A stretch of DNA of 64,000 nt from a bacterium BMS3Abin08. GTDB lineage: Bacteria > Nitrospirota > Thermodesulfovibrionia > Thermodesulfovibrionales > JdFR-85. This document shows positions 1-64,000 of the stretch, piece after piece. The stretch's first letter is position 1. Every line of letters starts with the position of its first letter. The stretch spans positions 1-64,000 of the forward strand of contig BDTA01000122.1 in the NCBI GenBank assembly GCA_002897935.1. Direction: 5' to 3'. The notes beneath the pieces were generated by a model, which was not told where the DNA came from, searched no databases, and saw only the letters and a program-made list of their open reading frames with translations. Both the position numbers and the translations under genes were made by a program.

Positions 1-1
1 C

Positions 2-328
2 CTGCACAGAGGAGACATATCACAGAGACGGCAGTTGATGGGAAGATACGACATGGAGGAGATCATCGAACTCGTGGCACAGGAGTGCGGGGTCACAAAA
101 GATGATATCCTGAAGGGCAGGGACAGAGAGGCCCGGAAGGCAGCCGTATACCTGACAAAGAAGCACACGGAGGTGACGAACCGGGAAATCGGAAAGTGGT
201 TCGGAGGGGTGAGCTACTCGGCAGTGTCGAAGGTAATGGAAAGGACCGAGCAGGAAATGGAAGCGAACAGGAACATGAGGAGACGCATCAACCGCATGAA
301 CAAGAAATTGTCACAGGTCAAGGGCTGA
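2..328 (+). CDS. DnaA domain IV-like helix-turn-helix protein, C-terminal part (5' end outside window)
   Basis: The frame is open from the first bases of the window (codons LHRGDISQRRQ precede the TTG at 35), so the gene very likely starts to the left. The visible part has an acidic helix followed by a segment (YLTKKHTEVTNREIGKWF, then YSAVSKVMERTE) that has the layout of the DnaA domain IV helix-turn-helix, which binds DnaA boxes. In many bacteria this module is the C-terminal tail of an IS200-type (Y1, REP-associated) transposase, which would fit a region rich in REP-like palindromes; that is inference because no Y1 catalytic domain is in view. The C-terminus is basic. If it were a free-standing protein it would start at 35 or 38, but there is no good ribosome binding site there. 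Domain resemblance is moderately sure; transposase membership is a guess. Confidence 0.6.
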   Translation: MHRGDISQRRQLMGRYDMEEIIELVAQECGVTKDDILKGRDREARKAAVYLTKKHTEVTNREIGKWFGGVSYSAVSKVMERTEQEMEANRNMRRRINRMNKKLSQVKG

Positions 329-418
329 CCCTATGCCTTCTACGGGCGCTGGTGCTTTTTATATCACGCTCTTGCCCCGGCAAGTTAGGCAGCCATTAGG
401 GTCATAATTAGACAAAGC

Positions 419-437
419 AATAATCATAAATGTTATT
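419..437. promoter_or_regulatory. candidate operator upstream of the toxin-antitoxin pair
   Basis: Inverted repeat AATAA-N9-TTATT in an AT-rich stretch 33 bases before the antitoxin start. Autoregulation through such a site is usual for type II toxin-antitoxin operons. The assignment rests on symmetry and position only. Confidence 0.3.
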
Positions 438-469
438 ATTAAAATAAGCACAAAGAAGGGAGGCAGGCA

Positions 470-691
470 ATGCGCGTAAATGATATTCCTGAAATTAACA
501 AATTAAGCACACCGGAAAAGATCCTCTTGGTGGAAGATATTTGGGACAGCATCGCTTCGAATGAATCTGTCGTGCCTGTTCCTCAGAGCCACATGGAGGA
601 GTTGGATAGAAGGCTCAAAAGATATGAATCTGCTCCGGGAAACCTTTTATCTCTTGAGGAACTTCAGGCAAGAATAGAAAAAAGGAAATGA
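470..691 (+). CDS. addiction-module antitoxin (CHP02574 / Unstab_antitox family)
   Basis: A 73-residue acidic protein whose N-terminal half (LSTPEKILLVEDIWDSIA) is the hallmark of the putative addiction-module component family paired with RelE/ParE-type toxins. It presumably wraps and neutralises the downstream toxin and may repress the shared promoter. It has a GGGAGG-like ribosome binding site about 8 bases before the ATG. Its stop overlaps the toxin start by four bases (ATGA), the standard translational coupling for these pairs. Length is normal for the family (about 70-80 residues). Nothing suggests damage. Confidence 0.85.
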   Translation: MRVNDIPEINKLSTPEKILLVEDIWDSIASNESVVPVPQSHMEELDRRLKRYESAPGNLLSLEELQARIEKRK

Positions 692-1011
692 CATACCCCC
701 TGCATTTCTTTTCTGAAGTAGAAGCAGATGTTTTCAGTGCTTATGTATGGTATGAAGCGAAATCACCGGGACTCGGCGAGGAATTCCTTCGTATATTTTA
801 TGCGTGTGTCAAAGAGATTCCTGAGAATCCACTGCTTTACCCAAAGGTTTGTAGAGAATTCCGGCGCCGTCTGCTCAGAAGGTTTCCGTACGCTATTTAC
901 TTTATGATAAAAGACAACCAAATTATTATGAGCGGGCTCTTTCATTGTGCGCGTGATCCCCATACTATTAGAACAACACTGCAAGATCGAGAGGAAGAAG
1001 AAAAACCCTAA
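688..1011 (+). CDS. RelE/ParE superfamily toxin
   Basis: A 107-residue protein with the ParE/RelE fold signature: an N-terminal strand then a helical hairpin (EADVFSAYVWYEAKSPGLGEEF), ENPLLYP in the middle, and RRRLLRRFPYAIYF followed by a beta strand and the terminal motif CARDP. This is the profile of plasmid-stabilisation (ParE-like) toxins, which act on gyrase or as mRNA interferases; the target here cannot be read from sequence. It overlaps the antitoxin gene by four bases and is full length. The last 15 residues are highly charged, unlike most homologues, but no frameshift is visible. Confidence 0.85.
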   Translation: MTYPLHFFSEVEADVFSAYVWYEAKSPGLGEEFLRIFYACVKEIPENPLLYPKVCREFRRRLLRRFPYAIYFMIKDNQIIMSGLFHCARDPHTIRTTLQDREEEEKP

Positions 1012-1187
1012 CCAGTCATTCCACCTGACCACGACCAGCGGTCTTCTTTTTCAGTGGTGTTCTGATTATCAAATGTTTTATGTTTATTCATCGTTTATCT
1101 CCTTCCCTGCTCGTGGCAGGTGAGCTTTACGTTATGTATGAAAAATAAAACCATGTCGAATTATTTATCAAGACAAGAAAAGTTACA

Positions 1188-2189
1188 ATGAGTCCAGCAG
1201 ATACTTTAAGGCAATTAATTAACAGCCAGGTGATTTCACGCTTAATATATGTTGTTGCCAAGCTGGGGATAGCTGATTTTTTAAAGAATGGCCCCATGAG
1301 TTGTGAGCAATTGGCTAAATCAGTGAATGTAAATTCGAGTTCATTGTATCGAGCCTTGCGAACGCTGGCGAGTGTTGGAGTGTTTTCTGAAACTGAGGCC
1401 GGGATTTTTAAACAAACTAAGATGAGTAAATTACTTGAATCTGACATTGCAGGTTCACAACGTGCTGTTGCCATGCTTGTATGGGAACCATGGTGGAGGC
1501 AAGGCTGGGATGAATTACTTTATAGTGTGGAGACGGGCAAGGTTGGGTTTGATCATGTCCACGGTATGGGTCTTTTTGAGTATTTGAGCCGCAATGCTGA
1601 CGCATCAAGCCTCTTTAATAAAGCCATGGATAGCTTTACCGGACAAGAAATAGATTCGATACTATCTTCATATGATTTTTCGAATTTCACAAAGATTGTT
1701 GATATAGGAGGAGGCAATGGGGCGTTTATGTGTGCTATCTTGAAGTCATGTCCGGATGTTAACGGAATACTTTTCGACCTTCCTAATACCATTGCAACAG
1801 CAAGAAAATTAATGAAAGAAAACGCGGAGGAGAAACGTTGCGATTTAATAGCTGGCGATTTTTTTAAATCCATGCCTGTAGGTGGTGATCTATATACTCT
1901 CAAGAGTGTTATCCATGATTGGGACGATGAACGCGCCATAGACTTACTAAAGAATTGCCATAAAGCAATGGCTGGTGATGGTCGTCTCCTTCTCATTGAG
2001 CGGGTTATCCCATCCGGTGATGTCCCATCAGCAGGAAAAATCATGGACATAGTCATGATGGTCAATTTGGGAGGTCTTGAACGTAATGCGAATGAATATG
2101 AGGCGTTGTTAAACGAATCTGGATTTAGACTGACCGGTATTATCCCAACAGGGTCGGCAATGAGTATTATTGAATGTGTGCCTGATTAA
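1188..2189 (+). CDS. SAM-dependent O-methyltransferase (Methyltransf_2 / hydroxyindole or polyketide O-methyltransferase type)
   Basis: A 333-residue protein with an N-terminal winged-helix dimerisation domain (residues about 10-90: GIADFLKNGPMSCEQLAKS, SSLYRALRTLASVGVF) and a C-terminal Rossmann methyltransferase domain. The SAM-binding glycine loop is VDIGGGNGAF at 171-180. His243 in VIHDWDDE is the position of the general base in plant and actinobacterial small-molecule O-methyltransferases. It probably methylates a hydroxyl on a small secondary-metabolite-type substrate; the substrate is unknown. The gene stands alone between toxin-antitoxin modules, with no biosynthetic partners and AT-richer codon use than the core genes, which suggests horizontal acquisition. 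The ATG is preceded by AAGAAAAG. Confidence 0.85.
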   Translation: MSPADTLRQLINSQVISRLIYVVAKLGIADFLKNGPMSCEQLAKSVNVNSSSLYRALRTLASVGVFSETEAGIFKQTKMSKLLESDIAGSQRAVAMLVWEPWWRQGWDELLYSVETGKVGFDHVHGMGLFEYLSRNADASSLFNKAMDSFTGQEIDSILSSYDFSNFTKIVDIGGGNGAFMCAILKSCPDVNGILFDLPNTIATARKLMKENAEEKRCDLIAGDFFKSMPVGGDLYTLKSVIHDWDDERAIDLLKNCHKAMAGDGRLLLIERVIPSGDVPSAGKIMDIVMMVNLGGLERNANEYEALLNESGFRLTGIIPTGSAMSIIECVPD

Positions 2190-2239
2190 AATTGTTAGGT
2201 TCTACCGATACGAGACCGATTTTAGGGGTCTAACTCCCA

Positions 2240-2350
2240 CATGAACGGTACCATGAGAAAAGACTTGGCAGAAGGGTTGATGTCGTTCCCCGTGATACGA
2301 TAAGACCCGAGTTGAAGGGGATAATATTAAAGGAGGCTGTCTCTGTATGA
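2240..2350 (+). pseudogene. C-terminal remnant of MntA-type nucleotidyltransferase antitoxin
   Basis: The frame ending at the TGA at 2348-2350 reads EKRLGRRVDVVPRDTIRP then ELKGIILKEAVSV. This matches the invariant C-terminal end of minimal nucleotidyltransferase (MNT/MntA) proteins, where a GRKVDLV strand and an IRPELKE-ILKEAV helix close the domain. The upstream two thirds, including the GSxxxGxxxxxSDxDL catalytic motif, is missing, and a stop lies in frame at 2231-2233. The stop overlaps the start of the HepT remnant (GTATGA), exactly as in intact mntA-hepT pairs. I read it as a dead fragment. Confidence 0.65.
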
Positions 2351-2484
2351 GGGAGTCTAAATTGTTGCTCAAGGATATCCTGGAAGCAATTTCAGAAATT
2401 GAGAGATTTGTTGAAGGAGTAAGTTTTGAAGATTTTACAGGTTTCTATATAAAACCTGTCCTGTCCAGGTCTCACATCGCTTAA
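2347..2484 (+). pseudogene. N-terminal remnant of HepT-like toxin (DUF86)
   Basis: A 45-codon frame, MRESKLLLKDILEAISEI then ERFVEGVSFEDF, corresponds to the conserved first helix and turn of HepT/DUF86 RNases (typically LLKDILEAIEKIERFVEGMSFEEF). It then departs from the family and stops at 2482. Normal HepT proteins are about 110-140 residues and carry a catalytic R-x4-6-H motif near the C-terminus, which is absent, so the toxin is inactivated by truncation. It overlaps the MntA remnant by four bases, preserving the ancestral operon arrangement. Confidence 0.7.
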
Positions 2485-2505
2485 TTCAGGTGTTATGGCA
2501 TAAAA

Positions 2506-2541
2506 TTGTATTACCACCAACGGGTATGATATAATGTCATA
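2506..2541 (+). promoter_or_regulatory. sigma-70 promoter with overlapping operator for the RHH-MazF pair
   Basis: A -35 element TTGTAT (2506-2511), an 18-base spacer and a perfect -10 TATAAT (2530-2535) lie 22 bases before the antitoxin ATG. A perfect inverted repeat TATGA-N7-TCATA (2525-2541) straddles the -10 box, well placed for ribbon-helix-helix repression by the antitoxin. AGGAGGT at 2546-2552 is the ribosome binding site. Confidence 0.65.
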
Positions 2542-2556
2542 CTATAGGAGGTAAAT

Positions 2557-2799
2557 ATGAGTAAGACCAAAATTGCAATTACACTGGATGGAAAGTATAT
2601 TCAGGAATTAGACCATTTGGTAAGCGCACGCTACTATCAAAGCCGGAGTCAGGCAATTCAGGAAGCAGTGGAAGAGAAACTACAGAGGATAAAGCATGTT
2701 CGTTTGTCAAGAGAATGTCTTAAACTTGATCCCTCTTTTGAGAAGGCAATGGCAGAGGAAGGTATAACAGAGGATTTGAAAGAATGGCCGGAATACTGA
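2557..2799 (+). CDS. ribbon-helix-helix (CopG/MazE-like) antitoxin
   Basis: An 80-residue protein starting KTKIAITLDGKYIQELDHLV, the beta strand and first helix of a ribbon-helix-helix DNA-binding domain, followed by SRSQAIQEAVEEKL, the second helix with the usual SRSxAI pattern. The acidic C-terminal tail (EEGITEDLKEWPEY) is the expected toxin-binding segment. It should dimerise, repress its own promoter at the palindrome over the -10 box, and neutralise the MazF partner encoded next. The two genes overlap by 16 bases. The strong AGGAGGT supports this start. Confidence 0.88.
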   Translation: MSKTKIAITLDGKYIQELDHLVSARYYQSRSQAIQEAVEEKLQRIKHVRLSRECLKLDPSFEKAMAEEGITEDLKEWPEY

Positions 2800-3122
2800 G
2801 GGGTGATATCCGCTGGGCAGATTTAAATCCTGTTCGTGGACATGAACAGGGAGGACAGAGGCCGGTTCTCATTCTGAGTCACGATATCTTCAATGAACGA
2901 TCCGGAACAGTTATAGCCGTTGCAATAACCAGTCAGCCACAGCGAGCAGGTTTCCCTTTAACACTGGAGGTAGGTTCCGTGAGACTGCCTAAAAAATCAT
3001 GGATTAAAATAAGCCAGATCAGGACCTTGTCTGTAGAAAGGATCGGCAAAAGGATAGGTAAAGCATCACCAGAAGAAATAGCAATGACCATTGAAGGATT
3101 AAATGAAATAATCGGGGCATAA
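2784..3122 (+). CDS. MazF/PemK family endoribonuclease toxin
   Basis: A 112-residue protein with the canonical PemK/MazF N-terminus RGDIRWADLNPVRGHEQGGQ followed by RPVLILS, then an ITS motif and a final helix (EEIAMTIEGLNEIIG). These are the SH3-like barrel strands and the loop residues used for sequence-specific mRNA cleavage. It is full length for the family. It overlaps the RHH antitoxin by 16 bases, a normal mazEF-like order with antitoxin first. The cleavage sequence cannot be inferred. Confidence 0.92.
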   Translation: MAGILRGDIRWADLNPVRGHEQGGQRPVLILSHDIFNERSGTVIAVAITSQPQRAGFPLTLEVGSVRLPKKSWIKISQIRTLSVERIGKRIGKASPEEIAMTIEGLNEIIGA

Positions 3123-3593
3123 CAATCCATTCCAATAGTCGAGAAAAAAGACCTCTCGGGTCTCTTGCCCCTTGAATCGTAACAAAAAGCTTTCAAATCT
3201 ATCCCCCCATATACTACTACACAATTAAAACCGTGGCGACGGAGATAACAGAATGAACATGAGTATGCAAGAAAAAATATAAAAACCTGAAAAAGGGACT
3301 TGTAGTATTAAAGTGGGCTTCATAAAAGAGGACATAACAACTTGTTGTCAAAGATGAGGGTCTAATCTTCAAACCGTCAAGCCAATTAAAGTCCCCCGCC
3401 TCTATGGCCGATAGATAAAAGAGATTCTTTTCAGGATTTCTGTGTGGAAAGAAGAAGGCACTCAAATCACCCTCCCCTAACCCCTCTCATCGAGAAAGGG
3501 GAAAGGGGATGTGTAAGAATCGGCTATCTTCCGGAAGTACAAGAGGACCCGGTCGAATCGGAGCAGATGCAATACCAGAGATCCTGAGGGATC
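3123..3593. other. intergenic region, no gene recognised
   Basis: This 471-base stretch separates the toxin-antitoxin island from the minus-strand molybdoenzyme operon. It includes AT-rich, low-complexity sequence and a copy of the kind of GC-rich repeat seen elsewhere in the window (around 3470-3510, CCTCCCCTAACCCCTC and a fragment rich in G). Short open frames here have no recognisable protein features. Confidence 0.5.
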
Positions 3594-4436
3594 TCATAAC
3601 CTGAGGCTCTCCCTGACCTCACCTTTTTCGTCAAACCTGCAGGCCCTCACGAATGGATCGTGGTAGAAGGTAAACCATGCATTGTCCTTTATCCCCGAGG
3701 TCTCGAGTTCCTCTTTCAGTCTGATCACTTCAAGGGGGAAGTTGTCATAGGCCATCACCCACAGCGGATTAAAGTGTACATGTGTCGGCAGGAGATCAGC
3801 AAGGTGCAGAGCAACCTCCCCGCCGTCTTCTATCCTCACCACCTGGTGTCCCCTGTTGTGTCCGCCTGTATGGATTACCCTCAGACCGGGAATGACTTCG
3901 GCCTCTTCATCGACGAGTTCAAGAACGCCGCTCTCCTCAAGTCCCTTGAAGTTAATCTCCCAAAATGTATGAGCGGAGCGCCTGTTGGGGTTCTTCACAT
4001 CCTCCCATTCCCTCCGCTGGATCAGGTGTTTTGCCCATGGAAAGGTGAGGCTCATTCCATCGTCCTCTTTCATTACAATACCGCCTGAGTGGTCGAAGTC
4101 ACAGTGTGTAAGAATTACATAGTCTATGTCTTCCCTTTTAATGCCGAGTTTCTCAAGATCTTCAGGCACCATCCACTCCCTGGTAACACGGAAGATCTTC
4201 TTCTGCTTCTCTGTAAGTTTGTTACCAAGCCCCGTTTCAATAAGAACAAGGGCATCGGGTGCTTTTACAAGGATCGGAGAAGCCACAAGGGAGATAAAGT
4301 TGTCCTCTGTAGCAGGATATTTTTTGGACCACAGCACCTTCGGAACCACGCCGAACATGGCGCCACCGTCAAGCTCAAAGCTCCCGCCGTCGAGCCAGTA
4401 CAGTTCAAACCGCCCTATTTTCAGGTTAGCCGTCAT
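3594..4436 (-). CDS. MBL-fold metallo-hydrolase (last gene of the molybdoenzyme operon)
   Basis: A 280-residue metallo-beta-lactamase-fold protein. The metal-binding motif is HCDFDHSGG (H-x-D-x-D-H), the second histidine is in HTGGHNRGH, the bridging aspartate is in LADLLPTH, and a final histidine is in YHDP. The overall layout resembles N-acyl-homoserine-lactonase-like and glyoxalase II-like hydrolases. It is cytoplasmic, with no signal peptide. Its start is 17 bases downstream of the NrfD-like gene, so it should be co-transcribed. A second MBL hydrolase is the first gene of the same operon. An ester or thioester hydrolase role linked to the oxidoreductase is plausible but unproven. Confidence 0.85.
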   Translation of the reverse strand: MTANLKIGRFELYWLDGGSFELDGGAMFGVVPKVLWSKKYPATEDNFISLVASPILVKAPDALVLIETGLGNKLTEKQKKIFRVTREWMVPEDLEKLGIKREDIDYVILTHCDFDHSGGIVMKEDDGMSLTFPWAKHLIQRREWEDVKNPNRRSAHTFWEINFKGLEESGVLELVDEEAEVIPGLRVIHTGGHNRGHQVVRIEDGGEVALHLADLLPTHVHFNPLWVMAYDNFPLEVIRLKEELETSGIKDNAWFTFYHDPFVRACRFDEKGEVRESLRL

Positions 4437-4453
4437 GTAACCATTGTCCTCAT

Positions 4454-5389
4454 TTATCCCCGGGGCCCAACCCCGAAACCCGTAACCGGAGCATATGCCC
4501 CTGCCCTGATTATTGAGTACTTGCCGAGGTATATACCCGACAGTTGAAGTAACATTATCGGATACAGTAAAAGTTCCGGCACACTCCCGTCAAGACCCGA
4601 AAGGATAATCACCGCAAGAAAAAGAAGCGGCACTATAAGACCCGCCACTATTGTTCCCCAGAGGAAATGAGGTGAAAGTGCACCTGAGATGAGAGACCGC
4701 ACGGATACCCTCTCAGCCTCACCATGCAGGGCCTTCATTATTAGCGCCGTCAGGATCAGGATCAGCACGAAAAGCACGAGTACGAAGTTCATCCTTAAGA
4801 GGATGCTCATCATTGAATGATTAACACCCGTAATGGTAAGACTCAGGAGTTGGATGGCAATACCTCCCATTATCGCCTGGATAAAGAAGAGCACCGGCTC
4901 AAGGGTCGAACGCCAGAAGGGTATGGCCTTGACAAAGGAGAGCATGAACCCCGGATAAGCGGCAAAAAGCACTGCCGAGGCTGCACTTGCAATCTTCAAG
5001 AGCAAGACGATCCTGCCACCGCTTAGTAAGGTGCTCTCAAAGGTTACGGAACAGGCATACAGGAGGGCGGATACACTGAAGATAATATTAAAGAGCAGCC
5101 CCCTGCTTATCCATGAAGTCCTCACGTTTGAAAGCCCTCTCCAGAAACGTCCCATCCTCCCCAGGTAGAGGAGGTGTGTCAACCCGTATCCAATGAAGTT
5201 CATAACCAAGGCGATCCACAACCCCGGGATGTAATCAAAGAACAGGGAAGAGATAAAAAGGCCGGGGCTTACAGCGCCAAAGAATATCGCGGGTATCAGC
5301 ATCCGGTCCCTGATACCACGCTCACCTGTTCCGGTCCAGTCCTTCTGAAAAAAACACGTCTGTCTCTGTGATGTTATCATAGTCCTCAC
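4454..5389 (-). CDS. NrfD/PsrC-like polytopic membrane subunit of a molybdopterin oxidoreductase
   Basis: A 311-residue, very hydrophobic protein with about eight predicted transmembrane helices, the size and layout of the NrfD/PsrC family. In complex iron-sulfur molybdoenzymes this subunit anchors the ferredoxin-like subunit and exchanges electrons with the quinone pool. Typical family signs are a G-PGLF-like turn after helix 1 (FGAVSPGLF), an internal AAYPGFM and polar residues within helices. The GTG start overlaps the stop of the iron-sulfur subunit gene by four bases (GTGA); an ATG three codons in is an alternative start with a GGTGAGG in front. Direction of electron flow (substrate oxidation to quinone or the reverse) cannot be told. 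Confidence 0.8.
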   Translation of the reverse strand: MRTMITSQRQTCFFQKDWTGTGERGIRDRMLIPAIFFGAVSPGLFISSLFFDYIPGLWIALVMNFIGYGLTHLLYLGRMGRFWRGLSNVRTSWISRGLLFNIIFSVSALLYACSVTFESTLLSGGRIVLLLKIASAASAVLFAAYPGFMLSFVKAIPFWRSTLEPVLFFIQAIMGGIAIQLLSLTITGVNHSMMSILLRMNFVLVLFVLILILTALIMKALHGEAERVSVRSLISGALSPHFLWGTIVAGLIVPLLFLAVIILSGLDGSVPELLLYPIMLLQLSGIYLGKYSIIRAGAYAPVTGFGVGPRG

Positions 5390-6030
5390 CTTCTCGGCAG
5401 AAAATATATTGACGGTTCCGTGCCGACCTCTTCCTTTAACCTGAAACCCTTCCGTTGCATTATCAGTCCTGAAACCCTGCTGCCGGGGTCGCTGAGGTCA
5501 CCAAAATAAAGCGCCTTTCCTATGCAGGAGATGACGCACATCGGTGTTGCTTCAGGGTCCTTTCCCGGTTCAAGGCCTTTTTTAAGGCCGTCATCGATCC
5601 TCTTATAACAGAAATCGCATTTCTCCATCGTCCCTGTCTGATGTTCATCGCACCTCTTTGCCTCCCATATGTTGCCGTTTTCCGGGAAATACCTCTTTTC
5701 CACCGCAAGAAAAGTCCTCGCCTGATATGGACATACTACCGCACAGTAACGGCACCCCATACACTCGTCCTGATCTACGGTGACTATCCCGTCAGGCCGC
5801 TTCTTTGTAGCGCCAGTGGGACAGGCCTTAAGACATTCAGGCTCATCACAATGCATACAGCGTACCGGGATATAGAACCGCTCCACATCAGGAAAACGGC
5901 CCATCTCCTCTTCCATGACCCTGACACGAACAATGCCGGGTCCGAGACCGTGGAGGAGTTTGCAGGAGATGGTGCAGGTCTGGCATCCCAGACATTTCTT
6001 GAGGTCTATCACCATTCCGTATCTCTTCAT
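5386..6030 (-). CDS. 4Fe-4S dicluster electron-transfer subunit (DmsB/PsrB/PhsB type)
   Basis: A 214-residue protein with sixteen cysteines grouped as four [4Fe-4S] sites: CLGCQTCTISC near residues 13-23, CMHCDEPECLKAC near 58-70, CMGCRYCAVVC near 90-100, and a CDFC pair completed by KRC and CVISC. This is the standard relay protein that sits between a molybdopterin catalytic subunit and a quinone-reactive membrane subunit. There is no signal peptide, so it should lie in the cytoplasm unless it is carried by a partner. It is preceded by GGAG and overlaps the NrfD-like gene. A 329-base repeat-filled gap separates it from the catalytic subunit gene. Confidence 0.93.
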   Translation of the reverse strand: MKRYGMVIDLKKCLGCQTCTISCKLLHGLGPGIVRVRVMEEEMGRFPDVERFYIPVRCMHCDEPECLKACPTGATKKRPDGIVTVDQDECMGCRYCAVVCPYQARTFLAVEKRYFPENGNIWEAKRCDEHQTGTMEKCDFCYKRIDDGLKKGLEPGKDPEATPMCVISCIGKALYFGDLSDPGSRVSGLIMQRKGFRLKEEVGTEPSIYFLPRR

Positions 6031-6359
6031 TCTGTCAACTCCTTCACAAAGTTAGCCGTAAGCAATGAACTACCCTGCGGCAGAGACCACAGGGTGTCTG
6101 AAAATTGTATCTTTATTTTCGGTGTCATTCCCGCTTGTCGGGAATCCTTCGACCTGTTCGGGATCACAAGAAAGATTCCGGACAAGCCGGAATGACGGAT
6201 AAACGACCGCTCTGCCCATGCGCTCTGCGCTTTGAAGATTCCGGACAAGCCGGAATGACAGAAACAATGACGGAAATATGGAACTGCGGCAGAGACCGCA
6301 TGGCGTTATATTTATAAACATAAACAGAATGTACATACCGACCCCCATAACACGAACCG
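6031..6359. repeat. REP-like palindrome cluster inside the molybdoenzyme operon
   Basis: Three REP-type units: GTCATTCCCGCTTGTCGGG... at 6124-6147, and two copies of GATTCCGGACAAGCCGGAAT followed by GAC at 6174-6196 and 6237-6259, each able to fold as a hairpin. The cluster is bounded by related GC-rich sequence containing CTGCGGCAGAGACC at about 6075 and 6284. The block lies between the catalytic and iron-sulfur subunit genes, where most homologous operons have only a few bases. It may modulate mRNA stability or the relative expression of the subunits. Confidence 0.7.
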
Positions 6360-9089
6360 CTACTTTTGCACTTGATCCGGTCCTGCTTTGGATATCTTGA
6401 CCTTCGCAATATCGGCACTGCTCCCACCGGCATCGAAGAGATTCTGATCCGGATACATGAACTCGTTCATATTGGGTATGTTCAGATCCTTTGCAAAGGG
6501 CACTGCCCAGTTGCCGAACTGTCCGGTAACAAGCACGGTATCAGGGCGTATGCCTTCACGGACGATCGCCTTACAGGACCTCTTTTTAACGGGTGATTCG
6601 ACTACCACCATGTCACCATCCTCTATCTCCAGATCCTCTGCCACGGATGCATTTATCACAATGCCACCAAATCCGGTTACATATCCTGCAACCTCGGCCA
6701 TTATAGGCAGAGATGCGTTGCTGCCCCAGGCATACTGCATGCTCCTTGTGTTAATCATAAAGAAGGGGTATTCTTCGGGGTCCCGCCCTGCCCCCCTGAG
6801 AGACTCCTCCCATTTACGGGAAAAATCCTCACACCCCGGCAATGCCTCGTATTCCTTTAGCTGCTCCTCCCACCACGTTACCCCCTTCTCCTGAAGCCTC
6901 TTTCTCAGTTCCTCACCGATCACCCTGAGCCTCCCCTGGTAGGGTATCTCATAGCGTAATCCCCATTTCACCATCACCGGATGAAGGAAGTGCCTTATAA
7001 ATGGATAGGGGACCGTGAAATAACCGTTCTCCCTGAACCATTGAAGATCCCGCTCTTCTTTCCCATTCGTCAGTAACCTCACCGATGCCCTGCAGAGTCT
7101 GTCCCATATCTCATCGAGGGGGTATTTCCTTTCAGGATCAAGCATGTGGTTGTAGTTCCTCCCCTGAAGCCTGATGCCAAACATGATTCCTGCATTGATT
7201 GCCTCGTTGTACTCCTTCAATATGCCGACACGGTCGGCTAACTCCGTACATATATCCGTCAAATCCATCGTATTGTAAGGGGGCTGCACCCCGGGCTGTC
7301 TCAGGGCAAACCCGTACTCCTCCCAGTATGCCTCCGAGTGTGTTGAAGGCCCAAGCCTGAAGAGCTGAAGCCCCTCAAGATCGGTATGTTCGGGAAGGAT
7401 CACGTCAGCATACCAGTTGGTCTCGTCAAGTGTATATCCAAAGGAAACAATAAAGGGAAAGTCCTTTGTAGTCTCCTCCATAATGTCCGTATAGTACATG
7501 GACATGTTCGGGTTTGTACGGTAGATTATCCAGACGTCCGGATAGGTGGGTTTTTCCCAGTTCTCCGGAGTGTCCTTAAACCATAACCAGGCATGAGGAA
7601 CAGGGGAAAGGAATGGTGACCACCCGGTGTTCCCCACAAGGGGGACCAGTTCAGTGTAGTGAGACCTGGTCTTCTGAAGCTTGGCCCTTCTTTCGGTATC
7701 GGTAGGGTTGAGAAAATTCTGAAAAAAACCGTCCTCTCCCGGCCAGATACTCGACCACCGGTCATGGTGCGGTCTGTTGAGCCGCTGGGATGCACCGATT
7801 GAACCGCCGGCAACCTCGAGTGAGCCGGTGAGCATGGCAAGCACTGTCCGCGCCCAGCATGCCTGGTATCCACCCGGACCGTTATTAACGGTCTTTCCCA
7901 GGGTTATTGCCACAGGTCTCAGAGGCACCTTCTCTCCGCAGATCTCTATCTCCTTGCCGATACACGCACTGTCAATCATTTCCCTTGCCAGTCTCCGGAT
8001 CGTTGATGCAGGTACATCGCAGATCTCAGATGCCCAGTCAGGGGTATAGGGCTTCATGTGCTCGAGGAGGACGTCGAAGGCAGGGCTGCAACCGGCCTCT
8101 TCATAGAACCACTCTTCACCATCCGGACCACGTTCCATAGCCCTTACCCTGTATCTGCCGTTCAGTGCAAAATCCTTGACAGAGGGGTCGTTGTAAATCC
8201 TGGGGCAATTGTCCATACTGTCCCAGACCAGTATCTCGCGGGTCTCCGGGTCCCTCAAATAGTATCCCCTGGGACCTATCAGGTAGGGGCTGTTTGTCCT
8301 CTTCTTGATGAAATCAAGATCGCAGACCTTCCTCCAGTCCATTTCATGGAGGATGGCGTTGAGCATACCATACATGAAGGGGGCATCCGTCTTGGTCTTT
8401 ATCGGGATCCATTCATCAGAGGTTGTGGCGCTGACGGAGAGGTGGGGTTCCACCTGAATCCTCTTATACCCGCGTTCACGGGCATCGGCATGCCTCATGG
8501 CCCCGGAAACCCCTGCAGAGGCATTCGTATTGTGTCCAAAAGAGAGAATCCACTTGTTTCTCGGGGTGTCCGATGCAACAATAAACGCCCTGTGCCACAG
8601 CTCTCCATAGAGGTGTTCGGAGTGGTAACACTTCGAGCCCTCTCCTCCTCCGAGGGTGAAATCTATTGGTCCCCATGACGATAGAAGGGCAGGAAATGTC
8701 CCGCCATACCCGGCAGGAGAACCTGCCTCTCCCATTGAGACCGCAAGCCGGGGATAGCCCTTATCGTCGAGAAGACCTCTCTTTCTTATCTCTCCCAGCC
8801 TTTCTGAAACAAGGTCGAGGGCCTCATCCCAGCTTGCCTCCCTGAACCCGGGATCTTCGCCCTTACCCTTTTTGGGATTTGTACGGATGAGGGGGGCCTT
8901 GATCCTGTTTGAGTTATACATCTTCTGGACAAGCCCATAGGCCTTGACACACACCCTCCCCTCTCCGGGACTGATCCTCCGGCAATCAAAGTCGGGCTCG
9001 ATGTTTCTCACGATCCCGTCCTTCACTATCATCTTAAAGGGGTCTGGGCCGTTATAGCACTGAAAGCAGTAGGTCTTAACCTCTTTCAT
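6360..9089 (-). CDS. molybdopterin-dependent oxidoreductase, catalytic subunit (DMSO reductase superfamily)
   Basis: A 909-residue protein of the complex iron-sulfur molybdoenzyme group. The N-terminus has a modified iron-sulfur motif: Cys8 and Cys11 (YCFQCYNG) and Cys47 (GRVCVKAYG) are in place, but the usual third cysteine near residue 15 is Pro/Asp, while Cys36 is at an unusual spot. Cys154 in GSKCYHSEHLYGE is the likely protein ligand to molybdenum. The C-terminal molydopterin-dinucleotide-binding barrel ends with NEFMYPDQNLFDAGG. There is no twin-arginine signal, unlike most PsrA/PhsA/DmsA enzymes, which suggests a cytoplasmic enzyme. The subunit set (catalytic, four-cluster ferredoxin, NrfD-like) resembles polysulfide reductase and also phenylacetyl-CoA:acceptor oxidoreductase. 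The MBL hydrolase neighbours favour a substrate needing hydrolysis, but the substrate is not assigned. Confidence 0.88.
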   Translation of the reverse strand: MKEVKTYCFQCYNGPDPFKMIVKDGIVRNIEPDFDCRRISPGEGRVCVKAYGLVQKMYNSNRIKAPLIRTNPKKGKGEDPGFREASWDEALDLVSERLGEIRKRGLLDDKGYPRLAVSMGEAGSPAGYGGTFPALLSSWGPIDFTLGGGEGSKCYHSEHLYGELWHRAFIVASDTPRNKWILSFGHNTNASAGVSGAMRHADARERGYKRIQVEPHLSVSATTSDEWIPIKTKTDAPFMYGMLNAILHEMDWRKVCDLDFIKKRTNSPYLIGPRGYYLRDPETREILVWDSMDNCPRIYNDPSVKDFALNGRYRVRAMERGPDGEEWFYEEAGCSPAFDVLLEHMKPYTPDWASEICDVPASTIRRLAREMIDSACIGKEIEICGEKVPLRPVAITLGKTVNNGPGGYQACWARTVLAMLTGSLEVAGGSIGASQRLNRPHHDRWSSIWPGEDGFFQNFLNPTDTERRAKLQKTRSHYTELVPLVGNTGWSPFLSPVPHAWLWFKDTPENWEKPTYPDVWIIYRTNPNMSMYYTDIMEETTKDFPFIVSFGYTLDETNWYADVILPEHTDLEGLQLFRLGPSTHSEAYWEEYGFALRQPGVQPPYNTMDLTDICTELADRVGILKEYNEAINAGIMFGIRLQGRNYNHMLDPERKYPLDEIWDRLCRASVRLLTNGKEERDLQWFRENGYFTVPYPFIRHFLHPVMVKWGLRYEIPYQGRLRVIGEELRKRLQEKGVTWWEEQLKEYEALPGCEDFSRKWEESLRGAGRDPEEYPFFMINTRSMQYAWGSNASLPIMAEVAGYVTGFGGIVINASVAEDLEIEDGDMVVVESPVKKRSCKAIVREGIRPDTVLVTGQFGNWAVPFAKDLNIPNMNEFMYPDQNLFDAGGSSADIAKVKISKAGPDQVQK

Positions 9090-9100
9090 GGTCTCTCCTT

Positions 9101-10111
9101 TTATGATGCTGCATTCACCGGCACAGAATGATTGCAGGTCTCATGATTCACCTCACATTCATCAAAAGAGAACCCCCTCGGATAGGGTGCATACTCAAGC
9201 ATGAATGCAAAAAAACCCATAAGCCCTGTCTTGAGCATCTCCCGCAGATAGATCTCCGAGAGGAATTCGGGGATCGAATCCTCACTCTTGCCGGATGCCT
9301 CTATAATCTCACTTCTCAGACGCTCGACCATATGCCGGAACTCGATCCCTTCCCTGAACATCCCCTCTATCGACGTCCTTGTCTTATCAATCGCATCCAT
9401 GCTCCTCTCTGTAAACTCATCACACGAGGCACATGCATAGCCGTAATGGGGCACAAGGATCCTCTCGGTCTTTAGCCTGCTTATAGATTTCAAGGAACTG
9501 ATCTCGTCGTTGAGCTCAAAAAGCGGGGGGCTCCCTGCAGGTATAAAGACATGGTTGAGGTCCGGGTATTGAAGACAGGCAAGGTCTCCAGGAAAGAGCG
9601 TCTTCGAATACTCCTCAAAATAGCAGACATTGTCGGGAGAATGCCCCGGTGCATGGATGACCCTCAATCTTATACCGCCGCCGAGGTCTATGACATCTCC
9701 GTCATTAAGGGAAACCACCTTCCCGGCCGGCACGCTGCAGGCCTCGCCAAACTTCTTTATCAGTTCCCGTCTGAAGACCATTCTTGCTCCTGCAACGATC
9801 TTCGCAAAATTCTTCACATAAAAAGCAGATCTCTTGTGCACCATGACCTTTGCATCGGGAGACTCTTTTAAGAAGATACCGGTCCCACCGGAGTGGTCTA
9901 TGTGGAAGTGGGTAAGTAGTATGTAATCAATCCCCGAAGGGTCAATCCCGTTGGCCTTCAGCTTCTTCATCACCACGGGCGAGGAGGAGGGAAAGCCGGG
10001 ATCGATCAATGCGGTCTTGTCTTTTCCCTTTACCAGATAGCCGGCTATAAGACGTTTGTGACCAAAGGCCTCCGTGTCAATCCCGTATATATATTCCGTT
10101 ATTGCCTTCAT
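9101..10111 (-). CDS. MBL-fold metallo-hydrolase (first gene of the molybdoenzyme operon)
   Basis: A metallo-beta-lactamase-fold hydrolase with the complete HxHxDH signature (THFHIDHSGG), HAPGHSPDN for the third histidine, the bridging Asp in LFPGDLAC and a last His in VPHYGYA. The C-terminal ~100 residues form a helical extension with a Cys-rich end, typical of hydrolases related to glyoxalase II/RNase Z-like domain proteins. The frame extends 20 codons further to 10171, but the ATG at 10111 has a strong GGGGGAGGT ribosome binding site 5 bases ahead and gives a normal N-terminus (MKAITEYIYGID), so I chose it (336 residues). It ends 11 bases before the catalytic subunit gene. Substrate unknown; it is not closely similar to the second MBL gene at the operon's end. 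Confidence 0.85.
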   Translation of the reverse strand: MKAITEYIYGIDTEAFGHKRLIAGYLVKGKDKTALIDPGFPSSSPVVMKKLKANGIDPSGIDYILLTHFHIDHSGGTGIFLKESPDAKVMVHKRSAFYVKNFAKIVAGARMVFRRELIKKFGEACSVPAGKVVSLNDGDVIDLGGGIRLRVIHAPGHSPDNVCYFEEYSKTLFPGDLACLQYPDLNHVFIPAGSPPLFELNDEISSLKSISRLKTERILVPHYGYACASCDEFTERSMDAIDKTRTSIEGMFREGIEFRHMVERLRSEIIEASGKSEDSIPEFLSEIYLREMLKTGLMGFFAFMLEYAPYPRGFSFDECEVNHETCNHSVPVNAAS

Positions 10112-10321
10112 CAGCACCTCCCCCGGGAATTTATCATTGATGTATATCCAAGAAGGATGCCAGAAATTCAAGGCTGATGAAAAAAGCTGAAAACATCTTA
10201 AATATCAGGAGGTTAAGGCCTTAAACTCTGAAAAGGCCATCTTCATCTTTGATGTAAAAAGATGCAATAATGCAAACCCTTGCATGCAACAACCTGCAGT
10301 TGCCAGGGTGTTGTGAATTAA

Positions 10322-10350
10322 AATGAACGTCCCCGCCGTCCCGATATTTC
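10322..10350 (+). repeat. GC-rich intergenic repeat, AATGAACCTCCCCGCCG family
   Basis: AATGAACGTCCCCGCCG followed by TCCCGATATTTC, one of at least six related copies in this window. A second segment of the same family (CCCCGATATTTCGGGGTGGGG, a hairpin) lies at about 10632-10652. The MITE-like family A element is inserted between these two segments. Confidence 0.6.
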
Positions 10351-10433
10351 ATGACAAGGTATATTGTTGATTTCGTCTATTCGGTTGATTTGGTTTGTTT
10401 GGTTAAAAAAACTTTAAAGTCTCCCCTCCCTTG

Positions 10434-10593
10434 AGAGGCTGTGTCATAATCCTGAAAACGTACATGATGTCATTCTGAATTTATTTCAGAATCTCGTATT
10501 TTCAATATGTTACGTTTTATTAGAGATCCTGAAACAAGTTCAGGGTGACAATCAGGGACTTTTTACGAGTCCATCAATTATGACACAGCCTCT
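10434..10593. repeat. MITE-like element, family A, copy 1 (with nested insertion)
   Basis: About 160 bases bounded by perfect 17-base terminal inverted repeats AGAGGCTGTGTCATAAT and ATTATGACACAGCCTCT. The interior contains imperfect palindromes (CTGAATTTATTTCAG, CCTGAAACAAGTTCAGG). The copy at 34014-34146 is the same element in the opposite orientation. Copy 1 has about 25 extra bases near its right end (GACTTTTTACGAGTCCATC), identical to an end of the family D element, so it looks like a nested remnant. No transposase gene is inside. Confidence 0.8.
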
Positions 10594-10883
10594 GATAGGA
10601 GGGGATTAAAAGGAAATCCCACAGCCCCGATATTTCGGGGTGGGGTATTAAAAAACTTAATAAAACTTATCATCGCATCTCTGCTCCTGGTAAATATGAA
10701 CTTTTTTCAACCGTCTTTTTTGTTTAACCGGTGAACATTTTGGACTGAAACTCTGCATTGTCGGGTTAACGGTTCGTTTATAAATTTAAGGTCTTCTGTT
10801 ATTGTTTGATATTTTGTTATCATAAAGTATCTCATTTGTAGTAAAATATATAAAGATTGATTAACAAAGCAGGAAAGAATTCC

Positions 10884-12002
10884 GTGTTTCAACCGCTTGT
10901 AATTAAGGACATAAGGATTGAACTTCCCATTATCCAGGGAGGTATGGGTGTCGGGGTCTCCCTCTATCCCCTTGCGAGCGCAGTTGCGGCTGAGGGTGGA
11001 GCGGGAATTATCTCCAGCGCAGCTCTCGACAGGTTGCTCTCTAAACGGTACAACAAGAGGTTCAACACTTACGATGCAACCTATGCCGAGATATCCCTTG
11101 CCAAGAGCAAGGGTGGAGTTGCAGGTATCAATATAATGGTGGCCCTTGCACGGGACTACAAAGACTCTGTAAGGGGCGCAGTTGATGCAGGCGCAGATAT
11201 GATAATCTCCGGTGCCGGCCTGCCCCTGTCTCTTCCCTCGATTGCACGGTCCAAGCATACAGCACTGATACCCATTGTATCATCTGCAAGGGCGCTCAAT
11301 ATCATATGTAAGAAATGGCAGCGCCAGGGGTATCTTCCCGATGCTGCGGTGCTTGAAGGACCTCTTGCAGGGGGCCACCTGGGCTTTCACATGGATCAGA
11401 TCAACCTCGAGGAGAACCGTCTGGAGAACCTCCTGCCCCCGGTAAAGGACATGGCAAAGAAATTCGGTGACTTTCCTATTATAGTGGCAGGCGGGATTTA
11501 TACCAACGCCGACATCAAGCGATTTCTTGACCTCGGTGCAGATGGTGTACAGATGGGTACACGATTTCTGGCCACGGTTGAGAGTTCCGCTACTCCCGAA
11601 TACAAGGATGCCGTTATCAGTGCGGACCAGGAAGACATAATCGTGACAGGAAAACCCGGTTCTCCCTGCGGGTTACCCTTCAGGGTAATCAAGCATTCTC
11701 CAATGTACCAGGAGTCCCTGAACGGCGGTCGTCCCCCAAAGTGCAACAAAGGCTTCGTCCTCTTGAAGGACGAGGAAGGCAAATATACCCGTTGCCCGGC
11801 CAAGGAGGACTATAAGTCCTACTTCTGCATATGCAACGGCCTGCTGAGTTCCGCCGGCTACAACCCCGACAAGGAAAAACCTCTCTACACCGTGGGCACA
11901 AATGCATACCTCGTAAACAGGATTGTGCCTGTAAAGGACCTGATGGACGATCTGAAGGGCATCCCCACACCTGCCGCAAGTGGTTCCACAGATCCGCGGT
12001 GA
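10884..12002 (+). CDS. nitronate monooxygenase / 2-nitropropane dioxygenase-like FMN protein
   Basis: A 372-residue TIM-barrel flavoprotein of the NPD/FabK superfamily. The N-terminus (ELPIIQGGMGVGVS) and the FMN-phosphate-binding segment (IIVAGGIYTNADI ... GADGVQMGTRF) are diagnostic, as is the EGPLAGGHLGFH loop that carries the catalytic histidine. Family members oxidise alkyl nitronates or act as enoyl reductases; the physiological substrate here is open. The C-terminal 80 residues are cysteine-rich (PKCNKG, RCPAKE, FCICNG), which is seen in a subgroup of anaerobe proteins and could bind a metal or cluster. The start is GTG 10884 (AGGAAAG six bases ahead), not the TTG at 10857 with no ribosome binding site. 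Confidence 0.85.
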   Translation: MFQPLVIKDIRIELPIIQGGMGVGVSLYPLASAVAAEGGAGIISSAALDRLLSKRYNKRFNTYDATYAEISLAKSKGGVAGINIMVALARDYKDSVRGAVDAGADMIISGAGLPLSLPSIARSKHTALIPIVSSARALNIICKKWQRQGYLPDAAVLEGPLAGGHLGFHMDQINLEENRLENLLPPVKDMAKKFGDFPIIVAGGIYTNADIKRFLDLGADGVQMGTRFLATVESSATPEYKDAVISADQEDIIVTGKPGSPCGLPFRVIKHSPMYQESLNGGRPPKCNKGFVLLKDEEGKYTRCPAKEDYKSYFCICNGLLSSAGYNPDKEKPLYTVGTNAYLVNRIVPVKDLMDDLKGIPTPAASGSTDPR

Positions 12003-12105
12003 CAATACCGGAATAAAGCAGCGATCACCGGACAAAAAGTATATCGAGGCAACAAGGTTAAGGCATCAGGAAGGGAATGAGAAGTAAGTGTCCGGTCTCA
12101 ATGGT

Positions 12106-13821
12106 TTATTTTATTCCGTGTCTGCCCATTTTATAGTACAGACTCCTCAGAGATATTCCGAGCATTTGGGCCGCCTTCTGGCGGTTTCCACCCGTATCTT
12201 CAAGGGACCGGGTAATGGCGTTCCTCTCTGCCTCAGCAAGGGTTTTCTCAAGGGGCTGAAGCTCTTGGCTTATTGATTGAGACAGGCGGTTCTCATCCGC
12301 CCGGCTCTCCATGAGGGGAAGGTGCCCGGATTCAATCACTACCTCCTGCGGGCGCATATTGATAATCGCCCTTCCGAGGACGTTTTCAAGTTCACGGATA
12401 TTGCCGGGCCATGCATAATCAAGCAGGACCTCCAGGGCGCCGAGGGCTATACCCTTCACCTCCCTTCCAAAGATCTGGTTAAGCCTGAAGATAATGTGTT
12501 CTACGAGGGGAGGGATATCCTCCTTTCGTTCACGTAATGGCATGAGATTTACAGGAACCACGTTTAAACGGTAATAGAGGTCCTCCCTGAAAGAACCATC
12601 CTGCATCTTCCGTTCAAGATCGGCATTTGTGGCTGCGATAATCCTCACGTCCACAGGGACGGTACCGGTACTGCCGACCCTCCTGACCTCTCCCTCGGCC
12701 ATTGCCCTGAGTAGTTTGCTCTGGAGGTGAAGGCTTACCTCACTGATCTCGTCTAAAAACAGCGTTCCACCGTCCGCCTCTTCAAAAAGACCTTTCTTAC
12801 CACCCTTCTTTGCACCGGTAAACGCACCCTCCTCATAACCAAAGAGTTCGCTTTCAAGGAGACTCTCTGAAAGTGCAGCACAGTTCACACGGACAAACTG
12901 TCCGTTCCTGCGGGCGCTTGCATTATGTATGGCATGGGCGAAAAGTTCCTTGCCGGTGCCGCTTCCCCCAAGAAGCAGGACGGTAGCCGGAGTGGCTGCG
13001 GCACGCTGTGCCTGTTCCTTTGCCTTAAGGGTGGGTGGGCTTTCGCCTATAATATCGTCCCATGTGTATTTTGCCTGCAGATGACGGATGATCGTCTTTG
13101 CCCTTGTAAGCTCCTCTGTAAGAGAGATGATTTCAGATATGTCACGGATAACGCCCACACTCCCCTTGATCTTACCTTCAATAAATATGGGAGCTACGTT
13201 AACTATCACCTCTCGTTTCATCGGACCAACCTTCATACTGACATGATGAACGGGCTTACCCGTCTGGAGCACTTTCATGTGCATGCTCTCACCGTTGTCG
13301 GCAATGTCTACGGTTACAGGCTTGTTAATTACCGCCTCCTTGGGAAGACCGGTTATCCTTGTGTATGCAGGGTTTACAATAATATTTTTACCCTTCTCAT
13401 CGGCTACCGAGATGGCATCCTCAGAGCACTCGATTACTGCCTGCAGGAGGGTGCGTGCCTTCCAGAGGTCGGAGACCTGATCCGACAGGGCGGTTATCTC
13501 GGTAATGTCCCTGAAGATCGCCACCGCACCTGCTATATTGCCATCGCCGTCACGGACAGGAAATCTGTTGGTAATAATGACGGTATCACCGATTCTCTGC
13601 CGCCGGTTCAGTTCAGGGGTCCCGTTCTCAACAACGAGATGCAGGCGTGTGTTGTGTATGACATCAACCACACGTTTTCCCCTTACCGCATCTGCCTTAA
13701 GCCCGGTAATCCCCTCCGCAGCCCTGTTGAATACGGTTATGATGCCATTTTGATCAACGGCAACAATACCGTCCTGAGTAAGGTCGAGTATGGACTCTAT
13801 CTTTCCTTTGGAGATGTTCAT
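12106..13821 (-). CDS. sigma-54-dependent transcriptional activator with two PAS domains
   Basis: A 571-residue bacterial enhancer-binding protein. Two PAS domains occupy residues about 5-110 and 125-235. The AAA+ domain follows, with Walker A GGSGTGKE, the sigma-54-contacting GAFTGA loop and Walker [10 protein letters not shown]. The C-terminal Fis-type helix-turn-helix is [20 protein letters not shown]. There is no receiver domain, so the signal should be sensed directly by the PAS domains rather than by phosphorylation. The gene follows the CoA synthetase by 29 bases on the same strand and is probably co-transcribed, so it may regulate that operon. It is convergent with the flavoprotein gene. 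Confidence 0.93.
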
Positions 13822-13850
13822 ATACCTTATTGATTGATAAATGCAGCCCT

Positions 13851-15749
13851 CTATTTTTTCTGTGCGTACCCTATGGTCTTCAGTGCCTCTTCCATCTCAT
13901 CCAGAACGGCAGGGTCATCAATGGTTGACGGCATGCGGTACTCCTGCCCGTCGGCAATCTTCCGGATAGTGCCACGGAGGATCTTGCCTGAGCGGGTCTT
14001 GGGGAGCCTCTTCACAATAGAGGCCCTCTTAAAACATGCGATTGGCCCAATCTGACTGCGGACCATTTGGATCAGCTCCTCGACGATCTCGGCGTGGTCA
14101 CCGTCAACACCTGCCTTCAGCACAACAAGCCCAACCGGCAACTGTCCCTTCAGTTCGTCGGATGCGCCAAATACGGCACATTCCGCAACCGAAGGGTGTT
14201 TGGCAATCACTTCCTCCATGGCGCCTGTCGAGAGACGGTGACCGGAGATATTTATCACATCGTCGATGCGCCCCATTATCCATACATAGCCATTCCCGTC
14301 GATATACCCGCCGTCACTGGTGTAGTAGTAGCCGGGGAACGTACTCATGTAGGATTCGACAAACTTGTCATCCTGCTTCCACAGTGTGGGTAGCGTTCCC
14401 GGAGGGAGCGGAAGTTTTATCGCAACAATACCCTCTTCATCGGGACCAAGCTCCCTGCTGTTTTTATCGAGTATTTTGACATCATAGCCGGGGACAGGCC
14501 TTGTAGAAGAACCCGGCTTGACGGAAAACTCCTCAATGCCCATACAGTTTGCCGTTATGGGCCAGCCTGTCTCGGTCTGCCACCAGTGGTCTATAACGGG
14601 TTTATTCAGAAGATTGCTTGCCCAGTGGTAGGTGTCGGGGTCAAGCCGTTCACCGGCAAGGAAGAGGTATTTGAAACCTGAAAGGTCGTATTTTTTAAGG
14701 TACTCACCATCGGGGTCCTCCTTTTTTATCGCCCTGAATGCGGTAGGAGCGGTAAACAGCACCTTTACGCCATACTGAGAGATTACACGCCAGAATGCAC
14801 CGGGGTCGGGGGTACCGACGGACTTCCCTTCGTACAGGATTGTGGTACATCCCGTTATCAGGGGAGCGTAAACGATATATGAATGTCCCACTACCCATCC
14901 CACATCCGATGCAGCCCAGTAGACATCCCCGGGTTTAACATCGTATATATTCTCCATGCTCCAGCGGAGTGCAACGGCATGTCCACCGTTGTCCCTTACA
15001 ACACCCTTCGGGACACCCGTGGTACCGGACGTGTAGAGTATATACAGCGGGTCGGTGGACTCCACCGAAACACACCCTGCAGGTTCGGCATTGCTCATCA
15101 GGTCCTGCCAGTCAAAGTCCCTGCCGGGGATGAGTTCCGCAGATATCTCAGGCCTCTGAAAGATGACACATTTTTCCGGCTTGTGTTCAGCCATCGCTAT
15201 TGCCTGATCAATCATGGGCTTATATTCAATATGCCTCGTTACTTCAATAGCCCCGGATGCGGAAACGAGCACCTTCGGTTTTGCATCATCGATCCTTATG
15301 GCAAGCTCATGGGGGGCAAAACCACCGAAAACAACCGAATGTACAGCCCCGATCCTGGCGCAGGCAAGCATTGCAATCGCTGCCTCAGGGATCATGGGCA
15401 TATAGATTATGACCGTGTCACCCTTATCCACACCAAGTCCCCTGAGAACACCGGCAAACCGTGAGACACGATCAAGGAGTTCAGCGTAAGTAAACCTCCT
15501 GGCCTGTTTCGTAACCGGACTGTCGTAGATAAGGGCAATCCGGTCGCCCCTGCCACTCTCGACGTGCCGGTCAAGGGCGTTATAACAGGTGTTTAACTCA
15601 CCCCCTGGAAACCAGCGGTAAAAGGGCGGATTCGTGTCGTCAAGTACCCTTTCATAGCGACGGAACCATGTGATCCCCTTTGCAGCCTCTCCCCAGAATC
15701 CCTCAGGGTTTTTGATGCTCTCACGGAAAAGTTCACTATACCTCCCCAT
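13851..15749 (-). CDS. prpE: propionyl/acetyl-CoA synthetase (AMP-forming)
   Basis: A 632-residue AMP-dependent acyl-CoA synthetase. The phosphate-binding loop is [12 protein letters not shown]. Its continuation, [14 protein letters not shown], together with [18 protein letters not shown], is characteristic of the PrpE/ACSS3 branch rather than of classical AcsA. The A8-A10 core ends with [11 protein letters not shown], where Lys589 is the catalytic lysine that can be acetylated. It activates propionate or acetate to the CoA thioester for assimilation. It has an AAAAGGAGG ribosome binding site and heads an operon with the PAS sigma-54 activator. A good sigma-54 promoter lies about 225 bases upstream. 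PrpE versus Acs substrate preference is inferred. Confidence 0.88.
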
Positions 15750-15831
15750 ATAAGCCTCCTTTTTGAAATAAATAGAACCTTGATTGAGAGGTTCCTTGTC
15801 TAATTATCCTTACGACTTCATTCCCACAAAC

Positions 15832-15885
15832 AGAGCGTGTCATAATCCTGAATCCTGTGCTGAATTCATTTCAGTGACGACGGTC
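15832..15885. repeat. degenerate partial family A MITE
   Basis: AGAGCGTGTCATAATCCTGAA matches the family A terminus with one base lost and one changed. It is followed by CTGAATTCATTTCAG, the first internal palindrome of that element. The right half is missing. It sits in the predicted 5' leader of the CoA synthetase mRNA. Confidence 0.5.
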
Positions 15886-15971
15886 ATGGATAGAGCCCGG
15901 AAAACGGGAATTCGGATTCCTCAAAGGTTAAACCATGCAACCGCACCTGATAATGTGATAATGCAAAAACT

Positions 15972-15987
15972 TGCAAATTAAGTGCCT
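15972..15987 (-). promoter_or_regulatory. sigma-54 (-24/-12) promoter for the CoA synthetase operon
   Basis: On the minus strand the sequence is AGGCACTTAATTTGCA: GG at the -24 box and GC at the -12 box with exactly the required 10-base gap, and a near-consensus GGCAC/TTGCA. The predicted start site is near 15961, giving a leader of about 210 bases before the ATG at 15749. An imperfect GTTAC-N5-GTAAC-like site lies about 135 bases upstream at 16119-16133. Confidence 0.6.
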
Positions 15988-16118
15988 GGGATGCCTTGTT
16001 GTATAGCTAACCTCAACGCTGCAAAGAGCCTGTCTGAAATATTGTCATTCCGAACCGGTTCAGTGACCTCCTGAGGATGCCGGGCACAGCATAATATCAA
16101 CCGGCCATTACGATCAGC

Positions 16119-16133
16119 GTTACAACTTGTTAT
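16119..16133. promoter_or_regulatory. candidate enhancer site upstream of the sigma-54 promoter
   Basis: GTTAC-AACTT-GTTAT is an imperfect version of the GTTAC-N5-GTAAC palindrome that occurs twice, perfectly, upstream of the other sigma-54 promoter in this window. A further GTAAC half-site is at 16152-16156. Distance from the -24 element (about 135 bases) is normal for an activator site. Confidence 0.35.
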
Positions 16134-16404
16134 ACCCCCATGAAACAAAAAGTAACATTTTTTACGGTCCCGATATAAATCAGACGATGAGGATATTAAA
16201 ATATGGTCAAGCTCTCCGACCAAAGGTCGAAGCTTGCCGATGGCATGCCTTACAGCATAGCAATGTAATGTTTTGATATTTTATCTTTATATTTGCCTCC
16301 GGCACTTCGGTGCTTTCGGCAAGGTGCACTGTAAATCCTGAGTCATCCTGGTCATCCTTATTGACTTATTCAGTCCGGTAAATTTAAAATAACAATCGTT
16401 ATTT

Positions 16405-16481
16405 GGGGTGGTAGTTCAGCTGGCTAGAACGCCGGCCTGTCACGCCGGAGGTCGCGGGTTCGAGTCCCGTCCACCCCGCCA
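16405..16481 (+). tRNA. tRNA-Asp (GTC)
   Basis: Cloverleaf with acceptor stem GGGGTGG/CCACCCC, anticodon arm CCGGC-CTGTCAC-GCCGG (anticodon GTC), T arm GCGGG-TTCGAGT-CCCGT and an encoded CCA end. Confidence 0.97.
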
Positions 16482-16509
16482 CTCATACCCCCCGGGGTAT
16501 CCGATAATT

Positions 16510-16643
16510 AGAGTCTGTGTATAAACTCGAACAGTTGTCCTTTTTCCGTCATTCCGGCTTGTCCGGAATCGTTCTTTGAGAAGGATTCCCGACGCGCTTC
16601 ACTTGCGGGAATGACAAATGACTGTAATTTATTAACAGACACT
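16510..16643. repeat. MITE-like element, family B, copy 1
   Basis: Left end AGAGTCTGTGTATAAA, degenerate right end TTTATTAACAGACACT, about 134 bases. The interior holds a REP palindrome (GTCATTCCGGCTTGTCCGGAAT) and a second one ending in GCGGGAATGAC. It shares its interior with the copy at 37939-38070. Confidence 0.7.
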
Positions 16644-16712
16644 ACTTAAGTTTGAGTTAATCAGGCACATTCAGAAATCCTGTCATAACGTTATGATGAA
16701 TAACGGCTCAAT

Positions 16713-17267
16713 ATGAAACTCCCTGCAAAAATAATCCTGCTTATATTCCTTTTCCTGCTGATGGGGATCACCCTTAATGCCTGTAAGGACAAATCCGGGA
16801 GTGAATACCAACCCCCCGCAAAGCAGGAACTCAACCTGAAACCGATAAGGGTCGACAGCGACATCAATATGCTTAAAGACCTCGTTGTCAAGGAACCGGA
16901 AAACCTCGATGCCTGGATAAAACTCGGAAACCTCCAGATGGACACCGGACGTTTTCAGGACGCTGTCGTCTCATACGCCAGGGCCCTTGAGCTTGATCCA
17001 AAAAATGCAGATGTCCGTGTCGATATGGGCACATGCTACCGCAATTCCGGCAACCCGCAGAAGGCCGTGGAGGAATACAGAAAGGCGCTTAAATACAATC
17101 CAAAACACCTATTTGCCCATAAGAACCTGGCTGTGGTCCTGGCGTACGACCTCAACAGGATCAAGGAAGCCATCACCGAGTTCCGGACCTACCTCAAACT
17201 TTCCCCCAACGCACCTGATGCCCATCAGGTAAAACAGGCTATCAGAGAACTGGGTGAAAGGTTATAA
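16713..17267 (+). CDS. TPR-repeat lipoprotein
   Basis: A 184-residue protein with a signal peptide ending in a lipobox (ITLNAC, Cys24), so it should be a membrane lipoprotein. After a short linker it has three to four tetratricopeptide repeats starting at about residue 65 (DAWIKLGNLQMDTGRFQDAV, ADVRVDMGTCYRNSGNPQKA, LFAHKNLAVVLAYDLNRIKE). TPRs act as protein-docking scaffolds; no partner is indicated. It lies 39 bases before a small membrane protein gene and the transporter-type kinase, so it could belong to that transcript. No specific function is recognised. Confidence 0.75.
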   Translation: MKLPAKIILLIFLFLLMGITLNACKDKSGSEYQPPAKQELNLKPIRVDSDINMLKDLVVKEPENLDAWIKLGNLQMDTGRFQDAVVSYARALELDPKNADVRVDMGTCYRNSGNPQKAVEEYRKALKYNPKHLFAHKNLAVVLAYDLNRIKEAITEFRTYLKLSPNAPDAHQVKQAIRELGERL

Positions 17268-17305
17268 CTCACCTAACATATAAGAATTTCTGATATAATC
17301 ATAAG

Positions 17306-17482
17306 ATGAGAAAGGATATATGGCTATTTATCTTCTTTTTCGGCCTTGTCTTCTTCAGCTGGCCGATCATCAGTATATTCAGGAACAATTTTACAGTCTA
17401 TCCATTTGTTGTCTGGATTATTTTAATTGCAATTATACTGCTAACTACATTTCTGGGTGAAAAAGAAGACAGGGGAGGTTAA
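17306..17482 (+). CDS. 58-residue two-helix membrane protein preceding the sensor kinase
   Basis: ATG 17306 to TAA 17482 encodes MRKDIWLFIFFFGLVFFSWP followed by a second hydrophobic helix (VVWIILIAIILLTTFL) and a charged end (GEKEDRGG). The stop abuts the TTG start of the kinase gene without any gap, and the kinase's ribosome binding site (GGGGAGG) lies within the last codons, so the two are translationally linked. Small two-helix proteins commonly sit next to sodium/solute symporter-type modules, as with the DUF997/DUF3311/DUF4212 partners, but I cannot name the family. Function is probably as an accessory to the transporter domain of the kinase. Confidence 0.7.
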   Translation: MRKDIWLFIFFFGLVFFSWPIISIFRNNFTVYPFVVWIILIAIILLTTFLGEKEDRGG

Positions 17483-20431
17483 TTGTTTTCAGTCTGGACA
17501 TTATTTCTGATCATCTTTGCATATCTCCTTTTGCTCTTCCTTGCTGCCTACTATGCTGAGTTCAGGGAAAAAACGAAAAGCATAGTATCGAATCCATATA
17601 TATACTCCCTCTCCCTTGCCGTTTACTGTACATCATGGACATTCTACGGAAGCGTCGGAAAGGCGGCAAACTCAGGCCTGATTTTTCTCACAATATACAT
17701 AGGCCCCACATTGATGGCCACTCTCTGGTGGTTGGTCTTGAGAAAGATCGTTTATCTTTCAAAAGAAAACAGGATCACCAATATAGCCGACTTTATCTCT
17801 TCCAGATACGGCAAATCAATTACCCTGTCCATACTTGTCACCTTCGTTGCAGTCATCGGTATAACCCCCTATCTCGGGCTGCAGATCAAGGCGATAATGA
17901 CCACCTTCTCCATACTGTCGGGGAAACCCCAGGGCAGTCACTTCGCCGGGTGGTTCATTACCCTGCTTCTGGGGCTCTTTGCAATCATATTCGGCGCAAG
18001 GAGACTTGATGCCTCCGAAAGGCACGGCGGCCTCGTATTCGCCATAGCCGTTGAATCCGCAATAAAGCTCTTCGCATTCCTGCTTGTCGGATTTTTTGTA
18101 ACCTTCGGTATCTTCAAGGGTTTTGGAGACATATTCACAAGAATCAGCAACTCGGGTTTTTCCAACCTCATGAAGATCGGGAATGAAGGTCCCTTTGGTT
18201 TCCTTGAATGGATGTCCCTCACCTTTCTCTCCATGATGGCAATCATGTTTCTTCCGCGGCAGTTCCATGTTTCCGTGGTAGAGAACTCATCATATAAGCA
18301 TATCAAAAAAGCCATGTGGCTCTTTCCCCTCTATCTCTTCCTGATCAACATATTTGTTCTACCCATTGCCTTCGGGGGCCTCCTTCTCGAGGGTTCGCAA
18401 AAGGGCGCAGACTACTTTGTGCTGAGCATACCCCTTAAACAGGGTCAACCCATGTTGGCGCTCTTTGCCTTTATCGGGGGGTTTTCCGCTGCCACGGCCA
18501 TGGTTATCGTGGAATCAATCGCTCTGAGCACAATGGTCATGAACAGCCTCGTGATGCCCGCACTATGGAGCCTCAAGGCCATGAAAAGCATATACCAGAT
18601 TATTCTGAATATCAAAAGACTCGTTATTTTAGGATGTGTGTTTCTCGGTTACATGTTTGCAATCTATATAGGTGACTATTACAGCCTCGTTGATATTGGA
18701 CTGAAGTCCTTCGAGGCAGTAACAATATTTGCTCCGTCATTCCTCCTCGGGCTTTACTGGAAGGGGGCAAACAGGAAGGGGGCGATAGCCGGCATCATTG
18801 CAGGATTTTTCATATGGCTCTATACCCTCCTTATGCCGGCACTGACAAGGGCGGGTATCATAGAGGTCAAGGGTGTTGTATGGTATATCTTCAGTTCCGG
18901 ACTACTGAACCCAACGGCATTGTTTGGACTTGAAGGCCTGGACAGATGGAGCCACTCCCTCTTCTGGGGACTGTTCTTCAACATATTCTTCCTCGTAACA
19001 GTGTCACTCCTGACTAAACAGTCCGACCTTGATACGAGACAGTCGATAATCTTCGTTGACTCCTATACCACCCCGGACTTCCCTCTTTCAACGAGGCCGG
19101 GAACCTTAACCGAGATTGAATCCTTACTCGGTCAGTATATCGGGCCTTCAGAGGCAAGGGAAGCAGTAGACGGATTCCTCCTGAAGAACTACTTTTCAAG
19201 GGAATCCATTAAAGAGGAGGGCCTGATACACCTCCGTACTGAAGCAGAGAGAATCCTCTCCGGAGTCCTCGGCCCTACCGTAAGCACCCTGATCTTCCAG
19301 GACCGCACCATTCTTACTCCTGACGAAAAGGTGCAGATCTCTGCTTCCATAAGGAGGATATCACGAAGCCTGCGGCTCTCCAGGCAGGAACTTGCCGAGG
19401 CCAACAGACAACTTGTTATGCTGAAGGAATTCAGTGAAAATATCATCGAGAGTATCCCCCTCGGAGTGGCAACACTCAACGAACGTCTCCAGGTCAGGTA
19501 CTGGAACCTCGCCATGGAGAAGATCACCGGCATCAGCAAGGAGGATGCCCTGGATGTAGAGGCAAAGATACTGCTCAGCTGTCTTGAGCCCGACATCTTT
19601 TCGCAGAAACTCAGGGAGGGGGAAATCACCTGCAACAGGACGTTCGGACCGGCAATGATCCTCAAGGGATATCTCAGCAGACTGACCGGAGCAGAGAAGG
19701 GGTTCGTCCTTGTCCTTGAAGACATTACAGAGAAAAAGAAGATAGAAGAGGACCTCTTCAGGGCAACAAAGCATGCAAGCATCGGCAGGCTTGCCGCCGG
19801 AGTGTCACACGAGATCGGTAACCCCCTTGCTTCCATCTCATCCCTTGTTCAGGAACTCCAGACAGAGGACCTCTCCGGATTTGTAAAGGGGGCGCTCGAG
19901 ACAATAAACCTGCATGTCAACAGGATTGCAAGAATCGTGAAGAACCTCGGAGATTTTGCACGGCTCTATCCAAGGCAGAAGATTCCCACCAACCTGAAAG
20001 ACATCCTAAATAATACCCTTGACCTGGTAAAGTATGACAAGCATTTCAGGAAAATCACGATCAGATCGGAAATACTGGAAACGCCGCCCCTTAAGCTTGA
20101 CCCCGACCAGATCCAGCAGGTCTTTCTGAATCTCCTGCTTAATGCAAGGGATGCCATGCCCGACGGCGGTGACCTTTCAATATTGATAAAACCGCTGAAC
20201 GGGTTTGTTGAGATGATTTTCTCCGATTCCGGACATGGTATAGACATAGAGCACAAGGACAAGGTCTTTGATCCATTTTTCAGTACAAAGGGCCCCACAA
20301 CGGGCACAGGCCTCGGGCTGAGTATATGTTACAGTATAATAAAGGATCATGGAGGAACCATTGATATAGAATCTGAAAAGGGGAAGGGAACACGTTTTAT
20401 TATAAAGATCCCGATAAATAAAAAAGATTAA
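17483..20431 (+). CDS. sodium/solute symporter-type sensor histidine kinase (CbrA/CrbS-like)
   Basis: A 982-residue fusion. Residues 1 to about 520 are a twelve- to thirteen-helix sodium/solute symporter domain (for example TSWTFYGSVGKAANSG and LPRQFHVSVVENS, typical of the CbrA/CrbS/YfbS-like kinases). A linker and a PAS domain follow (SIPLGVATLNERLQVRYWN). The kinase core then has phospho-acceptor His776 in SHEIGNPLAS, an N box NLLLNARDA, G1 DSGHGI and G2 GTGLGL. It should sense or transport a small carboxylate or amino acid and phosphorylate the NtrC-type regulator encoded ten bases downstream. The TTG start is supported by GGGGAGG and by coupling to the 58-residue membrane protein. Confidence 0.92.
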   Translation: MFSVWTLFLIIFAYLLLLFLAAYYAEFREKTKSIVSNPYIYSLSLAVYCTSWTFYGSVGKAANSGLIFLTIYIGPTLMATLWWLVLRKIVYLSKENRITNIADFISSRYGKSITLSILVTFVAVIGITPYLGLQIKAIMTTFSILSGKPQGSHFAGWFITLLLGLFAIIFGARRLDASERHGGLVFAIAVESAIKLFAFLLVGFFVTFGIFKGFGDIFTRISNSGFSNLMKIGNEGPFGFLEWMSLTFLSMMAIMFLPRQFHVSVVENSSYKHIKKAMWLFPLYLFLINIFVLPIAFGGLLLEGSQKGADYFVLSIPLKQGQPMLALFAFIGGFSAATAMVIVESIALSTMVMNSLVMPALWSLKAMKSIYQIILNIKRLVILGCVFLGYMFAIYIGDYYSLVDIGLKSFEAVTIFAPSFLLGLYWKGANRKGAIAGIIAGFFIWLYTLLMPALTRAGIIEVKGVVWYIFSSGLLNPTALFGLEGLDRWSHSLFWGLFFNIFFLVTVSLLTKQSDLDTRQSIIFVDSYTTPDFPLSTRPGTLTEIESLLGQYIGPSEAREAVDGFLLKNYFSRESIKEEGLIHLRTEAERILSGVLGPTVSTLIFQDRTILTPDEKVQISASIRRISRSLRLSRQELAEANRQLVMLKEFSENIIESIPLGVATLNERLQVRYWNLAMEKITGISKEDALDVEAKILLSCLEPDIFSQKLREGEITCNRTFGPAMILKGYLSRLTGAEKGFVLVLEDITEKKKIEEDLFRATKHASIGRLAAGVSHEIGNPLASISSLVQELQTEDLSGFVKGALETINLHVNRIARIVKNLGDFARLYPRQKIPTNLKDILNNTLDLVKYDKHFRKITIRSEILETPPLKLDPDQIQQVFLNLLLNARDAMPDGGDLSILIKPLNGFVEMIFSDSGHGIDIEHKDKVFDPFFSTKGPTTGTGLGLSICYSIIKDHGGTIDIESEKGKGTRFIIKIPINKKD

Positions 20432-20440
20432 GGAGATCAT

Positions 20441-21817
20441 ATGTCAAAAAGCATCCTGATTGTAGAAGACGAAGAGACATTGCGGGAATCGTTGAGGCGT
20501 ATCTTTACAAGGGAGGGCTTTATTGTCGACACGGCCGAATCCGCTGAAAGGGGGCTTAACCTGACTGAAGACAACCTCTACGACGTGATTATAACCGATA
20601 TCATCCTCCCATCCATGGACGGGATAGAGATGCTTGAAAAGATTAAGAAGAACTCCCCGGATCAGGTCTTCATCGTGATAACGGCCTTTGCATCCCTTGA
20701 TACCGCTGTTAAGGCATTAAGGGCCGGGGCCTACGATTATATAATGAAACCCATAATACACGAGGAGATCAAGCAGGTTGTAAGAAATGCCCTTAAACAG
20801 AAGGCCCTCCAGAGAGAGAATGTCCTGCTCAAAAGAGAGCTCCAGAAACACTATGACTTCAGCATCATCATCGGAGAAAGTCCTGCCATCAAGAATATTA
20901 TTTCAGAGATAAAGAAGATTGCCGATACAAAAAGTAACATCCTCCTGCTCGGTGAAACAGGAACGGGAAAGGAACTCTTTGCAAGGATTATCCACCACAA
21001 CAGTTCGCGCGCTGATATGCCCTTTGTACCGATAAACTGCTCCGCCATACCGGAAAACCTCCTTGAAAGCGAACTCTTCGGGCATGTTAAGGGCGCCTTT
21101 ACCGGCGCTGTTGTCTCTAAGAAGGGGTTGCTTGAGGAGGCCGATGGAGGCACCGTATTTCTCGACGAGATAGGTGATATTCCGCAGTATTTCCAGGTAA
21201 AGATGCTTAGGGTGCTCGAGGATCAGGAATTGAGACCCGTGGGTGGTTTAAAGTTAAAAAAGGTGGATATAAGGTTCATCACCGCAACCAACAGGGATCT
21301 CTTCGATGCAGTCAAGAACAGGCACTTCAGGGAAGACCTCTATTACAGGATCAATGTTATCACGATAAAACTCCCCCCCCTTAGAGACAGAAAGGAGGAC
21401 GTCCCCCTCTTAATCAATCATTATCTACACAAATACTCCCAGGATATTGGAAGACGGCAGAAGAGGTTTTCTCCGGAATCACTCTCCATCCTTATCAGTT
21501 ACAACTGGCCCGGAAATATCAGGGAGTTACAGAATGTGATTGAAAGGGCCGTTTTAATATCAGATTACGACATTATTGAAACAGAACATCTGCCTGAAAA
21601 CTTAACCATAACCGAATCCTTTTTTGAAGAATCGCTCAAAAAGGAAATGACAATTGAAGAGTACACGAAGTCCTTTGTAGTAAAGTATCAGCATATCTAC
21701 GGAGAGCAGGAACTTGCTGAAAAGCTGGGGATTACAAGGAAAACCCTGTGGGAAAAAAGGAAAAAATGGGGACTTAAAAAACCGATGTTACCTCCGGTAA
21801 CAAGCAGGAGTGAATAG
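20441..21817 (+). CDS. NtrC-family sigma-54 response regulator
   Basis: A 458-residue protein: receiver domain (residues 1-120, phospho-acceptor Asp53 in ITDIILPSMDG, Lys in MKPI), AAA+ sigma-54 activation domain (Walker A GETGTGKE, GAFTGA, Walker B GGTVFLDEI) and a Fis-type C-terminal helix-turn-helix (EQELAEKLGITRKTLWEKRK). It is the cognate partner of the transporter-type histidine kinase nine bases upstream, a CbrAB-like arrangement. The end of its own coding sequence carries a perfect GTTAC-N5-GTAAC palindrome (21787-21801) and a second lies just after its stop, which may be its binding sites for the operon downstream. Confidence 0.95.
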   Translation: MSKSILIVEDEETLRESLRRIFTREGFIVDTAESAERGLNLTEDNLYDVIITDIILPSMDGIEMLEKIKKNSPDQVFIVITAFASLDTAVKALRAGAYDYIMKPIIHEEIKQVVRNALKQKALQRENVLLKRELQKHYDFSIIIGESPAIKNIISEIKKIADTKSNILLLGETGTGKELFARIIHHNSSRADMPFVPINCSAIPENLLESELFGHVKGAFTGAVVSKKGLLEEADGGTVFLDEIGDIPQYFQVKMLRVLEDQELRPVGGLKLKKVDIRFITATNRDLFDAVKNRHFREDLYYRINVITIKLPPLRDRKEDVPLLINHYLHKYSQDIGRRQKRFSPESLSILISYNWPGNIRELQNVIERAVLISDYDIIETEHLPENLTITESFFEESLKKEMTIEEYTKSFVVKYQHIYGEQELAEKLGITRKTLWEKRKKWGLKKPMLPPVTSRSE

Positions 21818-21831
21818 TTACAAAGTGTAAC
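21787..21831. promoter_or_regulatory. two perfect GTTAC-N5-GTAAC palindromes, candidate activator sites
   Basis: GTTAC-CTCCG-GTAAC (21787-21801, in the last codons of the response-regulator gene) and GTTAC-AAAGT-GTAAC (21817-21831) are spaced 30 bases apart, so they lie on nearly the same face of the helix. Related imperfect sites follow at 21883-21907 (GTAAC-ACTAT-GTAGC-ATTAC-GTAAC). They lie 230-350 bases upstream of a sigma-54 promoter, a normal distance for an enhancer-binding protein. Confidence 0.55.
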
Positions 21832-22138
21832 CTCCATATATAGAAAAAGGCATCAAACCCTCTTTAATACGGGTATAAACATGTAACACTATGTAGCATT
21901 ACGTAACACAACCGATCCAACATTTTTTCACACACAAAAAAATCACCTTCCACAAGACAGGCTTTTAGATTGAAGGATACTCCTCTATTTTAAACACAGA
22001 CAAACATATCTGTCGAAAAACCCTTCATTTTTAAGAATATTATGCTTCATCCCTCATTGAAAGAACCATTGAAACTTCTCCGGCTTAAACACCGGAACCG
22101 GTTTCAGATAGAACTATACCCCGGTCAGTTAATCTTGC
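21832..22138. other. regulatory intergenic region between regulator and DUF294 operon
   Basis: No open frame with protein features. The stretch contains the imperfect GTAAC-type sites (21883-21907), AT-rich sequence with an A run (CACACAAAAAAATCACC), and a hairpin CACCGGAACCGG near 22090. It ends at the sigma-54 promoter. Confidence 0.5.
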
Positions 22139-22154
22139 TGGCATTAATTTTGCT
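22139..22154 (+). promoter_or_regulatory. sigma-54 (-24/-12) promoter of the DUF294-exonuclease-symporter operon
   Basis: TGGCATTAATTTTGCT has TGGCA at -24 and TTGC at -12 with the required GG-N10-GC spacing. The expected start site is near 22165, only about five bases before the ATG at 22170, and no ribosome binding site is visible, so the transcript would be nearly leaderless. Confidence 0.6.
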
Positions 22155-22169
22155 CATTTCTGTCCGATC

Positions 22170-24068
22170 ATGTTAAACGACGAGGTAAAGAGTTTCTTCA
22201 AAAAGTATCCACCCTTCAGTTTCCTCGATGAACCGGACCTTGAATTACTGTTTGAGGATGTTTCCCTCGAGTACTATCCCAAGGGGTATATGATACTTAC
22301 ACAGAACGGCCCTCCAACGGAATATCTGCGTATTGTAAAGAAGGGCGCGGTTAAGGTCTATATCCAGTCCGATGAAAGTGAGGAGATCCTCATAGATTAC
22401 AGAAGCGAAGGTGAACTCTTTGGATTCATCTCACTCATAAGCAGTGACCGTTCAAGGGCCAATGTACTTGCAGTTGAGGATACGATCTGCTACCTTGTCC
22501 CTAAGCAGCGGGTAATATCAATCATTGAAACCAATCCCTCACTCAATGAGTATTTCCTTAAGTCCTTCTTTATCAACTTTATAGACAAGACTTATGAAGA
22601 GACCAGGAAGAGATTTTCCCTCATAGGAGAAGGCGACCGGGTGCTCTTTACTACATCGGTTGGTGATATCGTAAGACGGGAACCTGTCGTCGTCCCCCGG
22701 GACACCCCTATCAGGAGAGCGGCACGTCTTATGAGTGATGAGCAGATCAGCTCGCTGATTATCACGGATAGCTCAGGGGTCCCCATCGGGATTATTACAG
22801 ACAGGGACCTCAGGACAAAGGTGGTTGCAAGGGAAAGGGATATTGACGAACCTGTGCATACCATTATGAGTCCGCACCTCATCCGGGTCGATGCCGATGA
22901 ATTCTGTTTTGAGGCCCTCTTACGGATGATCCGGTACAACATACACCATATACTCGTCGTAGACAACGGCAGCCTGAAGGGGCTTGTTTCCAACCACGAT
23001 TTCATGCTTCTTCAGGGCCAGTCACCAACCGCACTTGTCAATGAGATTGAGAGGCTCCACGATATCAGTACAATTCCCCAGGTATTCGTAAAGATGAACA
23101 CCGTGGTCTCAAACCTCCTCAGGGACGGGGCTCGGGCGTACAACCTCACCGGACTTATTTCGGAAGTGCTGGACAAGGTTGTCAACAAGATTGTCGACCA
23201 TATAGAAAAATCTATAGGGCCGTCACCCCTGCACTATTCACTCTTTATCTTCGGTGACGGCGGAAGACGGGAACTTACGCTCAATCCCCATATAAAACTC
23301 GGAATTATCCATGAGGACACAAACAACCTTACATTAATGAAGACCACCCGGCAGTACTTCAGGGAGTTTATCGATATACTGACAAAACATCTGGGGGCGA
23401 TAAGCAAACCAGGGGCCTCCTGTCCGGATGAACGCCTCGTTATCTCCGAAGAAGCCGTCAGGTCACTCTCTGAATGGATATCCATCTTCAGGAAATACTC
23501 CTCTGCACCGTTTCAGTATCACCCTGATATTGATCTCCTCGATATGCGTTCAATCAGGGGTGAAGGATCCTTACTGAAGGAACTGAATGATCAAATCAGG
23601 AAGGTCGTCGGCGAGTCGGAGGAATACATGGATTACATTGCAACCAAAACCGTAGAAAACAGGCCCCCTCTTGGTTTTTTCAGGAAGTTGGTTGTTGAAA
23701 AGTCCGGTGAACATAAAAACGAGCTGGATATTTACACAAAGGGAATACTCCCCATAGTCTCATCCATCAGGATCTTCTCACTGGAGAAAGGAATAATCGA
23801 GACCTCGACACTTAAAAGGGAACGGGCATTAACAAAGAAACATGCCTTCGAAGAGGGAGAAGACCTCCTCAGGGCCTTTGACTACCTGTTAATGCTGCTG
23901 ATTTATAATCAGATAGAGCAGATAGAAAAAGGCATAGAGCCGGATGACTTCATCAATCCCGAGGGGTTCGGGTACCTTGAGAGGAAGACCCTCAAAGAGG
24001 CATTCAACCTCATCGTAAATATATACGATGTAATTGAGAAGGGATACAGAACGGAAAGGACACCTTAA
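22170..24068 (+). CDS. cyclic-nucleotide-binding/CBS/DUF294 putative nucleotidyltransferase
   Basis: A 632-residue protein with the usual DUF294 layout: cNMP-binding-type domain (about 15-140), a pair of CBS domains (VVVPRDTPIRRAARLMSD from 173, then DEPVHTIMS from 227), the nucleotidyltransferase-like domain (about 300-470) and a DUF294 C-terminal helical domain. The catalytic motif is eroded: instead of GSxGRxExxxxxDQDNA it reads GDGGRRELTLNPHIKLGII at 362-380, with both metal-binding aspartates gone. It is therefore probably a regulatory, catalytically dead member. Genes of this type are commonly linked to acetate-type symporters. It overlaps the exonuclease gene by one base (TAATG). Confidence 0.85.
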   Translation: MLNDEVKSFFKKYPPFSFLDEPDLELLFEDVSLEYYPKGYMILTQNGPPTEYLRIVKKGAVKVYIQSDESEEILIDYRSEGELFGFISLISSDRSRANVLAVEDTICYLVPKQRVISIIETNPSLNEYFLKSFFINFIDKTYEETRKRFSLIGEGDRVLFTTSVGDIVRREPVVVPRDTPIRRAARLMSDEQISSLIITDSSGVPIGIITDRDLRTKVVARERDIDEPVHTIMSPHLIRVDADEFCFEALLRMIRYNIHHILVVDNGSLKGLVSNHDFMLLQGQSPTALVNEIERLHDISTIPQVFVKMNTVVSNLLRDGARAYNLTGLISEVLDKVVNKIVDHIEKSIGPSPLHYSLFIFGDGGRRELTLNPHIKLGIIHEDTNNLTLMKTTRQYFREFIDILTKHLGAISKPGASCPDERLVISEEAVRSLSEWISIFRKYSSAPFQYHPDIDLLDMRSIRGEGSLLKELNDQIRKVVGESEEYMDYIATKTVENRPPLGFFRKLVVEKSGEHKNELDIYTKGILPIVSSIRIFSLEKGIIETSTLKRERALTKKHAFEEGEDLLRAFDYLLMLLIYNQIEQIEKGIEPDDFINPEGFGYLERKTLKEAFNLIVNIYDVIEKGYRTERTP

Positions 24069-24775
24069 TGACGTCTATCCTGACAAAGCTGTTCGGTCTT
24101 GAAGACAGGAAGGAGCTTCCTGTATCCCTGAGGGTGCATAAGACCATTGGAAAGAGGATCAACAGGGATAACAGGATTGAAGACACGGACTTCGTTGCCT
24201 TTGATACGGAGCTGACGGGCCTTGACTTCAAGAAGGACTCCATAATCTCCATGGGCGCCGTGAAGATGAGAGGGGGAAAGATATTTCCTACAAAGACATT
24301 TTACAGGCTCGTAAGCCCTGAGTCGGAACTCAACGGTGAAAGTGTTGTTATTCACGGCATAACACATTCCGATCTTGCCGGCGCCGATAATATAAGATCC
24401 GTCCTTACCGATTTCATAGAATATATCGGGGACTCAACCCTGATCGGTCATTTCGTTTTCATAGATCTCAACTTTGTCAACCGGTACATGAAACAGCTCT
24501 TCGGGGTTAAACTCCGGAACCCTGTAATCGACACATTCAATATCCATGAGTGGCTATACGACAACGATTCCCAGTTTGCCAGGCATTACCATGGCATGAC
24601 CATCAAGAAGGACCTCTGCTCCATGGCAAAGAAATACGGAATACACGTCAAAGAGGCCCACAACGCCCTCTTTGACGCATATCTTACTGCGCAGCTTTTT
24701 CAGAGGTTCGTCAGATTTCTGCGCGACTGCGGAGTTCACACATTAGGTGAACTCCTTATGGTCGGCAAATCCTGA
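24068..24775 (+). CDS. DnaQ-like 3'-5' exonuclease (DEDDh)
   Basis: A 235-residue exonuclease with the three Exo motifs: Exo I FDTELTGLD, Exo II GHFVFIDLNFVNRY and Exo III HNALFDAYLTA, where the His and Asp mark the DEDDh type. It has a short N-terminal extension and lacks any polymerase III alpha or GIY-YIG domain. Proteins of this kind are regularly encoded between DUF294 genes and sodium/solute symporters; why is not known, though they are presumed to act on nucleic acid or nucleotide. The start overlaps the DUF294 stop. Confidence 0.88.
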   Translation: MTSILTKLFGLEDRKELPVSLRVHKTIGKRINRDNRIEDTDFVAFDTELTGLDFKKDSIISMGAVKMRGGKIFPTKTFYRLVSPESELNGESVVIHGITHSDLAGADNIRSVLTDFIEYIGDSTLIGHFVFIDLNFVNRYMKQLFGVKLRNPVIDTFNIHEWLYDNDSQFARHYHGMTIKKDLCSMAKKYGIHVKEAHNALFDAYLTAQLFQRFVRFLRDCGVHTLGELLMVGKS

Positions 24776-24842
24776 TTGAAGGGAGGTGAAAGACAAGAAA
24801 TGCTTTAAAAGAAGGCAGTAAAAATAAAAGAAGGAGGTAAAG

Positions 24843-26792
24843 GTGACTACAACTACAATATGGTTATTTATCTTTGTTGCAGCTTACTGGTCCTACTGTA
24901 TTTTTTGGGGGATCAAGGGTGCCCGTATGGCCAAGACGGCATCTGATTACTTTATCGCCGGAAGGCAGATACCCATCTGGGTCTTTGTGCTTGCAGCAAC
25001 GGCAACATCCTTTTCGGGATGGACATTTATGGGACATCCCGGGCTCGTTTACCGTGATGGTTTTCAGTATGCATATGCATCCTTTTATGCAATCACAATA
25101 CCTTTTACCGGCGTTATCTTCCTGAAACGCCAATGGATGCTCGGTAAGAGGTTCGGGTATGTAACACCCGGCGAGATGTTTGCCGACTACTTTCAGACAG
25201 ATGTAATGAGGATACTGACCGTTTTGGTTGCACTGGTCTTCTCCGTTCCTTACCTCGGTATCCAGCTCAGGGCATCCGGATTCCTCTTCGAGGTCCTTAC
25301 CGACGGTCTCCTTGGTGTTGAAGTCGGGATGTGGATGCTTGCAATAGTGGTTGTTATATACGTGGCATCAGGGGGTCTCAGGGCAGTGGCTTACGTGGAT
25401 ACCGTGCAGTGCATCCTGCTTGCAGGCGGTATCGTCGCCATAGGCCTGATCACCCTTAACTACGTAGGCGGCATGGGCGCCTTAAGCGACGGGATAGCAA
25501 AGCTTGCCCAGCTTGACCCGAAGCGAACGCCGGACGGTTACAGTCACTACATAGCCATCCCCGGTGTTATCCAATTTGTCAAGGCCGGTCCAAAGGCCGC
25601 AGGGGGGGCATGGACAGGAATAATGATCCTTACATACATGTTCGCTCTTATGGGAATCCAGTCAGCCCCTGCATTTTCCATGTGGTCTTTCGCCAACAAG
25701 AACCCCAAACCCTTTGCCCCGCAACAGGTCTGGGCATCAGCTTTCGGCATCGGGTTCATACTCATCGTTTTCACCGCCATACAGGGCCTTGGTGCACATC
25801 TGATCGGTGCAGACCCCATGATGATCAAGGCAGGGTACAAGGATATCCTTAATGTCGGTGGTGACATCATGAAGACCCCGGGGAAACAGGGTATGATCGT
25901 CCCCGCACTCATTTACCTCCTGTCCCATACGGCGCCCTGGCTTGTGGGACTTCTTGCCGTCTGTGCCCTTGCAGCCATGCAGTCAACAGGCGCCGCCTAC
26001 ATGTCAACCGCAGCCGGAATGCTCACAAGGGACCTCTACAAGAGATTTCTTAACCCCGGAGCATCACACGTCACCCAGAAGCTCTTCGGCCGTATCGGCG
26101 TGCTCATTATTACCGGCCTGGCCCTTTTTGTTGCAACCACGTCACACGACGCCCTCGTTCTACTCGGCGGTCTTGCCGTGGCATACGGGTTCCAGATGTG
26201 GCCGGCACTGATCGGTGCATGCTGGTGGCCGTGGCTGACAAGGACCGGTGTATCTCTCGGGTTGGTTGCCGGCCTTATTGCCGTAACCTTAACCGAGACA
26301 ATCGGACAGAAGTGGTTCGGGATTACTGCATGGGGAAGATGGCCCCTCACCATACACTCCGCCGGTTGGGGTATAATGTTCAATTTAGGCACAGCGGTCC
26401 TCGTCTCGTTCTTCACACAGACTGTCGAGGCCCGAGCACATAGGATGAAGTTCCACAATTTCCTGAAAGAGCATGCAAGTCTTCCTCAGGAAAAGAAGGG
26501 TCTCGTACCTGTTGCCTGGATTATTACCCTCCTGTGGTTCTTATTTGCTATCGGTCCGGGTGCGGTCATTGGCAACACGATCTTCGGTAACCCCAATGAC
26601 GCCTCAACATGGATCTTCGGTATACCCTCGATATGGGCATGGCAAATCATCTGGTGGGGACTGGGCGTCGCTATGATGTGGTTCCTTGCCTACAGGATGC
26701 AGCTGTCAACGATGCCTGACACGGATGTTGTTGCACTTGTTGAGGATATCGGCGACATTAAGGTCGCAAGGCTTGACGTCGACAAACCATAA
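24843..26792 (+). CDS. sodium/solute symporter (SSS family, VC_2705/ActP-like)
   Basis: A 649-residue polytopic protein with about fourteen membrane helices. Family signs are the N-terminal SDYFIAGRQIPIW, TATSFSGWTFMGHPG in helix 2, YGYPYLGIQLRA-like (VPYLGIQLRASGF) and YVASGGLRAVAYVDTVQC. These place it with the sodium-coupled symporters that take up acetate, pyruvate or other short carboxylates. Operon position behind DUF294 and the exonuclease, and the CoA synthetase elsewhere in the window, favour a short monocarboxylate. GTG start, with GGAGGT seven bases ahead. It is followed by a perfect 12-base stem hairpin. Confidence 0.9.
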   Translation: MTTTTIWLFIFVAAYWSYCIFWGIKGARMAKTASDYFIAGRQIPIWVFVLAATATSFSGWTFMGHPGLVYRDGFQYAYASFYAITIPFTGVIFLKRQWMLGKRFGYVTPGEMFADYFQTDVMRILTVLVALVFSVPYLGIQLRASGFLFEVLTDGLLGVEVGMWMLAIVVVIYVASGGLRAVAYVDTVQCILLAGGIVAIGLITLNYVGGMGALSDGIAKLAQLDPKRTPDGYSHYIAIPGVIQFVKAGPKAAGGAWTGIMILTYMFALMGIQSAPAFSMWSFANKNPKPFAPQQVWASAFGIGFILIVFTAIQGLGAHLIGADPMMIKAGYKDILNVGGDIMKTPGKQGMIVPALIYLLSHTAPWLVGLLAVCALAAMQSTGAAYMSTAAGMLTRDLYKRFLNPGASHVTQKLFGRIGVLIITGLALFVATTSHDALVLLGGLAVAYGFQMWPALIGACWWPWLTRTGVSLGLVAGLIAVTLTETIGQKWFGITAWGRWPLTIHSAGWGIMFNLGTAVLVSFFTQTVEARAHRMKFHNFLKEHASLPQEKKGLVPVAWIITLLWFLFAIGPGAVIGNTIFGNPNDASTWIFGIPSIWAWQIIWWGLGVAMMWFLAYRMQLSTMPDTDVVALVEDIGDIKVARLDVDKP

Positions 26793-26810
26793 ACTCTAAA
26801 ATAGCACAAG

Positions 26811-26837
26811 GGGGGATGTGTCATTGACACATCCCCC
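26811..26837 (+). terminator. strong hairpin after the symporter gene
   Basis: GGGGGATGTGTC-ATT-GACACATCCCCC is a perfect 12-base-pair stem with a three-base loop, 18 bases after the symporter stop. There is no uridine run after it, so it may act as an mRNA 3' stabiliser or attenuator rather than a full intrinsic terminator; a small gene begins 34 bases further on. Confidence 0.6.
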
Positions 26838-26870
26838 TCCTTAAATTCCTGAAAAAGGACATAACGGATC

Positions 26871-27125
26871 ATGGAAAAATGGATGGTTGCATGGTATGGA
26901 GCAAGTTCCCTGTTGTTTGGTCTTATCCTCTTTCTCCCAACACGCAAGTTCATACTGGCCGTGAGTGTTAACAAACATCAAAGGAAGGTAAAAAGGGATC
27001 TTACGGAGAATGAGCTTCTGAGTCTCAGGAAAAAAACCAACCTTATAGCAGCGGTCTTGTCCATGACCTTTGCCTTTCTTTATAATCGCTTTATACTATT
27101 CAAATTTTTCGGCTTCGGTGGTTAA
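26871..27125 (+). CDS. small two-helix membrane protein of unknown function
   Basis: An 84-residue protein. A helix at residues 7-24 (WYGASSLLFGLILFLPTRK), a basic central loop (NKHQRKVKRDLTENELLSLRKKTN) and a second helix (LIAAVLSMTFAFLYNRFILF). This would place the charged loop in the cytoplasm. I do not recognise the family. It is separated from the symporter gene by a 12-base-pair hairpin, so it may be a separate or an attenuated part of that operon. It might be an accessory to the transporter, but the symporter's usual small partner (DUF4212 or DUF485) is different in sequence. Confidence 0.6.
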   Translation: MEKWMVAWYGASSLLFGLILFLPTRKFILAVSVNKHQRKVKRDLTENELLSLRKKTNLIAAVLSMTFAFLYNRFILFKFFGFGG

Positions 27126-27190
27126 CTATTCAGAGTTTCATCTCTGATGAGTTATTGAATCCAACCGCAATCAGGAGATAATCCGTCATT

Positions 27191-27775
27191 ATGGGTATAT
27201 TCAAAAGGGGAAATATAACCGGCATTATTGTTTTCGGCCTTTTTGTTGCAATAGTAATTTTTGTATTCTACTGGCGCACTCAGGTTGAAGATGTCCCGGG
27301 TGATTATCATGTAAAGAAGGGTAATTACCGGCTCGAAGACGGCCTGTACAAGGACGCCATAGAGGAGTTTAATCTTGCTCTGAAGACCAACCCCGAACAT
27401 CCCGACGCCTATCTCGGCCTTGCTATTACATATATGCAGATGGGAAATAACAGGGAAGCCATGAAAAACCTCAACAGGACGATCGACCTTGATCCTGATC
27501 AGGCGATTGCCTATGCCGACAGGGGAATCCTTTACGACCGCATGGGCAAATACAGACTTGCCCTTGCCGATTACAAAAGGGCATTGAAACTTAACCCAAA
27601 GGTTGTTAAGGGGCCGGGCTGGCTCTGGAGATTCCTCAAAAACATAAAAGAAAAGCCTCCGTCAATTTTAGCCCGTGCACGGTATCTTGAAAAAGAATTG
27701 AAAAAACCACCTGAAAAACGTATCCTCACCGTGCCGGATGTCGATAATAAACAGTTGATGTATAAGTACGAATGA
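27191..27775 (+). CDS. membrane-anchored TPR protein
   Basis: A 194-residue protein with one N-terminal transmembrane helix (GIIVFGLFVAIVIFVFYW, residues 10-27) and no cleavage site, followed by about three TPR units (YHVKKGNYRLEDGLYKDAIE, PDAYLGLAITYMQMGNNREA, AIAYADRGILYDRMGKYRLA). The C-terminal 40 residues are lysine- and proline-rich and outside the repeats. It probably acts as a docking protein on the membrane; the partner is unknown. It is not in an obvious operon. Confidence 0.75.
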   Translation: MGIFKRGNITGIIVFGLFVAIVIFVFYWRTQVEDVPGDYHVKKGNYRLEDGLYKDAIEEFNLALKTNPEHPDAYLGLAITYMQMGNNREAMKNLNRTIDLDPDQAIAYADRGILYDRMGKYRLALADYKRALKLNPKVVKGPGWLWRFLKNIKEKPPSILARARYLEKELKKPPEKRILTVPDVDNKQLMYKYE

Positions 27776-27938
27776 GAAAACTCCTTCAGTCAAGCTCTCC
27801 GGCCAAAGGTCGGGACTTTCGTCAGGATGCATCGTAAATCAGCAAAGCTGAACCCCGAAAGTTGTGACTTTTATTTTTTTTATGGTATATTTTACCTAAA
27901 CGCTATTGAATACAATCAACTCATATAAGGGGGTAACA

Positions 27939-28955
27939 ATGGTACCTAAAAGTTTTGTCAGGGCTTTTTTCATTATCCTGGTTCTGGGTCTGATAACATC
28001 GGGGTGTGTTTCTACCGAACCGAAGGCAACTGTTACATCCGGGCAGGGAAGCCCTTCGATCTCCGAGGTCCAGGCTGAAGCATACAACGGTCCAAAGGCA
28101 CGGATTGCCGTTGCTCGCTTTAAGGATAAAACAGGGAAAGGATGGTGGAACGGACGGATCGGTGATGGTATGGCAGACCAGCTAACAACCGCCCTTTTTA
28201 ACACAAACAGGTTTATCGTCCTTGAAAGGCAGACATTGGGCGATGTCCTGAAGGAACAGGACCTCGGCACATCAGGCCGTATAAGAAAAGACACGGCTGC
28301 ACCCACCGGCCAGATAGAGGGCGCTGAACTCCTCGTTGTAGGTTCGGTTACCGAGTTTGAAGGGAACGCCTCGGGCGCACGCGGAGGACTTGGGGGGATT
28401 GGTCATGGCATTCTTGGCGGAATAGTGGGTGGATTCAAAAAATCCCATATGGCAATAGATGTTAGAATAATCGACACAAGGACCTCCCGTATTGTTGCCG
28501 CAACCTCGGTCGAAGGAGAGGCAACGGATATAAACATGGGCGGCCTCCTGGGTGGCTGGGGAGGAAGCGGCGCCCTTGTCGGCGGCCTCTCCGTCTGGAA
28601 AAACACACCCATAGAAAAGGCCCTCAGAATCTGCATTAAAAAGGCCGTTGAATTTGTTGCGTCCAAGACGCCGCAGAGATACTATCATTACGGACAATCC
28701 GGCGATTCAGCACAGCCCCGGGCTGTCTCCGCACCCTCACAACCTGCATCTGCCGGCGCCTCCGGACAGGTCATTGTTAATGCAAGCAGACTCAATGTAA
28801 GAAGCGGACCCGGTAAGAACTATGCATTCAAGTTTGCGGTTTACAAGGGTGACAGGTTGACCGTCCTTGAAAGGACCGGCAAGTGGATCAGGGTACGTTC
28901 CTCATCAGGCAAGGAGGGCTGGACTGCAGGGTGGCTGACCTCACCTGTTAAATGA
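27939..28955 (+). CDS. CsgG/HfaB-family lipoprotein with C-terminal SH3b domain
   Basis: A 338-residue lipoprotein: signal peptide with lipobox LITSGC, a CsgG-like domain (RIAVARFKDKTG, then a long FIVLERQTLGDVLKEQ stretch) and a bacterial SH3 domain at the C-terminus (VNASRLNVRSGPGKNYAFKF ... KWIRVRSSSGKEGWTAGW). CsgG proteins form outer-membrane secretion channels (curli) or act in envelope assembly; the SH3b domain suggests contact with peptidoglycan. A glycine-rich stretch (ARGGLGGIGHGILGGIVGG) sits between the two as in other CsgG relatives. I placed the start at ATG 27939 with AAGGGGG ahead; the frame's earlier TTG lacks a ribosome binding site. No curli subunit genes are nearby. Confidence 0.82.
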   Translation: MVPKSFVRAFFIILVLGLITSGCVSTEPKATVTSGQGSPSISEVQAEAYNGPKARIAVARFKDKTGKGWWNGRIGDGMADQLTTALFNTNRFIVLERQTLGDVLKEQDLGTSGRIRKDTAAPTGQIEGAELLVVGSVTEFEGNASGARGGLGGIGHGILGGIVGGFKKSHMAIDVRIIDTRTSRIVAATSVEGEATDINMGGLLGGWGGSGALVGGLSVWKNTPIEKALRICIKKAVEFVASKTPQRYYHYGQSGDSAQPRAVSAPSQPASAGASGQVIVNASRLNVRSGPGKNYAFKFAVYKGDRLTVLERTGKWIRVRSSSGKEGWTAGWLTSPVK

Positions 28956-28984
28956 AAATACCTGTCGAACAACGAAATCCCAAG

Positions 28985-29017
28985 AAGAACCCCGATTCTT
29001 ATCGGGGTTCTTCTTGT
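28985..29017 (+). terminator. intrinsic terminator after the CsgG-SH3 gene
   Basis: AAGAACCCCGAT-TCTT-ATCGGGGTTCTT, a perfect 12-base-pair stem with a four-base loop, followed by CTTGTCC. It lies 30 bases after the stop codon and would end the transcript. Confidence 0.75.
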
Positions 29018-29262
29018 CCTCACTTCAGTGGATCCTGACTTCTCCCAACCCCATCAAAGGTTTTGTAGATAAAAAGCACTTGTTTTCCATAGGTTAATAC
29101 ATAACTTATAAAGCAGTACCTGAGACTATCAGTCCTTTTAATTATCCCCCTAAATATGCTATATTAGGTATCGACAAGGGTTTCTTCATCCCCTTGAAGT
29201 GTAAAGCTTCCCCATGCGGTAAGGGATGGGGTGGTTCAGCCGGTATTAATGCAAGGTTCTCC
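29018..29262. other. intergenic region ahead of tRNA-Ser
   Basis: No gene recognised. The sequence is AT-rich around 29140-29175, with a TGCTATATT element that could be a -10 box for the tRNA; no clear -35 partner is seen. Confidence 0.4.
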
Positions 29263-29354
<92 letters not shown>

Positions 29355-29462
29355 GACTCTGAAACTGCGATGGACCGATTGTCATACCGAACAAACAAGC
29401 CCCGGGCATGGTGGTAACGAGTACTTAATTCATGCACAAATTATGATATTAATTAGTCCTAT

Positions 29463-30413
29463 ATGAAACTTCTTTCTATTCCTGCCATATCCTTATCTCT
29501 TTTACTATCTCTTCTTTTGCCCCTGAAAGCATATTCATTCAGCGGCGCATATTTCATTAAAGACAACAACGAACTTTTTGGTCTTAACAAAAAATACATC
29601 ATCAAGCACGACAAGGAAACCCTTATTGATCTCTCACTGAGATATGACCTCGGCTATAATGAGATCACAGATGCAAATCCTGAAATAGACCCCTGGTTCC
29701 CCGGAAAAGATAGAGAGATAACCCTCCCAACCTCATGGATCCTCCCTTCTTTCCATGATGATCTCAGTGACGGAGATAAACTGATCATCATAAACCTTGC
29801 TGAAATGAGGCTATATCTGATAAAAAAACTGAATAATAAGATGAGGGTAACCACTTTTCCTGTCGGGATAGGCCGGGCCGGGGGAGAAACTCCTCTTGGG
29901 AGTTTCAGGGTAAATGAGAAATTAAAAAATCCTGCCTGGACGATCCCGCCTTCAATCAGGGATGAATATCCCGACCTCCCGGATATCGTTCCACCGGGGC
30001 CGGAAAACCCCCTTGGCAGGTACGCCCTCAGGTTATCCCGTCCTGAATACCTCATTCATGGAACCAACAAGCCCCTCGGTATTGGAAGACAGGTAAGTCA
30101 CGGGTGTATAAGGATGTACCCGGAAGACATAGTGTCCCTCTTCAGACTTGTCTCCGTAAGAAACAGGGTGCTTATTGTTTACCAGCCCGTAAAGATAGGG
30201 GCAATAGACGGCGAGGTATATATAGAGGTTCACAGGGACTACAGAGGGAAAAAGAAGATCCTCCAGGATGCCATAACCCTTCTGAGAAAAAGGGGATTGC
30301 TCGACAAAGTGGACGACAAACTCCTTTACAGGGCAGTAAACGCCAATGGGGGATACCCCGTGAGAATCAGCACTCAAAGCCTTAAAGGATTCAGAATAAG
30401 AAAAACCAAGTGA
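29463..30413 (+). CDS. L,D-transpeptidase (YkuD domain) with N-terminal LysM-like module
   Basis: A 316-residue secreted enzyme: signal peptide (residues 1-25), a LysM-like region (YIIKHDKETLIDLSLRYDLG, about 45-90), and the YkuD catalytic domain (about 105-235). The catalytic motif is HGTNKPLGIG ... SHGCIRMYP with nucleophile Cys215 and base His213. It forms 3-3 cross-links in peptidoglycan or links envelope proteins to it. The C-terminal 80 residues are basic and may bind another envelope part. The Lpp-like lipoprotein gene a few hundred bases away on the other strand is a possible substrate, as for E. coli ErfK/YbiS, though this is inference. Confidence 0.9.
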   Translation: MKLLSIPAISLSLLLSLLLPLKAYSFSGAYFIKDNNELFGLNKKYIIKHDKETLIDLSLRYDLGYNEITDANPEIDPWFPGKDREITLPTSWILPSFHDDLSDGDKLIIINLAEMRLYLIKKLNNKMRVTTFPVGIGRAGGETPLGSFRVNEKLKNPAWTIPPSIRDEYPDLPDIVPPGPENPLGRYALRLSRPEYLIHGTNKPLGIGRQVSHGCIRMYPEDIVSLFRLVSVRNRVLIVYQPVKIGAIDGEVYIEVHRDYRGKKKILQDAITLLRKRGLLDKVDDKLLYRAVNANGGYPVRISTQSLKGFRIRKTK

Positions 30414-30498
30414 GCGGTCGGTCTCCACCTGAGACCACCTGAGAACGTAACGGATTATCTTTTTATTAACCCGGCAACTAATCAGAGAAACCTGCTCG

Positions 30499-30613
30499 TG
30501 TCGTGTCAACCTTGGTAATGTCGGGGTTTGAATTGTCCTTCCCGCTACGTCGGGAATCATACTCCTCTTAGATTCCGGACAAGCCGGAATGACAATTGAG
30601 AGTTGACGCGACA
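30499..30613. repeat. MITE-like element, family C, copy 1
   Basis: About 115 bases with imperfect terminal inverted repeats TGTCGTGTCAAC and GTTGACGCGACA (one mismatch). The interior has two REP palindromes, one around CCGCTACGTCGGGAATC and one GATTCCGGACAAGCCGGAAT. The same element occurs at 38241-38356. It is directly followed by a GC-rich AATGAACCTCCCCGCCG repeat (30622 onward) and then CAGCATCTC-type repeats up to about 30760. Confidence 0.75.
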
Positions 30614-30621
30614 CTCGCCAA

Positions 30622-30760
30622 AATGAACCTCCCCGCCGTCCCATACTTGATACGGGATTAAAGGGGGGGTGATAACAGCATCTCCCATCAGTCCTATCAG
30701 TCGGATTAAGGAGAGGGTGATAACAGCATCTCAATCACACCCACCTCCGTCAGAATGACA
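30622..30760. repeat. GC-rich AATGAACCTCCCCGCCG repeat with tandem sub-repeats
   Basis: The AATGAACCTCCCCGCCG core is followed by a TACTTGATACGGGATTA segment and then a GGGTGATAACAGCATCTC unit that appears twice within about 55 bases (near 30668 and 30716). The unit and its surroundings recur at 54246-54345. Confidence 0.65.
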
Positions 30761-30767
30761 TATATGG

Positions 30768-31097
30768 CTATTTTCTCAGTTTCTTCTGAAGTGCGGCCTC
30801 AGCCCTCCGCACCGCAGACTCGGCCTTATTTAATGCCTCGTCAGCCTTGCTGTCCGCCCTCTTGGCAAGCCTCTTTGCCTCCTCGGCAAGCGACCTGACT
30901 GAATTCAGCTCAGACTCAAGGCCTGAAACCCTCCCCTTTAGGGCATCAACTCTCTTCATGAGTGCGTTGACCCTCTGGTCAAGGGAATCCACCTTCTTCT
31001 GAACAGGCTCGATCTGCTTGGCAACGTACTCCTGTGTAGCACATCCGGTAGCAAATAACCCTAAAATCATTAATGCAGCAAAAGCCTTTCTCATCAT
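30768..31097 (-). CDS. Lpp-like alanine/coiled-coil lipoprotein
   Basis: A 109-residue lipoprotein: signal peptide with lipobox GLFATGC (Cys19), then a continuous heptad-type coiled coil (KVDSLDQRVNALMKRVDAL, LESELNSVRSLAEEAKRLAK, EALNKAESAVRRAEAAL) ending in a basic LQKKLRK. It resembles Braun-type murein lipoproteins and alanine-zipper lipoproteins that tie the outer membrane to peptidoglycan; the terminal lysine would be the attachment site. It is longer than E. coli Lpp. The start is supported by a GGAGG seven bases ahead of tandem ATG codons. It shares a region with the L,D-transpeptidase and is 28 bases downstream of ppdK on the same strand. Confidence 0.8.
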   Translation of the reverse strand: MMRKAFAALMILGLFATGCATQEYVAKQIEPVQKKVDSLDQRVNALMKRVDALKGRVSGLESELNSVRSLAEEAKRLAKRADSKADEALNKAESAVRRAEAALQKKLRK

Positions 31098-31125
31098 GGC
31101 CTCCAGATTTATTGAATTTAACGAC

Positions 31126-33837
31126 TTACTTTTTTTCCTTCAGGACAGCCTGTGCGGCTGCAAACCTGGCTATAGGTACCCTGAAGGGAGAACAGCTCAC
31201 ATAGTCTATACCAATTCCATGACAAAACTCAACTGACGCAGGTTCTCCACCGTGCTCACCGCATATTCCCAGCTTGAGGTCCTTCTTTACCTTTCTGCCT
31301 TTCTTGACCGCCATCTGCATTAAAGCGCCGACACCTTCCGTATCAATGGTGATGAAGGGATCAATCTTGATGATACCCTTTTCAAGGTAAAAGGGCAGAA
31401 ACCTTCCTGCATCATCCCTTGAGAGCCCATAGGTCGTCTGGGTAAGGTCGTTCGTACCGAAAGAGTAAAAATCAGCAACGGCGGCAATCTGGTCGGAAGT
31501 AACACAGGCACGTGGCAACTCTATCATCGTCCCAACGGAATACTTCACCTTCACCTTGTATTTCTTTTTAACCTCCTCGGCTATATTGATCACAAGGTCA
31601 CGCATACTCTCGAGTTCCTTAACAAGACTGACAAGGGGAATCATAATCTCAGGCATAACCCTGATCTTCTTCCTTGAAAGTTCACAGGCAGCCTCCATGA
31701 CGGCACGCACCTGCATCTCATATATCTCCGGAAAGGTTATTCCCAATCTGCATCCACGGTGTCCGAGCATCGGATTGTATTCATATAGCGATTTGTTCTT
31801 GGCATCGAGTTTTTCGAAAGAAACATTCATTGTCTTTGCAAGTTCCCCGAGATCACTCTCTGTATGCGGGAGGAATTCGTGAAGTGGCGGATCAAGGAGT
31901 CTTATGGTAACCGGCAGACCTTTCATCTCCTTGAAAATGCCTTTGAAATCCCCCTTCTGCATAGGGAGGAGTTTTTCGATGGCCCTTCTCCTCCCCTCGA
32001 CCGTATCAGACAGTATCATCTCACGAACCGCCTTGATCCTGTCTCCCTCAAAGAACATGTGTTCGGTTCTGCAGAGTCCGATACCTTCAGCGCCGAAGCT
32101 TTTGGCCACCTTTGAATCGTGAGGGGTATCTGCATTTGCCCTTACCTTCAGCCTCCTCACCTGATCAACCCACTTCATAAGTTCTTTGTACCACCTGTTA
32201 TGTTTAGGGTTGGCGGGAAGGAGGTTGAGCGACCCCTCATAAACACGTCCCCTTGTCCCATTGAGGGTAATCCAGTCCCCCTCTTTGAGTACTCTGCCAT
32301 TGACGTTGATCTTTTTATTCTGCAGATCAATATTGAGTTCCGAACAACCGACTATACAACACTTACCCCATCCTCTGGCAACAAGGGCGGCGTGACTCGT
32401 CATTCCACCTTTAGCGGTAAGGATCGCCTCGGCTGCGTGCATCCCATGAACGTCCTCAGGTGAAGTCTCAGTTCTGACAAGAATAACCTTCTCACCCTTG
32501 CCCGCCCATGTCTCGGCATCATCGGCGGTAAAGACCACCCTTCCTTCGGCACCTCCAGGTCCGGCCGGAAGTCCCTTGGCAAGCTCGACAGCCTTCTTTT
32601 CAGCAGCAGGATCAACACTGGGATGAAGGAGTTCATCGATCTGTTCCGGTTTGACGCGAAGAATGGCTTCCTCTTTCGAGATCATACCCTCCTTGGCCAT
32701 CTCAACGGCCATGCGGATGGCGGCCTGTCCGTTCCTCTTTCCTACCCTCGTCTGGAGCATCCAGAGCCGACCCTCTTCAATGGTGAATTCGATATCCTGC
32801 ATATCCCTGTAATGCTTTTCAAGCTTTCTCCGTATGCTGTATAGCTGTCTGTAAAGCCTTGGCATCACTTCTTCCAGGGATGGGAGGTGCTTCGTATCAG
32901 CCGTTTTACCAGCCTTGTTTAAGGGGTTCGGTGTTCTTGTCCCGGCAACAACATCTTCACCCTGGGCGTTTGGCAGCCATTCACCAAAAAACTTGTTCTC
33001 ACCCGTTGCCGGATTTCTTGTGAAGGCAACGCCTGTAGCAGACTTATCCCCTGTGTTGCCGAATACCATGGCAACAACACTGACAGCCGTGCCCCACTCC
33101 TCAGGTATTTTCTCAATTTTCCTGTAAGAAATGGCTCGTTTCCCCATCCATGACTGGAAGACAGCGCTGATTGCACCCCAGAGCTGTTTCCGGGCATCAT
33201 CGGGAAAATCCTTCTTGAGTGTCTTTTTGACGATCTTCTTGAAGTTGTCACAGAGTGTCTTCAGGTCATCGACGGTGAGGTAGGTATCACTGTCGTATCC
33301 CTTTCTCTTCTTCATCATTTCAAGTTCATGCTCAAGCTTTTCACGAATACCCTCACCCTCCTCCGCTTCAATACCTGCGGCCTTTTCCATGACAACATCC
33401 GAATACATCATTATCAGCCTGCGATAGGCATCATAAACAAACCGCTCATTATTGGTATTGGCGATCATTCCCGGAATCGTCTTTGACGTGAGACCAACGT
33501 TCAGAACAGTTTCCATCATACCCGGCATCGACTGACGTGCCCCCGAACGAACCGAAACAAGGAGGGGGTTTTCAGGATCGCCGAACTTCTTGCCCATGAT
33601 CCTTTCAACCTTTCTCATTGCAGTATCTACCTGCTTCTTGAGTTCCGGCGGATATTTACGCTTATTACGATAATAGAGCGTGCACATATCCGTGGTAATG
33701 GTGAAGCCCGGTGGAACAGGAATCCCCATGTTAGTCATCTCAGCAAGGTTTGCACCTTTTCCACCAAGGAGGTTTTTCATGCCGGCCCTCCCATCAGCTT
33801 TTCCATCACCAAAAAAATAAACATACTTTTTCGCCAT
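31126..33837 (-). CDS. ppdK: pyruvate, phosphate dikinase
   Basis: A 903-residue enzyme that interconverts pyruvate, ATP and phosphate with PEP, AMP and pyrophosphate, allowing PEP synthesis or pyrophosphate-based glycolysis. The ATP-grasp N-terminal domain has VSVRSGARQSMPG, the swivelling phosphohistidine domain contains the catalytic GGMTSHAALVARG (His near residue 455), and the PEP-binding barrel has the terminal LGICGEHGGEPASVEFC. Length is normal. It starts at the ATG on AAGGGAGGATTAGAAT-like sequence (GGGAGG nearby). The gene before it on the minus strand is far away; ppdK therefore has its own promoter upstream of 33838. Confidence 0.97.
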   Translation of the reverse strand: MAKKYVYFFGDGKADGRAGMKNLLGGKGANLAEMTNMGIPVPPGFTITTDMCTLYYRNKRKYPPELKKQVDTAMRKVERIMGKKFGDPENPLLVSVRSGARQSMPGMMETVLNVGLTSKTIPGMIANTNNERFVYDAYRRLIMMYSDVVMEKAAGIEAEEGEGIREKLEHELEMMKKRKGYDSDTYLTVDDLKTLCDNFKKIVKKTLKKDFPDDARKQLWGAISAVFQSWMGKRAISYRKIEKIPEEWGTAVSVVAMVFGNTGDKSATGVAFTRNPATGENKFFGEWLPNAQGEDVVAGTRTPNPLNKAGKTADTKHLPSLEEVMPRLYRQLYSIRRKLEKHYRDMQDIEFTIEEGRLWMLQTRVGKRNGQAAIRMAVEMAKEGMISKEEAILRVKPEQIDELLHPSVDPAAEKKAVELAKGLPAGPGGAEGRVVFTADDAETWAGKGEKVILVRTETSPEDVHGMHAAEAILTAKGGMTSHAALVARGWGKCCIVGCSELNIDLQNKKINVNGRVLKEGDWITLNGTRGRVYEGSLNLLPANPKHNRWYKELMKWVDQVRRLKVRANADTPHDSKVAKSFGAEGIGLCRTEHMFFEGDRIKAVREMILSDTVEGRRRAIEKLLPMQKGDFKGIFKEMKGLPVTIRLLDPPLHEFLPHTESDLGELAKTMNVSFEKLDAKNKSLYEYNPMLGHRGCRLGITFPEIYEMQVRAVMEAACELSRKKIRVMPEIMIPLVSLVKELESMRDLVINIAEEVKKKYKVKVKYSVGTMIELPRACVTSDQIAAVADFYSFGTNDLTQTTYGLSRDDAGRFLPFYLEKGIIKIDPFITIDTEGVGALMQMAVKKGRKVKKDLKLGICGEHGGEPASVEFCHGIGIDYVSCSPFRVPIARFAAAQAVLKEKK

Positions 33838-33951
33838 ATTCTAATCCTCCCATAATTATTTTCGCTATATTACAGGATAAATTAACCCAAAATGGTCAAT
33901 TTTTTCAAGATAAATCGATAATCTTTAAAAATTTCGGTAAAAAACAGCTTA

Positions 33952-34013
33952 AATGAACCTCCCCGCCGTCCCGACATTTCGGGACGGAGTATCTTAAAGT
34001 CTCCCCGCCCTTG
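33952..34013. repeat. GC-rich AATGAACCTCCCCGCCG repeat copy
   Basis: AATGAACCTCCCCGCCG followed by TCCCGACATTTCGGGACGG, a hairpin. It is followed directly by the family A element at 34014. The same order, repeat then family A element, occurs at 10322-10593. Confidence 0.65.
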
Positions 34014-34146
34014 AGAGGCTGTGTCATAATTGTCATCCTGAACTTGTTTCAGGATCTATATAAAACGTAACATATTGAAAATACGAGATTCTGAAATAAA
34101 TTCAGAATGACATCATGTACGCTTTCAGGATTATGACACAGCCTCT
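34014..34146. repeat. MITE-like element, family A, copy 2
   Basis: 133 bases bounded by AGAGGCTGTGTCATAAT and its inverse ATTATGACACAGCCTCT. It is the reverse complement of the element at 10434-10593 apart from a few substitutions and the lack of the extra 25 bases. The flanks (TTAAAGTCTCCCCGCCCTTG on the left, GATGGGAGGGGATTA on the right) are also shared, so the larger repeat unit includes them. Confidence 0.82.
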
Positions 34147-34713
34147 GATGGGAGGGGATTAAGGGGAGAGTGAAAACAGCATCTTAAGCACCCACGCCTC
34201 CGAAGGAGTCCGGAGTCCTTCGGACCTCGCCCTCCCCCCACCAAGGGGGAGGGATGCATAAGGAAACCCCTCACAGAGACTTCGAAATGAACGATTTATC
34301 ATACACGGACGGATAAAAATGCAAAGGAACCCTGAAATTAAACAGGTTTGCCCGCACAGGTAAATTCAACCGCTGTGAACAGGACCAACTGGTTAAAGCG
34401 GCTTAGCCACAGCACAGTAGGGAAGATAAAGACTGACACCTAAGTTTAAACAGGATTAACAGGATAAAAGAAAAAATCCGTCATCCTGTCCATCCTGTCT
34501 GAAAAGAATATCCTGGAATATCCTGCCCATACTGATGAAAGCTTCACATGGATGCTGAGTCCCGAAAAGCTTCGTGATTATCCCGGGGGATGGATGGATG
34601 CCTGACGACAATGAATGAATGAAAGCGCCGATACCTCTGTCGTTGAAGGTTTTATATCTGTTTTCAGATCCGGAAGTTGAACTTTCCATACCGAATCGTT
34701 TTAAATAACCTAT
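34147..34713. other. repeat-rich intergenic region ahead of mutS
   Basis: Two hairpins are visible: TCCGAAGGA (34199-34207) with TCCTTCGGA (34216-34224), and CCCTCCCCC (34230-34238) with GGGGGAGGG (34245-34253), both of the kind found in intergenic repeats. A short direct repeat of the GTCCATCCTGTCT type is near 34480-34500. The short minus-strand open frame at 34456-34689 has no protein-like features and I take it as non-coding. Confidence 0.5.
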
Positions 34714-37293
34714 ATGGCCGAACTTTCACCCCTCATGAAACAATATTTCAGCATCAAGGAAGAGCACCCTGACGCAATCCTTTTTTTTCGACTCGGAGAC
34801 TTTTACGAGATGTTCGGGGATGATGCGGTAACAGCATCATCCATCCTCCAGATAACCCTCACCACCAGGGACAGGGGAAAGGACAACCCCATCCCTATGT
34901 GTGGAGTACCCCACTTTTCAGCTGAAACATATATCTCAAAACTCGTCAATGCCGGATACAGGGTTGCAATCTGTGAACAGACCGAAGACCCGAAGGAGGC
35001 AAAGGGAATTGTAAAACGGGAGGTGACGAAGGTTATAACCCCGGGGACCCACCAGCCCGATAATCCAAAGGAGAACATCTTTATTCTGAGTCTCTATCCC
35101 TCCGGCAGGCATCAGGGTATCTCGGTGGCCGATCTCTCAACGGGTGAGTTCTTCCTCTATGAGACGGACAAGGATATAGCAGACGAGATAAACCGATTCG
35201 AACCAAGAGAGGTCCTCTGTCCCAGAGGCATACAGGATGATATTCATTACAGCACCGCACTTGATGGCTATTTCGTCACCTATTACGATGACTGGCTCTT
35301 TGATTATAGCGAGTCATACAGGAAACTGCTTGAATACTTCAAGGTATATTCACTCGAGGCCTATGGGTGCGAGGAGTTCAAGTATGCCATATCCGCAGCC
35401 GGCGCCCTCCTTAACTACCTTGAAGAAAACCGCAAAGGCGCTGTCATCCTCAATCATCCAACCGTCCTGAACCAGGGAGACTATATGTTTCTCGATTCCG
35501 TCACCAAACGAAACCTCGAGTTGACCCATAACCTCCGCGATGGAACAAGCAGGGGAACACTGCTTGAAATCATGGACGAAACTCTAACCCCAATGGGTGG
35601 AAGGTTCCTGAGACAGGCCATATTCAAACCCCTTGTAAACGAGGGAAGAATCAGGGAGAGACTTGATGCCGTAGAGGACCTGATCAAGGACTATGAGATG
35701 CAGGAGGGTCTGAGGACTTACCTCGGGCGGATACAGGATATCGAGAGGCTTGGAACAAGGGTTCTTCAGGGCTCGGCCTCTCCCCGAGATCTTGTTGCAA
35801 TCAGGAATTCCATTGCCTACATACCCGAAATAAAGAGGATACTCCGGAAGACTGAATCAGCGCTTATTGAACGCATCTCAGGAGAAATAGATAAATTCCA
35901 CGACCTTAAAAATCTCATAGAGGAATCAATACAGGATGACCCCCCGGCAACCCTCAAAGAGGGTGGGATAATCAGATCCGGCTACAGACAGTCAGTGGAT
36001 GAGTTACGTGAAATCTCCACTGAAGGGAAGGGCTATATTGCAGGACTTGAATCCAGGGAGAGGCAAAGAACGGGTATTTCCTCTTTAAAGATCGGGTACA
36101 ACAGGGTCTTCGGCTATTACATAGAGGTAACAAAATCGAATCTCCATCTCGTACCGGAAAATTACATCAGAAAACAGACACTTGTTGGGGCGGAGAGGTT
36201 CATCACCGAGGAACTCAAGGAGTATGAAAACCGGGTATTAGGCGCCCAGGAGCGCCTTAAGAGCCTTGAATATGAGGTATTTATCGAGGTGCTTGAACGT
36301 GTAGCCCATTCAACAGGAGATTTACTGAAGACGGCAAGGGCCATTGGAGCCCTTGACTTCCTCCTTTCTCTCGCAATCGTTTCAAGGCGCAACAACTATG
36401 TAAAACCGGCGGTCGATGACACAGGCAGGATTGAGATCATAGACGGTCGCCATCCAGTCCTTGAAAAGATCTCCAGGGACGAAAGGTTCATACCCAATAG
36501 CACTTACGTGGACAGTGACGACCATAAGCTCCTCATCATAACAGGACCCAACATGGCCGGAAAATCCACCTACATGAGACAGGTGGCACTGATAGTGCTT
36601 CTCTCCCAGATAGGCTCCTTTGTTCCTGCAACCCAGGCAAAAATCGGGTGTGCGGACAGGATTTTTACACGGATCGGCGCTTCAGACTACCTTTCAGAGG
36701 GGCAGAGCACCTTTATGGTTGAGATGATAGAAACAGCCAACATCCTCCATAACGCCACAGACAGAAGCCTGATAATCCTTGATGAGGTCGGCCGGGGTAC
36801 AAGCACATTTGACGGTATCAGCATTGCCTGGGCCGTGGCTGAATACATTGCAAATAAAATTTCTGCACGCACACTCTTTGCCACCCACTATAACGAACTC
36901 ACGGAACTTGGTCTGACAATGAACGGCGTCAAAAACCACAACATCGCCGTAAAGGAATGGGGAGATGAGATCATCTTTCTGAGAAAGATAGAAAGGGGCC
37001 CGGCCGATAAGAGCTACGGCATCCAGGTTGCACGTCTTGCCGGACTGCCTGATCCGGTTATAAAGAGGGCAAAGGAGGTGCTTGGGAACCTGGAGAGTTG
37101 CGAGATTACCGAGTTTGGAACACCCAGGGTCGCCGGAAGGAAGAGCGGAAAGAAGATCCGGCAACTCGACCTCTTTTCCACCAACTATGAACCCCTCATA
37201 AGTATCATCAGGGATGTTGACCTCGATGCTATTGGTTCTGAAGATGCATCGAAGGTCATCGCCGACCTCAAGAAGATGATAGAGGATCTCTGA
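34714..37293 (+). CDS. mutS: DNA mismatch repair protein MutS
   Basis: An 859-residue MutS1. The mismatch-reading motif FYEMFGDDA is at about residue 31, where Phe inserts beside the mispair. The connector, lever and clamp domains occupy the middle, and the ATPase has Walker A TGPNMAGKSTYMRQ, Walker B LIILDEVGRGTSTFDG and the ABC-type signature. This recognises base mismatches and starts repair with MutL. It is followed immediately by coaE: their ends overlap by one base (TGATG). Start ATG at 34714. Confidence 0.98.
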   Translation: MAELSPLMKQYFSIKEEHPDAILFFRLGDFYEMFGDDAVTASSILQITLTTRDRGKDNPIPMCGVPHFSAETYISKLVNAGYRVAICEQTEDPKEAKGIVKREVTKVITPGTHQPDNPKENIFILSLYPSGRHQGISVADLSTGEFFLYETDKDIADEINRFEPREVLCPRGIQDDIHYSTALDGYFVTYYDDWLFDYSESYRKLLEYFKVYSLEAYGCEEFKYAISAAGALLNYLEENRKGAVILNHPTVLNQGDYMFLDSVTKRNLELTHNLRDGTSRGTLLEIMDETLTPMGGRFLRQAIFKPLVNEGRIRERLDAVEDLIKDYEMQEGLRTYLGRIQDIERLGTRVLQGSASPRDLVAIRNSIAYIPEIKRILRKTESALIERISGEIDKFHDLKNLIEESIQDDPPATLKEGGIIRSGYRQSVDELREISTEGKGYIAGLESRERQRTGISSLKIGYNRVFGYYIEVTKSNLHLVPENYIRKQTLVGAERFITEELKEYENRVLGAQERLKSLEYEVFIEVLERVAHSTGDLLKTARAIGALDFLLSLAIVSRRNNYVKPAVDDTGRIEIIDGRHPVLEKISRDERFIPNSTYVDSDDHKLLIITGPNMAGKSTYMRQVALIVLLSQIGSFVPATQAKIGCADRIFTRIGASDYLSEGQSTFMVEMIETANILHNATDRSLIILDEVGRGTSTFDGISIAWAVAEYIANKISARTLFATHYNELTELGLTMNGVKNHNIAVKEWGDEIIFLRKIERGPADKSYGIQVARLAGLPDPVIKRAKEVLGNLESCEITEFGTPRVAGRKSGKKIRQLDLFSTNYEPLISIIRDVDLDAIGSEDASKVIADLKKMIEDL

Positions 37294-37868
37294 TGCTGAT
37301 CGGCCTTACCGGGGGCTTTGGCAGCGGCAAATCAACGGTCCTTCAGATCTTCGGACAACTTGGCGCCGTCACCGCGGATTCCGACAAGATTGTGCACGGT
37401 GCACTTGAGGATCCGGAAATAAAGGAGGAGATACTAAAGGAATTCGGTGAAGGAGTGATAAACAATAACGCTGTCGACCGTGGCCGCCTTGCAGAGATGG
37501 TCTTCTCATCGGAGGCCACGAGAAAGAGGCTCGAGATGATACTGCATCCCCGGGTCTTTGAGACAATCGAGGGGTTGCATAGAAAACATAGAGACAGTAT
37601 AGTCATTGCGGAAATCCCCCTCCTCTTCGAGACGGGTTATCATAAAAAGGTCGACGTAACCATCACTGTAATTGCCGAACGGCACGTTATAAGAGAACGG
37701 CTCATCAGGAAGGGGTTCACTGAAGAAGAAATCAGGCGGAGGGCCTCTGCCCAGATTCCCCTCGAAGATAAATCGAGATTGTCCGACTATGTTATCGACA
37801 ACTCCGGCACCCTTGAGAAAACGGAAAAACAGGTCAAAGGGATATGGGAAGAGTTATTAAAACAATGA
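37293..37868 (+). CDS. coaE: dephospho-CoA kinase
   Basis: A 191-residue P-loop kinase catalysing the last step of coenzyme A synthesis, phosphorylation of the 3'-hydroxyl of dephospho-CoA. Signs are Walker A GLTGGFGSGKST at the N-terminus, DSDKIVH, HPRVFE, and the lid region RKGFTEEEIRRRASAQIP. It overlaps mutS by one base (TGATG). Its TGA stop is provided by the AATGAACCT of the GC-rich repeat that starts at 37864, so the repeat insertion or growth reached into the coding end. The C-terminus remains normal in length. Confidence 0.95.
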   Translation: MLIGLTGGFGSGKSTVLQIFGQLGAVTADSDKIVHGALEDPEIKEEILKEFGEGVINNNAVDRGRLAEMVFSSEATRKRLEMILHPRVFETIEGLHRKHRDSIVIAEIPLLFETGYHKKVDVTITVIAERHVIRERLIRKGFTEEEIRRRASAQIPLEDKSRLSDYVIDNSGTLEKTEKQVKGIWEELLKQ

Positions 37869-37910
37869 ACCTCCCCGCCGCAGAGACCGGGGGTATTGAA
37901 AACTCAGAGG
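37864..37910. repeat. GC-rich AATGAACCTCCCCGCCG repeat at the coaE end
   Basis: AATGAACCTCCCCGCCG followed by CAGAGACCGGGGGTATTG. The TGA in the repeat is the stop codon of coaE. Confidence 0.65.
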
Positions 37911-37938
37911 TGGGTAAGCCTGATCGCCCCCTATAATT

Positions 37939-38070
37939 TCTCTGTGTATAAAGTCGAACAGTTGTCGTTTTTCCGTCATTCCGGCTTGTCCGGAATCGCT
38001 CTTTAAGAAGGATTCCCTATGCGCTTCACTTGCGGGAATGACAAATGACCGTAGTTCATACACAGACACT
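37939..38070. repeat. MITE-like element, family B, copy 2
   Basis: Left end TCTGTGTATAAA (first bases diverged), right end TTCATACACAGACACT, about 132 bases with internal REP palindromes (GTCATTCCGGCTTGTCCGGAAT and GCGGGAATGAC). The interior matches copy 1 at 16510-16643 closely. Confidence 0.75.
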
Positions 38071-38074
38071 AAAT

Positions 38075-38218
38075 AGAGTCTGTGTATAAACTCAACAATA
38101 GAGCCGTCATTCCCGCGGTTAGTTGGGCGGGAATCCAGTCTTTTCAATAAGTTCCGGATGTCCCGAACGCTTTCGGGACATGACAAAAATAAAAAACGAC
38201 AATTTATACACAGACTCT
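38075..38218. repeat. MITE-like element, family B, copy 3 (second interior type)
   Basis: Perfect 16-base terminal inverted repeats AGAGTCTGTGTATAAA and TTTATACACAGACTCT, 144 bases, just four bases after copy 2. The interior (CCGAACGCTTTCGGG hairpin, TTCAATAAGTTCCGGAT) is almost identical to copy 4 at 41532-41675 but different from copies 1 and 2. Confidence 0.82.
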
Positions 38219-38240
38219 AAATAAGGTTCAGGAGGCCTAT

Positions 38241-38356
38241 TGTCGTGTCAACCTTGTAATGTCGGGGTGTTTGAATTGTCATTCCCGCTGCGTCGGGAAT
38301 CATACTCCTCTTAGATTCCGGACAAGCCGGAATGACAATTGAGAGTTGACGCGACA
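38241..38356. repeat. MITE-like element, family C, copy 2
   Basis: 116 bases between TGTCGTGTCAAC and GTTGACGCGACA, with the same two internal REP palindromes as the copy at 30499-30613. It lies 22 bases after family B copy 3, making a three-element tandem in the coaE-scpB gap. Confidence 0.8.
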
Positions 38357-38463
38357 CAATGGAAGGGCTATAAAAGACAGGAAGAACCGGGCATACAACA
38401 GACCGTGCAATAAATACCTGCGCCAATATGATAGAATAATCCCTGAAAAAATCAGGATGGACT

Positions 38464-38991
38464 ATGGAGACAGCGGTCAACAAAAAGGCATTACTGGAAT
38501 CAATACTCTTTGTTTCAGGAACACCGTTAACCGTCAAAGAGCTGCAGAAGATCACCGATATGGCGTCAGGCGATATTACCTATCTCATGCAGGAACTGAT
38601 GGCTGATTACAGGGACAGGGAGGGAGGGGTACTGATTTTAGAGGTCGCTGAAGGATACCAGATGGTCTCAAATCCGCAGTTCTCCGGATGGATCAGGAAA
38701 ATAAGGGAATCCACCCCCCAGAAACTCTCCATGGCAGCACTTGAAACACTTGCAATTATTGCATACAGGCAGCCTGTAACCAAGGCTGAGATTGACCAGT
38801 TCAGGGGTGTCGGCTCTGACGGGGTTGTTAAAAACCTCCTCGACAGGAGAATGATAAGGGTGGTGGGAAAGAAAGAGGCCCCCGGCAGACCCCTCCTCTA
38901 TGGAACCACGAGGGAGTTCCTCCTGCATTTCGGGCTAACGGACCTGTCGGATCTACCCACCATGCGGGAATTGAGTCCGGATGAACTCTGA
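38464..38991 (+). CDS. scpB: segregation and condensation protein B
   Basis: A 175-residue ScpB, the winged-helix dimer that joins ScpA and SMC in chromosome condensation. Family signs are ALLESILFVSGTPLTVKEL at the start, MAALETLAIIAYRQPVTKAE and GRPLLYGTTREFLLHFGL near the end. Unlike in most genomes, no scpA lies next to it; the upstream 600 bases are filled with repeats, so scpA must be elsewhere or was separated. Its end is only a few bases from the convergent cobO gene, which starts on the opposite strand. The ATG at 38464 is preceded by weak GGATGG. Confidence 0.95.
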   Translation: METAVNKKALLESILFVSGTPLTVKELQKITDMASGDITYLMQELMADYRDREGGVLILEVAEGYQMVSNPQFSGWIRKIRESTPQKLSMAALETLAIIAYRQPVTKAEIDQFRGVGSDGVVKNLLDRRMIRVVGKKEAPGRPLLYGTTREFLLHFGLTDLSDLPTMRELSPDEL

Positions 38992-39510
38992 TCAGTACTC
39001 TATCCCCTTTCTGGCATTCAATCCCATTTGGAGGGGGTGCTTGACCGCCTTCATATAGGTTATATAGTCTGCAAGGTCCAACATCCCCTTGGTGGCGCCA
39101 CGTCCTGTCAGGACAAGATCGCTTCCTTCAGGTATATCATCCATGAAACTGAGGGCATCCTTCTCATCAATTATACGGGTCCGCACCAGATTGTTAAACT
39201 CATCAAGCACAACCATGTCGTAACTCTCCAACATACCCTTGACCTCCTGAAGCGCACCCAGCGCATAACTGTTCATCTCCCTGATGTCCATATCGGGATA
39301 AAAATGGGGGGATTTGATCTCATAATATCTCTTTACCGTAATCCCAACGTCTTCGAGAAGATCGAGTTCACCACCGTTTGCTCCTGTCTTCATAAACTGG
39401 ACAAACAGCACTCTCAGTCCCCGGCTTCTTGCTCTTAAGGCAAGCCCGACGGATGCGGTGGTTTTACCCTTCCCCTCTCCCGTGTATATATGTATTACCC
39501 CTTTTTTCAT
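38992..39510 (-). CDS. cobO: cob(I)yrinic acid a,c-diamide adenosyltransferase
   Basis: A 172-residue CobA/CobO/BtuR-family protein, which transfers the adenosyl group from ATP to cob(I)alamin or its precursor, making the active coenzyme B12. Walker A GEGKGKTTA at residues 11-19, FVQFMKTG, VVLDEFNN and LTGRGA (the motif for binding) are all present. It converges on scpB, with the two stop codons next to each other (tail to tail). No other cobalamin gene is seen in the window. Length is close to the family's usual 170-200 residues. Confidence 0.92.
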   Translation of the reverse strand: MKKGVIHIYTGEGKGKTTASVGLALRARSRGLRVLFVQFMKTGANGGELDLLEDVGITVKRYYEIKSPHFYPDMDIREMNSYALGALQEVKGMLESYDMVVLDEFNNLVRTRIIDEKDALSFMDDIPEGSDLVLTGRGATKGMLDLADYITYMKAVKHPLQMGLNARKGIEY

Positions 39511-39564
39511 TTACCGTAAGGTTATCCGGCGGAGCCGTTACAGAATACAGCATACGGCTCGAAG

Positions 39565-40671
39565 TCAAGCGCCACCGACATACCTTCTTCTGCCCCTTAT
39601 GCCAAGTGATGTAAAAACCTCATAGGGAATTGTTGATGCCTTCTCTGCAACCTCCTCAACAGACATTACCTCCCCTTTCTGAGTGCCTATCAATACAACC
39701 TCATCATCCGGAGAAACCCCCTCAATATCAGTAACATCCACAAGTGCAATATCCATGCATACCCTGCCGACGACGGGTGCCCTCCCTCCCCTCACCAGCA
39801 CTTCGGCGTTATTGGAGAGAGACCTGAAATAACCGTCTGCATACCCGGTGGAAAGCACCCCTATCAAGCTATCCCTCTTTGTTATGAATGTCCTGCCGTA
39901 ACTCAGCGGTGTGCCCTTCCCTACCCGCCTGATATCCAGCAACCTCGAACTGACCCGCATAACCGGTTTGACCCGATGAGATGAATATGGATTGCACCCG
40001 TAAAGCATCAGCCCCGGTCTTACCGCATCCAGGTATGCCTCGGGCAGACGCGTCACTGCTGCACTATTGGCAAAATGAAAGACAGGCCTGACACCTAACC
40101 TCTCAATTCCCTCTTTAACCGAAAGAAACCTCTCTATCTGTAACATGGCGTATGTCCTGTCTGCAATACCTGCCTCGGAAAAATGACTCATAACCCCTGC
40201 CGGATTCAGGCCTTCAAGGGTGAGGATCTCTCTGAACTCCCCTATGGCTTCCCTGTAATTCAGTCCAAGCCTGCCCATGCCGGTATCCACGTTTATATGA
40301 ACATCAATGGGGTTATTATATTCAAGGGAGAGCCTTGAAAGTTCTCCGGCAAACCTGATGTTGTTGACGACGGGGGTCAGTTTGGAAGCAACTATCTCCC
40401 TGGATGGCTCCTGATCGAAAAGAACGATTATTGGAATTGAGAAACCCGCGTCTCTAAGTTCCAATGCCTCCCGGATATAGGCGACGGCAAGGGCATCAAC
40501 ACCCTCTCTAACAAGAACCCGTGAAACCTCAACAGAGCCGTGTCCATAGGCATCGGCCTTGACAACAGCAATGATCTGTCTGTGTCCGACCTCACTTCTT
40601 ATAAACCTGACATTGTACGCCAGATTGTCAAGGTTTACCTCAACCGTGGGGCCTCTATGCATATTGAGCAA
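39565..40671 (-). CDS. alr: alanine racemase
   Basis: A 368-residue PLP enzyme that interconverts L- and D-alanine for peptidoglycan. The PLP lysine is Lys38 in VVKADAYGHG, the typical fold-type III barrel follows, and the C-terminal domain has GRVCMDIALVDVT, where a conserved tyrosine-containing loop lies earlier. The start may be the fourth codon (ATG 40662) rather than the TTG at 40671; neither has a clear ribosome binding site. It is 23 bases from the stop of tatA on the same strand, so it likely is in one transcript with mobA and tatA. Confidence 0.95.
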   Translation of the reverse strand: MLNMHRGPTVEVNLDNLAYNVRFIRSEVGHRQIIAVVKADAYGHGSVEVSRVLVREGVDALAVAYIREALELRDAGFSIPIIVLFDQEPSREIVASKLTPVVNNIRFAGELSRLSLEYNNPIDVHINVDTGMGRLGLNYREAIGEFREILTLEGLNPAGVMSHFSEAGIADRTYAMLQIERFLSVKEGIERLGVRPVFHFANSAAVTRLPEAYLDAVRPGLMLYGCNPYSSHRVKPVMRVSSRLLDIRRVGKGTPLSYGRTFITKRDSLIGVLSTGYADGYFRSLSNNAEVLVRGGRAPVVGRVCMDIALVDVTDIEGVSPDDEVVLIGTQKGEVMSVEEVAEKASTIPYEVFTSLGIRGRRRYVGGA

Positions 40672-40694
40672 TCACGATAGGATCAAAAGAAAAT

Positions 40695-40925
40695 TCAAAC
40701 CTTCTCTTTATGGGCCTTGGTTTCGCTCTTGTCTTCCTCGTTTGATGCTTTCTCTACAGGCTTCTTGGGAGTTACATCGATCTCATCCGGCTCTGAAGTG
40801 GCCTTTTTGAAGTTCTTGATTGCCTGACCGATTCCCTTCCCCAGTTCCGGAAGCCTTGAAGCACCAAAGATGATGACAACAATTATTAATATGATTACCA
40901 GCTCCTGCATCCCTAATCCGAACAT
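40695..40925 (-). CDS. tatA: twin-arginine translocase subunit TatA
   Basis: A 76-residue TatA/E: short N-terminus, one transmembrane helix ([20 protein letters not shown]), then the conserved amphipathic helix [15 protein letters not shown] and an acidic, lysine-rich tail. TatA multimers form the pore that exports folded cofactor-containing proteins. It overlaps the preceding mobA by 13 bases, an unusual pairing that joins molybdenum cofactor maturation with export of folded molybdoenzymes. TatC and TatB are not in the window. There is a good GGAGG ahead of the ATG. Confidence 0.92.
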
Positions 40926-41512
40926 ATTGATCCTCCTATAAATTTTTCATAGTCCTCAGGTGTATTTATATTAACAAAACTTCTACCATCCGAGTCTATG
41001 CCTTTAATGTCTTCAGCTGAAACCACCTCCACCTTGATATCATCAATAAGCTTCATCATCTCGGTAACCCCTCCCCGTATTGACTCCTCGATATAGGATA
41101 TCGCATCCTTCTTATAAATTCCAAGGAGAGGATGAATCCTGTTATTGAAGGAACAGAGAACAACGGGCTTATCGGATTCTATCTCCAGCAGATACTCAAC
41201 CAGCCCCCTTTTCACAAAGGGCATATCACAGGCAATCACAAAGATACCATCCCCTTCCGCATTAAGCAAAGCGGAGAATATACCAACCATCGGACCTATA
41301 GAGGGATAGAGGTCTCCGATCATCATCTCACCGGTATAAAAGTACTTCTCAGGATAGTTGGTGCTTATCAGAATATCCCTGAAGAACCCCCTTAACAGCC
41401 GGATATTTCTCTCGACAATACGTTCCCCCTGCACCTTCATCAGGCCCTTTAAGACAGGGAACCTCCGGTTGGAGCCCCCGGCAAGTACCACACCTGTAAG
41501 GGATGAATTCAC
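40913..41512 (-). CDS. mobA: molybdenum cofactor guanylyltransferase
   Basis: A 199-residue nucleotidyltransferase that attaches GMP to molybdopterin to make the bis-MGD cofactor used by DMSO-reductase-family enzymes such as the one encoded at 6360-9089. Family signs are [13 protein letters not shown], where the usual LAGGxSxRMG is modified, then [14 protein letters not shown], and ACDMPFVK with the metal-binding Asp. It overlaps tatA by 13 bases. It is preceded by a MITE-like family B element ten bases before its start (41532-41675), which may supply or disturb its promoter. Confidence 0.9.
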
Positions 41513-41531
41513 CTCGTCTGTCTCCTTATTT

Positions 41532-41675
41532 AGAGTCTGTGTATAAAGTCAGTATCTCTATCTGTCATTCCGGCAGTTCTTAAGCCGGAATCCGGTCTTT
41601 TCAATAAGTTCCGGATATCCCGAACGCTTTCGGGACATGACAGAAATAAAAAATGGCAGTTTATACACAGACTCT
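41532..41675. repeat. MITE-like element, family B, copy 4
   Basis: 144 bases with perfect ends AGAGTCTGTGTATAAA and TTTATACACAGACTCT, and the interior shared with copy 3. It is flanked on both sides by TATTTA/TTAT-like AT-rich sequence, consistent with a short AT-rich target duplication. Confidence 0.82.
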
Positions 41676-42080
41676 ATTTATGTCTGAATGTCTGAAAGCA
41701 TTTATGATAGACCCTCAGTCGGCGATAAACAGGAACATAACAGGAGCAGTTTGATTGAGTTTGTACGGCCTTGAATTTTGCATAAGATTCCCCGGGAGGG
41801 TGACCCGCAAAGTTTCCCCGCAAGCCGGCGGGATGCCCGCTGAGAATGAGTAAGGACGCTATCAGGATGCTCTTCATAACGATCACAGCTGGATTTATAA
41901 TATTACCATATTATAGTAAAAAACCCCCCTGTATTTGCCGAACACCTTATATAAACGTTATATAAACGGCCTTAACCATCACACTTGACTTGCTTCAATG
42001 TCGTGTTTTCTGTTATAAATAGATAAAGGGATTTTGTCCTGCCCTGATGGTGATTAAGATGAGAAAGTTGATCCGGCAAG

Positions 42081-42250
42081 TTAGATCTTTAGGGAGCCTG
42101 CGTAAGGGATGTGGTGTGCATGCCGAGCACCAGCTCCTGATCAATTTCCAGGTGGCCTTAATATTGAGGAGCCTGCTGTCAGAAGCTGGTGCTCGGAAGC
42201 CTAAGCACCCTTCAGGGCACCCACCTGCAAACAGGGGATCTAATTTTTCA
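42081..42250 (+). ncRNA. ssrS: probable 6S RNA upstream of rarA
   Basis: The segment folds as a long hairpin with a central bubble. The closing stem is TTAGATC (42081-42087) with GATCTAA (42237-42243), and the upper stem is CCGAGCACCAGC (42123-42134) with GCTGGTGCTCGG (42185-42196). The 3' strand of the bubble, GCTCGGAAGCCTAAGCAC, resembles the conserved CCGAGAAGCCTTAAAAC of E. coli 6S RNA. In many bacteria 6S RNA is encoded just before rarA, as here. The 3' end has a T run (TAATTTTTC). 6S RNA binds the sigma-70 holoenzyme as an open-promoter mimic. Total length about 170 nucleotides, a little short. Confidence 0.7.
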
Positions 42251-42513
42251 TCTACACCTCAGGGCGGGTCAGTTAAAAGGTGCATATACTTGGTGTTAAA
42301 TACTATTGGGGGCATGGCATATAGATATAAGATGTCGAAAATTTTGTTTTTTTATATAAAGGGATTGACGTTTATCAAAAAAGTTTCGATTCAATCCCCG
42401 ATGCTTGCCTTTTCAGACCAGAGAGTCTGAAGAACATCTCCCCACCTCCGGAAGTATTTGCCGCCAAAACGCACCTGTTTCACCGGATTAGTATCCATTG
42501 AATTGAAGTGCAT

Positions 42514-43785
42514 ATGGAACTGTTTGCCCAGCATATAAAGAGCCGGCCTCTTGCCTGGCGCATGATGCCGGAAACACTCGATGATTTCGTCGGACAGGAT
42601 GAGCTGCTTGGAAAGGGTAGCCCCCTAAGGAGACTGATCGAAGAGGACAGGATCGTCTCGCTGATCCTCTTCGGCCCCCCGGGAACGGGAAAGACCGCAC
42701 TGGCCCGTATAATCGCCAATCTGTCAAAGTCACACTTTATCTCCCTGAACGCTGTAACTGCGGGTGTAAAGGATATCAGGGATGCCCTGGCCTACAGCCG
42801 GTCCGGAAGGACTATTGTCTTTCTTGACGAGATTCACAGGTTTAACAAGCTGCAGCAGGACGCACTGCTGCCCCATGTTGAATCAGGGGAAATAATACTC
42901 ATCGGGGCTTCCACGGAAAATCCCTTCTTCGCCCTTGTTCCAGCCCTTGCATCCAGATCGAACATATTCGAATTCAAACCCCTGCACACTGAAGAGATTG
43001 TAAGGATACTGAAAAACGCCCTTCGATCTCACAGGGGGCTTGGTGAATACGAGATAACGGTTTCCGGCGATCTGCTTAACCTGATAGCAGATTTCTCGTC
43101 AGGGGACGCCAGAAGGGCGCTTAACATGCTTGAGCTTGCCTGTTATACATCAGTCGAGCCTGAAGGAAAGAAGGCAACCATTACCAGGGAAAGCCTTGAA
43201 AAATCCCTGCACGGCAATGCCCTCTATTACGACAAAGAGGAGCATTACAATATAGCCTCCGCATTTATCAAGAGCATGAGGGGATCCGACCCCGATGCAA
43301 CCGTTTACTGGCTTGCCAGGATGATAGCTTCAGGAGAAGACCCCATGTTTATAGTTAGAAGGATTGTAATCTGTGCATCTGAGGACGTGGGAAATGCCGA
43401 CCCACAGGCACTGCAGGTTGCAGTCGCCTCAATGCATGCACTTGAGAAAATCGGCATGCCTGAAGGCAGGATACCCCTTGCACAGGCTGCTATTTACGTG
43501 GCTGCAGCCCCTAAAAGCAATGCCTCATACCTCGCTATTGAGAGGGCGATGGAATCCGTCACCAAGAAACCCCTGCAGAGGGTTCCCGACCACTTAAAGG
43601 ATGCACATTACGGAGGTGCCGAACGGCTCGGCAGAGGAATCGATTACAGGTACCCGCACGACTATGACGGTCATTATGTGCAACAGCGGTATCTCGAGAG
43701 AGATGAAGTTTTTTATGAACCATCCGGGGAGGGGTTTGAAGAGGTCTTGAAAACCAGAAATAAGAAAAGGAGGAAGGGGATCTAA
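42514..43785 (+). CDS. rarA: replication-associated recombination protein RarA (MgsA)
   Basis: A 423-residue AAA+ ATPase that acts at stalled replication forks. Signs are [23 protein letters not shown] at the N-terminus, Walker [15 protein letters not shown], Walker [11 protein letters not shown], sensor [15 protein letters not shown] and arginine finger region [11 protein letters not shown], and the C-terminal tetramerisation domain ending with [11 protein letters not shown]. The start could be GTG 42508 or ATG 42514 (neither has a strong ribosome binding site); I give the ATG. It is 260 bases downstream of a probable 6S RNA, and overlaps rny by one base (TAATG). Confidence 0.95.
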
Positions 43786-45347
43786 TGAATACGCTCATGT
43801 ATTTAATTCTCGGTATGTCTGTCGGTGTAGCTATTGCTTCAATTGTAATATTCCTGAATCACAGGATTAACAAAAAGAAACAGATATCCTCTGACCTTGA
43901 AACACAGAGGATTATCAATGACGCAAAGAGAGACGGGGAGAGGATCAAGAAGGATGCCTCACTGGAGGCCAAGGATATACTCTACCATGCAAAATTAGAG
44001 GCTGAAAAGGAACTCAGGGAGCGTCGCAACGAACTCAGCCAGATCGAGAGACGTTTAAGAAACAAAGACGAGCACCTTGAGAAAAAACTTGATCAGCTGG
44101 AGAAGAGGGAACATGACCTCACACGGAGGGAAAATGAGTTCCTCTCGAGGGAGAGGAGCCTGAGGGACAGGGAACTCAGGGTAGAAAACCTCCTAAGGGA
44201 ACAGAAAGAGCGCCTTGAAAAGATCTCCGGAATGACCGCTGAAAAGGCAAGAGGCGAACTTTTCAGGAGGATTGAGGAAGAAACGAGGTTTGAGGCTGCA
44301 AAAATGATCAAACAGATCGAGGATGAAGCCAATGATACCTCGGAGAAGAAGGCCAGGGAGATAATAAGTCTTGCGATACAGAGATACTCGAGTGACTACG
44401 TGGCAGATACGACTGTTTCCGCCGTCGCACTACCCAACGATGAGATGAAAGGCAGGATCATAGGAAGGGAAGGAAGAAATATCAGGGCACTTGAGGCAGC
44501 TACCGGTGTTGACCTGATTGTAGATGATACACCCGAGATGGTAACCATCTCATCATTCGATCCCGTCAGGAGAGAAATTGCCAGGATATCCCTCGAACGA
44601 CTGATTAATGACGGCCGTATCCATCCCGCAAGGATAGAAGAGGTGGTGGATAAGGCAAGACGCGAGGTAGACAAGACAATACGTGAAGAGGGGGAAAAGG
44701 CGGTCTTCGACCTCGGACTCAGTGGTATCCACAATGACCTGATTAAACTCCTGGGCAGACTGAAATACAGGACATCCTATGGACAGAACGTGCTTCAGCA
44801 TTCCCGGGAGGTGGCTTATCTGTCGGGCATAATGGCAGGAGAACTCGGCGCTGATATCAAGCTTGCCAAGCGGGCCGGACTCCTTCACGACATAGGCAAG
44901 GCCGTTGATCATGAGATAGAGGGGTCTCACCATGAAATCGGCTTCAATCTTGCCAAGAAGTACGGTGAGAATGAAAAGGTACTGAATGCGATTGCCTGCC
45001 ACCATGGAGATATCGATCCCATATGTGTTGAGTCCGCCCTTGTGGCTGCCTCGGACGCCCTCTCAGCCGCCAGACCGGGTGTGAGAAGAGAGAGTATTGA
45101 GAACTACATAAAAAGGCTCCAGAAACTGGAAGAGATCGCAACCTCACAAGAAGGAGTCGACAAATGCTATGCCATACAGGCAGGCAGGGAACTGAGGATT
45201 ATAGTGAAACCGGAAGATATATCCGATGAGATGTCCTCACTAATTGCAAGGGATGTGGCAAAAAACATACAGGCTGAACTGACCTATCCCGGCCAGATCA
45301 AGGTGATGGTAATCAGGGAGACAAGATTCGTGGATTATGCAAAATAG
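43785..45347 (+). CDS. rny: ribonuclease Y
   Basis: A 520-residue membrane-anchored endoribonuclease: an N-terminal transmembrane helix ([17 protein letters not shown]), a long charged coiled coil (about residues 30-205), a KH RNA-binding domain ([20 protein letters not shown]) and an HD domain with metal-binding [10 protein letters not shown]. It starts mRNA decay in organisms with or without RNase E. The gene overlaps rarA by one base and is followed by the ymdB-like phosphodiesterase gene, a widely conserved order (rny-ymdB). Confidence 0.97.
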
Positions 45348-45494
45348 ACCCATAAGGAACCCGTTGCACAAAGCGTTCCGGAATGGATTCCAGCCGGAGT
45401 TTATCCCGCACCTGATACGGGACTGCAATGACGACATAATTTCCGTCCATTCAGGCCGAAGTGGAGCGGGGAGCCGGGTTAGGACCTGCTGTCA

Positions 45495-46274
45495 ATGAAG
45501 ATACTATTTATTGGTGATATCGTCGGTAAACCGGGAAGAAAGGCAGTTAAAGCCCTGCTTCCTTCCGTTCTGAACAGGTTCAAGATTGACCTCACCGTAG
45601 CAAACTGCGAAAACGTCGCCGGAGGATTCGGCGTTACGGAGAAGGTCTCAAGGGAACTGTTTGATTACGGCATCAACATTATGACCTCCGGCAACCACAT
45701 TTGGGACAAAAAGGAGGCACTCGGCCTGCTGGATAAGGAGGACAGGATTTTGCGACCTCTCAATTATCCACCGGGGGTTCCCGGAAGAGGGAGCATAACC
45801 GTCAATGTAACAGGCACAAAGGTGGGGATCATGAACGTCTCGGGAAGGGTCTTCATGAACCCGATGGACTGCCCCTTCAGAACCGCTGACAGGGAACTAC
45901 AATCCGTAAAAAAGGAGACAGACGTAATAATCATAGATTTTCACGCAGAGGCCACCTCGGAGAAGATCGCATTCGGCCACTATATGGACGGCAGGGTCTC
46001 TGCGGTCATTGGATCACATACACACGTCCAGACCGCCGATGAACAGGTTCTGCCCGGAGGGACCGCTTATATAAGCGATGCCGGCATGACAGGGCCGGCG
46101 TATTCCGTGATCGGTGTGGAGATAGAACAGATAATCGACAAGTTCCTCAGACAGTTACCAAAAAAGTTCAATACAGCAAAGGGCGATTCCGTGATGTCGG
46201 GAGTTATAATTGAGATAAACGAAAGGACAGGAAAGGCGCTCTCAATTCACAGGCTCCAGATGAAGTCGTCATAA
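45495..46274 (+). CDS. ymdB: YmdB-like metallophosphoesterase (TIGR00282)
   Basis: A 259-residue calcineurin-like phosphoesterase. Metal-binding motifs are FIGDIVGKPGR, NCENVAGGFG, SGNHIWDKKE and DFHAEATSEK, with the late GSHTHVQTAD. Bacillus YmdB hydrolyses 2',3'-cyclic nucleotides and affects biofilm and RNA metabolism. Its location just after rny fits a role in RNA turnover. Its stop TAA overlaps the start of a GC-rich repeat (AATGAACCCAGCCGCCG at 46273). Length and start are normal. The gap of 147 bases from rny holds a short REP-like hairpin (CCGCACCTGATACGGG) near 45405. Confidence 0.93.
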   Translation: MKILFIGDIVGKPGRKAVKALLPSVLNRFKIDLTVANCENVAGGFGVTEKVSRELFDYGINIMTSGNHIWDKKEALGLLDKEDRILRPLNYPPGVPGRGSITVNVTGTKVGIMNVSGRVFMNPMDCPFRTADRELQSVKKETDVIIIDFHAEATSEKIAFGHYMDGRVSAVIGSHTHVQTADEQVLPGGTAYISDAGMTGPAYSVIGVEIEQIIDKFLRQLPKKFNTAKGDSVMSGVIIEINERTGKALSIHRLQMKSS

Positions 46275-46308
46275 TGAACCCAGCCGCCGCAAGGGGCGGG
46301 GAACACCA
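46273..46308. repeat. GC-rich repeat copy at the ymdB end
   Basis: AATGAACCCAGCCGCCGC followed by AAGGGGCGGGGAACACC; GCCGCCGC and the G-rich segment can pair as a hairpin. It begins within the stop codon of ymdB and may serve as its terminator or 3' stabiliser. Confidence 0.55.
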
Positions 46309-46335
46309 GGGTTAAGGTTTTTTGAGATCAAATCC

Positions 46336-48288
46336 ATGAATGTCGGCACAATAAGCAAATATCTCTCACCGAGGGTTATCGCCATACTACTCCTGCAATT
46401 TCTCCTTCTCGTCGTGTTCCTTGGATACAGGGCCTACCAGGACACGTCGGTTGAGTGCGTGAAATGCCATGGCAACAAAGAAAAACTCGGCAGGCTGAAT
46501 GCGCCATGGGCATTTGTAACATCGGAGATGGTTGAAAAGGAGAGTCACCATCCGAATATTCAATGCAGGGACTGCCACCTCGGCAATGGCAGGGCAAAGG
46601 ACGAAAACAGCGCCCATAAAGGGATGCTCAGGATGTTGATAGTCGGTGAAGACGGTCGTCTCCTGTCAAGGAAGCAAGGGTATCCAGGTCCTCTCAGGAT
46701 GTCCGGAGATGACCTGATGTTCAGCCTCATGCCCAAGGTGAAGATAAACGGGAAACTGTACATGCGTTCGGAGGTTCGTAACATACTCTGGCACGACCGG
46801 GATCCCAAAACCCTGGGATTCGACCCGAAAATCGCTGAGAAGACATGTGGTAAAAAAGGATGCCATCCCGAGGAACTCAAACAGTTCAGAACGACTATGA
46901 TGGGAAGGAACTACCGTCAGAGGACGATGAGGACTTGGCTCAAGCCCTACGGTCCCCACAACTGCGGCCCTTCCTTTGCCGACCTGAAGCCACCCGACGT
47001 GCTTAAGAGCGCCGGCTTTGATTATGATGACAGCAGGGCTATTATGAAGGACCTCAACCTCCCCTTTTCCAAGAAACAGGCAACGGACAAACAGAAATTC
47101 TGTAATGTATGTCATGCCGGGTGTCTTGACTGCCACTTTACTCCCTCGAATAAAAAGGGTGTCCATACATTCACCAAAACGCCTCAAGCGCTGGGCTGTT
47201 CCGGCTACGGCAGGGGGGCAAGCACCTGCCATCCCGGCGCAATGATAAGCAGACGCGGTGAAACTTACATAGGGAATGACTATTCAATCCCCCAGGGGAT
47301 GAAACCCGATGTCCACTACAAGAAGGGAATTAACTGTATAGATTGCCATCCGACGGGAGAGAAGGGGATGGGAGACATGGAGAGGAAGGCATCCTGTCAG
47401 GACTGTCATCTGGATACTGAATCAGCACATCAAAGGGGTATCCACAGTAATATGGACTGCTCAACCTGCCATATAAGTGAACTCGGCGGATACCAGATAA
47501 CCATTTGGGGACCGGGCGAGGTTGCGGAAGAGAGGAACCCTTTTCATAAATACTCACTCTACTACGGCATTCAGACCCCCCCGATCATCATGAAGGATCA
47601 GAAGGGGAAGTGGATGCCTGTAAAGGTCTGGCCCCACAGTGTAGGCAACATAAAAAAGGATGTTCCACCTGCTGATAAGGTCAGGTTCAGGTGGCCTGAA
47701 GGCGAAACACGTGATGCCTACTACATGGTTGGAACCGTTGACAACCTCCCGGCGAACAATAAACACCTCCTCTGGGTTGAGTTCGAGCAGGCAGCGCATC
47801 CCTTTGGAAAGGCACGCACCTGTGACAGCTGTCATAGTTCAGAGACACAGGTTTCCGAATCAACATGGAAGTTTTATGATGATGACGGCTCCGAACCCTT
47901 CTCAGGGAAACATACCATCATAGCCGGGGCGAAAGGACTCTTTTTCAGGGACATGAAAAACACCTCACCCATAAAACCATACCCCCAATCCAAAATTTCC
48001 GATTTCGCCTCCTGGATTTATCTTAAGGATAAATGGGTGGTGCCGGGTGATTTTTCGATCAAGGCTGATCGAAAGAAATATCAAAAATACAAAGACCTCT
48101 ACAACCGGCTCTGGGAAGAAACAAGGGAACTCGATAAGATGACGGCCCCGTTACCCGGAAAGATACGGAAAAGGTACAGAGAGGTCAAGGCTGAGGCCTT
48201 CCATGACCTGCAGCGCGGTAAGGCCCTCATTGACGGGTTTAAAAAGGAGACGCTCAAACCCCCGGCTCGAAGGACCGGGGGCGAGTAA
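46336..48288 (+). CDS. multiheme cytochrome c with non-standard heme motifs
   Basis: A 650-residue cytochrome with an uncleaved-looking N-terminal helix (VIAILLLQFLLLVVFLGY, 14-31), so it should face the periplasm. Eight standard CxxCH motifs begin at residues 41, 77, 256, 263, 334, 354, 375 and 496. Two more sites look like expanded heme motifs: CGKKGCH (CX4CH, 171-177) and a Cys288...Cys298-His299 pair (CX9CH). Up to ten hemes are possible. There is no obvious substrate domain. It stands before the lpt operon on the same strand and does not share it clearly. The function is probably electron transfer in anaerobic respiration; the family is not named. Long heme-free stretches (90-170, 380-495) are unusual. 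Confidence 0.85.
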   Translation: MNVGTISKYLSPRVIAILLLQFLLLVVFLGYRAYQDTSVECVKCHGNKEKLGRLNAPWAFVTSEMVEKESHHPNIQCRDCHLGNGRAKDENSAHKGMLRMLIVGEDGRLLSRKQGYPGPLRMSGDDLMFSLMPKVKINGKLYMRSEVRNILWHDRDPKTLGFDPKIAEKTCGKKGCHPEELKQFRTTMMGRNYRQRTMRTWLKPYGPHNCGPSFADLKPPDVLKSAGFDYDDSRAIMKDLNLPFSKKQATDKQKFCNVCHAGCLDCHFTPSNKKGVHTFTKTPQALGCSGYGRGASTCHPGAMISRRGETYIGNDYSIPQGMKPDVHYKKGINCIDCHPTGEKGMGDMERKASCQDCHLDTESAHQRGIHSNMDCSTCHISELGGYQITIWGPGEVAEERNPFHKYSLYYGIQTPPIIMKDQKGKWMPVKVWPHSVGNIKKDVPPADKVRFRWPEGETRDAYYMVGTVDNLPANNKHLLWVEFEQAAHPFGKARTCDSCHSSETQVSESTWKFYDDDGSEPFSGKHTIIAGAKGLFFRDMKNTSPIKPYPQSKISDFASWIYLKDKWVVPGDFSIKADRKKYQKYKDLYNRLWEETRELDKMTAPLPGKIRKRYREVKAEAFHDLQRGKALIDGFKKETLKPPARRTGGE

Positions 48289-48343
48289 GGCGTCCTCACC
48301 TGAGGGAACTTCTGGTATACAATTTGCTTTAAAAATACGCCGC

Positions 48344-48871
48344 ATGATAAAATTCATTATGAGCGCTAAACGGTTACTCCTGATGCTGTTACCTGCGGTC
48401 ACATTATTTCTCTTACTGCTTATACTCACCTTCAGGGACAGAACCCCTGTCTATTCCGCAAAAATGCAACGGTCCGTCATAAAGGACGTAACCGTATATC
48501 ATTTCAGGGGTGAATCCCTTCAGTGGAGGGCCAGCATTGACGAGGCAATTCTGGCAGAAAACGGAAGGGATGCCTATCTAAGGAAGATATCACTTTTCTA
48601 TCCGGAAAAGAAGCTCACCCTCTTATCTGAAGACGGTTATTACAATATGAAGGAAGGCGATATAAGGCTGAGCCGGCACGTCAGGGGAAAGACAGAGGAC
48701 TTTGTATTCATGTCACCGGAACTCCTGTATGTGCCGTCCAAAAGGATAATAACCGCCTCTAAGGGCCTGGAGGTGAAGGGTAAAAACTTTACTATAGAGG
48801 GAGACCGCGGCAGGATAATAAAATCACGCACTCTGGAGGTTGAAGGGAATGTCAAAGCAACTTTTTACTGA
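48344..48871 (+). CDS. lptC: LPS export protein LptC
   Basis: A 175-residue bitopic protein: one N-terminal helix (LLLMLLPAVTLFLLLLILTF) and a periplasmic beta-jellyroll domain typical of LptC (VTVYHFRGESLQWRASIDEA, GYYNMKEGDIRLSRHVRG, RTLEVEGNVKATFY). LptC takes LPS from LptBFG and passes it to LptA. The longer frame from 48203 overlaps the cytochrome end; I choose ATG 48344, with ATG 48359 as an alternative. It overlaps lptA by about 23 bases. lptF and lptG are not in the window. Confidence 0.82.
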   Translation: MIKFIMSAKRLLLMLLPAVTLFLLLLILTFRDRTPVYSAKMQRSVIKDVTVYHFRGESLQWRASIDEAILAENGRDAYLRKISLFYPEKKLTLLSEDGYYNMKEGDIRLSRHVRGKTEDFVFMSPELLYVPSKRIITASKGLEVKGKNFTIEGDRGRIIKSRTLEVEGNVKATFY

Positions 48872-49388
48872 TATCCTCCTTTTTGTCCTGGTATCTCTCT
48901 TTATCTCCCTCCCTGCAGGAGGGGCAGAGCAAAAGGTCCAGCCCGTCCGGGCGGGGAATGCCCCCCCGGTGCTCTTTTCCGGCAAGGAGCCGGTTGAGAT
49001 AACCTCCAAGCGGCTTACCGCCAGGAACGGAAAGGCTGTTTTTGAGGGTAACGTTGTTGTGAAACAGGGAGATGCAAGGCTTTCCGCCGACTGGATGGAG
49101 GTGGAGTACTCCGGGAAAGGAGCAATTGAAAACATTCATGCCAGAGGCAACGTCCTTCTCAAGCAGGATGGAAGGGAGATATCGTCATCAGAGGCGCTCT
49201 ACTATAGAGACCGGGGGACTGTGGTCTTCACGGGCAACCCTGTCGCCAGGGCTAAAACCAGTACCATATCGGGAAGCAGGATGGTATACTTCATCGAAGA
49301 CGGGAGATCCGTTGTAGAAAACTCAAAAGTGATTATCAGGAATGAAGATGGAGACAAAGACCTGGACAATAAAAATGAAAACCCATGA
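48849..49388 (+). CDS. lptA: LPS transport protein LptA (OstA-like)
   Basis: A 179-residue periplasmic protein with a signal peptide (to about residue 26) and an OstA/LptA beta-jellyroll (VEITSKRLTARNGKAVFEGN, SADWMEVEYSGKG, ENIHARGNVLLKQDGREISS). It bridges the periplasm by carrying LPS from LptC to LptD. The first codon could be TTG 48840, but GGAGG 48834-48838 gives a proper spacing to ATG 48849. The C-terminal tail is charged (NEDGDKDLDNKNENP). Coupled to lptC and 19 bases from lptB. Confidence 0.88.
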   Translation: MSKQLFTDILLFVLVSLFISLPAGGAEQKVQPVRAGNAPPVLFSGKEPVEITSKRLTARNGKAVFEGNVVVKQGDARLSADWMEVEYSGKGAIENIHARGNVLLKQDGREISSSEALYYRDRGTVVFTGNPVARAKTSTISGSRMVYFIEDGRSVVENSKVIIRNEDGDKDLDNKNENP

Positions 49389-49407
49389 ACTCATCTGACA
49401 CCTGCTA

Positions 49408-50133
49408 ATGAACGACATACTAACCTCCCAAGAGTTATACAAGTCATTCGGGAACAAGGCAGCCGTGAAAGGCATTGATATTTCCGTAAGGAGAGGAGAA
49501 ATAGTGGGCCTTCTCGGTCCGAATGGAGCCGGTAAGACCACAACGTTTTATTTGATAGTGGGTATGATAAGGGCGGACAGAGGAAGAATCCTGCTCAACG
49601 GTCATGAAATAACATCACTACCCATGTACAGGCGGGCACAGCTTGGAATAAGCTATCTTCCCCAGGAGCCCTCGGTATTCAGAAAACTGACCGTCAGGGA
49701 CAACCTGAAGGCTGTTCTTGAGATTAAGGGATTAAGCAGCACGGAGATAGAGGAAGAGATTGAGCGTCTTCTTGACGAGTTCAGGTTAAGGGATTTTTCA
49801 GATCGAAAGGGAATGTTCCTCTCAGGAGGAGAACGGAGGAGAACAGAGATAGCAAGGACTATCGCCCTTAACCCCACCTTCATTCTCTTTGACGAACCAT
49901 TTGCAGGAATTGATCCTATAGCTATGTTAGAACTTAAAAATATGATAAAATATCTAAAGGAGCGGGGGTTGGGAATTCTTTTAACCGACCATAACGTGAG
50001 AGATACACTATCTATTACGGACAGGGCTTATATAATAAGCAACGGTTCCATCCTTGAGGAAGGAAAACCGGCGGACCTCGTAGAAAACAAAAAGGTGCGA
50101 GAAATCTATCTTGGAGAGGAGTTTGCTCTATAA
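49408..50133 (+). CDS. lptB: LPS export ABC transporter ATP-binding protein LptB
   Basis: A 241-residue ABC ATPase with Walker A GPNGAGKTT, Q loop YLPQEPSVF, signature LSGGERRRTEI, Walker B TFILFDEPFAGID and H loop LTDHNVRDT. LptB drives LPS extraction with LptFG, encoded elsewhere. It is preceded by lptA and overlaps rpoN by one base. The gene order lptC-lptA-lptB-rpoN-hpf-rapZ is strongly conserved in Gram-negative bacteria, which makes the assignment firm. Confidence 0.97.
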   Translation: MNDILTSQELYKSFGNKAAVKGIDISVRRGEIVGLLGPNGAGKTTTFYLIVGMIRADRGRILLNGHEITSLPMYRRAQLGISYLPQEPSVFRKLTVRDNLKAVLEIKGLSSTEIEEEIERLLDEFRLRDFSDRKGMFLSGGERRRTEIARTIALNPTFILFDEPFAGIDPIAMLELKNMIKYLKERGLGILLTDHNVRDTLSITDRAYIISNGSILEEGKPADLVENKKVREIYLGEEFAL

Positions 50134-51596
50134 TGGCACTGGAAACAAGACTCGAGCTTAAGCTTAAGTTAACACAAAAACTCGTCCTGACCCCACAGCT
50201 CCAGCAGGCAATAAAGCTGCTTCAGCTGCCTCAGCTGGAACTCCAGCAGGCAATCAACCTGGAACTGTCAGAGAATCCCATGCTTGAAGAGATAAGGGAA
50301 GAAGAAACTGAAGAAACTGAAGAGACTGAAGAGACTGTTCAGCCTGAAGAGGTGAAACGGGATGATTCCTTCCAGCTCGACGAGAGCCTCATACCCCTTG
50401 AAAAACTGATTACCTTAGGTGCGAATGATTATTTCGATGAGCGCGGAAGCGACGGCAGAGACCTCGGCTATTTCAACCCGGGAACTGAAGCACCCCCCTC
50501 TTTCGAGCAGTTTTTAAGCGCTTCCTCCAACCTCTACGACCATCTCCTCTGGCAGTTGAGACTCACCGGTGCAAACGATGAGCTTAAGGAGATAGCTGAA
50601 GCCATTATAGGGAATATCAATGACAACGGCTATCTGAAGGTCCCCGATGAGGAGCTTTCAGAGATATGCGGAAAGCCTGTGGAGAAAGTCAGGGAAGCCA
50701 TAAACGTCATTCAGGAACTCGACCCTGCAGGCATATGCGCCCGCAACCTGCTGGAATGCCTTCTCATCCAGATCAGGCAGTTGGGGCTGCAGAATACGCT
50801 TGTGGAGAAGATAGTAACCGATAATCTTACAGAGCTTGAAAAGAAGCAGTATCAAACTATTGCAAAGATGCACAATGCAACGCTCGAAGACGTAATGCTT
50901 GCGGTGCATATCATAGAAGAACTGGACCCAAAACCTGCAAGGAACTTCTCTTCCCAGGAAACCAACTACGTGATTCCGGACGTATATGTTGAAAAGACGG
51001 AAGAGGGATACAGGATTACGTTGAATGACGAGGGAGTCCCCAGGTTAAGACTCAACAGATACTACAGACGTCTTCTCTTAAAAAAGGAAGAGTTATCCAG
51101 GGAAGAAAAAAAGTTTCTGAATGAGAAACTTCGTTCCGCACTCTGGCTCATGAAGAGTCTGGACCAGAGGAATAAAACCATTTACAGGGTTACCGAGAGT
51201 ATACTCGGGTTCCAGCGTGAGTTCTTTGACTATGGCCCTTCGCATATAAAACCTCTTAATCTCAGGGATATAGCCCTTGATATCAGCGTACATGAAAGTA
51301 CTGTAAGCAGGGTGACTCTGAACAAGTATCTTGCCTGTCCTCACGGGATATTCAGTTTCAGATTCTTTTTCAGCAGCGCCCTTAAGGGAGAAACCGGCGA
51401 TATATCCTCGACAATCGTCAAGGATATGATAAAGAAGATAATCTCAGAAGAAGACCCGAGGAAGCCTTTCAGCGATCAGAAGATTTCAGACCTCCTGAAG
51501 GCCCGGAATATCAAGATTGCCAGAAGGACTGTAGCAAAATACCGCGAGGTATTGAAAATCCCATCTCATTCAAAAAGAAAGAGAGTGGATTTCTGA
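50133..51596 (+). CDS. rpoN: RNA polymerase sigma-54 factor
   Basis: A 487-residue sigma-54. Region I (LELKLKLTQKLVLTPQLQQ) binds activators, an acidic glutamate-rich region II follows (EEIREEETEETEETEETV), and the C-terminal domain has the helix-turn-helix (HESTVSRVTLNKYLACPHG) and the RpoN box ARRTVAKYRE that reads the -24 element. It would serve the sigma-54 promoters at 15972 and 22139 and the enhancer-binding proteins at 12106 and 20441. A short repeat of GAA GAA ACT GAA codons (TEETEE) in region II is a low-complexity expansion. It overlaps lptB by one base. Confidence 0.98.
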   Translation: MALETRLELKLKLTQKLVLTPQLQQAIKLLQLPQLELQQAINLELSENPMLEEIREEETEETEETEETVQPEEVKRDDSFQLDESLIPLEKLITLGANDYFDERGSDGRDLGYFNPGTEAPPSFEQFLSASSNLYDHLLWQLRLTGANDELKEIAEAIIGNINDNGYLKVPDEELSEICGKPVEKVREAINVIQELDPAGICARNLLECLLIQIRQLGLQNTLVEKIVTDNLTELEKKQYQTIAKMHNATLEDVMLAVHIIEELDPKPARNFSSQETNYVIPDVYVEKTEEGYRITLNDEGVPRLRLNRYYRRLLLKKEELSREEKKFLNEKLRSALWLMKSLDQRNKTIYRVTESILGFQREFFDYGPSHIKPLNLRDIALDISVHESTVSRVTLNKYLACPHGIFSFRFFFSSALKGETGDISSTIVKDMIKKIISEEDPRKPFSDQKISDLLKARNIKIARRTVAKYREVLKIPSHSKRKRVDF

Positions 51597-51676
51597 CATT
51601 GCGGTTCTCCATGCTGAAACAGGACCATCAATCAAAATGACAAACATTCTGTCACAAAAAAGGAAAGGAGGATGTT

Positions 51677-52207
51677 ATGAACATCATTGTAAGCGGACGT
51701 CATCTTGATATTACACCTGCATTGAGGGACTATGCTGAGAGTAAGGTAAAAAAGTTCGAAAAGTACCTCTCATCAATCTCGGAGGCCCTTGTTACACTCT
51801 CAGTTGAAAAATACAGGCACAAGGCAGAGGTTCTGCTAAAGGCTAACGGGGTGACAATTCAGGCAGAGAGTGTAACCGGGGAGATTTATGCGTCTATTGA
51901 TGAGGTCATTGAAAAGCTTGAGAGGCAGGTTAAGAAGCACAAGGAAAAACTCACCTCCCGTCGAAAGGAAAACCGGCCGGCTTCATTGCCTTCATCCTCT
52001 CTCTCATCAGAAGAGGAAACAACTCCTGATATAAAGATAATAAAAAGAAATCGCTTTGCCATGAAGCCCATGACTCCTGAAGAGGCTGCAATGCAGATGG
52101 AACTGCTCGATAAGGACTTTTTTGTCTTCAGAAATGCTGAAAACGGGAGCATAAACGTGATCTATAAAGGAGGGAATGGCGATTTCGAACTGATCGAACC
52201 GGTCTGA
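51677..52207 (+). CDS. hpf: ribosome hibernation-promoting factor, long form
   Basis: A 176-residue protein: N-terminal S30AE/RaiA domain (MNIIVSGRHLDITPALRDYA, AEVLLKANGVTIQAE), a variable linker (residues 95-120, serine-rich) and a C-terminal dimerisation domain (KIIKRNRFAMKPMTPEEAAM, FFVFRNAENGSINVIYKGG) that dimerises ribosomes to 100S. Its place downstream of rpoN is the classic arrangement. It has an AAAGGAGGA ribosome binding site. The linker length is normal. Confidence 0.95.
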   Translation: MNIIVSGRHLDITPALRDYAESKVKKFEKYLSSISEALVTLSVEKYRHKAEVLLKANGVTIQAESVTGEIYASIDEVIEKLERQVKKHKEKLTSRRKENRPASLPSSSLSSEEETTPDIKIIKRNRFAMKPMTPEEAAMQMELLDKDFFVFRNAENGSINVIYKGGNGDFELIEPV

Positions 52208-52253
52208 AACCCGGAGTTTACGGACCAGCTTCATCTCATCATCATAACCCGCC

Positions 52254-53114
52254 ATGAAATCATCTTCAAGGGTAATAATACTTACCGGGCTTTCAGGCTC
52301 TGGCAAAACGGTAGCACTGAGGGCGCTTGAAGATGCGGGATACTTCTGCATCGACAACCTGCCCCTGCCGCTCCTGTCCAACCTTCTTGAGATCTCGAAG
52401 GACAGTAAGCTCCTCAGGAACATTGCAGTGGGAATCGATATCAGGGAAAAGGGGCTTCTCAGGAATATTGAAGAAAAGATACTCAATCTGAAACGGGATT
52501 TCATAATCGATGTAATATTCCTTGAAGCTGAACGATCGATTCTGGTCAGGCGCTTTAAGGAGACACGACGACCTCACCCGCTTTCTGCGAGGGAAGACGA
52601 CGATATAGCGAATCTGATTGAAAAGGAATCCCTCTATCTTAAATCCCTGAGATACAATGCTGACAGGGTTATAGATACATCATCATACACACCGCATCAA
52701 CTGCGTAAGCTGATTATGGGTCTCTTCGGGAATGCATCAACCGGAGATATGAAGATCACCCTGATATCCTTTGGTTATAAATATGGAATCCCTCAAAGCA
52801 TCGATCTCCTCTTTGATATAAGGTTTCTGCCAAACCCTCACTTTGTGCCCCAACTGAAGGACTTAACGGGTCTTGACGGTCCGGTAAGGGAATATGTCCT
52901 GACAGCCTCCCAGTCAAAAACACTGTTACTGAAGGTTACAGACCTCCTCGGCTTCCTCATAGAACAGTATCGCAATGAAGGAAAATCATCGATTATAATC
53001 GGTATAGGGTGCACAGGGGGCAGACACCGGTCTCCCGTGATAGTGGAAGAACTCCGGAATCAACTCTCAAAGATGTTCAGTCTTAAAATAGAGGTAATCC
53101 ACAGGGAGTTATGA
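52254..53114 (+). CDS. rapZ: RapZ-family RNase adapter / nucleotide-binding protein
   Basis: A 286-residue P-loop protein: Walker A TGLSGSGKTVALRALEDAG, CIDNLPLPLL, the conserved C-terminal half SFGYKYGIP, FDIRFLPNPHF and GIGCTGGRHRSPV. In E. coli RapZ controls glucosamine-6-phosphate synthase mRNA by guiding GlmZ to RNase E; other members bind ligands such as UDP-GlcNAc or glucosamine-6-phosphate. Genes rpoN-hpf-rapZ are commonly linked. It overlaps the cysteine desulfurase by four bases (ATGA). Confidence 0.95.
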   Translation: MKSSSRVIILTGLSGSGKTVALRALEDAGYFCIDNLPLPLLSNLLEISKDSKLLRNIAVGIDIREKGLLRNIEEKILNLKRDFIIDVIFLEAERSILVRRFKETRRPHPLSAREDDDIANLIEKESLYLKSLRYNADRVIDTSSYTPHQLRKLIMGLFGNASTGDMKITLISFGYKYGIPQSIDLLFDIRFLPNPHFVPQLKDLTGLDGPVREYVLTASQSKTLLLKVTDLLGFLIEQYRNEGKSSIIIGIGCTGGRHRSPVIVEELRNQLSKMFSLKIEVIHREL

Positions 53115-54244
53115 TCTATCTTGACAACAACGCAACAACACCCCTTGATGAGGAAGTTAAGAGTGCGATCCGCCGGGCCCTCGATATCTTCGGCAACCCC
53201 TCAAGCTCGCACATACCCGGCAGGGAAGCTCACGACTTGATTGAACAATCAAGGATGAGTGTTGCCGGTCTTATCGGCGCGGAACCGGATGAGATACTGT
53301 TCACTTCAGGTGGCACGGAATCCAACAACCTTGCCATAATCGGGCATGTGTTGACCCATGGGAGGGGACATATAATTTCCTCGGCCATAGAGCACCCTTC
53401 CGTCGGGAATCCGTTAAGGAAGCTGGAATCGCTCGGTTATGAGGTTACATATATAAAACCCGGCGGCAACGGAATAATAGAGCCGGAGGAAATAAAAAGG
53501 AATCTCAGACAGGACACCGTACTCGTCACGGTAATGCATGCAAATAATGAAACCGGAACAATACAGCCAATCGAGGAGATATCCTCCTTTCTGAATGAAC
53601 GCGGGATTACCTTCCATACCGATGCAGCCCAGTCCGTCGGGAAGATTGACGTTGATGTAAGGAACCTCGGAACAGACCTGTTAACGATCGTGCCCCATAA
53701 GTTTTACGGCCCTAAAGGCACCGGTGCACTGTATGTGCGGGGATCTACCGTGCTGAACCCCGTATTATACGGCGCCGGACAGGAGCATGGGCTCAGGCCG
53801 GGCACAGAGAACATCATCGGCATCGCCGGCCTGGGAAGGGCCTGTGAAAGGGCCTCGCAGGAGTTCAGCACCACAGAGGAGCACAACACACCGAGGCTCG
53901 CTGAAATCCTGTTCCGGATGCTCTCGGAGTCTATACCCGATATCAGGCTTAACGGGCATAACTCCCCGAGGCTGCCAAACACGTTGAACATATCAATAAA
54001 GGGAATCAAGGGATGTGAGCTTGTTGAAAGTCTGAAAAACAGTGTAGCCATATCGTCGGGTTCAGCGTGCCATTCCGGAACATCAACACCGTCCAAAGTC
54101 CTCCTGTCAATGGGCATACGGCCTGAAGAAGCCCTCTCCTCAGTGAGGGTCTCAACGGGCAGATTCAATACCGGGGAGGAAATCGGAAAGGCTTCAGGGT
54201 TGATCGCAGAGGCCGTCGGGAAACTCCGGCCGGGGATCACCTAA
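53111..54244 (+). CDS. cysteine desulfurase (NifS/IscS-like)
   Basis: A 377-residue PLP aminotransferase-fold enzyme. Signs are IYLDNNATTPLDEEV at the start, HANNETGTIQP, PLP-binding Lys197 in VPHKFYGPKGTGAL, and the catalytic Cys320 in SSGSACHSGTSTPS on the flexible loop. It supplies sulfur for Fe-S clusters, molybdopterin or tRNA thiolation. A scaffold gene (iscU/nifU) is not next to it; it overlaps rapZ by four bases. This unlinked setting leaves NifS, IscS or a specialised role open. The Fe-S- and Mo-rich enzymes in the window would need it. Confidence 0.93.
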   Translation: MIYLDNNATTPLDEEVKSAIRRALDIFGNPSSSHIPGREAHDLIEQSRMSVAGLIGAEPDEILFTSGGTESNNLAIIGHVLTHGRGHIISSAIEHPSVGNPLRKLESLGYEVTYIKPGGNGIIEPEEIKRNLRQDTVLVTVMHANNETGTIQPIEEISSFLNERGITFHTDAAQSVGKIDVDVRNLGTDLLTIVPHKFYGPKGTGALYVRGSTVLNPVLYGAGQEHGLRPGTENIIGIAGLGRACERASQEFSTTEEHNTPRLAEILFRMLSESIPDIRLNGHNSPRLPNTLNISIKGIKGCELVESLKNSVAISSGSACHSGTSTPSKVLLSMGIRPEEALSSVRVSTGRFNTGEEIGKASGLIAEAVGKLRPGIT

Positions 54245-54245
54245 G

Positions 54246-54410
54246 AATGAACCTCCCCGCCGTCCCGTACTTGATACGGGATTAAGGGAAGGGTGATAAC
54301 AGCATCTCAAATCAGTCCCATCGATCCCATCAGTCGGATTAGGGGGAGGGATGTATAAGGAAACCCCACAGCCCCGATATTTCGGGGTGGGGTATTGAAA
54401 ACTTAATAAA
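54246..54410. repeat. GC-rich AATGAACCTCCCCGCCG repeat cluster after the desulfurase gene
   Basis: AATGAACCTCCCCGCCG, then CCCGTACTTGATACGGGATTAAGG (a hairpin), GGGTGATAACAGCATCTC, and CCCCGATATTTCGGGG (a perfect hairpin). The same building blocks occur after 30622, 10322 and 33952. Nothing else is seen up to the HU gene's ribosome binding site at 54600. Confidence 0.65.
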
Positions 54411-54612
54411 GTACCGTACTGTGATATCGGGCGCCCCCCCTGCCTGGAAGGGAGCCGGAGACCCGGAAGGCATTCCCCAGGGATAGAATTATGTTGACGG
54501 ATGCCGTCCTGAAAATTACAGGCAGGAAAAATATCAAAAAAAGTTTGCATTATTTATCCGGATTTAGTAAAATTTCTACTAACAACTCAAAACTTTAAAG
54601 GGAGGTTTGTCT

Positions 54613-54897
54613 ATGAACAAAGGGGAACTCATCGAAAAAGTGGCTTCTTCAGCAGGATTTTCCAAGGCTGATTCAACCAAGGCGGTTAATGCAGTGTTTG
54701 ACACCATCTCACTTACTCTCAAAAAGGGCAAGAGTGTCACCCTCGTAGGATTTGGAACCTTCAGCGTCTCCAAGACAAAGGCCAGAAAGGGGCGCAACCC
54801 ACAGACCGGCGAAACGATCAAGATAAAAGCCAAAAAGGTTCCGAAGTTTAAGGCAGGCAAGGGTCTCAAGGATACGGTGGCCGGCAAGAAGAAGTAG
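54613..54897 (+). CDS. HU/IHF-family DNA-binding protein
   Basis: A 94-residue histone-like protein: [20 protein letters not shown], the beta arm [20 protein letters not shown] followed by GETIKIKAK, and FKAGKGLKD at the end. HU bends and compacts DNA without strong sequence preference; IHF-type members help at sigma-54 promoters. The start is ATG 54613 with GGGAGG seven bases before; the TTG at 54607 is less likely. The gene has its own terminator (54930-54966) and stands alone. Assigned with certainty as HU/IHF family, not which. Confidence 0.95.
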
Positions 54898-54929
54898 TCA
54901 TTCATAACTCATTAATAATTAATAATTAC

Positions 54930-54966
54930 AAAAAACCCCTTACAGGAAAACTGCAAGGGGTTTTTT
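54930..54966 (+). terminator. intrinsic terminator of the HU gene
   Basis: AAAAAACCCCTT-ACAGGAAAACTGC-AAGGGGTTTTTT, a 12-base-pair stem ending in a T run. It is symmetrical and could also function in reverse. Confidence 0.88.
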
Positions 54967-55105
54967 GTTTACGGGATACACCCTGAATGCCATGACAGGC
55001 AGGAAAACAACGTTTTCATGTATAATGTTTAATATCCAGGCAGCGTTTCTCAAGAATAGTCTGACAAAAAGAGAAATTCGCCTCTAATTTCTGAACGAGG
55101 CCTTT

Positions 55106-55417
55106 ATGGAACAAATTACCGCGCACCTCTTCGAGGGAAAGCACCTCTATGCAATCCTCATAATAGTATTCTTTCTTCTGCTGATTCTAATTCGACTTCT
55201 TTTCAAAAAAATGAACATTACAACCGAAATCGACGACATGGTCGATGCATCAAGGAAGATGGATTGCAGTGAATTTGAGATCTTCAGGAAGGCCGGTGAA
55301 AGGTGGAACTTTTCAAATGGAAAGGTCAAGGAGGACTTCAAAAGGTATCTCTGGTTTGGTGAACTCCCCTTCTATGTTAAAGACTATCTGAAACTGATAT
55401 TCAAAAAAAAACAATAA
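55106..55417 (+). CDS. small membrane protein of unknown function
   Basis: A 103-residue protein with a single N-terminal transmembrane helix (LYAILIIVFFLLLILIRLLF, 14-33) and a basic-acidic cytoplasmic part (VDASRKMDCSEFEIFRKAGE, WFGELPFYVKDYLKLIFKKK). I do not recognise the family. The frame is well formed and protein-like in codon use, with a GAGG ribosome binding site at 55098-55101 ahead of the ATG. It lies between the HU terminator and a repeat-rich gap, so it has its own promoter. Confidence 0.55.
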   Translation: MEQITAHLFEGKHLYAILIIVFFLLLILIRLLFKKMNITTEIDDMVDASRKMDCSEFEIFRKAGERWNFSNGKVKEDFKRYLWFGELPFYVKDYLKLIFKKKQ

Positions 55418-55660
55418 GAGCCTGCTTACCCACGCCCTCCCTCTGAACCGTTCTGTCTTCATTCCGGGGAAACCCGTGAACTTGACAAACAATCAACTAA
55501 ATAAATATACTTTTACACTATATCAGCAGTGTCTGAAAACAACAGATGCCTCACTTTCTTGATCATGACATACAAGCCTTTTGTCATTCTGAGCGAAGCA
55601 GAGGATCTTGTTTTAAAAAACACGTTAAATCACTTGGTCAGTTCCTGGCAAGCCTTAATT
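55418..55660. other. intergenic region, no gene recognised
   Basis: A plus-strand frame at 55529-55717 reads mostly through repeat-type sequence (HSRESGNPG) and is not taken as a gene. Nothing else is seen before the family D element. Confidence 0.4.
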
Positions 55661-55792
55661 GATATTCTCGCAAAAAGTCGTCATTCCCGCGAAAGCGGGA
55701 ATCCAGGAAGCGTGTAACTATCTGAAAAGACTGGATTCCCGTTTTCACGGGAATGACAAGAAATACTTTTTCAGACTTTTTACGAGTCCATC
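55661..55792. repeat. MITE-like element, family D
   Basis: About 132 bases with terminal inverted repeats CTCGCAAAAAGTC (55667-55679) and GACTTTTTACGAG (55774-55786), one mismatch; GATxxx flanks extend the match. The interior contains two REP-type palindromes: GTCATTCCCGCGAAAGCGGGAA and ATTCCCGTTTTCACGGGAATGAC. The right end (GACTTTTTACGAGTCCATC) is identical to the insert in family A copy 1. Degenerate sequence follows to about 55920 (another GAATTTATTTCAGG segment of family A type). Confidence 0.7.
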
Positions 55793-56001
55793 TTAATTGT
55801 CACCCCTGAATTTATTTCAGGCTTGGCAAGGCGAATAGACTGCGTCTCGTAACTATTGTAATTATTGGATTTCCCGAACTTAATTCGGGATTCAGAATGA
55901 CAGTTTTTGGATTTTCGTTTTTTCGCAACGGGAACTATTTAACTGCTTATTTTGGACGGATATAAAACTATATATCAGCTAACCCGGCAGGGTACGACAC
56001 A

Positions 56002-56709
56002 ATGAATGAACACATTTCAGAACTCTATGAAGAAGCCAATCGGCTTTTTGAGGAAGGCAAATACCACAACGCTGAACCACTTCTGAAGGACGTTTATAAG
56101 GTTAACCCCTATTACGCTGATGTATTGAACAAACTCGGTGTGATTTCCCATCTCAAGGGAGAATTAGAAGAGGCGGTAAATTACTTTGAAGAGGCCCTGC
56201 ATATCAATCCGCAATATACGGAGGCATCCCTTAACCTCGCCATCACTTATAATGATCTCGGTGAGTTCAGCAAGGCTCAGGAGATTTTTTCACTTGCTGC
56301 ACAGGTTGCACACCCTGCACCGGGAGCGTTGGATCCCTTCGCAGCCGGCAAACTTGCAAACGAGCATTTCAGGATCGGTAATATATACCTTGATTTCGGA
56401 CTTTATGATGATGCAATCGATGAGTACCGTAAGGCCATAAAGCTATCTCAACGCTTCCCCGATGTTCATACAAAGCTCGGGGTGGCCCTCAGAAACAAGG
56501 GCTTGTATGAAGATGCGATCATCCACTTTAATGCTGCAAAAGAGATCAATCCAGGGTATGGCCAGGCATGGATACAGCTTGGACTGACCTATTATATGAA
56601 AGGGCTTTCGGGCCTCGCAGTTGAGGAATGGGAAAATGCCCTTGAGATGAATCCTGATCTTAAAGAGGCAAAAAACTACCTTCAGCTGATTAAAAAAGAG
56701 GAAACATAA
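56002..56709 (+). CDS. TPR-repeat protein
   Basis: A 235-residue protein made of about six tetratricopeptide repeats covering the whole length (YEEANRLFEEGKYHNAEPLL, ADVLNKLGVISHLKGELEEA, TEASLNLAITYNDLGEFSKA, FRIGNIYLDFGLYDDAIDEY, PDVHTKLGVALRNKGLYEDA, GQAWIQLGLTYYMKGLSGLA). No signal peptide, so cytoplasmic. It probably acts as a docking scaffold. It lies seven bases before the oligopeptide-type ATPase genes, and may be co-transcribed, though no functional link is known. Confidence 0.82.
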   Translation: MNEHISELYEEANRLFEEGKYHNAEPLLKDVYKVNPYYADVLNKLGVISHLKGELEEAVNYFEEALHINPQYTEASLNLAITYNDLGEFSKAQEIFSLAAQVAHPAPGALDPFAAGKLANEHFRIGNIYLDFGLYDDAIDEYRKAIKLSQRFPDVHTKLGVALRNKGLYEDAIIHFNAAKEINPGYGQAWIQLGLTYYMKGLSGLAVEEWENALEMNPDLKEAKNYLQLIKKEET

Positions 56710-56716
56710 TCGCTGT

Positions 56717-57745
56717 ATGCCTGATTGTGGCACCCCCCCAGAGGAAGCAATCCATAACCGGCCGCTTCTGTTGACTGAAAGTCTCAACCTATCATTCAGG
56801 AAAAGAGATTCCAGGATAGAGATACTCTCTGATATCGATATAAAAATTGACAGAAGCGAGGTCTTTGGCCTTGCCGGTGAAAGTGGCTGCGGTAAGAGTA
56901 TGACTGCCCTGTCAATCATGAGACTCCTCCCCCGAATGACACATCTTGCGGGAAAGATAGGATTTTACAGGAAAGACAGGCAGGAATACACGGATTTACT
57001 GAATCTTAGAGAATCGGAAATGATTGATATAAGAGGACGTGAAATCGGCATGATATTTCAGGAACCCATGACCTCGTTAAATCCTGTCTTTAGCGTTGGG
57101 TCTCAAATATCCGAAACACTGACAACACATCTCGGCCTCTCAAAAAGGGAAGCCCGGGAGCGTTCTATAGAACTGCTCAGACTCGTTAAAATTCCCTTAC
57201 CGGAACATAGAGTAAGAGACTATCCCCATCAGATATCGGGAGGTATGAGACAGAGGATCATGATTGCGATGGCCGTGGCCTGCAACCCCTCGCTTCTAAT
57301 AGCCGACGAACCCACAACAGCGCTCGATGTAACAATCCAGTCAGAAATTATCCGGTTACTCCTTGACATAAAGAAAAGGAGCGATATGGCCATCCTCTTC
57401 ATCTCACATGATCTTGCCCTGATCTCCGAAATGGCTGACAGGGTGGCGGTTATGTATGCCGGAAGGATCGTAGAGGTTGCCGGCTCAGAGGCCCTCTTTT
57501 CAGGACCTGCCCACCCATACACCATAGGACTTCTTGAATCCCTGCCTTCAGCCAGGCATGAAAGGCTCAAACCTATCCCCGGCAACGTACCTTCTCCCGG
57601 GGAATTACCGGAAGGGTGCAAATTCTCTCCACGGTGCAGCTACAGCATTAATGATTGCAAAATTACTGAACCTGATCTACGGGAAGCCGGTGAGGCCCAC
57701 CTTGTAAGATGCTTCAGGACAGAGGAGATCGGCAAGTGGAGATAA
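56717..57745 (+). CDS. oligopeptide/dipeptide ABC transporter ATP-binding protein (OppD/DppD-like)
   Basis: A 342-residue ATPase with Walker A GESGCGKSMTALSI, Q loop IFQEPMTSLNP, signature ISGGMRQRIMIAMAV, Walker B LLIADEPTTALDV and H loop ISHDLAL. The C-terminal oligopeptide-type tail has a cysteine-rich segment (GCKFSPRCSYSINDCK...VRC) that in this group binds a 4Fe-4S cluster. Serine or methionine at the GKSM position is common in this family. It overlaps the partner ATPase by seven bases. Permease and substrate-binding genes are not nearby. Confidence 0.93.
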   Translation: MPDCGTPPEEAIHNRPLLLTESLNLSFRKRDSRIEILSDIDIKIDRSEVFGLAGESGCGKSMTALSIMRLLPRMTHLAGKIGFYRKDRQEYTDLLNLRESEMIDIRGREIGMIFQEPMTSLNPVFSVGSQISETLTTHLGLSKREARERSIELLRLVKIPLPEHRVRDYPHQISGGMRQRIMIAMAVACNPSLLIADEPTTALDVTIQSEIIRLLLDIKKRSDMAILFISHDLALISEMADRVAVMYAGRIVEVAGSEALFSGPAHPYTIGLLESLPSARHERLKPIPGNVPSPGELPEGCKFSPRCSYSINDCKITEPDLREAGEAHLVRCFRTEEIGKWR

Positions 57746-58707
57746 TAAGAACGGAAAGACTGACAAAGCTCTTTCAGACAAAATCCGGTTTTTTTGCTAA
57801 GAAAAAGGAAATCAGGGCTGTTGACAACATAAACATAAACGTACAGACTGATACTGTTTTCTCGGTTGTAGGGGAAAGCGGATCGGGGAAATCAACCCTT
57901 GCCCGTTTGATCCTGAAACTCATGAAACCGACAGATGGTGAGATCTTCTACAGAGGTGAACGCCTGAAAGGACTCAACAGGGAGGGGATAAGAAGATTCA
58001 GGAGATCGGTTCAGATAATTTTTCAGGATCCCTATGCCTCATTAAATCCAAGGATGAACGTATATTCAATACTGTCCGAACCCCTTAAGATCCATGGATT
58101 TGCCGGGAAAGGCGACCTCAAGGAAAGAGTTACCGAACTGCTCAGGTCCGTAGGTATGCTCCCGGATCAAATGAACCGCTATCCCCACGAGTTCAGTGGC
58201 GGCCAGAGGCAGAGAATCTGTATTGCACGGGCATTAACGCTCTCTCCGGAGCTTATAGTTGCGGACGAACCCCTCTCCTCTCTCGACGTCTCGATACAGG
58301 CACAGATACTCAATCTGCTCACTAAGCTCAAGGACAGTTACAAGTTATCCTTTATTTTCATCAGCCATGACCTGAATGTCATACGGTATTTCTCCGACTA
58401 TGTTGCGGTAATGTACGCGGGGAATATTGTTGAGGAGGGAATCTCAACGGATCTCTTCGACTCCCCTAAGCATCCCTATACCCAGACACTGATCGAGGCA
58501 ATACCGGAGATCGGGAGCAGCAAAATGAGGTCTCGCTGGACCGGAAGCGACAGCGATGATGAAAAAACAGGAGATCATTTTAATAACACATCAAAAAGTG
58601 GTTGTTCCTTCTATAACAGATGCCCTGTAAGGCTGTCTGTCTGCCTTGAACATATACCCCTGCTTGAACAAAGGGACGGAAGAAAGGTGGCCTGCCACCT
58701 GTACTGA
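57739..58707 (+). CDS. oligopeptide/dipeptide ABC transporter ATP-binding protein (OppF/DppF-like)
   Basis: A 322-residue ATPase: Walker A GESGSGKSTLARL, Q loop IFQDPYASLNPR, signature FSGGQRQRICIARAL, Walker B LIVADEPLSSLDVS and H loop ISHDLN, with the typical cysteine-containing C-terminal (GCSFYNRCPVRLSVC). It would pair with the OppD-like subunit as a heterodimer. I place the start at GTG 57739 (AGGAGA six bases ahead), overlapping the previous gene, rather than the in-frame ATG 57709. The absence of permease genes suggests a split operon. Confidence 0.92.
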   Translation, partial: EIIRTERLTKLFQTKSGFFAKKKEIRAVDNININVQTDTVFSVVGESGSGKSTLARLILKLMKPTDGEIFYRGERLKGLNREGIRRFRRSVQIIFQDPYASLNPRMNVYSILSEPLKIHGFAGKGDLKERVTELLRSVGMLPDQMNRYPHEFSGGQRQRICIARALTLSPELIVADEPLSSLDVSIQAQILNLLTKLKDSYKLSFIFISHDLNVIRYFSDYVAVMYAGNIVEEGISTDLFDSPKHPYTQTLIEAIPEIGSSKMRSRWTGSDSDDEKTGDHFNNTSKSGCSFYNRCPVRLSVCLEHIPLLEQRDGRKVACHLY

Positions 58708-58955
58708 CACCCTGCTTCTTCAGGAATTTACGGAAAGCGGGCAGGTAGTGCAATTATCCCTTCCCCTTCAGGGGCAAGGGACAATCAGGCAACCCAGTGT
58801 TGAGCTGCAGGGTGCAATCAAGTTTATCCCTGTTCGCAGTCCGGGTTTAAAGTGAGCATAATTCTTCGGGGCTGCGCCCTCAGAATGACCTTCAAGGTAA
58901 CCTTGATTAATACCGGCCGGTTGAAAAATACAAGCCAAACAATCTATCATTCACT

Positions 58956-59384
58956 ATGGCAAAAATATCAAAGGATAATGACCTCACAACGGGTCTGAAC
59001 AACCTTAAAAAGCACATATTCAACGAACTCATGGAGCTTGTCGGCAGGGTATTTATAATTGTCGGTTTCTCTGAGGATGTCAAGATCGGTAACAGGGGGT
59101 TTTTACCGGAAGAGAAAGAGAAAGGGCTCGTCCTTGTCTTTAACCGGGGGATGAGTTTCAGATGGCATGACTGGGGAATAGAGGCAAAGCTCGCCTTTGG
59201 CAGTACACCCCAGGAGTGCCTCGTACCGATAGAACATATAATCGGTATATACTCCCCGGAAGCCGGCACACAGTTCCTCTCCCTCCCTGAAGAGAGCACT
59301 CAGCAATCAGAGGAAAGAGAGGGAGAAACCCAGGGTAACGTTGAGGGCTCAAAGGTTGTTAAAGTGGACTTCGGGAAGAAGTGA
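58956..59384 (+). CDS. SspB-like ClpXP adaptor protein
   Basis: A 142-residue protein whose middle part (GLVLVFNRGMSFRWHDWG, then TPQECLVPIEHIIGIYSPEA and GTQFLSLPEE) matches the SspB fold pattern: a strand with VLNIS-like sequence, then VPxxxVxxIYAxENGxGxxF. SspB tethers ssrA-tagged proteins to ClpXP. A flexible acidic tail (STQQSEEREGETQG) is followed by a short terminal module (SKVVKVDF), in the position of the ClpX-binding peptide of E. coli SspB (LRVVK). Assignment is by pattern only; there is no other stress gene next to it. The start has no clear ribosome binding site. Confidence 0.65.
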   Translation: MAKISKDNDLTTGLNNLKKHIFNELMELVGRVFIIVGFSEDVKIGNRGFLPEEKEKGLVLVFNRGMSFRWHDWGIEAKLAFGSTPQECLVPIEHIIGIYSPEAGTQFLSLPEESTQQSEEREGETQGNVEGSKVVKVDFGKK

Positions 59385-59467
59385 TAAGGCGGGTGTCTCC
59401 GCATCATCAGGTTCATATTATCATGCAGCTATACTCTGAAGCAAAACACCACCTTCCGGAATCAGGC

Positions 59468-61003
59468 TCAGACCGTCCCGTTATCGGAGGCTGATGTAAC
59501 CCTCAGGACCTCTTCAAGTGTGGTAACACCCTTGAGGACCTTGTCAAGTCCGTCAACCCTGAGGCTCTTCATCCCCCTGGAAATACCCGCCTCCTTTATT
59601 GCGTGGGCATCTGAGCGGTTATTGATAAGGGGCCTTATGGTATTGTCCACTCTGAGGACCTCAAAGAGCCCCGTCCTTCCGAAATAACCTGTATCACTAC
59701 ATAAGGGACACCCCCTACCCTTAAAGAGGATCTCCGGGGCTGTGGGGAAGTCCCTGAAGTACTCCCTCTCCTGTTCATCGGTCTCGTGTGCCTCCTTACA
59801 GTGTGAACATATCACACGAACAAGCCGTTGGGCAATCACACAGAGCAAGGACGACGATACAAGAAAAGGCTCCACCCCCATGTCGACCAGCCTGGTGACG
59901 GCAGAGGCCGCATCGTTTGTATGGAGGGTACTGAGAACAAGGTGGCCTGTTAATGATGCCTGTATAGCTATATTTGCAGTCTCAACATCACGAATCTCGC
60001 CAACCATGATAACATCAGGGTCCTGGCGCAGGATAGAGCGCAGTCCCGACGCAAAGGTCAACCCTATCCTGGGATTAACCTGTATCTGCCCTATGCCCCT
60101 CAGTTGATATTCAACAGGGTCCTCCACGGTTATGATATTCATGTCCTCAGAGTGTATCCTGTTAAGCGCAGCATAGAGGGTCGTTGTCTTGCCGCTACCG
60201 GTAGGACCCGTGACAAGGATGATCCCATTCGACTGGTTAAGCAGTTCCACAAATAAAGGGATGTCTCCCTCCGCTATACCCACCTCATACAGCCCCAACA
60301 CACCCTGTTTCCTGTCAAGGAGCCTCAAGACGGACCTCTCTCCATGTACGGTGGGGATGACGGATACCCTTATATCTATATCCCTCCCGGCAATCAGGAC
60401 CCTGATGCGACCGTCCTGGGGAAGCCTCTTTTCAGCAATATCCATATCAGCCATAATCTTTACACGGCTGATAAGGGCATCCTGTATTATCTTGGGAGGT
60501 CTGAGCACTGTTCTCAGTATACCGTCAACCCTTATTCTCACATCCAGTTCATTCTCATACGGCTCTATATGAATATCCGAGGCCCTTTCCTTTACAGCCT
60601 GTTGAAGAAGGGCATTCAAAAGCCTTATAATGGGGGCTTCCTCCGTCAGTTCAAGGAGGTCCCTTGGGGATTCGAACTCTGTGGCAACAGAGGCGAGATC
60701 CGCCCCTGAGATATTCTCCATGACCTCTTCAGCAGAACCTATCTGTCCGTAAAGCCTGTTAAGCGCAGAGGTCAACACTTCGTCGTCCACTGTTACGGCG
60801 CTATAGTCCAGCCCTTTTGAGCGGGCCATCTCCCTTAAAGCAAAAAGGCCGTTTTCAGAGGACACGGCGCCGTGAAGAACATTCCCATCGACCTTGATGG
60901 GAAGAAACCTGTTTGCCCTTGCATGAAAAAGGTGAACCTCCTTCAGTAAAGCGACATCTATATCCTTATCGCTGAATCCTGACCCTGGAATTGGGCTCTG
61001 CAT
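59468..61003 (-). CDS. gspE: type II secretion system ATPase GspE
   Basis: A 511-residue secretion ATPase: N-terminal GspE-N domain, Walker A GPTGSGKTT (266-274), Asp box ITVEDPVEYQ, Walker B DPDVIMVGEIRD and His box LSTLHTND. The tetracysteine zinc site has CSHCKE and CPLC about 30 residues apart in the C-terminal part. It powers pseudopilus assembly for the secretion system. It overlaps gspD by 38 bases. The gene order gspC-gspD-gspE on the minus strand is as in many Delta- and other proteobacterial operons; gspF would follow but is not here (the next gene on this strand ends the visible cluster). Confidence 0.96.
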   Translation of the reverse strand: MQSPIPGSGFSDKDIDVALLKEVHLFHARANRFLPIKVDGNVLHGAVSSENGLFALREMARSKGLDYSAVTVDDEVLTSALNRLYGQIGSAEEVMENISGADLASVATEFESPRDLLELTEEAPIIRLLNALLQQAVKERASDIHIEPYENELDVRIRVDGILRTVLRPPKIIQDALISRVKIMADMDIAEKRLPQDGRIRVLIAGRDIDIRVSVIPTVHGERSVLRLLDRKQGVLGLYEVGIAEGDIPLFVELLNQSNGIILVTGPTGSGKTTTLYAALNRIHSEDMNIITVEDPVEYQLRGIGQIQVNPRIGLTFASGLRSILRQDPDVIMVGEIRDVETANIAIQASLTGHLVLSTLHTNDAASAVTRLVDMGVEPFLVSSSLLCVIAQRLVRVICSHCKEAHETDEQEREYFRDFPTAPEILFKGRGCPLCSDTGYFGRTGLFEVLRVDNTIRPLINNRSDAHAIKEAGISRGMKSLRVDGLDKVLKGVTTLEEVLRVTSASDNGTV

Positions 61004-63245
61004 AAACCACCTCTCTCAGAGAATTGAAGTAATCCATTGCTTCCTTAAGGCTCTCCCCTTCCTGAATACCGATGAGATATAAACCGAGGCCGTCAAGATA
61101 CTTGATGATTCTTGCCCCATGAGCCCGGACAATCTCTTCAACATCCTCCCTTGTCAAATAATCTCTGAACCTTATAATCAGTTGTCCTTCAACATAACCC
61201 GTGGTATTTTTCCCGGATTTCAAATCAATCTCACCCTTTCTGGAAGAACCTCTGAAGGTGTCTCTTTTACTGTCGGTTATCTTCTTCAGCGCCTCTGCAT
61301 CCCTTATAATATGCGGGGTCAGAAAAACTATCAGGTTTGTCTTTTTCTTTGTGGTACTTTTTGTCTTGAATGCCCAGCCGAGCAAAGGGAGATCACCTAA
61401 AATGGGAACCTTGTCCGTGGTCTCTTCCTCCTTCTCCTGCATAAGCCCCCCAATCACCACTGTCTGGTTATCCTTTACTATCACAGAGGTATTGGTGGAG
61501 CGTTTGGTTGTTGTAGGGCCGATACTGATGAGAATATCCGCATTCGATTCGTGTTTGACGGAGGAGATCTCCTGATAAATATCCAGCTTCACATAATCAC
61601 CCTCAGTTATCTGGGGAGTTATTCTCAGAGTAATCCCCACATCCTTACGCTCGATGGTACTGAAGACAGAGGAACTCCTTGAAGGGTCTGACTCTCTCTT
61701 TGTAATAAAGGGCACGTTTTCCCCTACCACTATCTCTGCCTCCTTGTTGTTGGATGTAAGTATCTGCGGCGTTGAAAGCACATTCACGGCACCCTTAAAC
61801 TCATCCAGACTGAAGAGGGCGGCAAACCCCGGAACAGTCATTGGAGAGCTGTTCACCGAGCCGTCCGAATTGACTGAAAAAACAGGAACGTTAAGGAAAT
61901 TCCCCAGTCCACCGGCGGAAAATCCTGCGAGGCCACTTAAAACAGACTGCAAGGATGTCGAATTGAGGATACCGACACCGCTTATAAAAACAGGTTCCCC
62001 ATTGTGTGTTATTGCGGCCCTCCAGCGGGAACCAAGTTCTCTCAGCCTGTCTATGGAGGCCTCCACAATCATCGCCTCCACGTATACCTGCCTGCGCCTC
62101 CTGTCAAGCTTCCTGATCACCTGTACAATGTTCTTATAGTCTGAAGGAGAAGACACTATTATAAGGGCATTTGAGGACTTCTCAGGGGTTATCGTGGTCT
62201 TACCTGAAGACTCAAAGGGGATGGCCTTTCTCGCCTTATTAGGGTTACGCGTGCCTTGAGTCGATGCCTTCTGTATGACACCATTGAGGACATCCGCCAG
62301 TTCTTCGGCATCGGCATTTTCAAGAAAATAGACATTGATCCTTCCCTGATCTTCCGGTGATGGAACATCAAGCATCGCGACGACCCTCTTCATCGCCTCC
62401 CTTGCATTCTTTTTCCCGAAGAGAACGACGGCGTTAAGCCTTGTATCGGCAACGGCATGAGCATACTTTGCCCGGGCGATCTTTACCGTACCCTGGGAGG
62501 GAAATGACTTCATCCCTTCATTGAGTATCCTTGCAACCTCCTCTGCCGGGGCATGCTCAAGGTTCACTATCTCAGGGGCCTCCATCGCAGAGGGGCGGTC
62601 AATTCTCTCAATAATCTTCAGTATCTTTTCTATGTTCATTGCCGTGTCAATAATAAGGAGGAGATTGCCCGATCTGAAAGTGGAGATAATACCATCCCTT
62701 GAAACTATGGGCCTCAAAAATACAAGGACCTCCTCGGAAGAAATATGCTTCAGCGGTATGAGCCTCACTATAAATGAATCATCAATGGGTATCCTTCCGG
62801 AAACCACATCTATACCCTTCTGTCTTACCTCCGAGGAAGGCACAATCTTGTATGCATCCACCCCTGTTGGGACAAGTGCATAACCCTTGAACGCCAGCAC
62901 CGATGTGAAGAGCCTGTATGCATCATCGAGCTTCAGCTTGGAAGGTGCGATTATGGTTATCCTGCCCTTAAGCCTCTCATCAAACATCAGGTTTTTCCCG
63001 GTAATATCACTTACAAATTTTGCAAGTACGGGAAGCTCTACATCAACGAAATTGAATGTTACATCCTTTGTACTATCCGCTTTCCCCTGAATACCCCCTC
63101 CAGCATCCACAACTCTCTCTTCACCATAGGCAAAGGGCTCATAAATGAGTACCATTAATGAGACAAACACCACCGCTATCAGAAAAGAGATACCCCTACA
63201 GCTTATTCTCAACCTGAATCCCTTGAAAAAAGAGAAATCCTTCAC
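60966..63245 (-). CDS. gspD: type II secretion system secretin GspD with C-terminal subtilase-propeptide-like domain
   Basis: A 759-residue outer-membrane secretin. A signal or anchor is at residues 10-38, the N0 domain (VTFNFVDVELPVLAKFVSDI), N1-N3 domains and the secretin domain (VPILGDLPLLGWAFKT, KKKTNLIVFLTPHIIRD near 630-650) follow. After the secretin end the protein continues with about 77 residues (683-759) that do not belong to normal GspD: GQLIIRFRDYLTREDVEEI, GARIIKYLDGLGLYLIG and EVVYAEPNSRVRIQR resemble the N-terminal propeptide of subtilisin-like proteases (fervidolysin type). It starts 12 bases after gspC and overlaps gspE by 38 bases. Confidence 0.95.
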   Translation of the reverse strand: MKDFSFFKGFRLRISCRGISFLIAVVFVSLMVLIYEPFAYGEERVVDAGGGIQGKADSTKDVTFNFVDVELPVLAKFVSDITGKNLMFDERLKGRITIIAPSKLKLDDAYRLFTSVLAFKGYALVPTGVDAYKIVPSSEVRQKGIDVVSGRIPIDDSFIVRLIPLKHISSEEVLVFLRPIVSRDGIISTFRSGNLLLIIDTAMNIEKILKIIERIDRPSAMEAPEIVNLEHAPAEEVARILNEGMKSFPSQGTVKIARAKYAHAVADTRLNAVVLFGKKNAREAMKRVVAMLDVPSPEDQGRINVYFLENADAEELADVLNGVIQKASTQGTRNPNKARKAIPFESSGKTTITPEKSSNALIIVSSPSDYKNIVQVIRKLDRRRRQVYVEAMIVEASIDRLRELGSRWRAAITHNGEPVFISGVGILNSTSLQSVLSGLAGFSAGGLGNFLNVPVFSVNSDGSVNSSPMTVPGFAALFSLDEFKGAVNVLSTPQILTSNNKEAEIVVGENVPFITKRESDPSRSSSVFSTIERKDVGITLRITPQITEGDYVKLDIYQEISSVKHESNADILISIGPTTTKRSTNTSVIVKDNQTVVIGGLMQEKEEETTDKVPILGDLPLLGWAFKTKSTTKKKTNLIVFLTPHIIRDAEALKKITDSKRDTFRGSSRKGEIDLKSGKNTTGYVEGQLIIRFRDYLTREDVEEIVRAHGARIIKYLDGLGLYLIGIQEGESLKEAMDYFNSLREVVYAEPNSRVRIQR

Positions 63246-63257
63246 ATCTCCTCCATT

Positions 63258-64000
63258 TCACCTTATATAGTACCTCAAGGTTTTTTTCTTCCCCCGTCTC
63301 TCGATATTCAACACTATTTCATCAGCACCCTTTAGTGCGTTAAACGCCTGAAGAGCCGCTTCAGGATTGGTAATAGGATATTCGTTTATCTTAAACAGGA
63401 TGTCGTTATTTCTCAAACCGAGGCTGTAATAAAGACCGTTTCTCTTTACCTCTTTCAGGACAAACCCGCCCTGCCGTCCGCCCTTGAAGATTGGCTGCAA
63501 CCTTGCATCCGTCATTAATTGCTGAGGGTTGTTTATCGCCTCTTCAACCCGCCGCCTGTCCACCAGATACTCCCCTTCAGAAGTCTTTCGTATAAAACTA
63601 CCCTGTCTTGATCTCCTTAATCCCCCTGAAGGCTGATGGCTTCCGGGTCTCCTCTTCCTGGAGACCTCCTCTAAACTCATAAGCTGAAAATCATGAGGAG
63701 AACCTCCCATAACCAATGCATGATCCTGATAAACACCCTCCAGCATTCCAAATGAAAAGACCCTTTCGCCCTTTCTGAAAAACTCCTGCTTTCCCTCACC
63801 GTTCATGAAGACCGCATAACCCTCACCATCTCCCTCCTGTACCGTTCCGATGAGTTTAATATTCCCCGGTTTTTCTTTACCGGAAGCTGAAGGGGGTTTG
63901 AAATCCTTAAGAGCAAAGCCAAAAGGATTCTTACGGAGGATATTCATGTAGTATCCTATATCCTTCCTTGTCTGACCGGGCTGGTTTACGGTGTTCTTCT
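63258..64000 (-). CDS. gspC: type II secretion protein GspC-like with PDZ domain (5' end outside window)
   Basis: The frame is open past ATG 63947 up to the window edge (residues KNTVNQPGQTRKDIGYY precede MNILRKNPFGFALKDF), so the gene starts beyond 64000, and the N-terminal transmembrane segment is missing here. The visible part has the HR domain (IKLIGTVQEGDGEGYAVFMN, GKQEFFRKGERV) that contacts the secretin, a basic linker (SRKRRPGSHQPSGGLRRSRQ), the YLVDRRRVEEAINNPQQLM segment, and a PDZ domain (GGFVLKEVKRNGLYYSLGLR, NNDILFKINEYPI) for substrate selection. It is 12 bases before gspD. Start near 64000 and beyond cannot be seen. Confidence 0.88.
   Translation of the reverse strand, partial: KNTVNQPGQTRKDIGYYMNILRKNPFGFALKDFKPPSASGKEKPGNIKLIGTVQEGDGEGYAVFMNGEGKQEFFRKGERVFSFGMLEGVYQDHALVMGGSPHDFQLMSLEEVSRKRRPGSHQPSGGLRRSRQGSFIRKTSEGEYLVDRRRVEEAINNPQQLMTDARLQPIFKGGRQGGFVLKEVKRNGLYYSLGLRNNDILFKINEYPITNPEAALQAFNALKGADEIVLNIERRGKKKTLRYYIR

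What the first reader, a model, noticed from the sequence alone, without database searches (positions are those of the whole stretch)
60969..61199. Secretin GspD fused to a subtilase-propeptide-like domain
After the normal end of the secretin domain (about residue 650), this GspD continues with about 77 residues (683-759) that read like the propeptide of subtilisin-family proteases (GQLIIRF..., HGARIIKYLDGLGLYLIGI, VVYAEPNSRVRI). Secretins normally end with a short S-domain that binds a pilotin. A protease-inhibitor-like fold in that place could be a pilotin-independent targeting module, or could hold or chaperone an exported subtilase at the pore. I know of no described example of this fusion.
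Basis: partly seen in the sequence, partly recalled or inferred. Interest (0 to 1): 0.78.

Follow-up and report, generated by a model that had tools for sequence, protein, structure and literature searches.

The report
Secretin with a built-in protease inhibitor
The outer-membrane gate of this bacterium's type II secretion system ends in a small domain that normally holds subtilisin-type proteases inactive; many relatives share the fusion and some encode such a protease in the same operon, which suggests that the gate itself may dock or restrain a cargo enzyme, although no subtilisin-type protease was found in this organism's own draft genome.

Summary
GspD (window 60966-63245, minus) has a complete secretin core (to about residue 657), one short helix, a flexible linker, then a domain (677-752) that matches the fervidolysin-type subtilase prodomain far above cut-off (57.8 bits; cut-off 21). 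It models as beta-alpha-beta-beta-alpha-beta (pLDDT above 90); its best solved matches are subtilisin prosegments. The fusion is real and old: 88 of 150 sampled genomes of the same class (15 families) carry it; none was seen elsewhere in the phylum sample. In nine relatives a subtilase lies inside or beside the gsp operon, and those with complete ends carry a lipobox and a C-terminal sorting tag, both typical of T2SS-exported surface proteins. In Nitrospira, stand-alone proteins grouping with the GspD tails lie directly upstream of subtilase genes. The helix-capping Glu/Asn pair of prodomains is kept in 95%/81% of tails. Most likely the tail is a trans-acting prodomain that docks, restrains or chaperones subtilase cargo. 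The main evidence against: this genome (96% complete) has no detectable subtilase; searching it with a relative's subtilase finds only the GspD tail. A purely structural role remains open. No binding was tested.

The parts
63258..63947 (-). gspC (part in the window; the ORF continues beyond it, 294 aa in all), T2SS inner-membrane protein with a PDZ domain
   Evidence: ORF; Pfam T2SSC 26.1 bits (just under its cut-off of 27) and PDZ matches; same position upstream of gspD in relatives
60966..63245 (-). gspD, type II secretion secretin, 759 aa, with the extra C-terminal domain
   Evidence: TIGR02517 537 bits; the only secretin found in the genome
61302..61796 (-). Secretin (beta-barrel) domain, residues 484-648
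   Evidence: PF00263 over 484-648; genome coordinates 61302-61796
61242..61298 (-). Single helix after the last barrel strand, residues 650-668, in the place of the first S-domain helix; then a low-confidence linker to about 683
   Evidence: AlphaFold model of residues 380-759 (mean pLDDT only 54): helix at model positions 271-289, pLDDT under 50 at 284-304
60990..61217 (-). Subtilase-prodomain-like domain (Fervidolysin_NPro-like), residues 677-752, beta-alpha-beta-beta-alpha-beta
   Evidence: PF22148 57.8 bits; pLDDT above 90 in AF2; Foldseek top hits 1spb_P, 3cnq_P, 1r6v
60990..60998 (-). Glu750-Pro-Asn752: equivalents of the helix-capping pair of prodomains (Glu69/Asp71 in subtilisin BPN')
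   Evidence: Column frequencies (Glu 95%, Asn 81% in GspD tails); capping pair described in PMC6993865
60969..60989 (-). C-terminal peptide SRVRIQR (753-759), where a cis prodomain would run on into the active-site peptide
   Evidence: Sequence; distances from the Glu to the C-terminus across tails
59468..61003 (-). gspE, T2SS ATPase; starts inside the last codons of gspD
   Evidence: PF00437 471.7 bits; ORF coordinates

Best explanation
The tail is a trans-acting relative of a subtilase prodomain, fused once to the GspD of this bacterial class. It sits on a flexible linker behind the barrel, presumably on the periplasmic side of the outer membrane, in up to 15 copies per pore. Its sheet, capping residues (Glu750, Asn752) and C-terminal peptide would dock on the catalytic domain of a subtilase in the periplasm. 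It would thereby hold the protease inactive or correctly folded, and bring it to the secretin for export. In relatives, the subtilases encoded inside or beside the gsp operon are the likely clients. In the window's organism no client was found, so there the domain is either retained for a client missed in the 96%-complete draft, or is drifting towards another role. Shown: the fusion, the fold (by model), conservation, operon linkage in relatives, and sorting signals on linked subtilases. Inferred: binding, inhibition or chaperoning, placement, and the order of events.
For: Fold and family: PF22148, AF2, Foldseek. Conservation: 88 of 150 class genomes have GspD plus tail; three state changes on a GspD core tree (compatible with one gain and two losses) suffice. 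Docking residues: Glu in 95% and Asn in 81% of 100 tails, 100% of both in 34 cis prodomains. Linkage: in 9 tailed genomes (families f2, f8, f10) a subtilase lies inside or next to the gsp operon, right after gspN, just before gspC or next to gspG; about 1.5 expected by a rough uniform-placement estimate, binomial P 2.7e-5. In G062 the subtilase ORF runs in frame into gspG. Of 12 linked ORFs, 11 show the His motif, 11 the Ser motif and 10 a lipobox; a Gly-rich/Cys/hydrophobic/basic end was seen in 8, and CFI-box-CTERM in G140, G052 and G062. Lipoproteins and such tags are known T2SS routes (PMC12802150, PMC11980579). Stand-alone tail relatives overlap subtilase genes in Nitrospira and group with GspD tails, not with the cis prodomains. 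Precedents: ORF2 of Aeromonas (PMC5638518) and SUB1-ProM (PMC6993865).
Against: The window's genome has no Peptidase_S8; a relative's full subtilase hits only the GspD tail. Twelve other tailed genomes also lack a PF00082 match, though one of them (G144) has a subtilase fragment at a contig end. In most tailed genomes the subtilase is not near gsp. Families f7 and f8 have degraded motifs despite having subtilases. Loss of the YAEP[ND][YF] motif tracks absence of subtilase (0/7 against 34/52 in genomes at least 95% complete, Fisher P 0.0014), but the motif was chosen after looking and the phylogenetic pairs test is not significant (3:0, P 0.25). Binding itself is untested.
Confidence: 0.48

Rival explanations
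1. The tail is now a structural or targeting module of the secretin with no protease client. It takes the place of the distal S-domain and helps the ring to assemble, sit in the outer membrane or attach to the cell wall, using the prodomain fold only as a convenient interaction surface.
For: No subtilase in this genome; the tail is kept in tailed genomes without a PF00082 match. It follows one short helix where S-domains normally begin. In over a dozen genomes of family f16 and relatives the tail is followed by a SPOR domain, a peptidoglycan-binding type, which argues for a periplasmic anchoring neighbourhood.
Against: Retention of the helix-capping Glu/Asn pair is not expected for a purely structural role. 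The subtilase linkage and the stand-alone relatives next to subtilases would be unexplained.
Confidence: 0.32
2. The tail binds a different periplasmic partner: a non-S8 protease, a pseudopilin or another cargo with a subtilase-like docking surface.
For: Would explain retention in genomes without S8. The fold is a common protein-binding fold (RRM, ACT and NapD also appear among Foldseek hits).
Against: No candidate partner was identified; the capping motif is typical of subtilase docking in known complexes (PMC6993865).
Confidence: 0.1
3. The tail is a relic: an old fusion with a neighbouring subtilase gene fragment that is carried along without function.
For: Subtilase genes lie beside gspC or after gspN in relatives, so a source was at hand; some families show degraded motifs; tail lost in L029 and G135.
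Against: Conserved as an open, foldable domain across 15 families with near-invariant positions; tails form their own group apart from cis prodomains, separated by a branch of SH-aLRT 100.
Confidence: 0.07

Closest known systems
GspD secretins of the type II secretion system (TIGR02517; PulD, EpsD, ExeD, XcpQ)
   Same: N0, N1-N3 and secretin domains, gspC upstream and gspE downstream
   Different: Adds a subtilase-prodomain-like domain after a single short S-domain-like helix; described secretins end in the S-domain, with or without the pilotin-binding helix alpha-12 (PMC6532946)
Fervidolysin / subtilisin prodomains (PF22148, Inhibitor_I9)
   Same: Fold, sequence profile, helix-capping Glu and Asn, YAEPN motif
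   Different: No subtilase catalytic domain follows in cis; in tails with no extension the protein ends at or close to where the prodomain would be cut (17 of 79 exactly)
ORF2 chaperone of Aeromonas sobria serine protease (PDB 3wqb)
   Same: Separate, prodomain-like protein encoded next to a subtilase; its C-terminus sits in the active site (PMC5638518); among the Foldseek hits
   Different: A free protein, not part of a secretin
Stand-alone propeptide-like inhibitors (SUB1-ProM of Plasmodium, POIA1)
   Same: Trans-acting, same fold; SUB1-ProM has the Glu/Asn capping pair and lies next to subtilase genes (PMC6993865)
   Different: Eukaryotic free proteins with demonstrated inhibition; no secretion machine
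Membrane-bound T2SS chaperones LipB / CpaB of Acinetobacter
   Same: Dedicated factor encoded next to one T2SS cargo and needed for its export (PMC4713064)
   Different: Anchored by their own N-terminal transmembrane domain, not fused to the secretin; a different fold class by my own knowledge

Membership tests
GspD secretin (TIGR02517) | Full-length match over the curated cut-off | tested here: met
   537 bits against 351.35, residues 64-657
GspD secretin (TIGR02517) | Encoded between gspC and gspE | tested here: met
GspD secretin, pilotin-dependent type | S-domain with helix alpha-12 after the barrel | tested here: inconclusive
   Only one helix (650-668) then a linker in a low-confidence model, mean pLDDT 54
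Fervidolysin_NPro-like domain (PF22148) | Profile match over the gathering score | tested here: met
   57.8 bits against 21
Subtilase prodomain fold | beta-alpha-beta-beta-alpha-beta with best solved matches among prodomains | tested here: met
   (1spb_P: probability 1.00, TMt 0.73, rmsd 2.0, E 0.007; E-values probably weakened by 45 disordered residues in the query)
Subtilase prodomain (cis) | Followed by an S8 catalytic domain in the same protein | tested here: not met
   ORF ends at residue 759
Trans-acting subtilase inhibitor or chaperone | Subtilase encoded next to it or in the same genome | tested here: not met
   None in the window's genome; met in nine relatives
Trans-acting subtilase inhibitor or chaperone | Helix-capping acidic/Asn pair kept | tested here: met
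   Glu750/Asn752; 95%/81% across tails
Trans-acting subtilase inhibitor or chaperone | Binds and inhibits or folds a subtilase | not testable with these tools
   Needs protein biochemistry

The most novel reading that the evidence does not exclude
A secretin that carries its own cargo-specific chaperone/inhibitor: the T2SS pore of much of a bacterial class uses a fused trans-prodomain to capture and restrain self-activating subtilase cargo, in some members encoded in the same operon and tagged at both ends for surface anchoring, until it passes the outer membrane. It would be a direct, cargo-recognising domain on GspD itself.
Probability: 0.38. Interest if true: 0.86.

Novelty: new variant of a known kind. 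Interest (0 to 1): 0.7.

Why it matters
How T2SS machines recognise folded cargo is a long-standing open question. A secretin fused to a domain with a predictable ligand (a subtilase catalytic domain), with candidate clients in the same operon of several relatives, would make cargo recognition directly testable with two purified proteins. It also points to a group of surface-sorted subtilases, and to tail-like stand-alone proteins in Nitrospira for which I know of no described role.

Tried and rejected
Artefact or frameshift: rejected, the tail is conserved in many independent genomes. Known S-domain under another name: NCBIfam and Pfam give no S-domain match there and the tail matches the prodomain family instead. 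phmmer of the tail alone against PDB sequences gave only chance-level hits; fold comparison was needed. Subtilase in the window's own genome, by family and by a relative's protein: none. CFI-box-CTERM tags in the own genome: none. Motif decay in subtilase-free genomes as proof of coupling: suggestive, not significant after allowing for phylogeny. Recent origin of the tail from the gsp-linked subtilases: not supported, cis prodomains and tails are separated by a branch of SH-aLRT 100 (few columns, many inner forks unresolved). The model of barrel plus tail has low confidence and does not place the tail.
Full report
What is there. The ORF 60966-63245 (minus) encodes a 759-residue GspD. TIGR02517 covers residues 64-657 with 537 bits (cut-off 351); Pfam finds the N0 domain, Secretin_N repeats and Secretin ending at 648. 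Residues 677-752 match PF22148, the N-terminal prodomain of fervidolysin-type subtilases, with 57.8 bits (cut-off 21). gspC lies upstream and gspE downstream; gspE starts 38 bp inside the tail, and similar overlaps are seen in close relatives L159 and L160.

Fold. AlphaFold2 on a 45-row alignment gives beta-alpha-beta-beta-alpha-beta with pLDDT above 90 over the domain and disorder before it. Foldseek against solved structures ranks the subtilisin BPN' prosegment first and fervidolysin third; Tk-subtilisin propeptide, furin prodomain, POIA1 and the Aeromonas ORF2 chaperone also appear. E-values are modest (0.007 at best), probably because 45 disordered residues were in the query; probability is 1.00, target TM-score 0.73 and rmsd 2.0 for the first hit. 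A second model of residues 380-759 (21 rows, low overall confidence, mean pLDDT 54) shows a helix at 650-668, a low-confidence linker to about 683 and then the same domain at pLDDT 84-92. So the tail is a separate domain on a flexible linker behind the first S-domain-like helix. Its placement relative to the barrel was not resolved.

Distribution. A genome-contig search returned 80 GspD relatives; 44 of them besides the window carry the tail, nearly all labelled Nitrospirae/Nitrospirota. In 150 sampled genomes of the class, 88 genomes in 15 families have GspD with the tail. In 246 genomes of the phylum, full-length matches (barrel end plus tail) occurred only in this class. A tree of 90 GspD cores needs three changes of tail state, consistent with one gain and losses in L029 and G135. 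In over a dozen genomes of family f16 and relatives the tail is followed by a SPOR domain (PF05036 at 24.8 bits in L043). SPOR domains bind peptidoglycan (my own knowledge), which argues that the C-terminus is periplasmic.

Subtilases. The window's genome (96% complete, 123 contigs) has no Peptidase_S8 match, one PF22148 match (this one) and one secretin. When it is searched with a full-length subtilase of the same family (G048), the only hit is the GspD tail, 32% identity over the prodomain. Other T2SS-type genes (gspF, a gspE-F-pseudopilin-K-L-M set) exist on other contigs, so the system looks usable. Of 88 tailed genomes, 75 have a PF00082 match and 13 do not; one of the 13 (G144) has a subtilase cut by a contig end (L239).

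In nine tailed genomes the subtilase is at the gsp locus itself. In six genomes of family f10 it follows gspN, and in most of these a second one precedes gspC; in G140 it precedes gspC; in G052 it sits between gspF and gspG, overlapping gspG by 4 bp; in G062 the subtilase ORF runs in frame into gspG. A rough uniform-placement estimate expects about 1.5 such genomes; nine gives P 2.7e-5, but six of the nine are one family, so the number of independent events is smaller (three families). Twelve linked ORFs were checked. The Asp-, His- and Ser-motif patterns were found in all except L147 (only the Ser motif fitted my pattern, although its sequence reads DTG and HGTM) and L154 (no Ser motif; the ORF is cut at the contig end). 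Ten have a lipobox; the two without are the same two, whose true N-termini were not captured by the ORF call. At the C-terminus, eight show Gly-rich stretch, Cys, hydrophobic segment and basic end, and G140, G052 and G062 carry CFI-box-CTERM (104, 103 and 94.5 bits, cut-off 40). A subtilase next to a stand-alone tail-like protein in Nitrospira (L233) carries JDVT-CTERM (34.6 bits, cut-off 27). Lipoproteins such as PulA and InvL use the T2SS and GspN to reach the surface (PMC12802150), and MYXO-CTERM and GlyGly-CTERM proteins need the T2SS (PMC11980579). The linked subtilases are therefore predicted T2SS cargo. That prediction is inference.

Stand-alone relatives. In Nitrospira, small ORFs (mostly about 129-146 aa) with a signal-like N-terminus and the same domain ending at or within one residue of the C-terminus overlap the start of subtilase ORFs that have their own prodomain. 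They score 70-85 bits with the tail model, against about 28-44 for the neighbouring cis prodomains. In a tree of 166 domains a branch with SH-aLRT 100 separates the subtilase cis prodomains from the GspD tails, and the 11 Nitrospira stand-alone proteins fall with the tails; two other stand-alone proteins (G054, G162) fall with the cis prodomains. The tree has only 75 columns and many unresolved forks; one short row labelled S8 (L035_26) is a GspD tail from a broken frame and was mislabelled by my pattern.

Docking residues. Prodomains grip subtilases through their sheet, a Glu/Asp(Asn) pair capping two helices (Glu69/Asp71 in BPN') and a C-terminal peptide in the active site (PMC6993865). In 100 GspD tails the equivalent Glu is kept in 95% and Asn in 81% (Asp in a further 8%); in 34 cis prodomains of the same set both are at 100%. 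The window's tail has Glu750 and Asn752. In 17 of 79 tails the protein ends exactly eight residues after the Glu, as in a cleaved BPN' prosegment (register from my own knowledge of that sequence), and 28 end within 7-10; the rest are shorter or longer, so the free C-terminus is a tendency, not a rule. Among genomes at least 95% complete, an intact YAEP[ND][YF] is found in 34 of 52 with a subtilase and 0 of 7 without (P 0.0014). The motif was defined after seeing the data, and a phylogenetically independent pairs test gives 3:0, P 0.25. I treat this as a lead only.

Reading. The best-supported account is a trans-acting prodomain fused to the secretin that docks and restrains or folds subtilase cargo, with precedents in ORF2 of Aeromonas (PMC5638518), SUB1-ProM and the membrane-bound T2SS chaperones LipB and CpaB (PMC4713064). 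The strongest objection is that the window's organism has no detectable subtilase. A structural or anchoring role is the main rival. It is filed as a GspD (all tested criteria met) with a PF22148 domain (met). It is not filed as a subtilase prodomain (no catalytic domain in cis) nor as a proven inhibitor (untested).

Noticed in passing
L147:11031-13826 (genome G062): One ORF reads prodomain, Peptidase_S8, fn3, CFI-box-CTERM, then the GspG pseudopilin with its methylation motif: a subtilase run in frame into gspG, either a true fusion or a lost stop codon.
   Followed up: partly
L233:6744-7133, L234:10588-11007, L235:9623-10012, L236:5636-6022, L240:10173-10613, L243:6789-7223, L244:7123-7512, L246:6748-7161, L248:7665-8054: Nitrospira encodes small stand-alone prodomain-like proteins overlapping the start of subtilase genes; they group with GspD tails rather than with cis prodomains.
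   Followed up: partly
L043, L044, L045, L046, L048 and SPOR-tagged loci: Tailed GspDs of family f16 and relatives with a further C-terminal SPOR domain, an unusual secretin architecture.
   Followed up: partly
L144, L145, L149, L150, L151 (C-termini of linked subtilases): Gly-rich + C(S/A)(I/V)G + hydrophobic segment + basic end, resembling JDVT/MYXO-CTERM tags; no NCBIfam CTERM model matched in the four loci scanned (L144, L145, L149, L151), so it may be an undescribed sorting-tag variant.
   Followed up: no
L249, L250 (genomes G088, G048): Operons that look like pilMNOPQ are followed by lipoproteins and prodomain-bearing subtilases, so the subtilase association may extend to type IV pili.
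   Followed up: no
window genome, contigs C47, C83, C118: T2SS/T4P-type genes are scattered (gspF on C47; an E-F-pseudopilin-K-L-M set on C83; pilT/pilC-like genes on C118) while only one secretin is found.
   Followed up: partly
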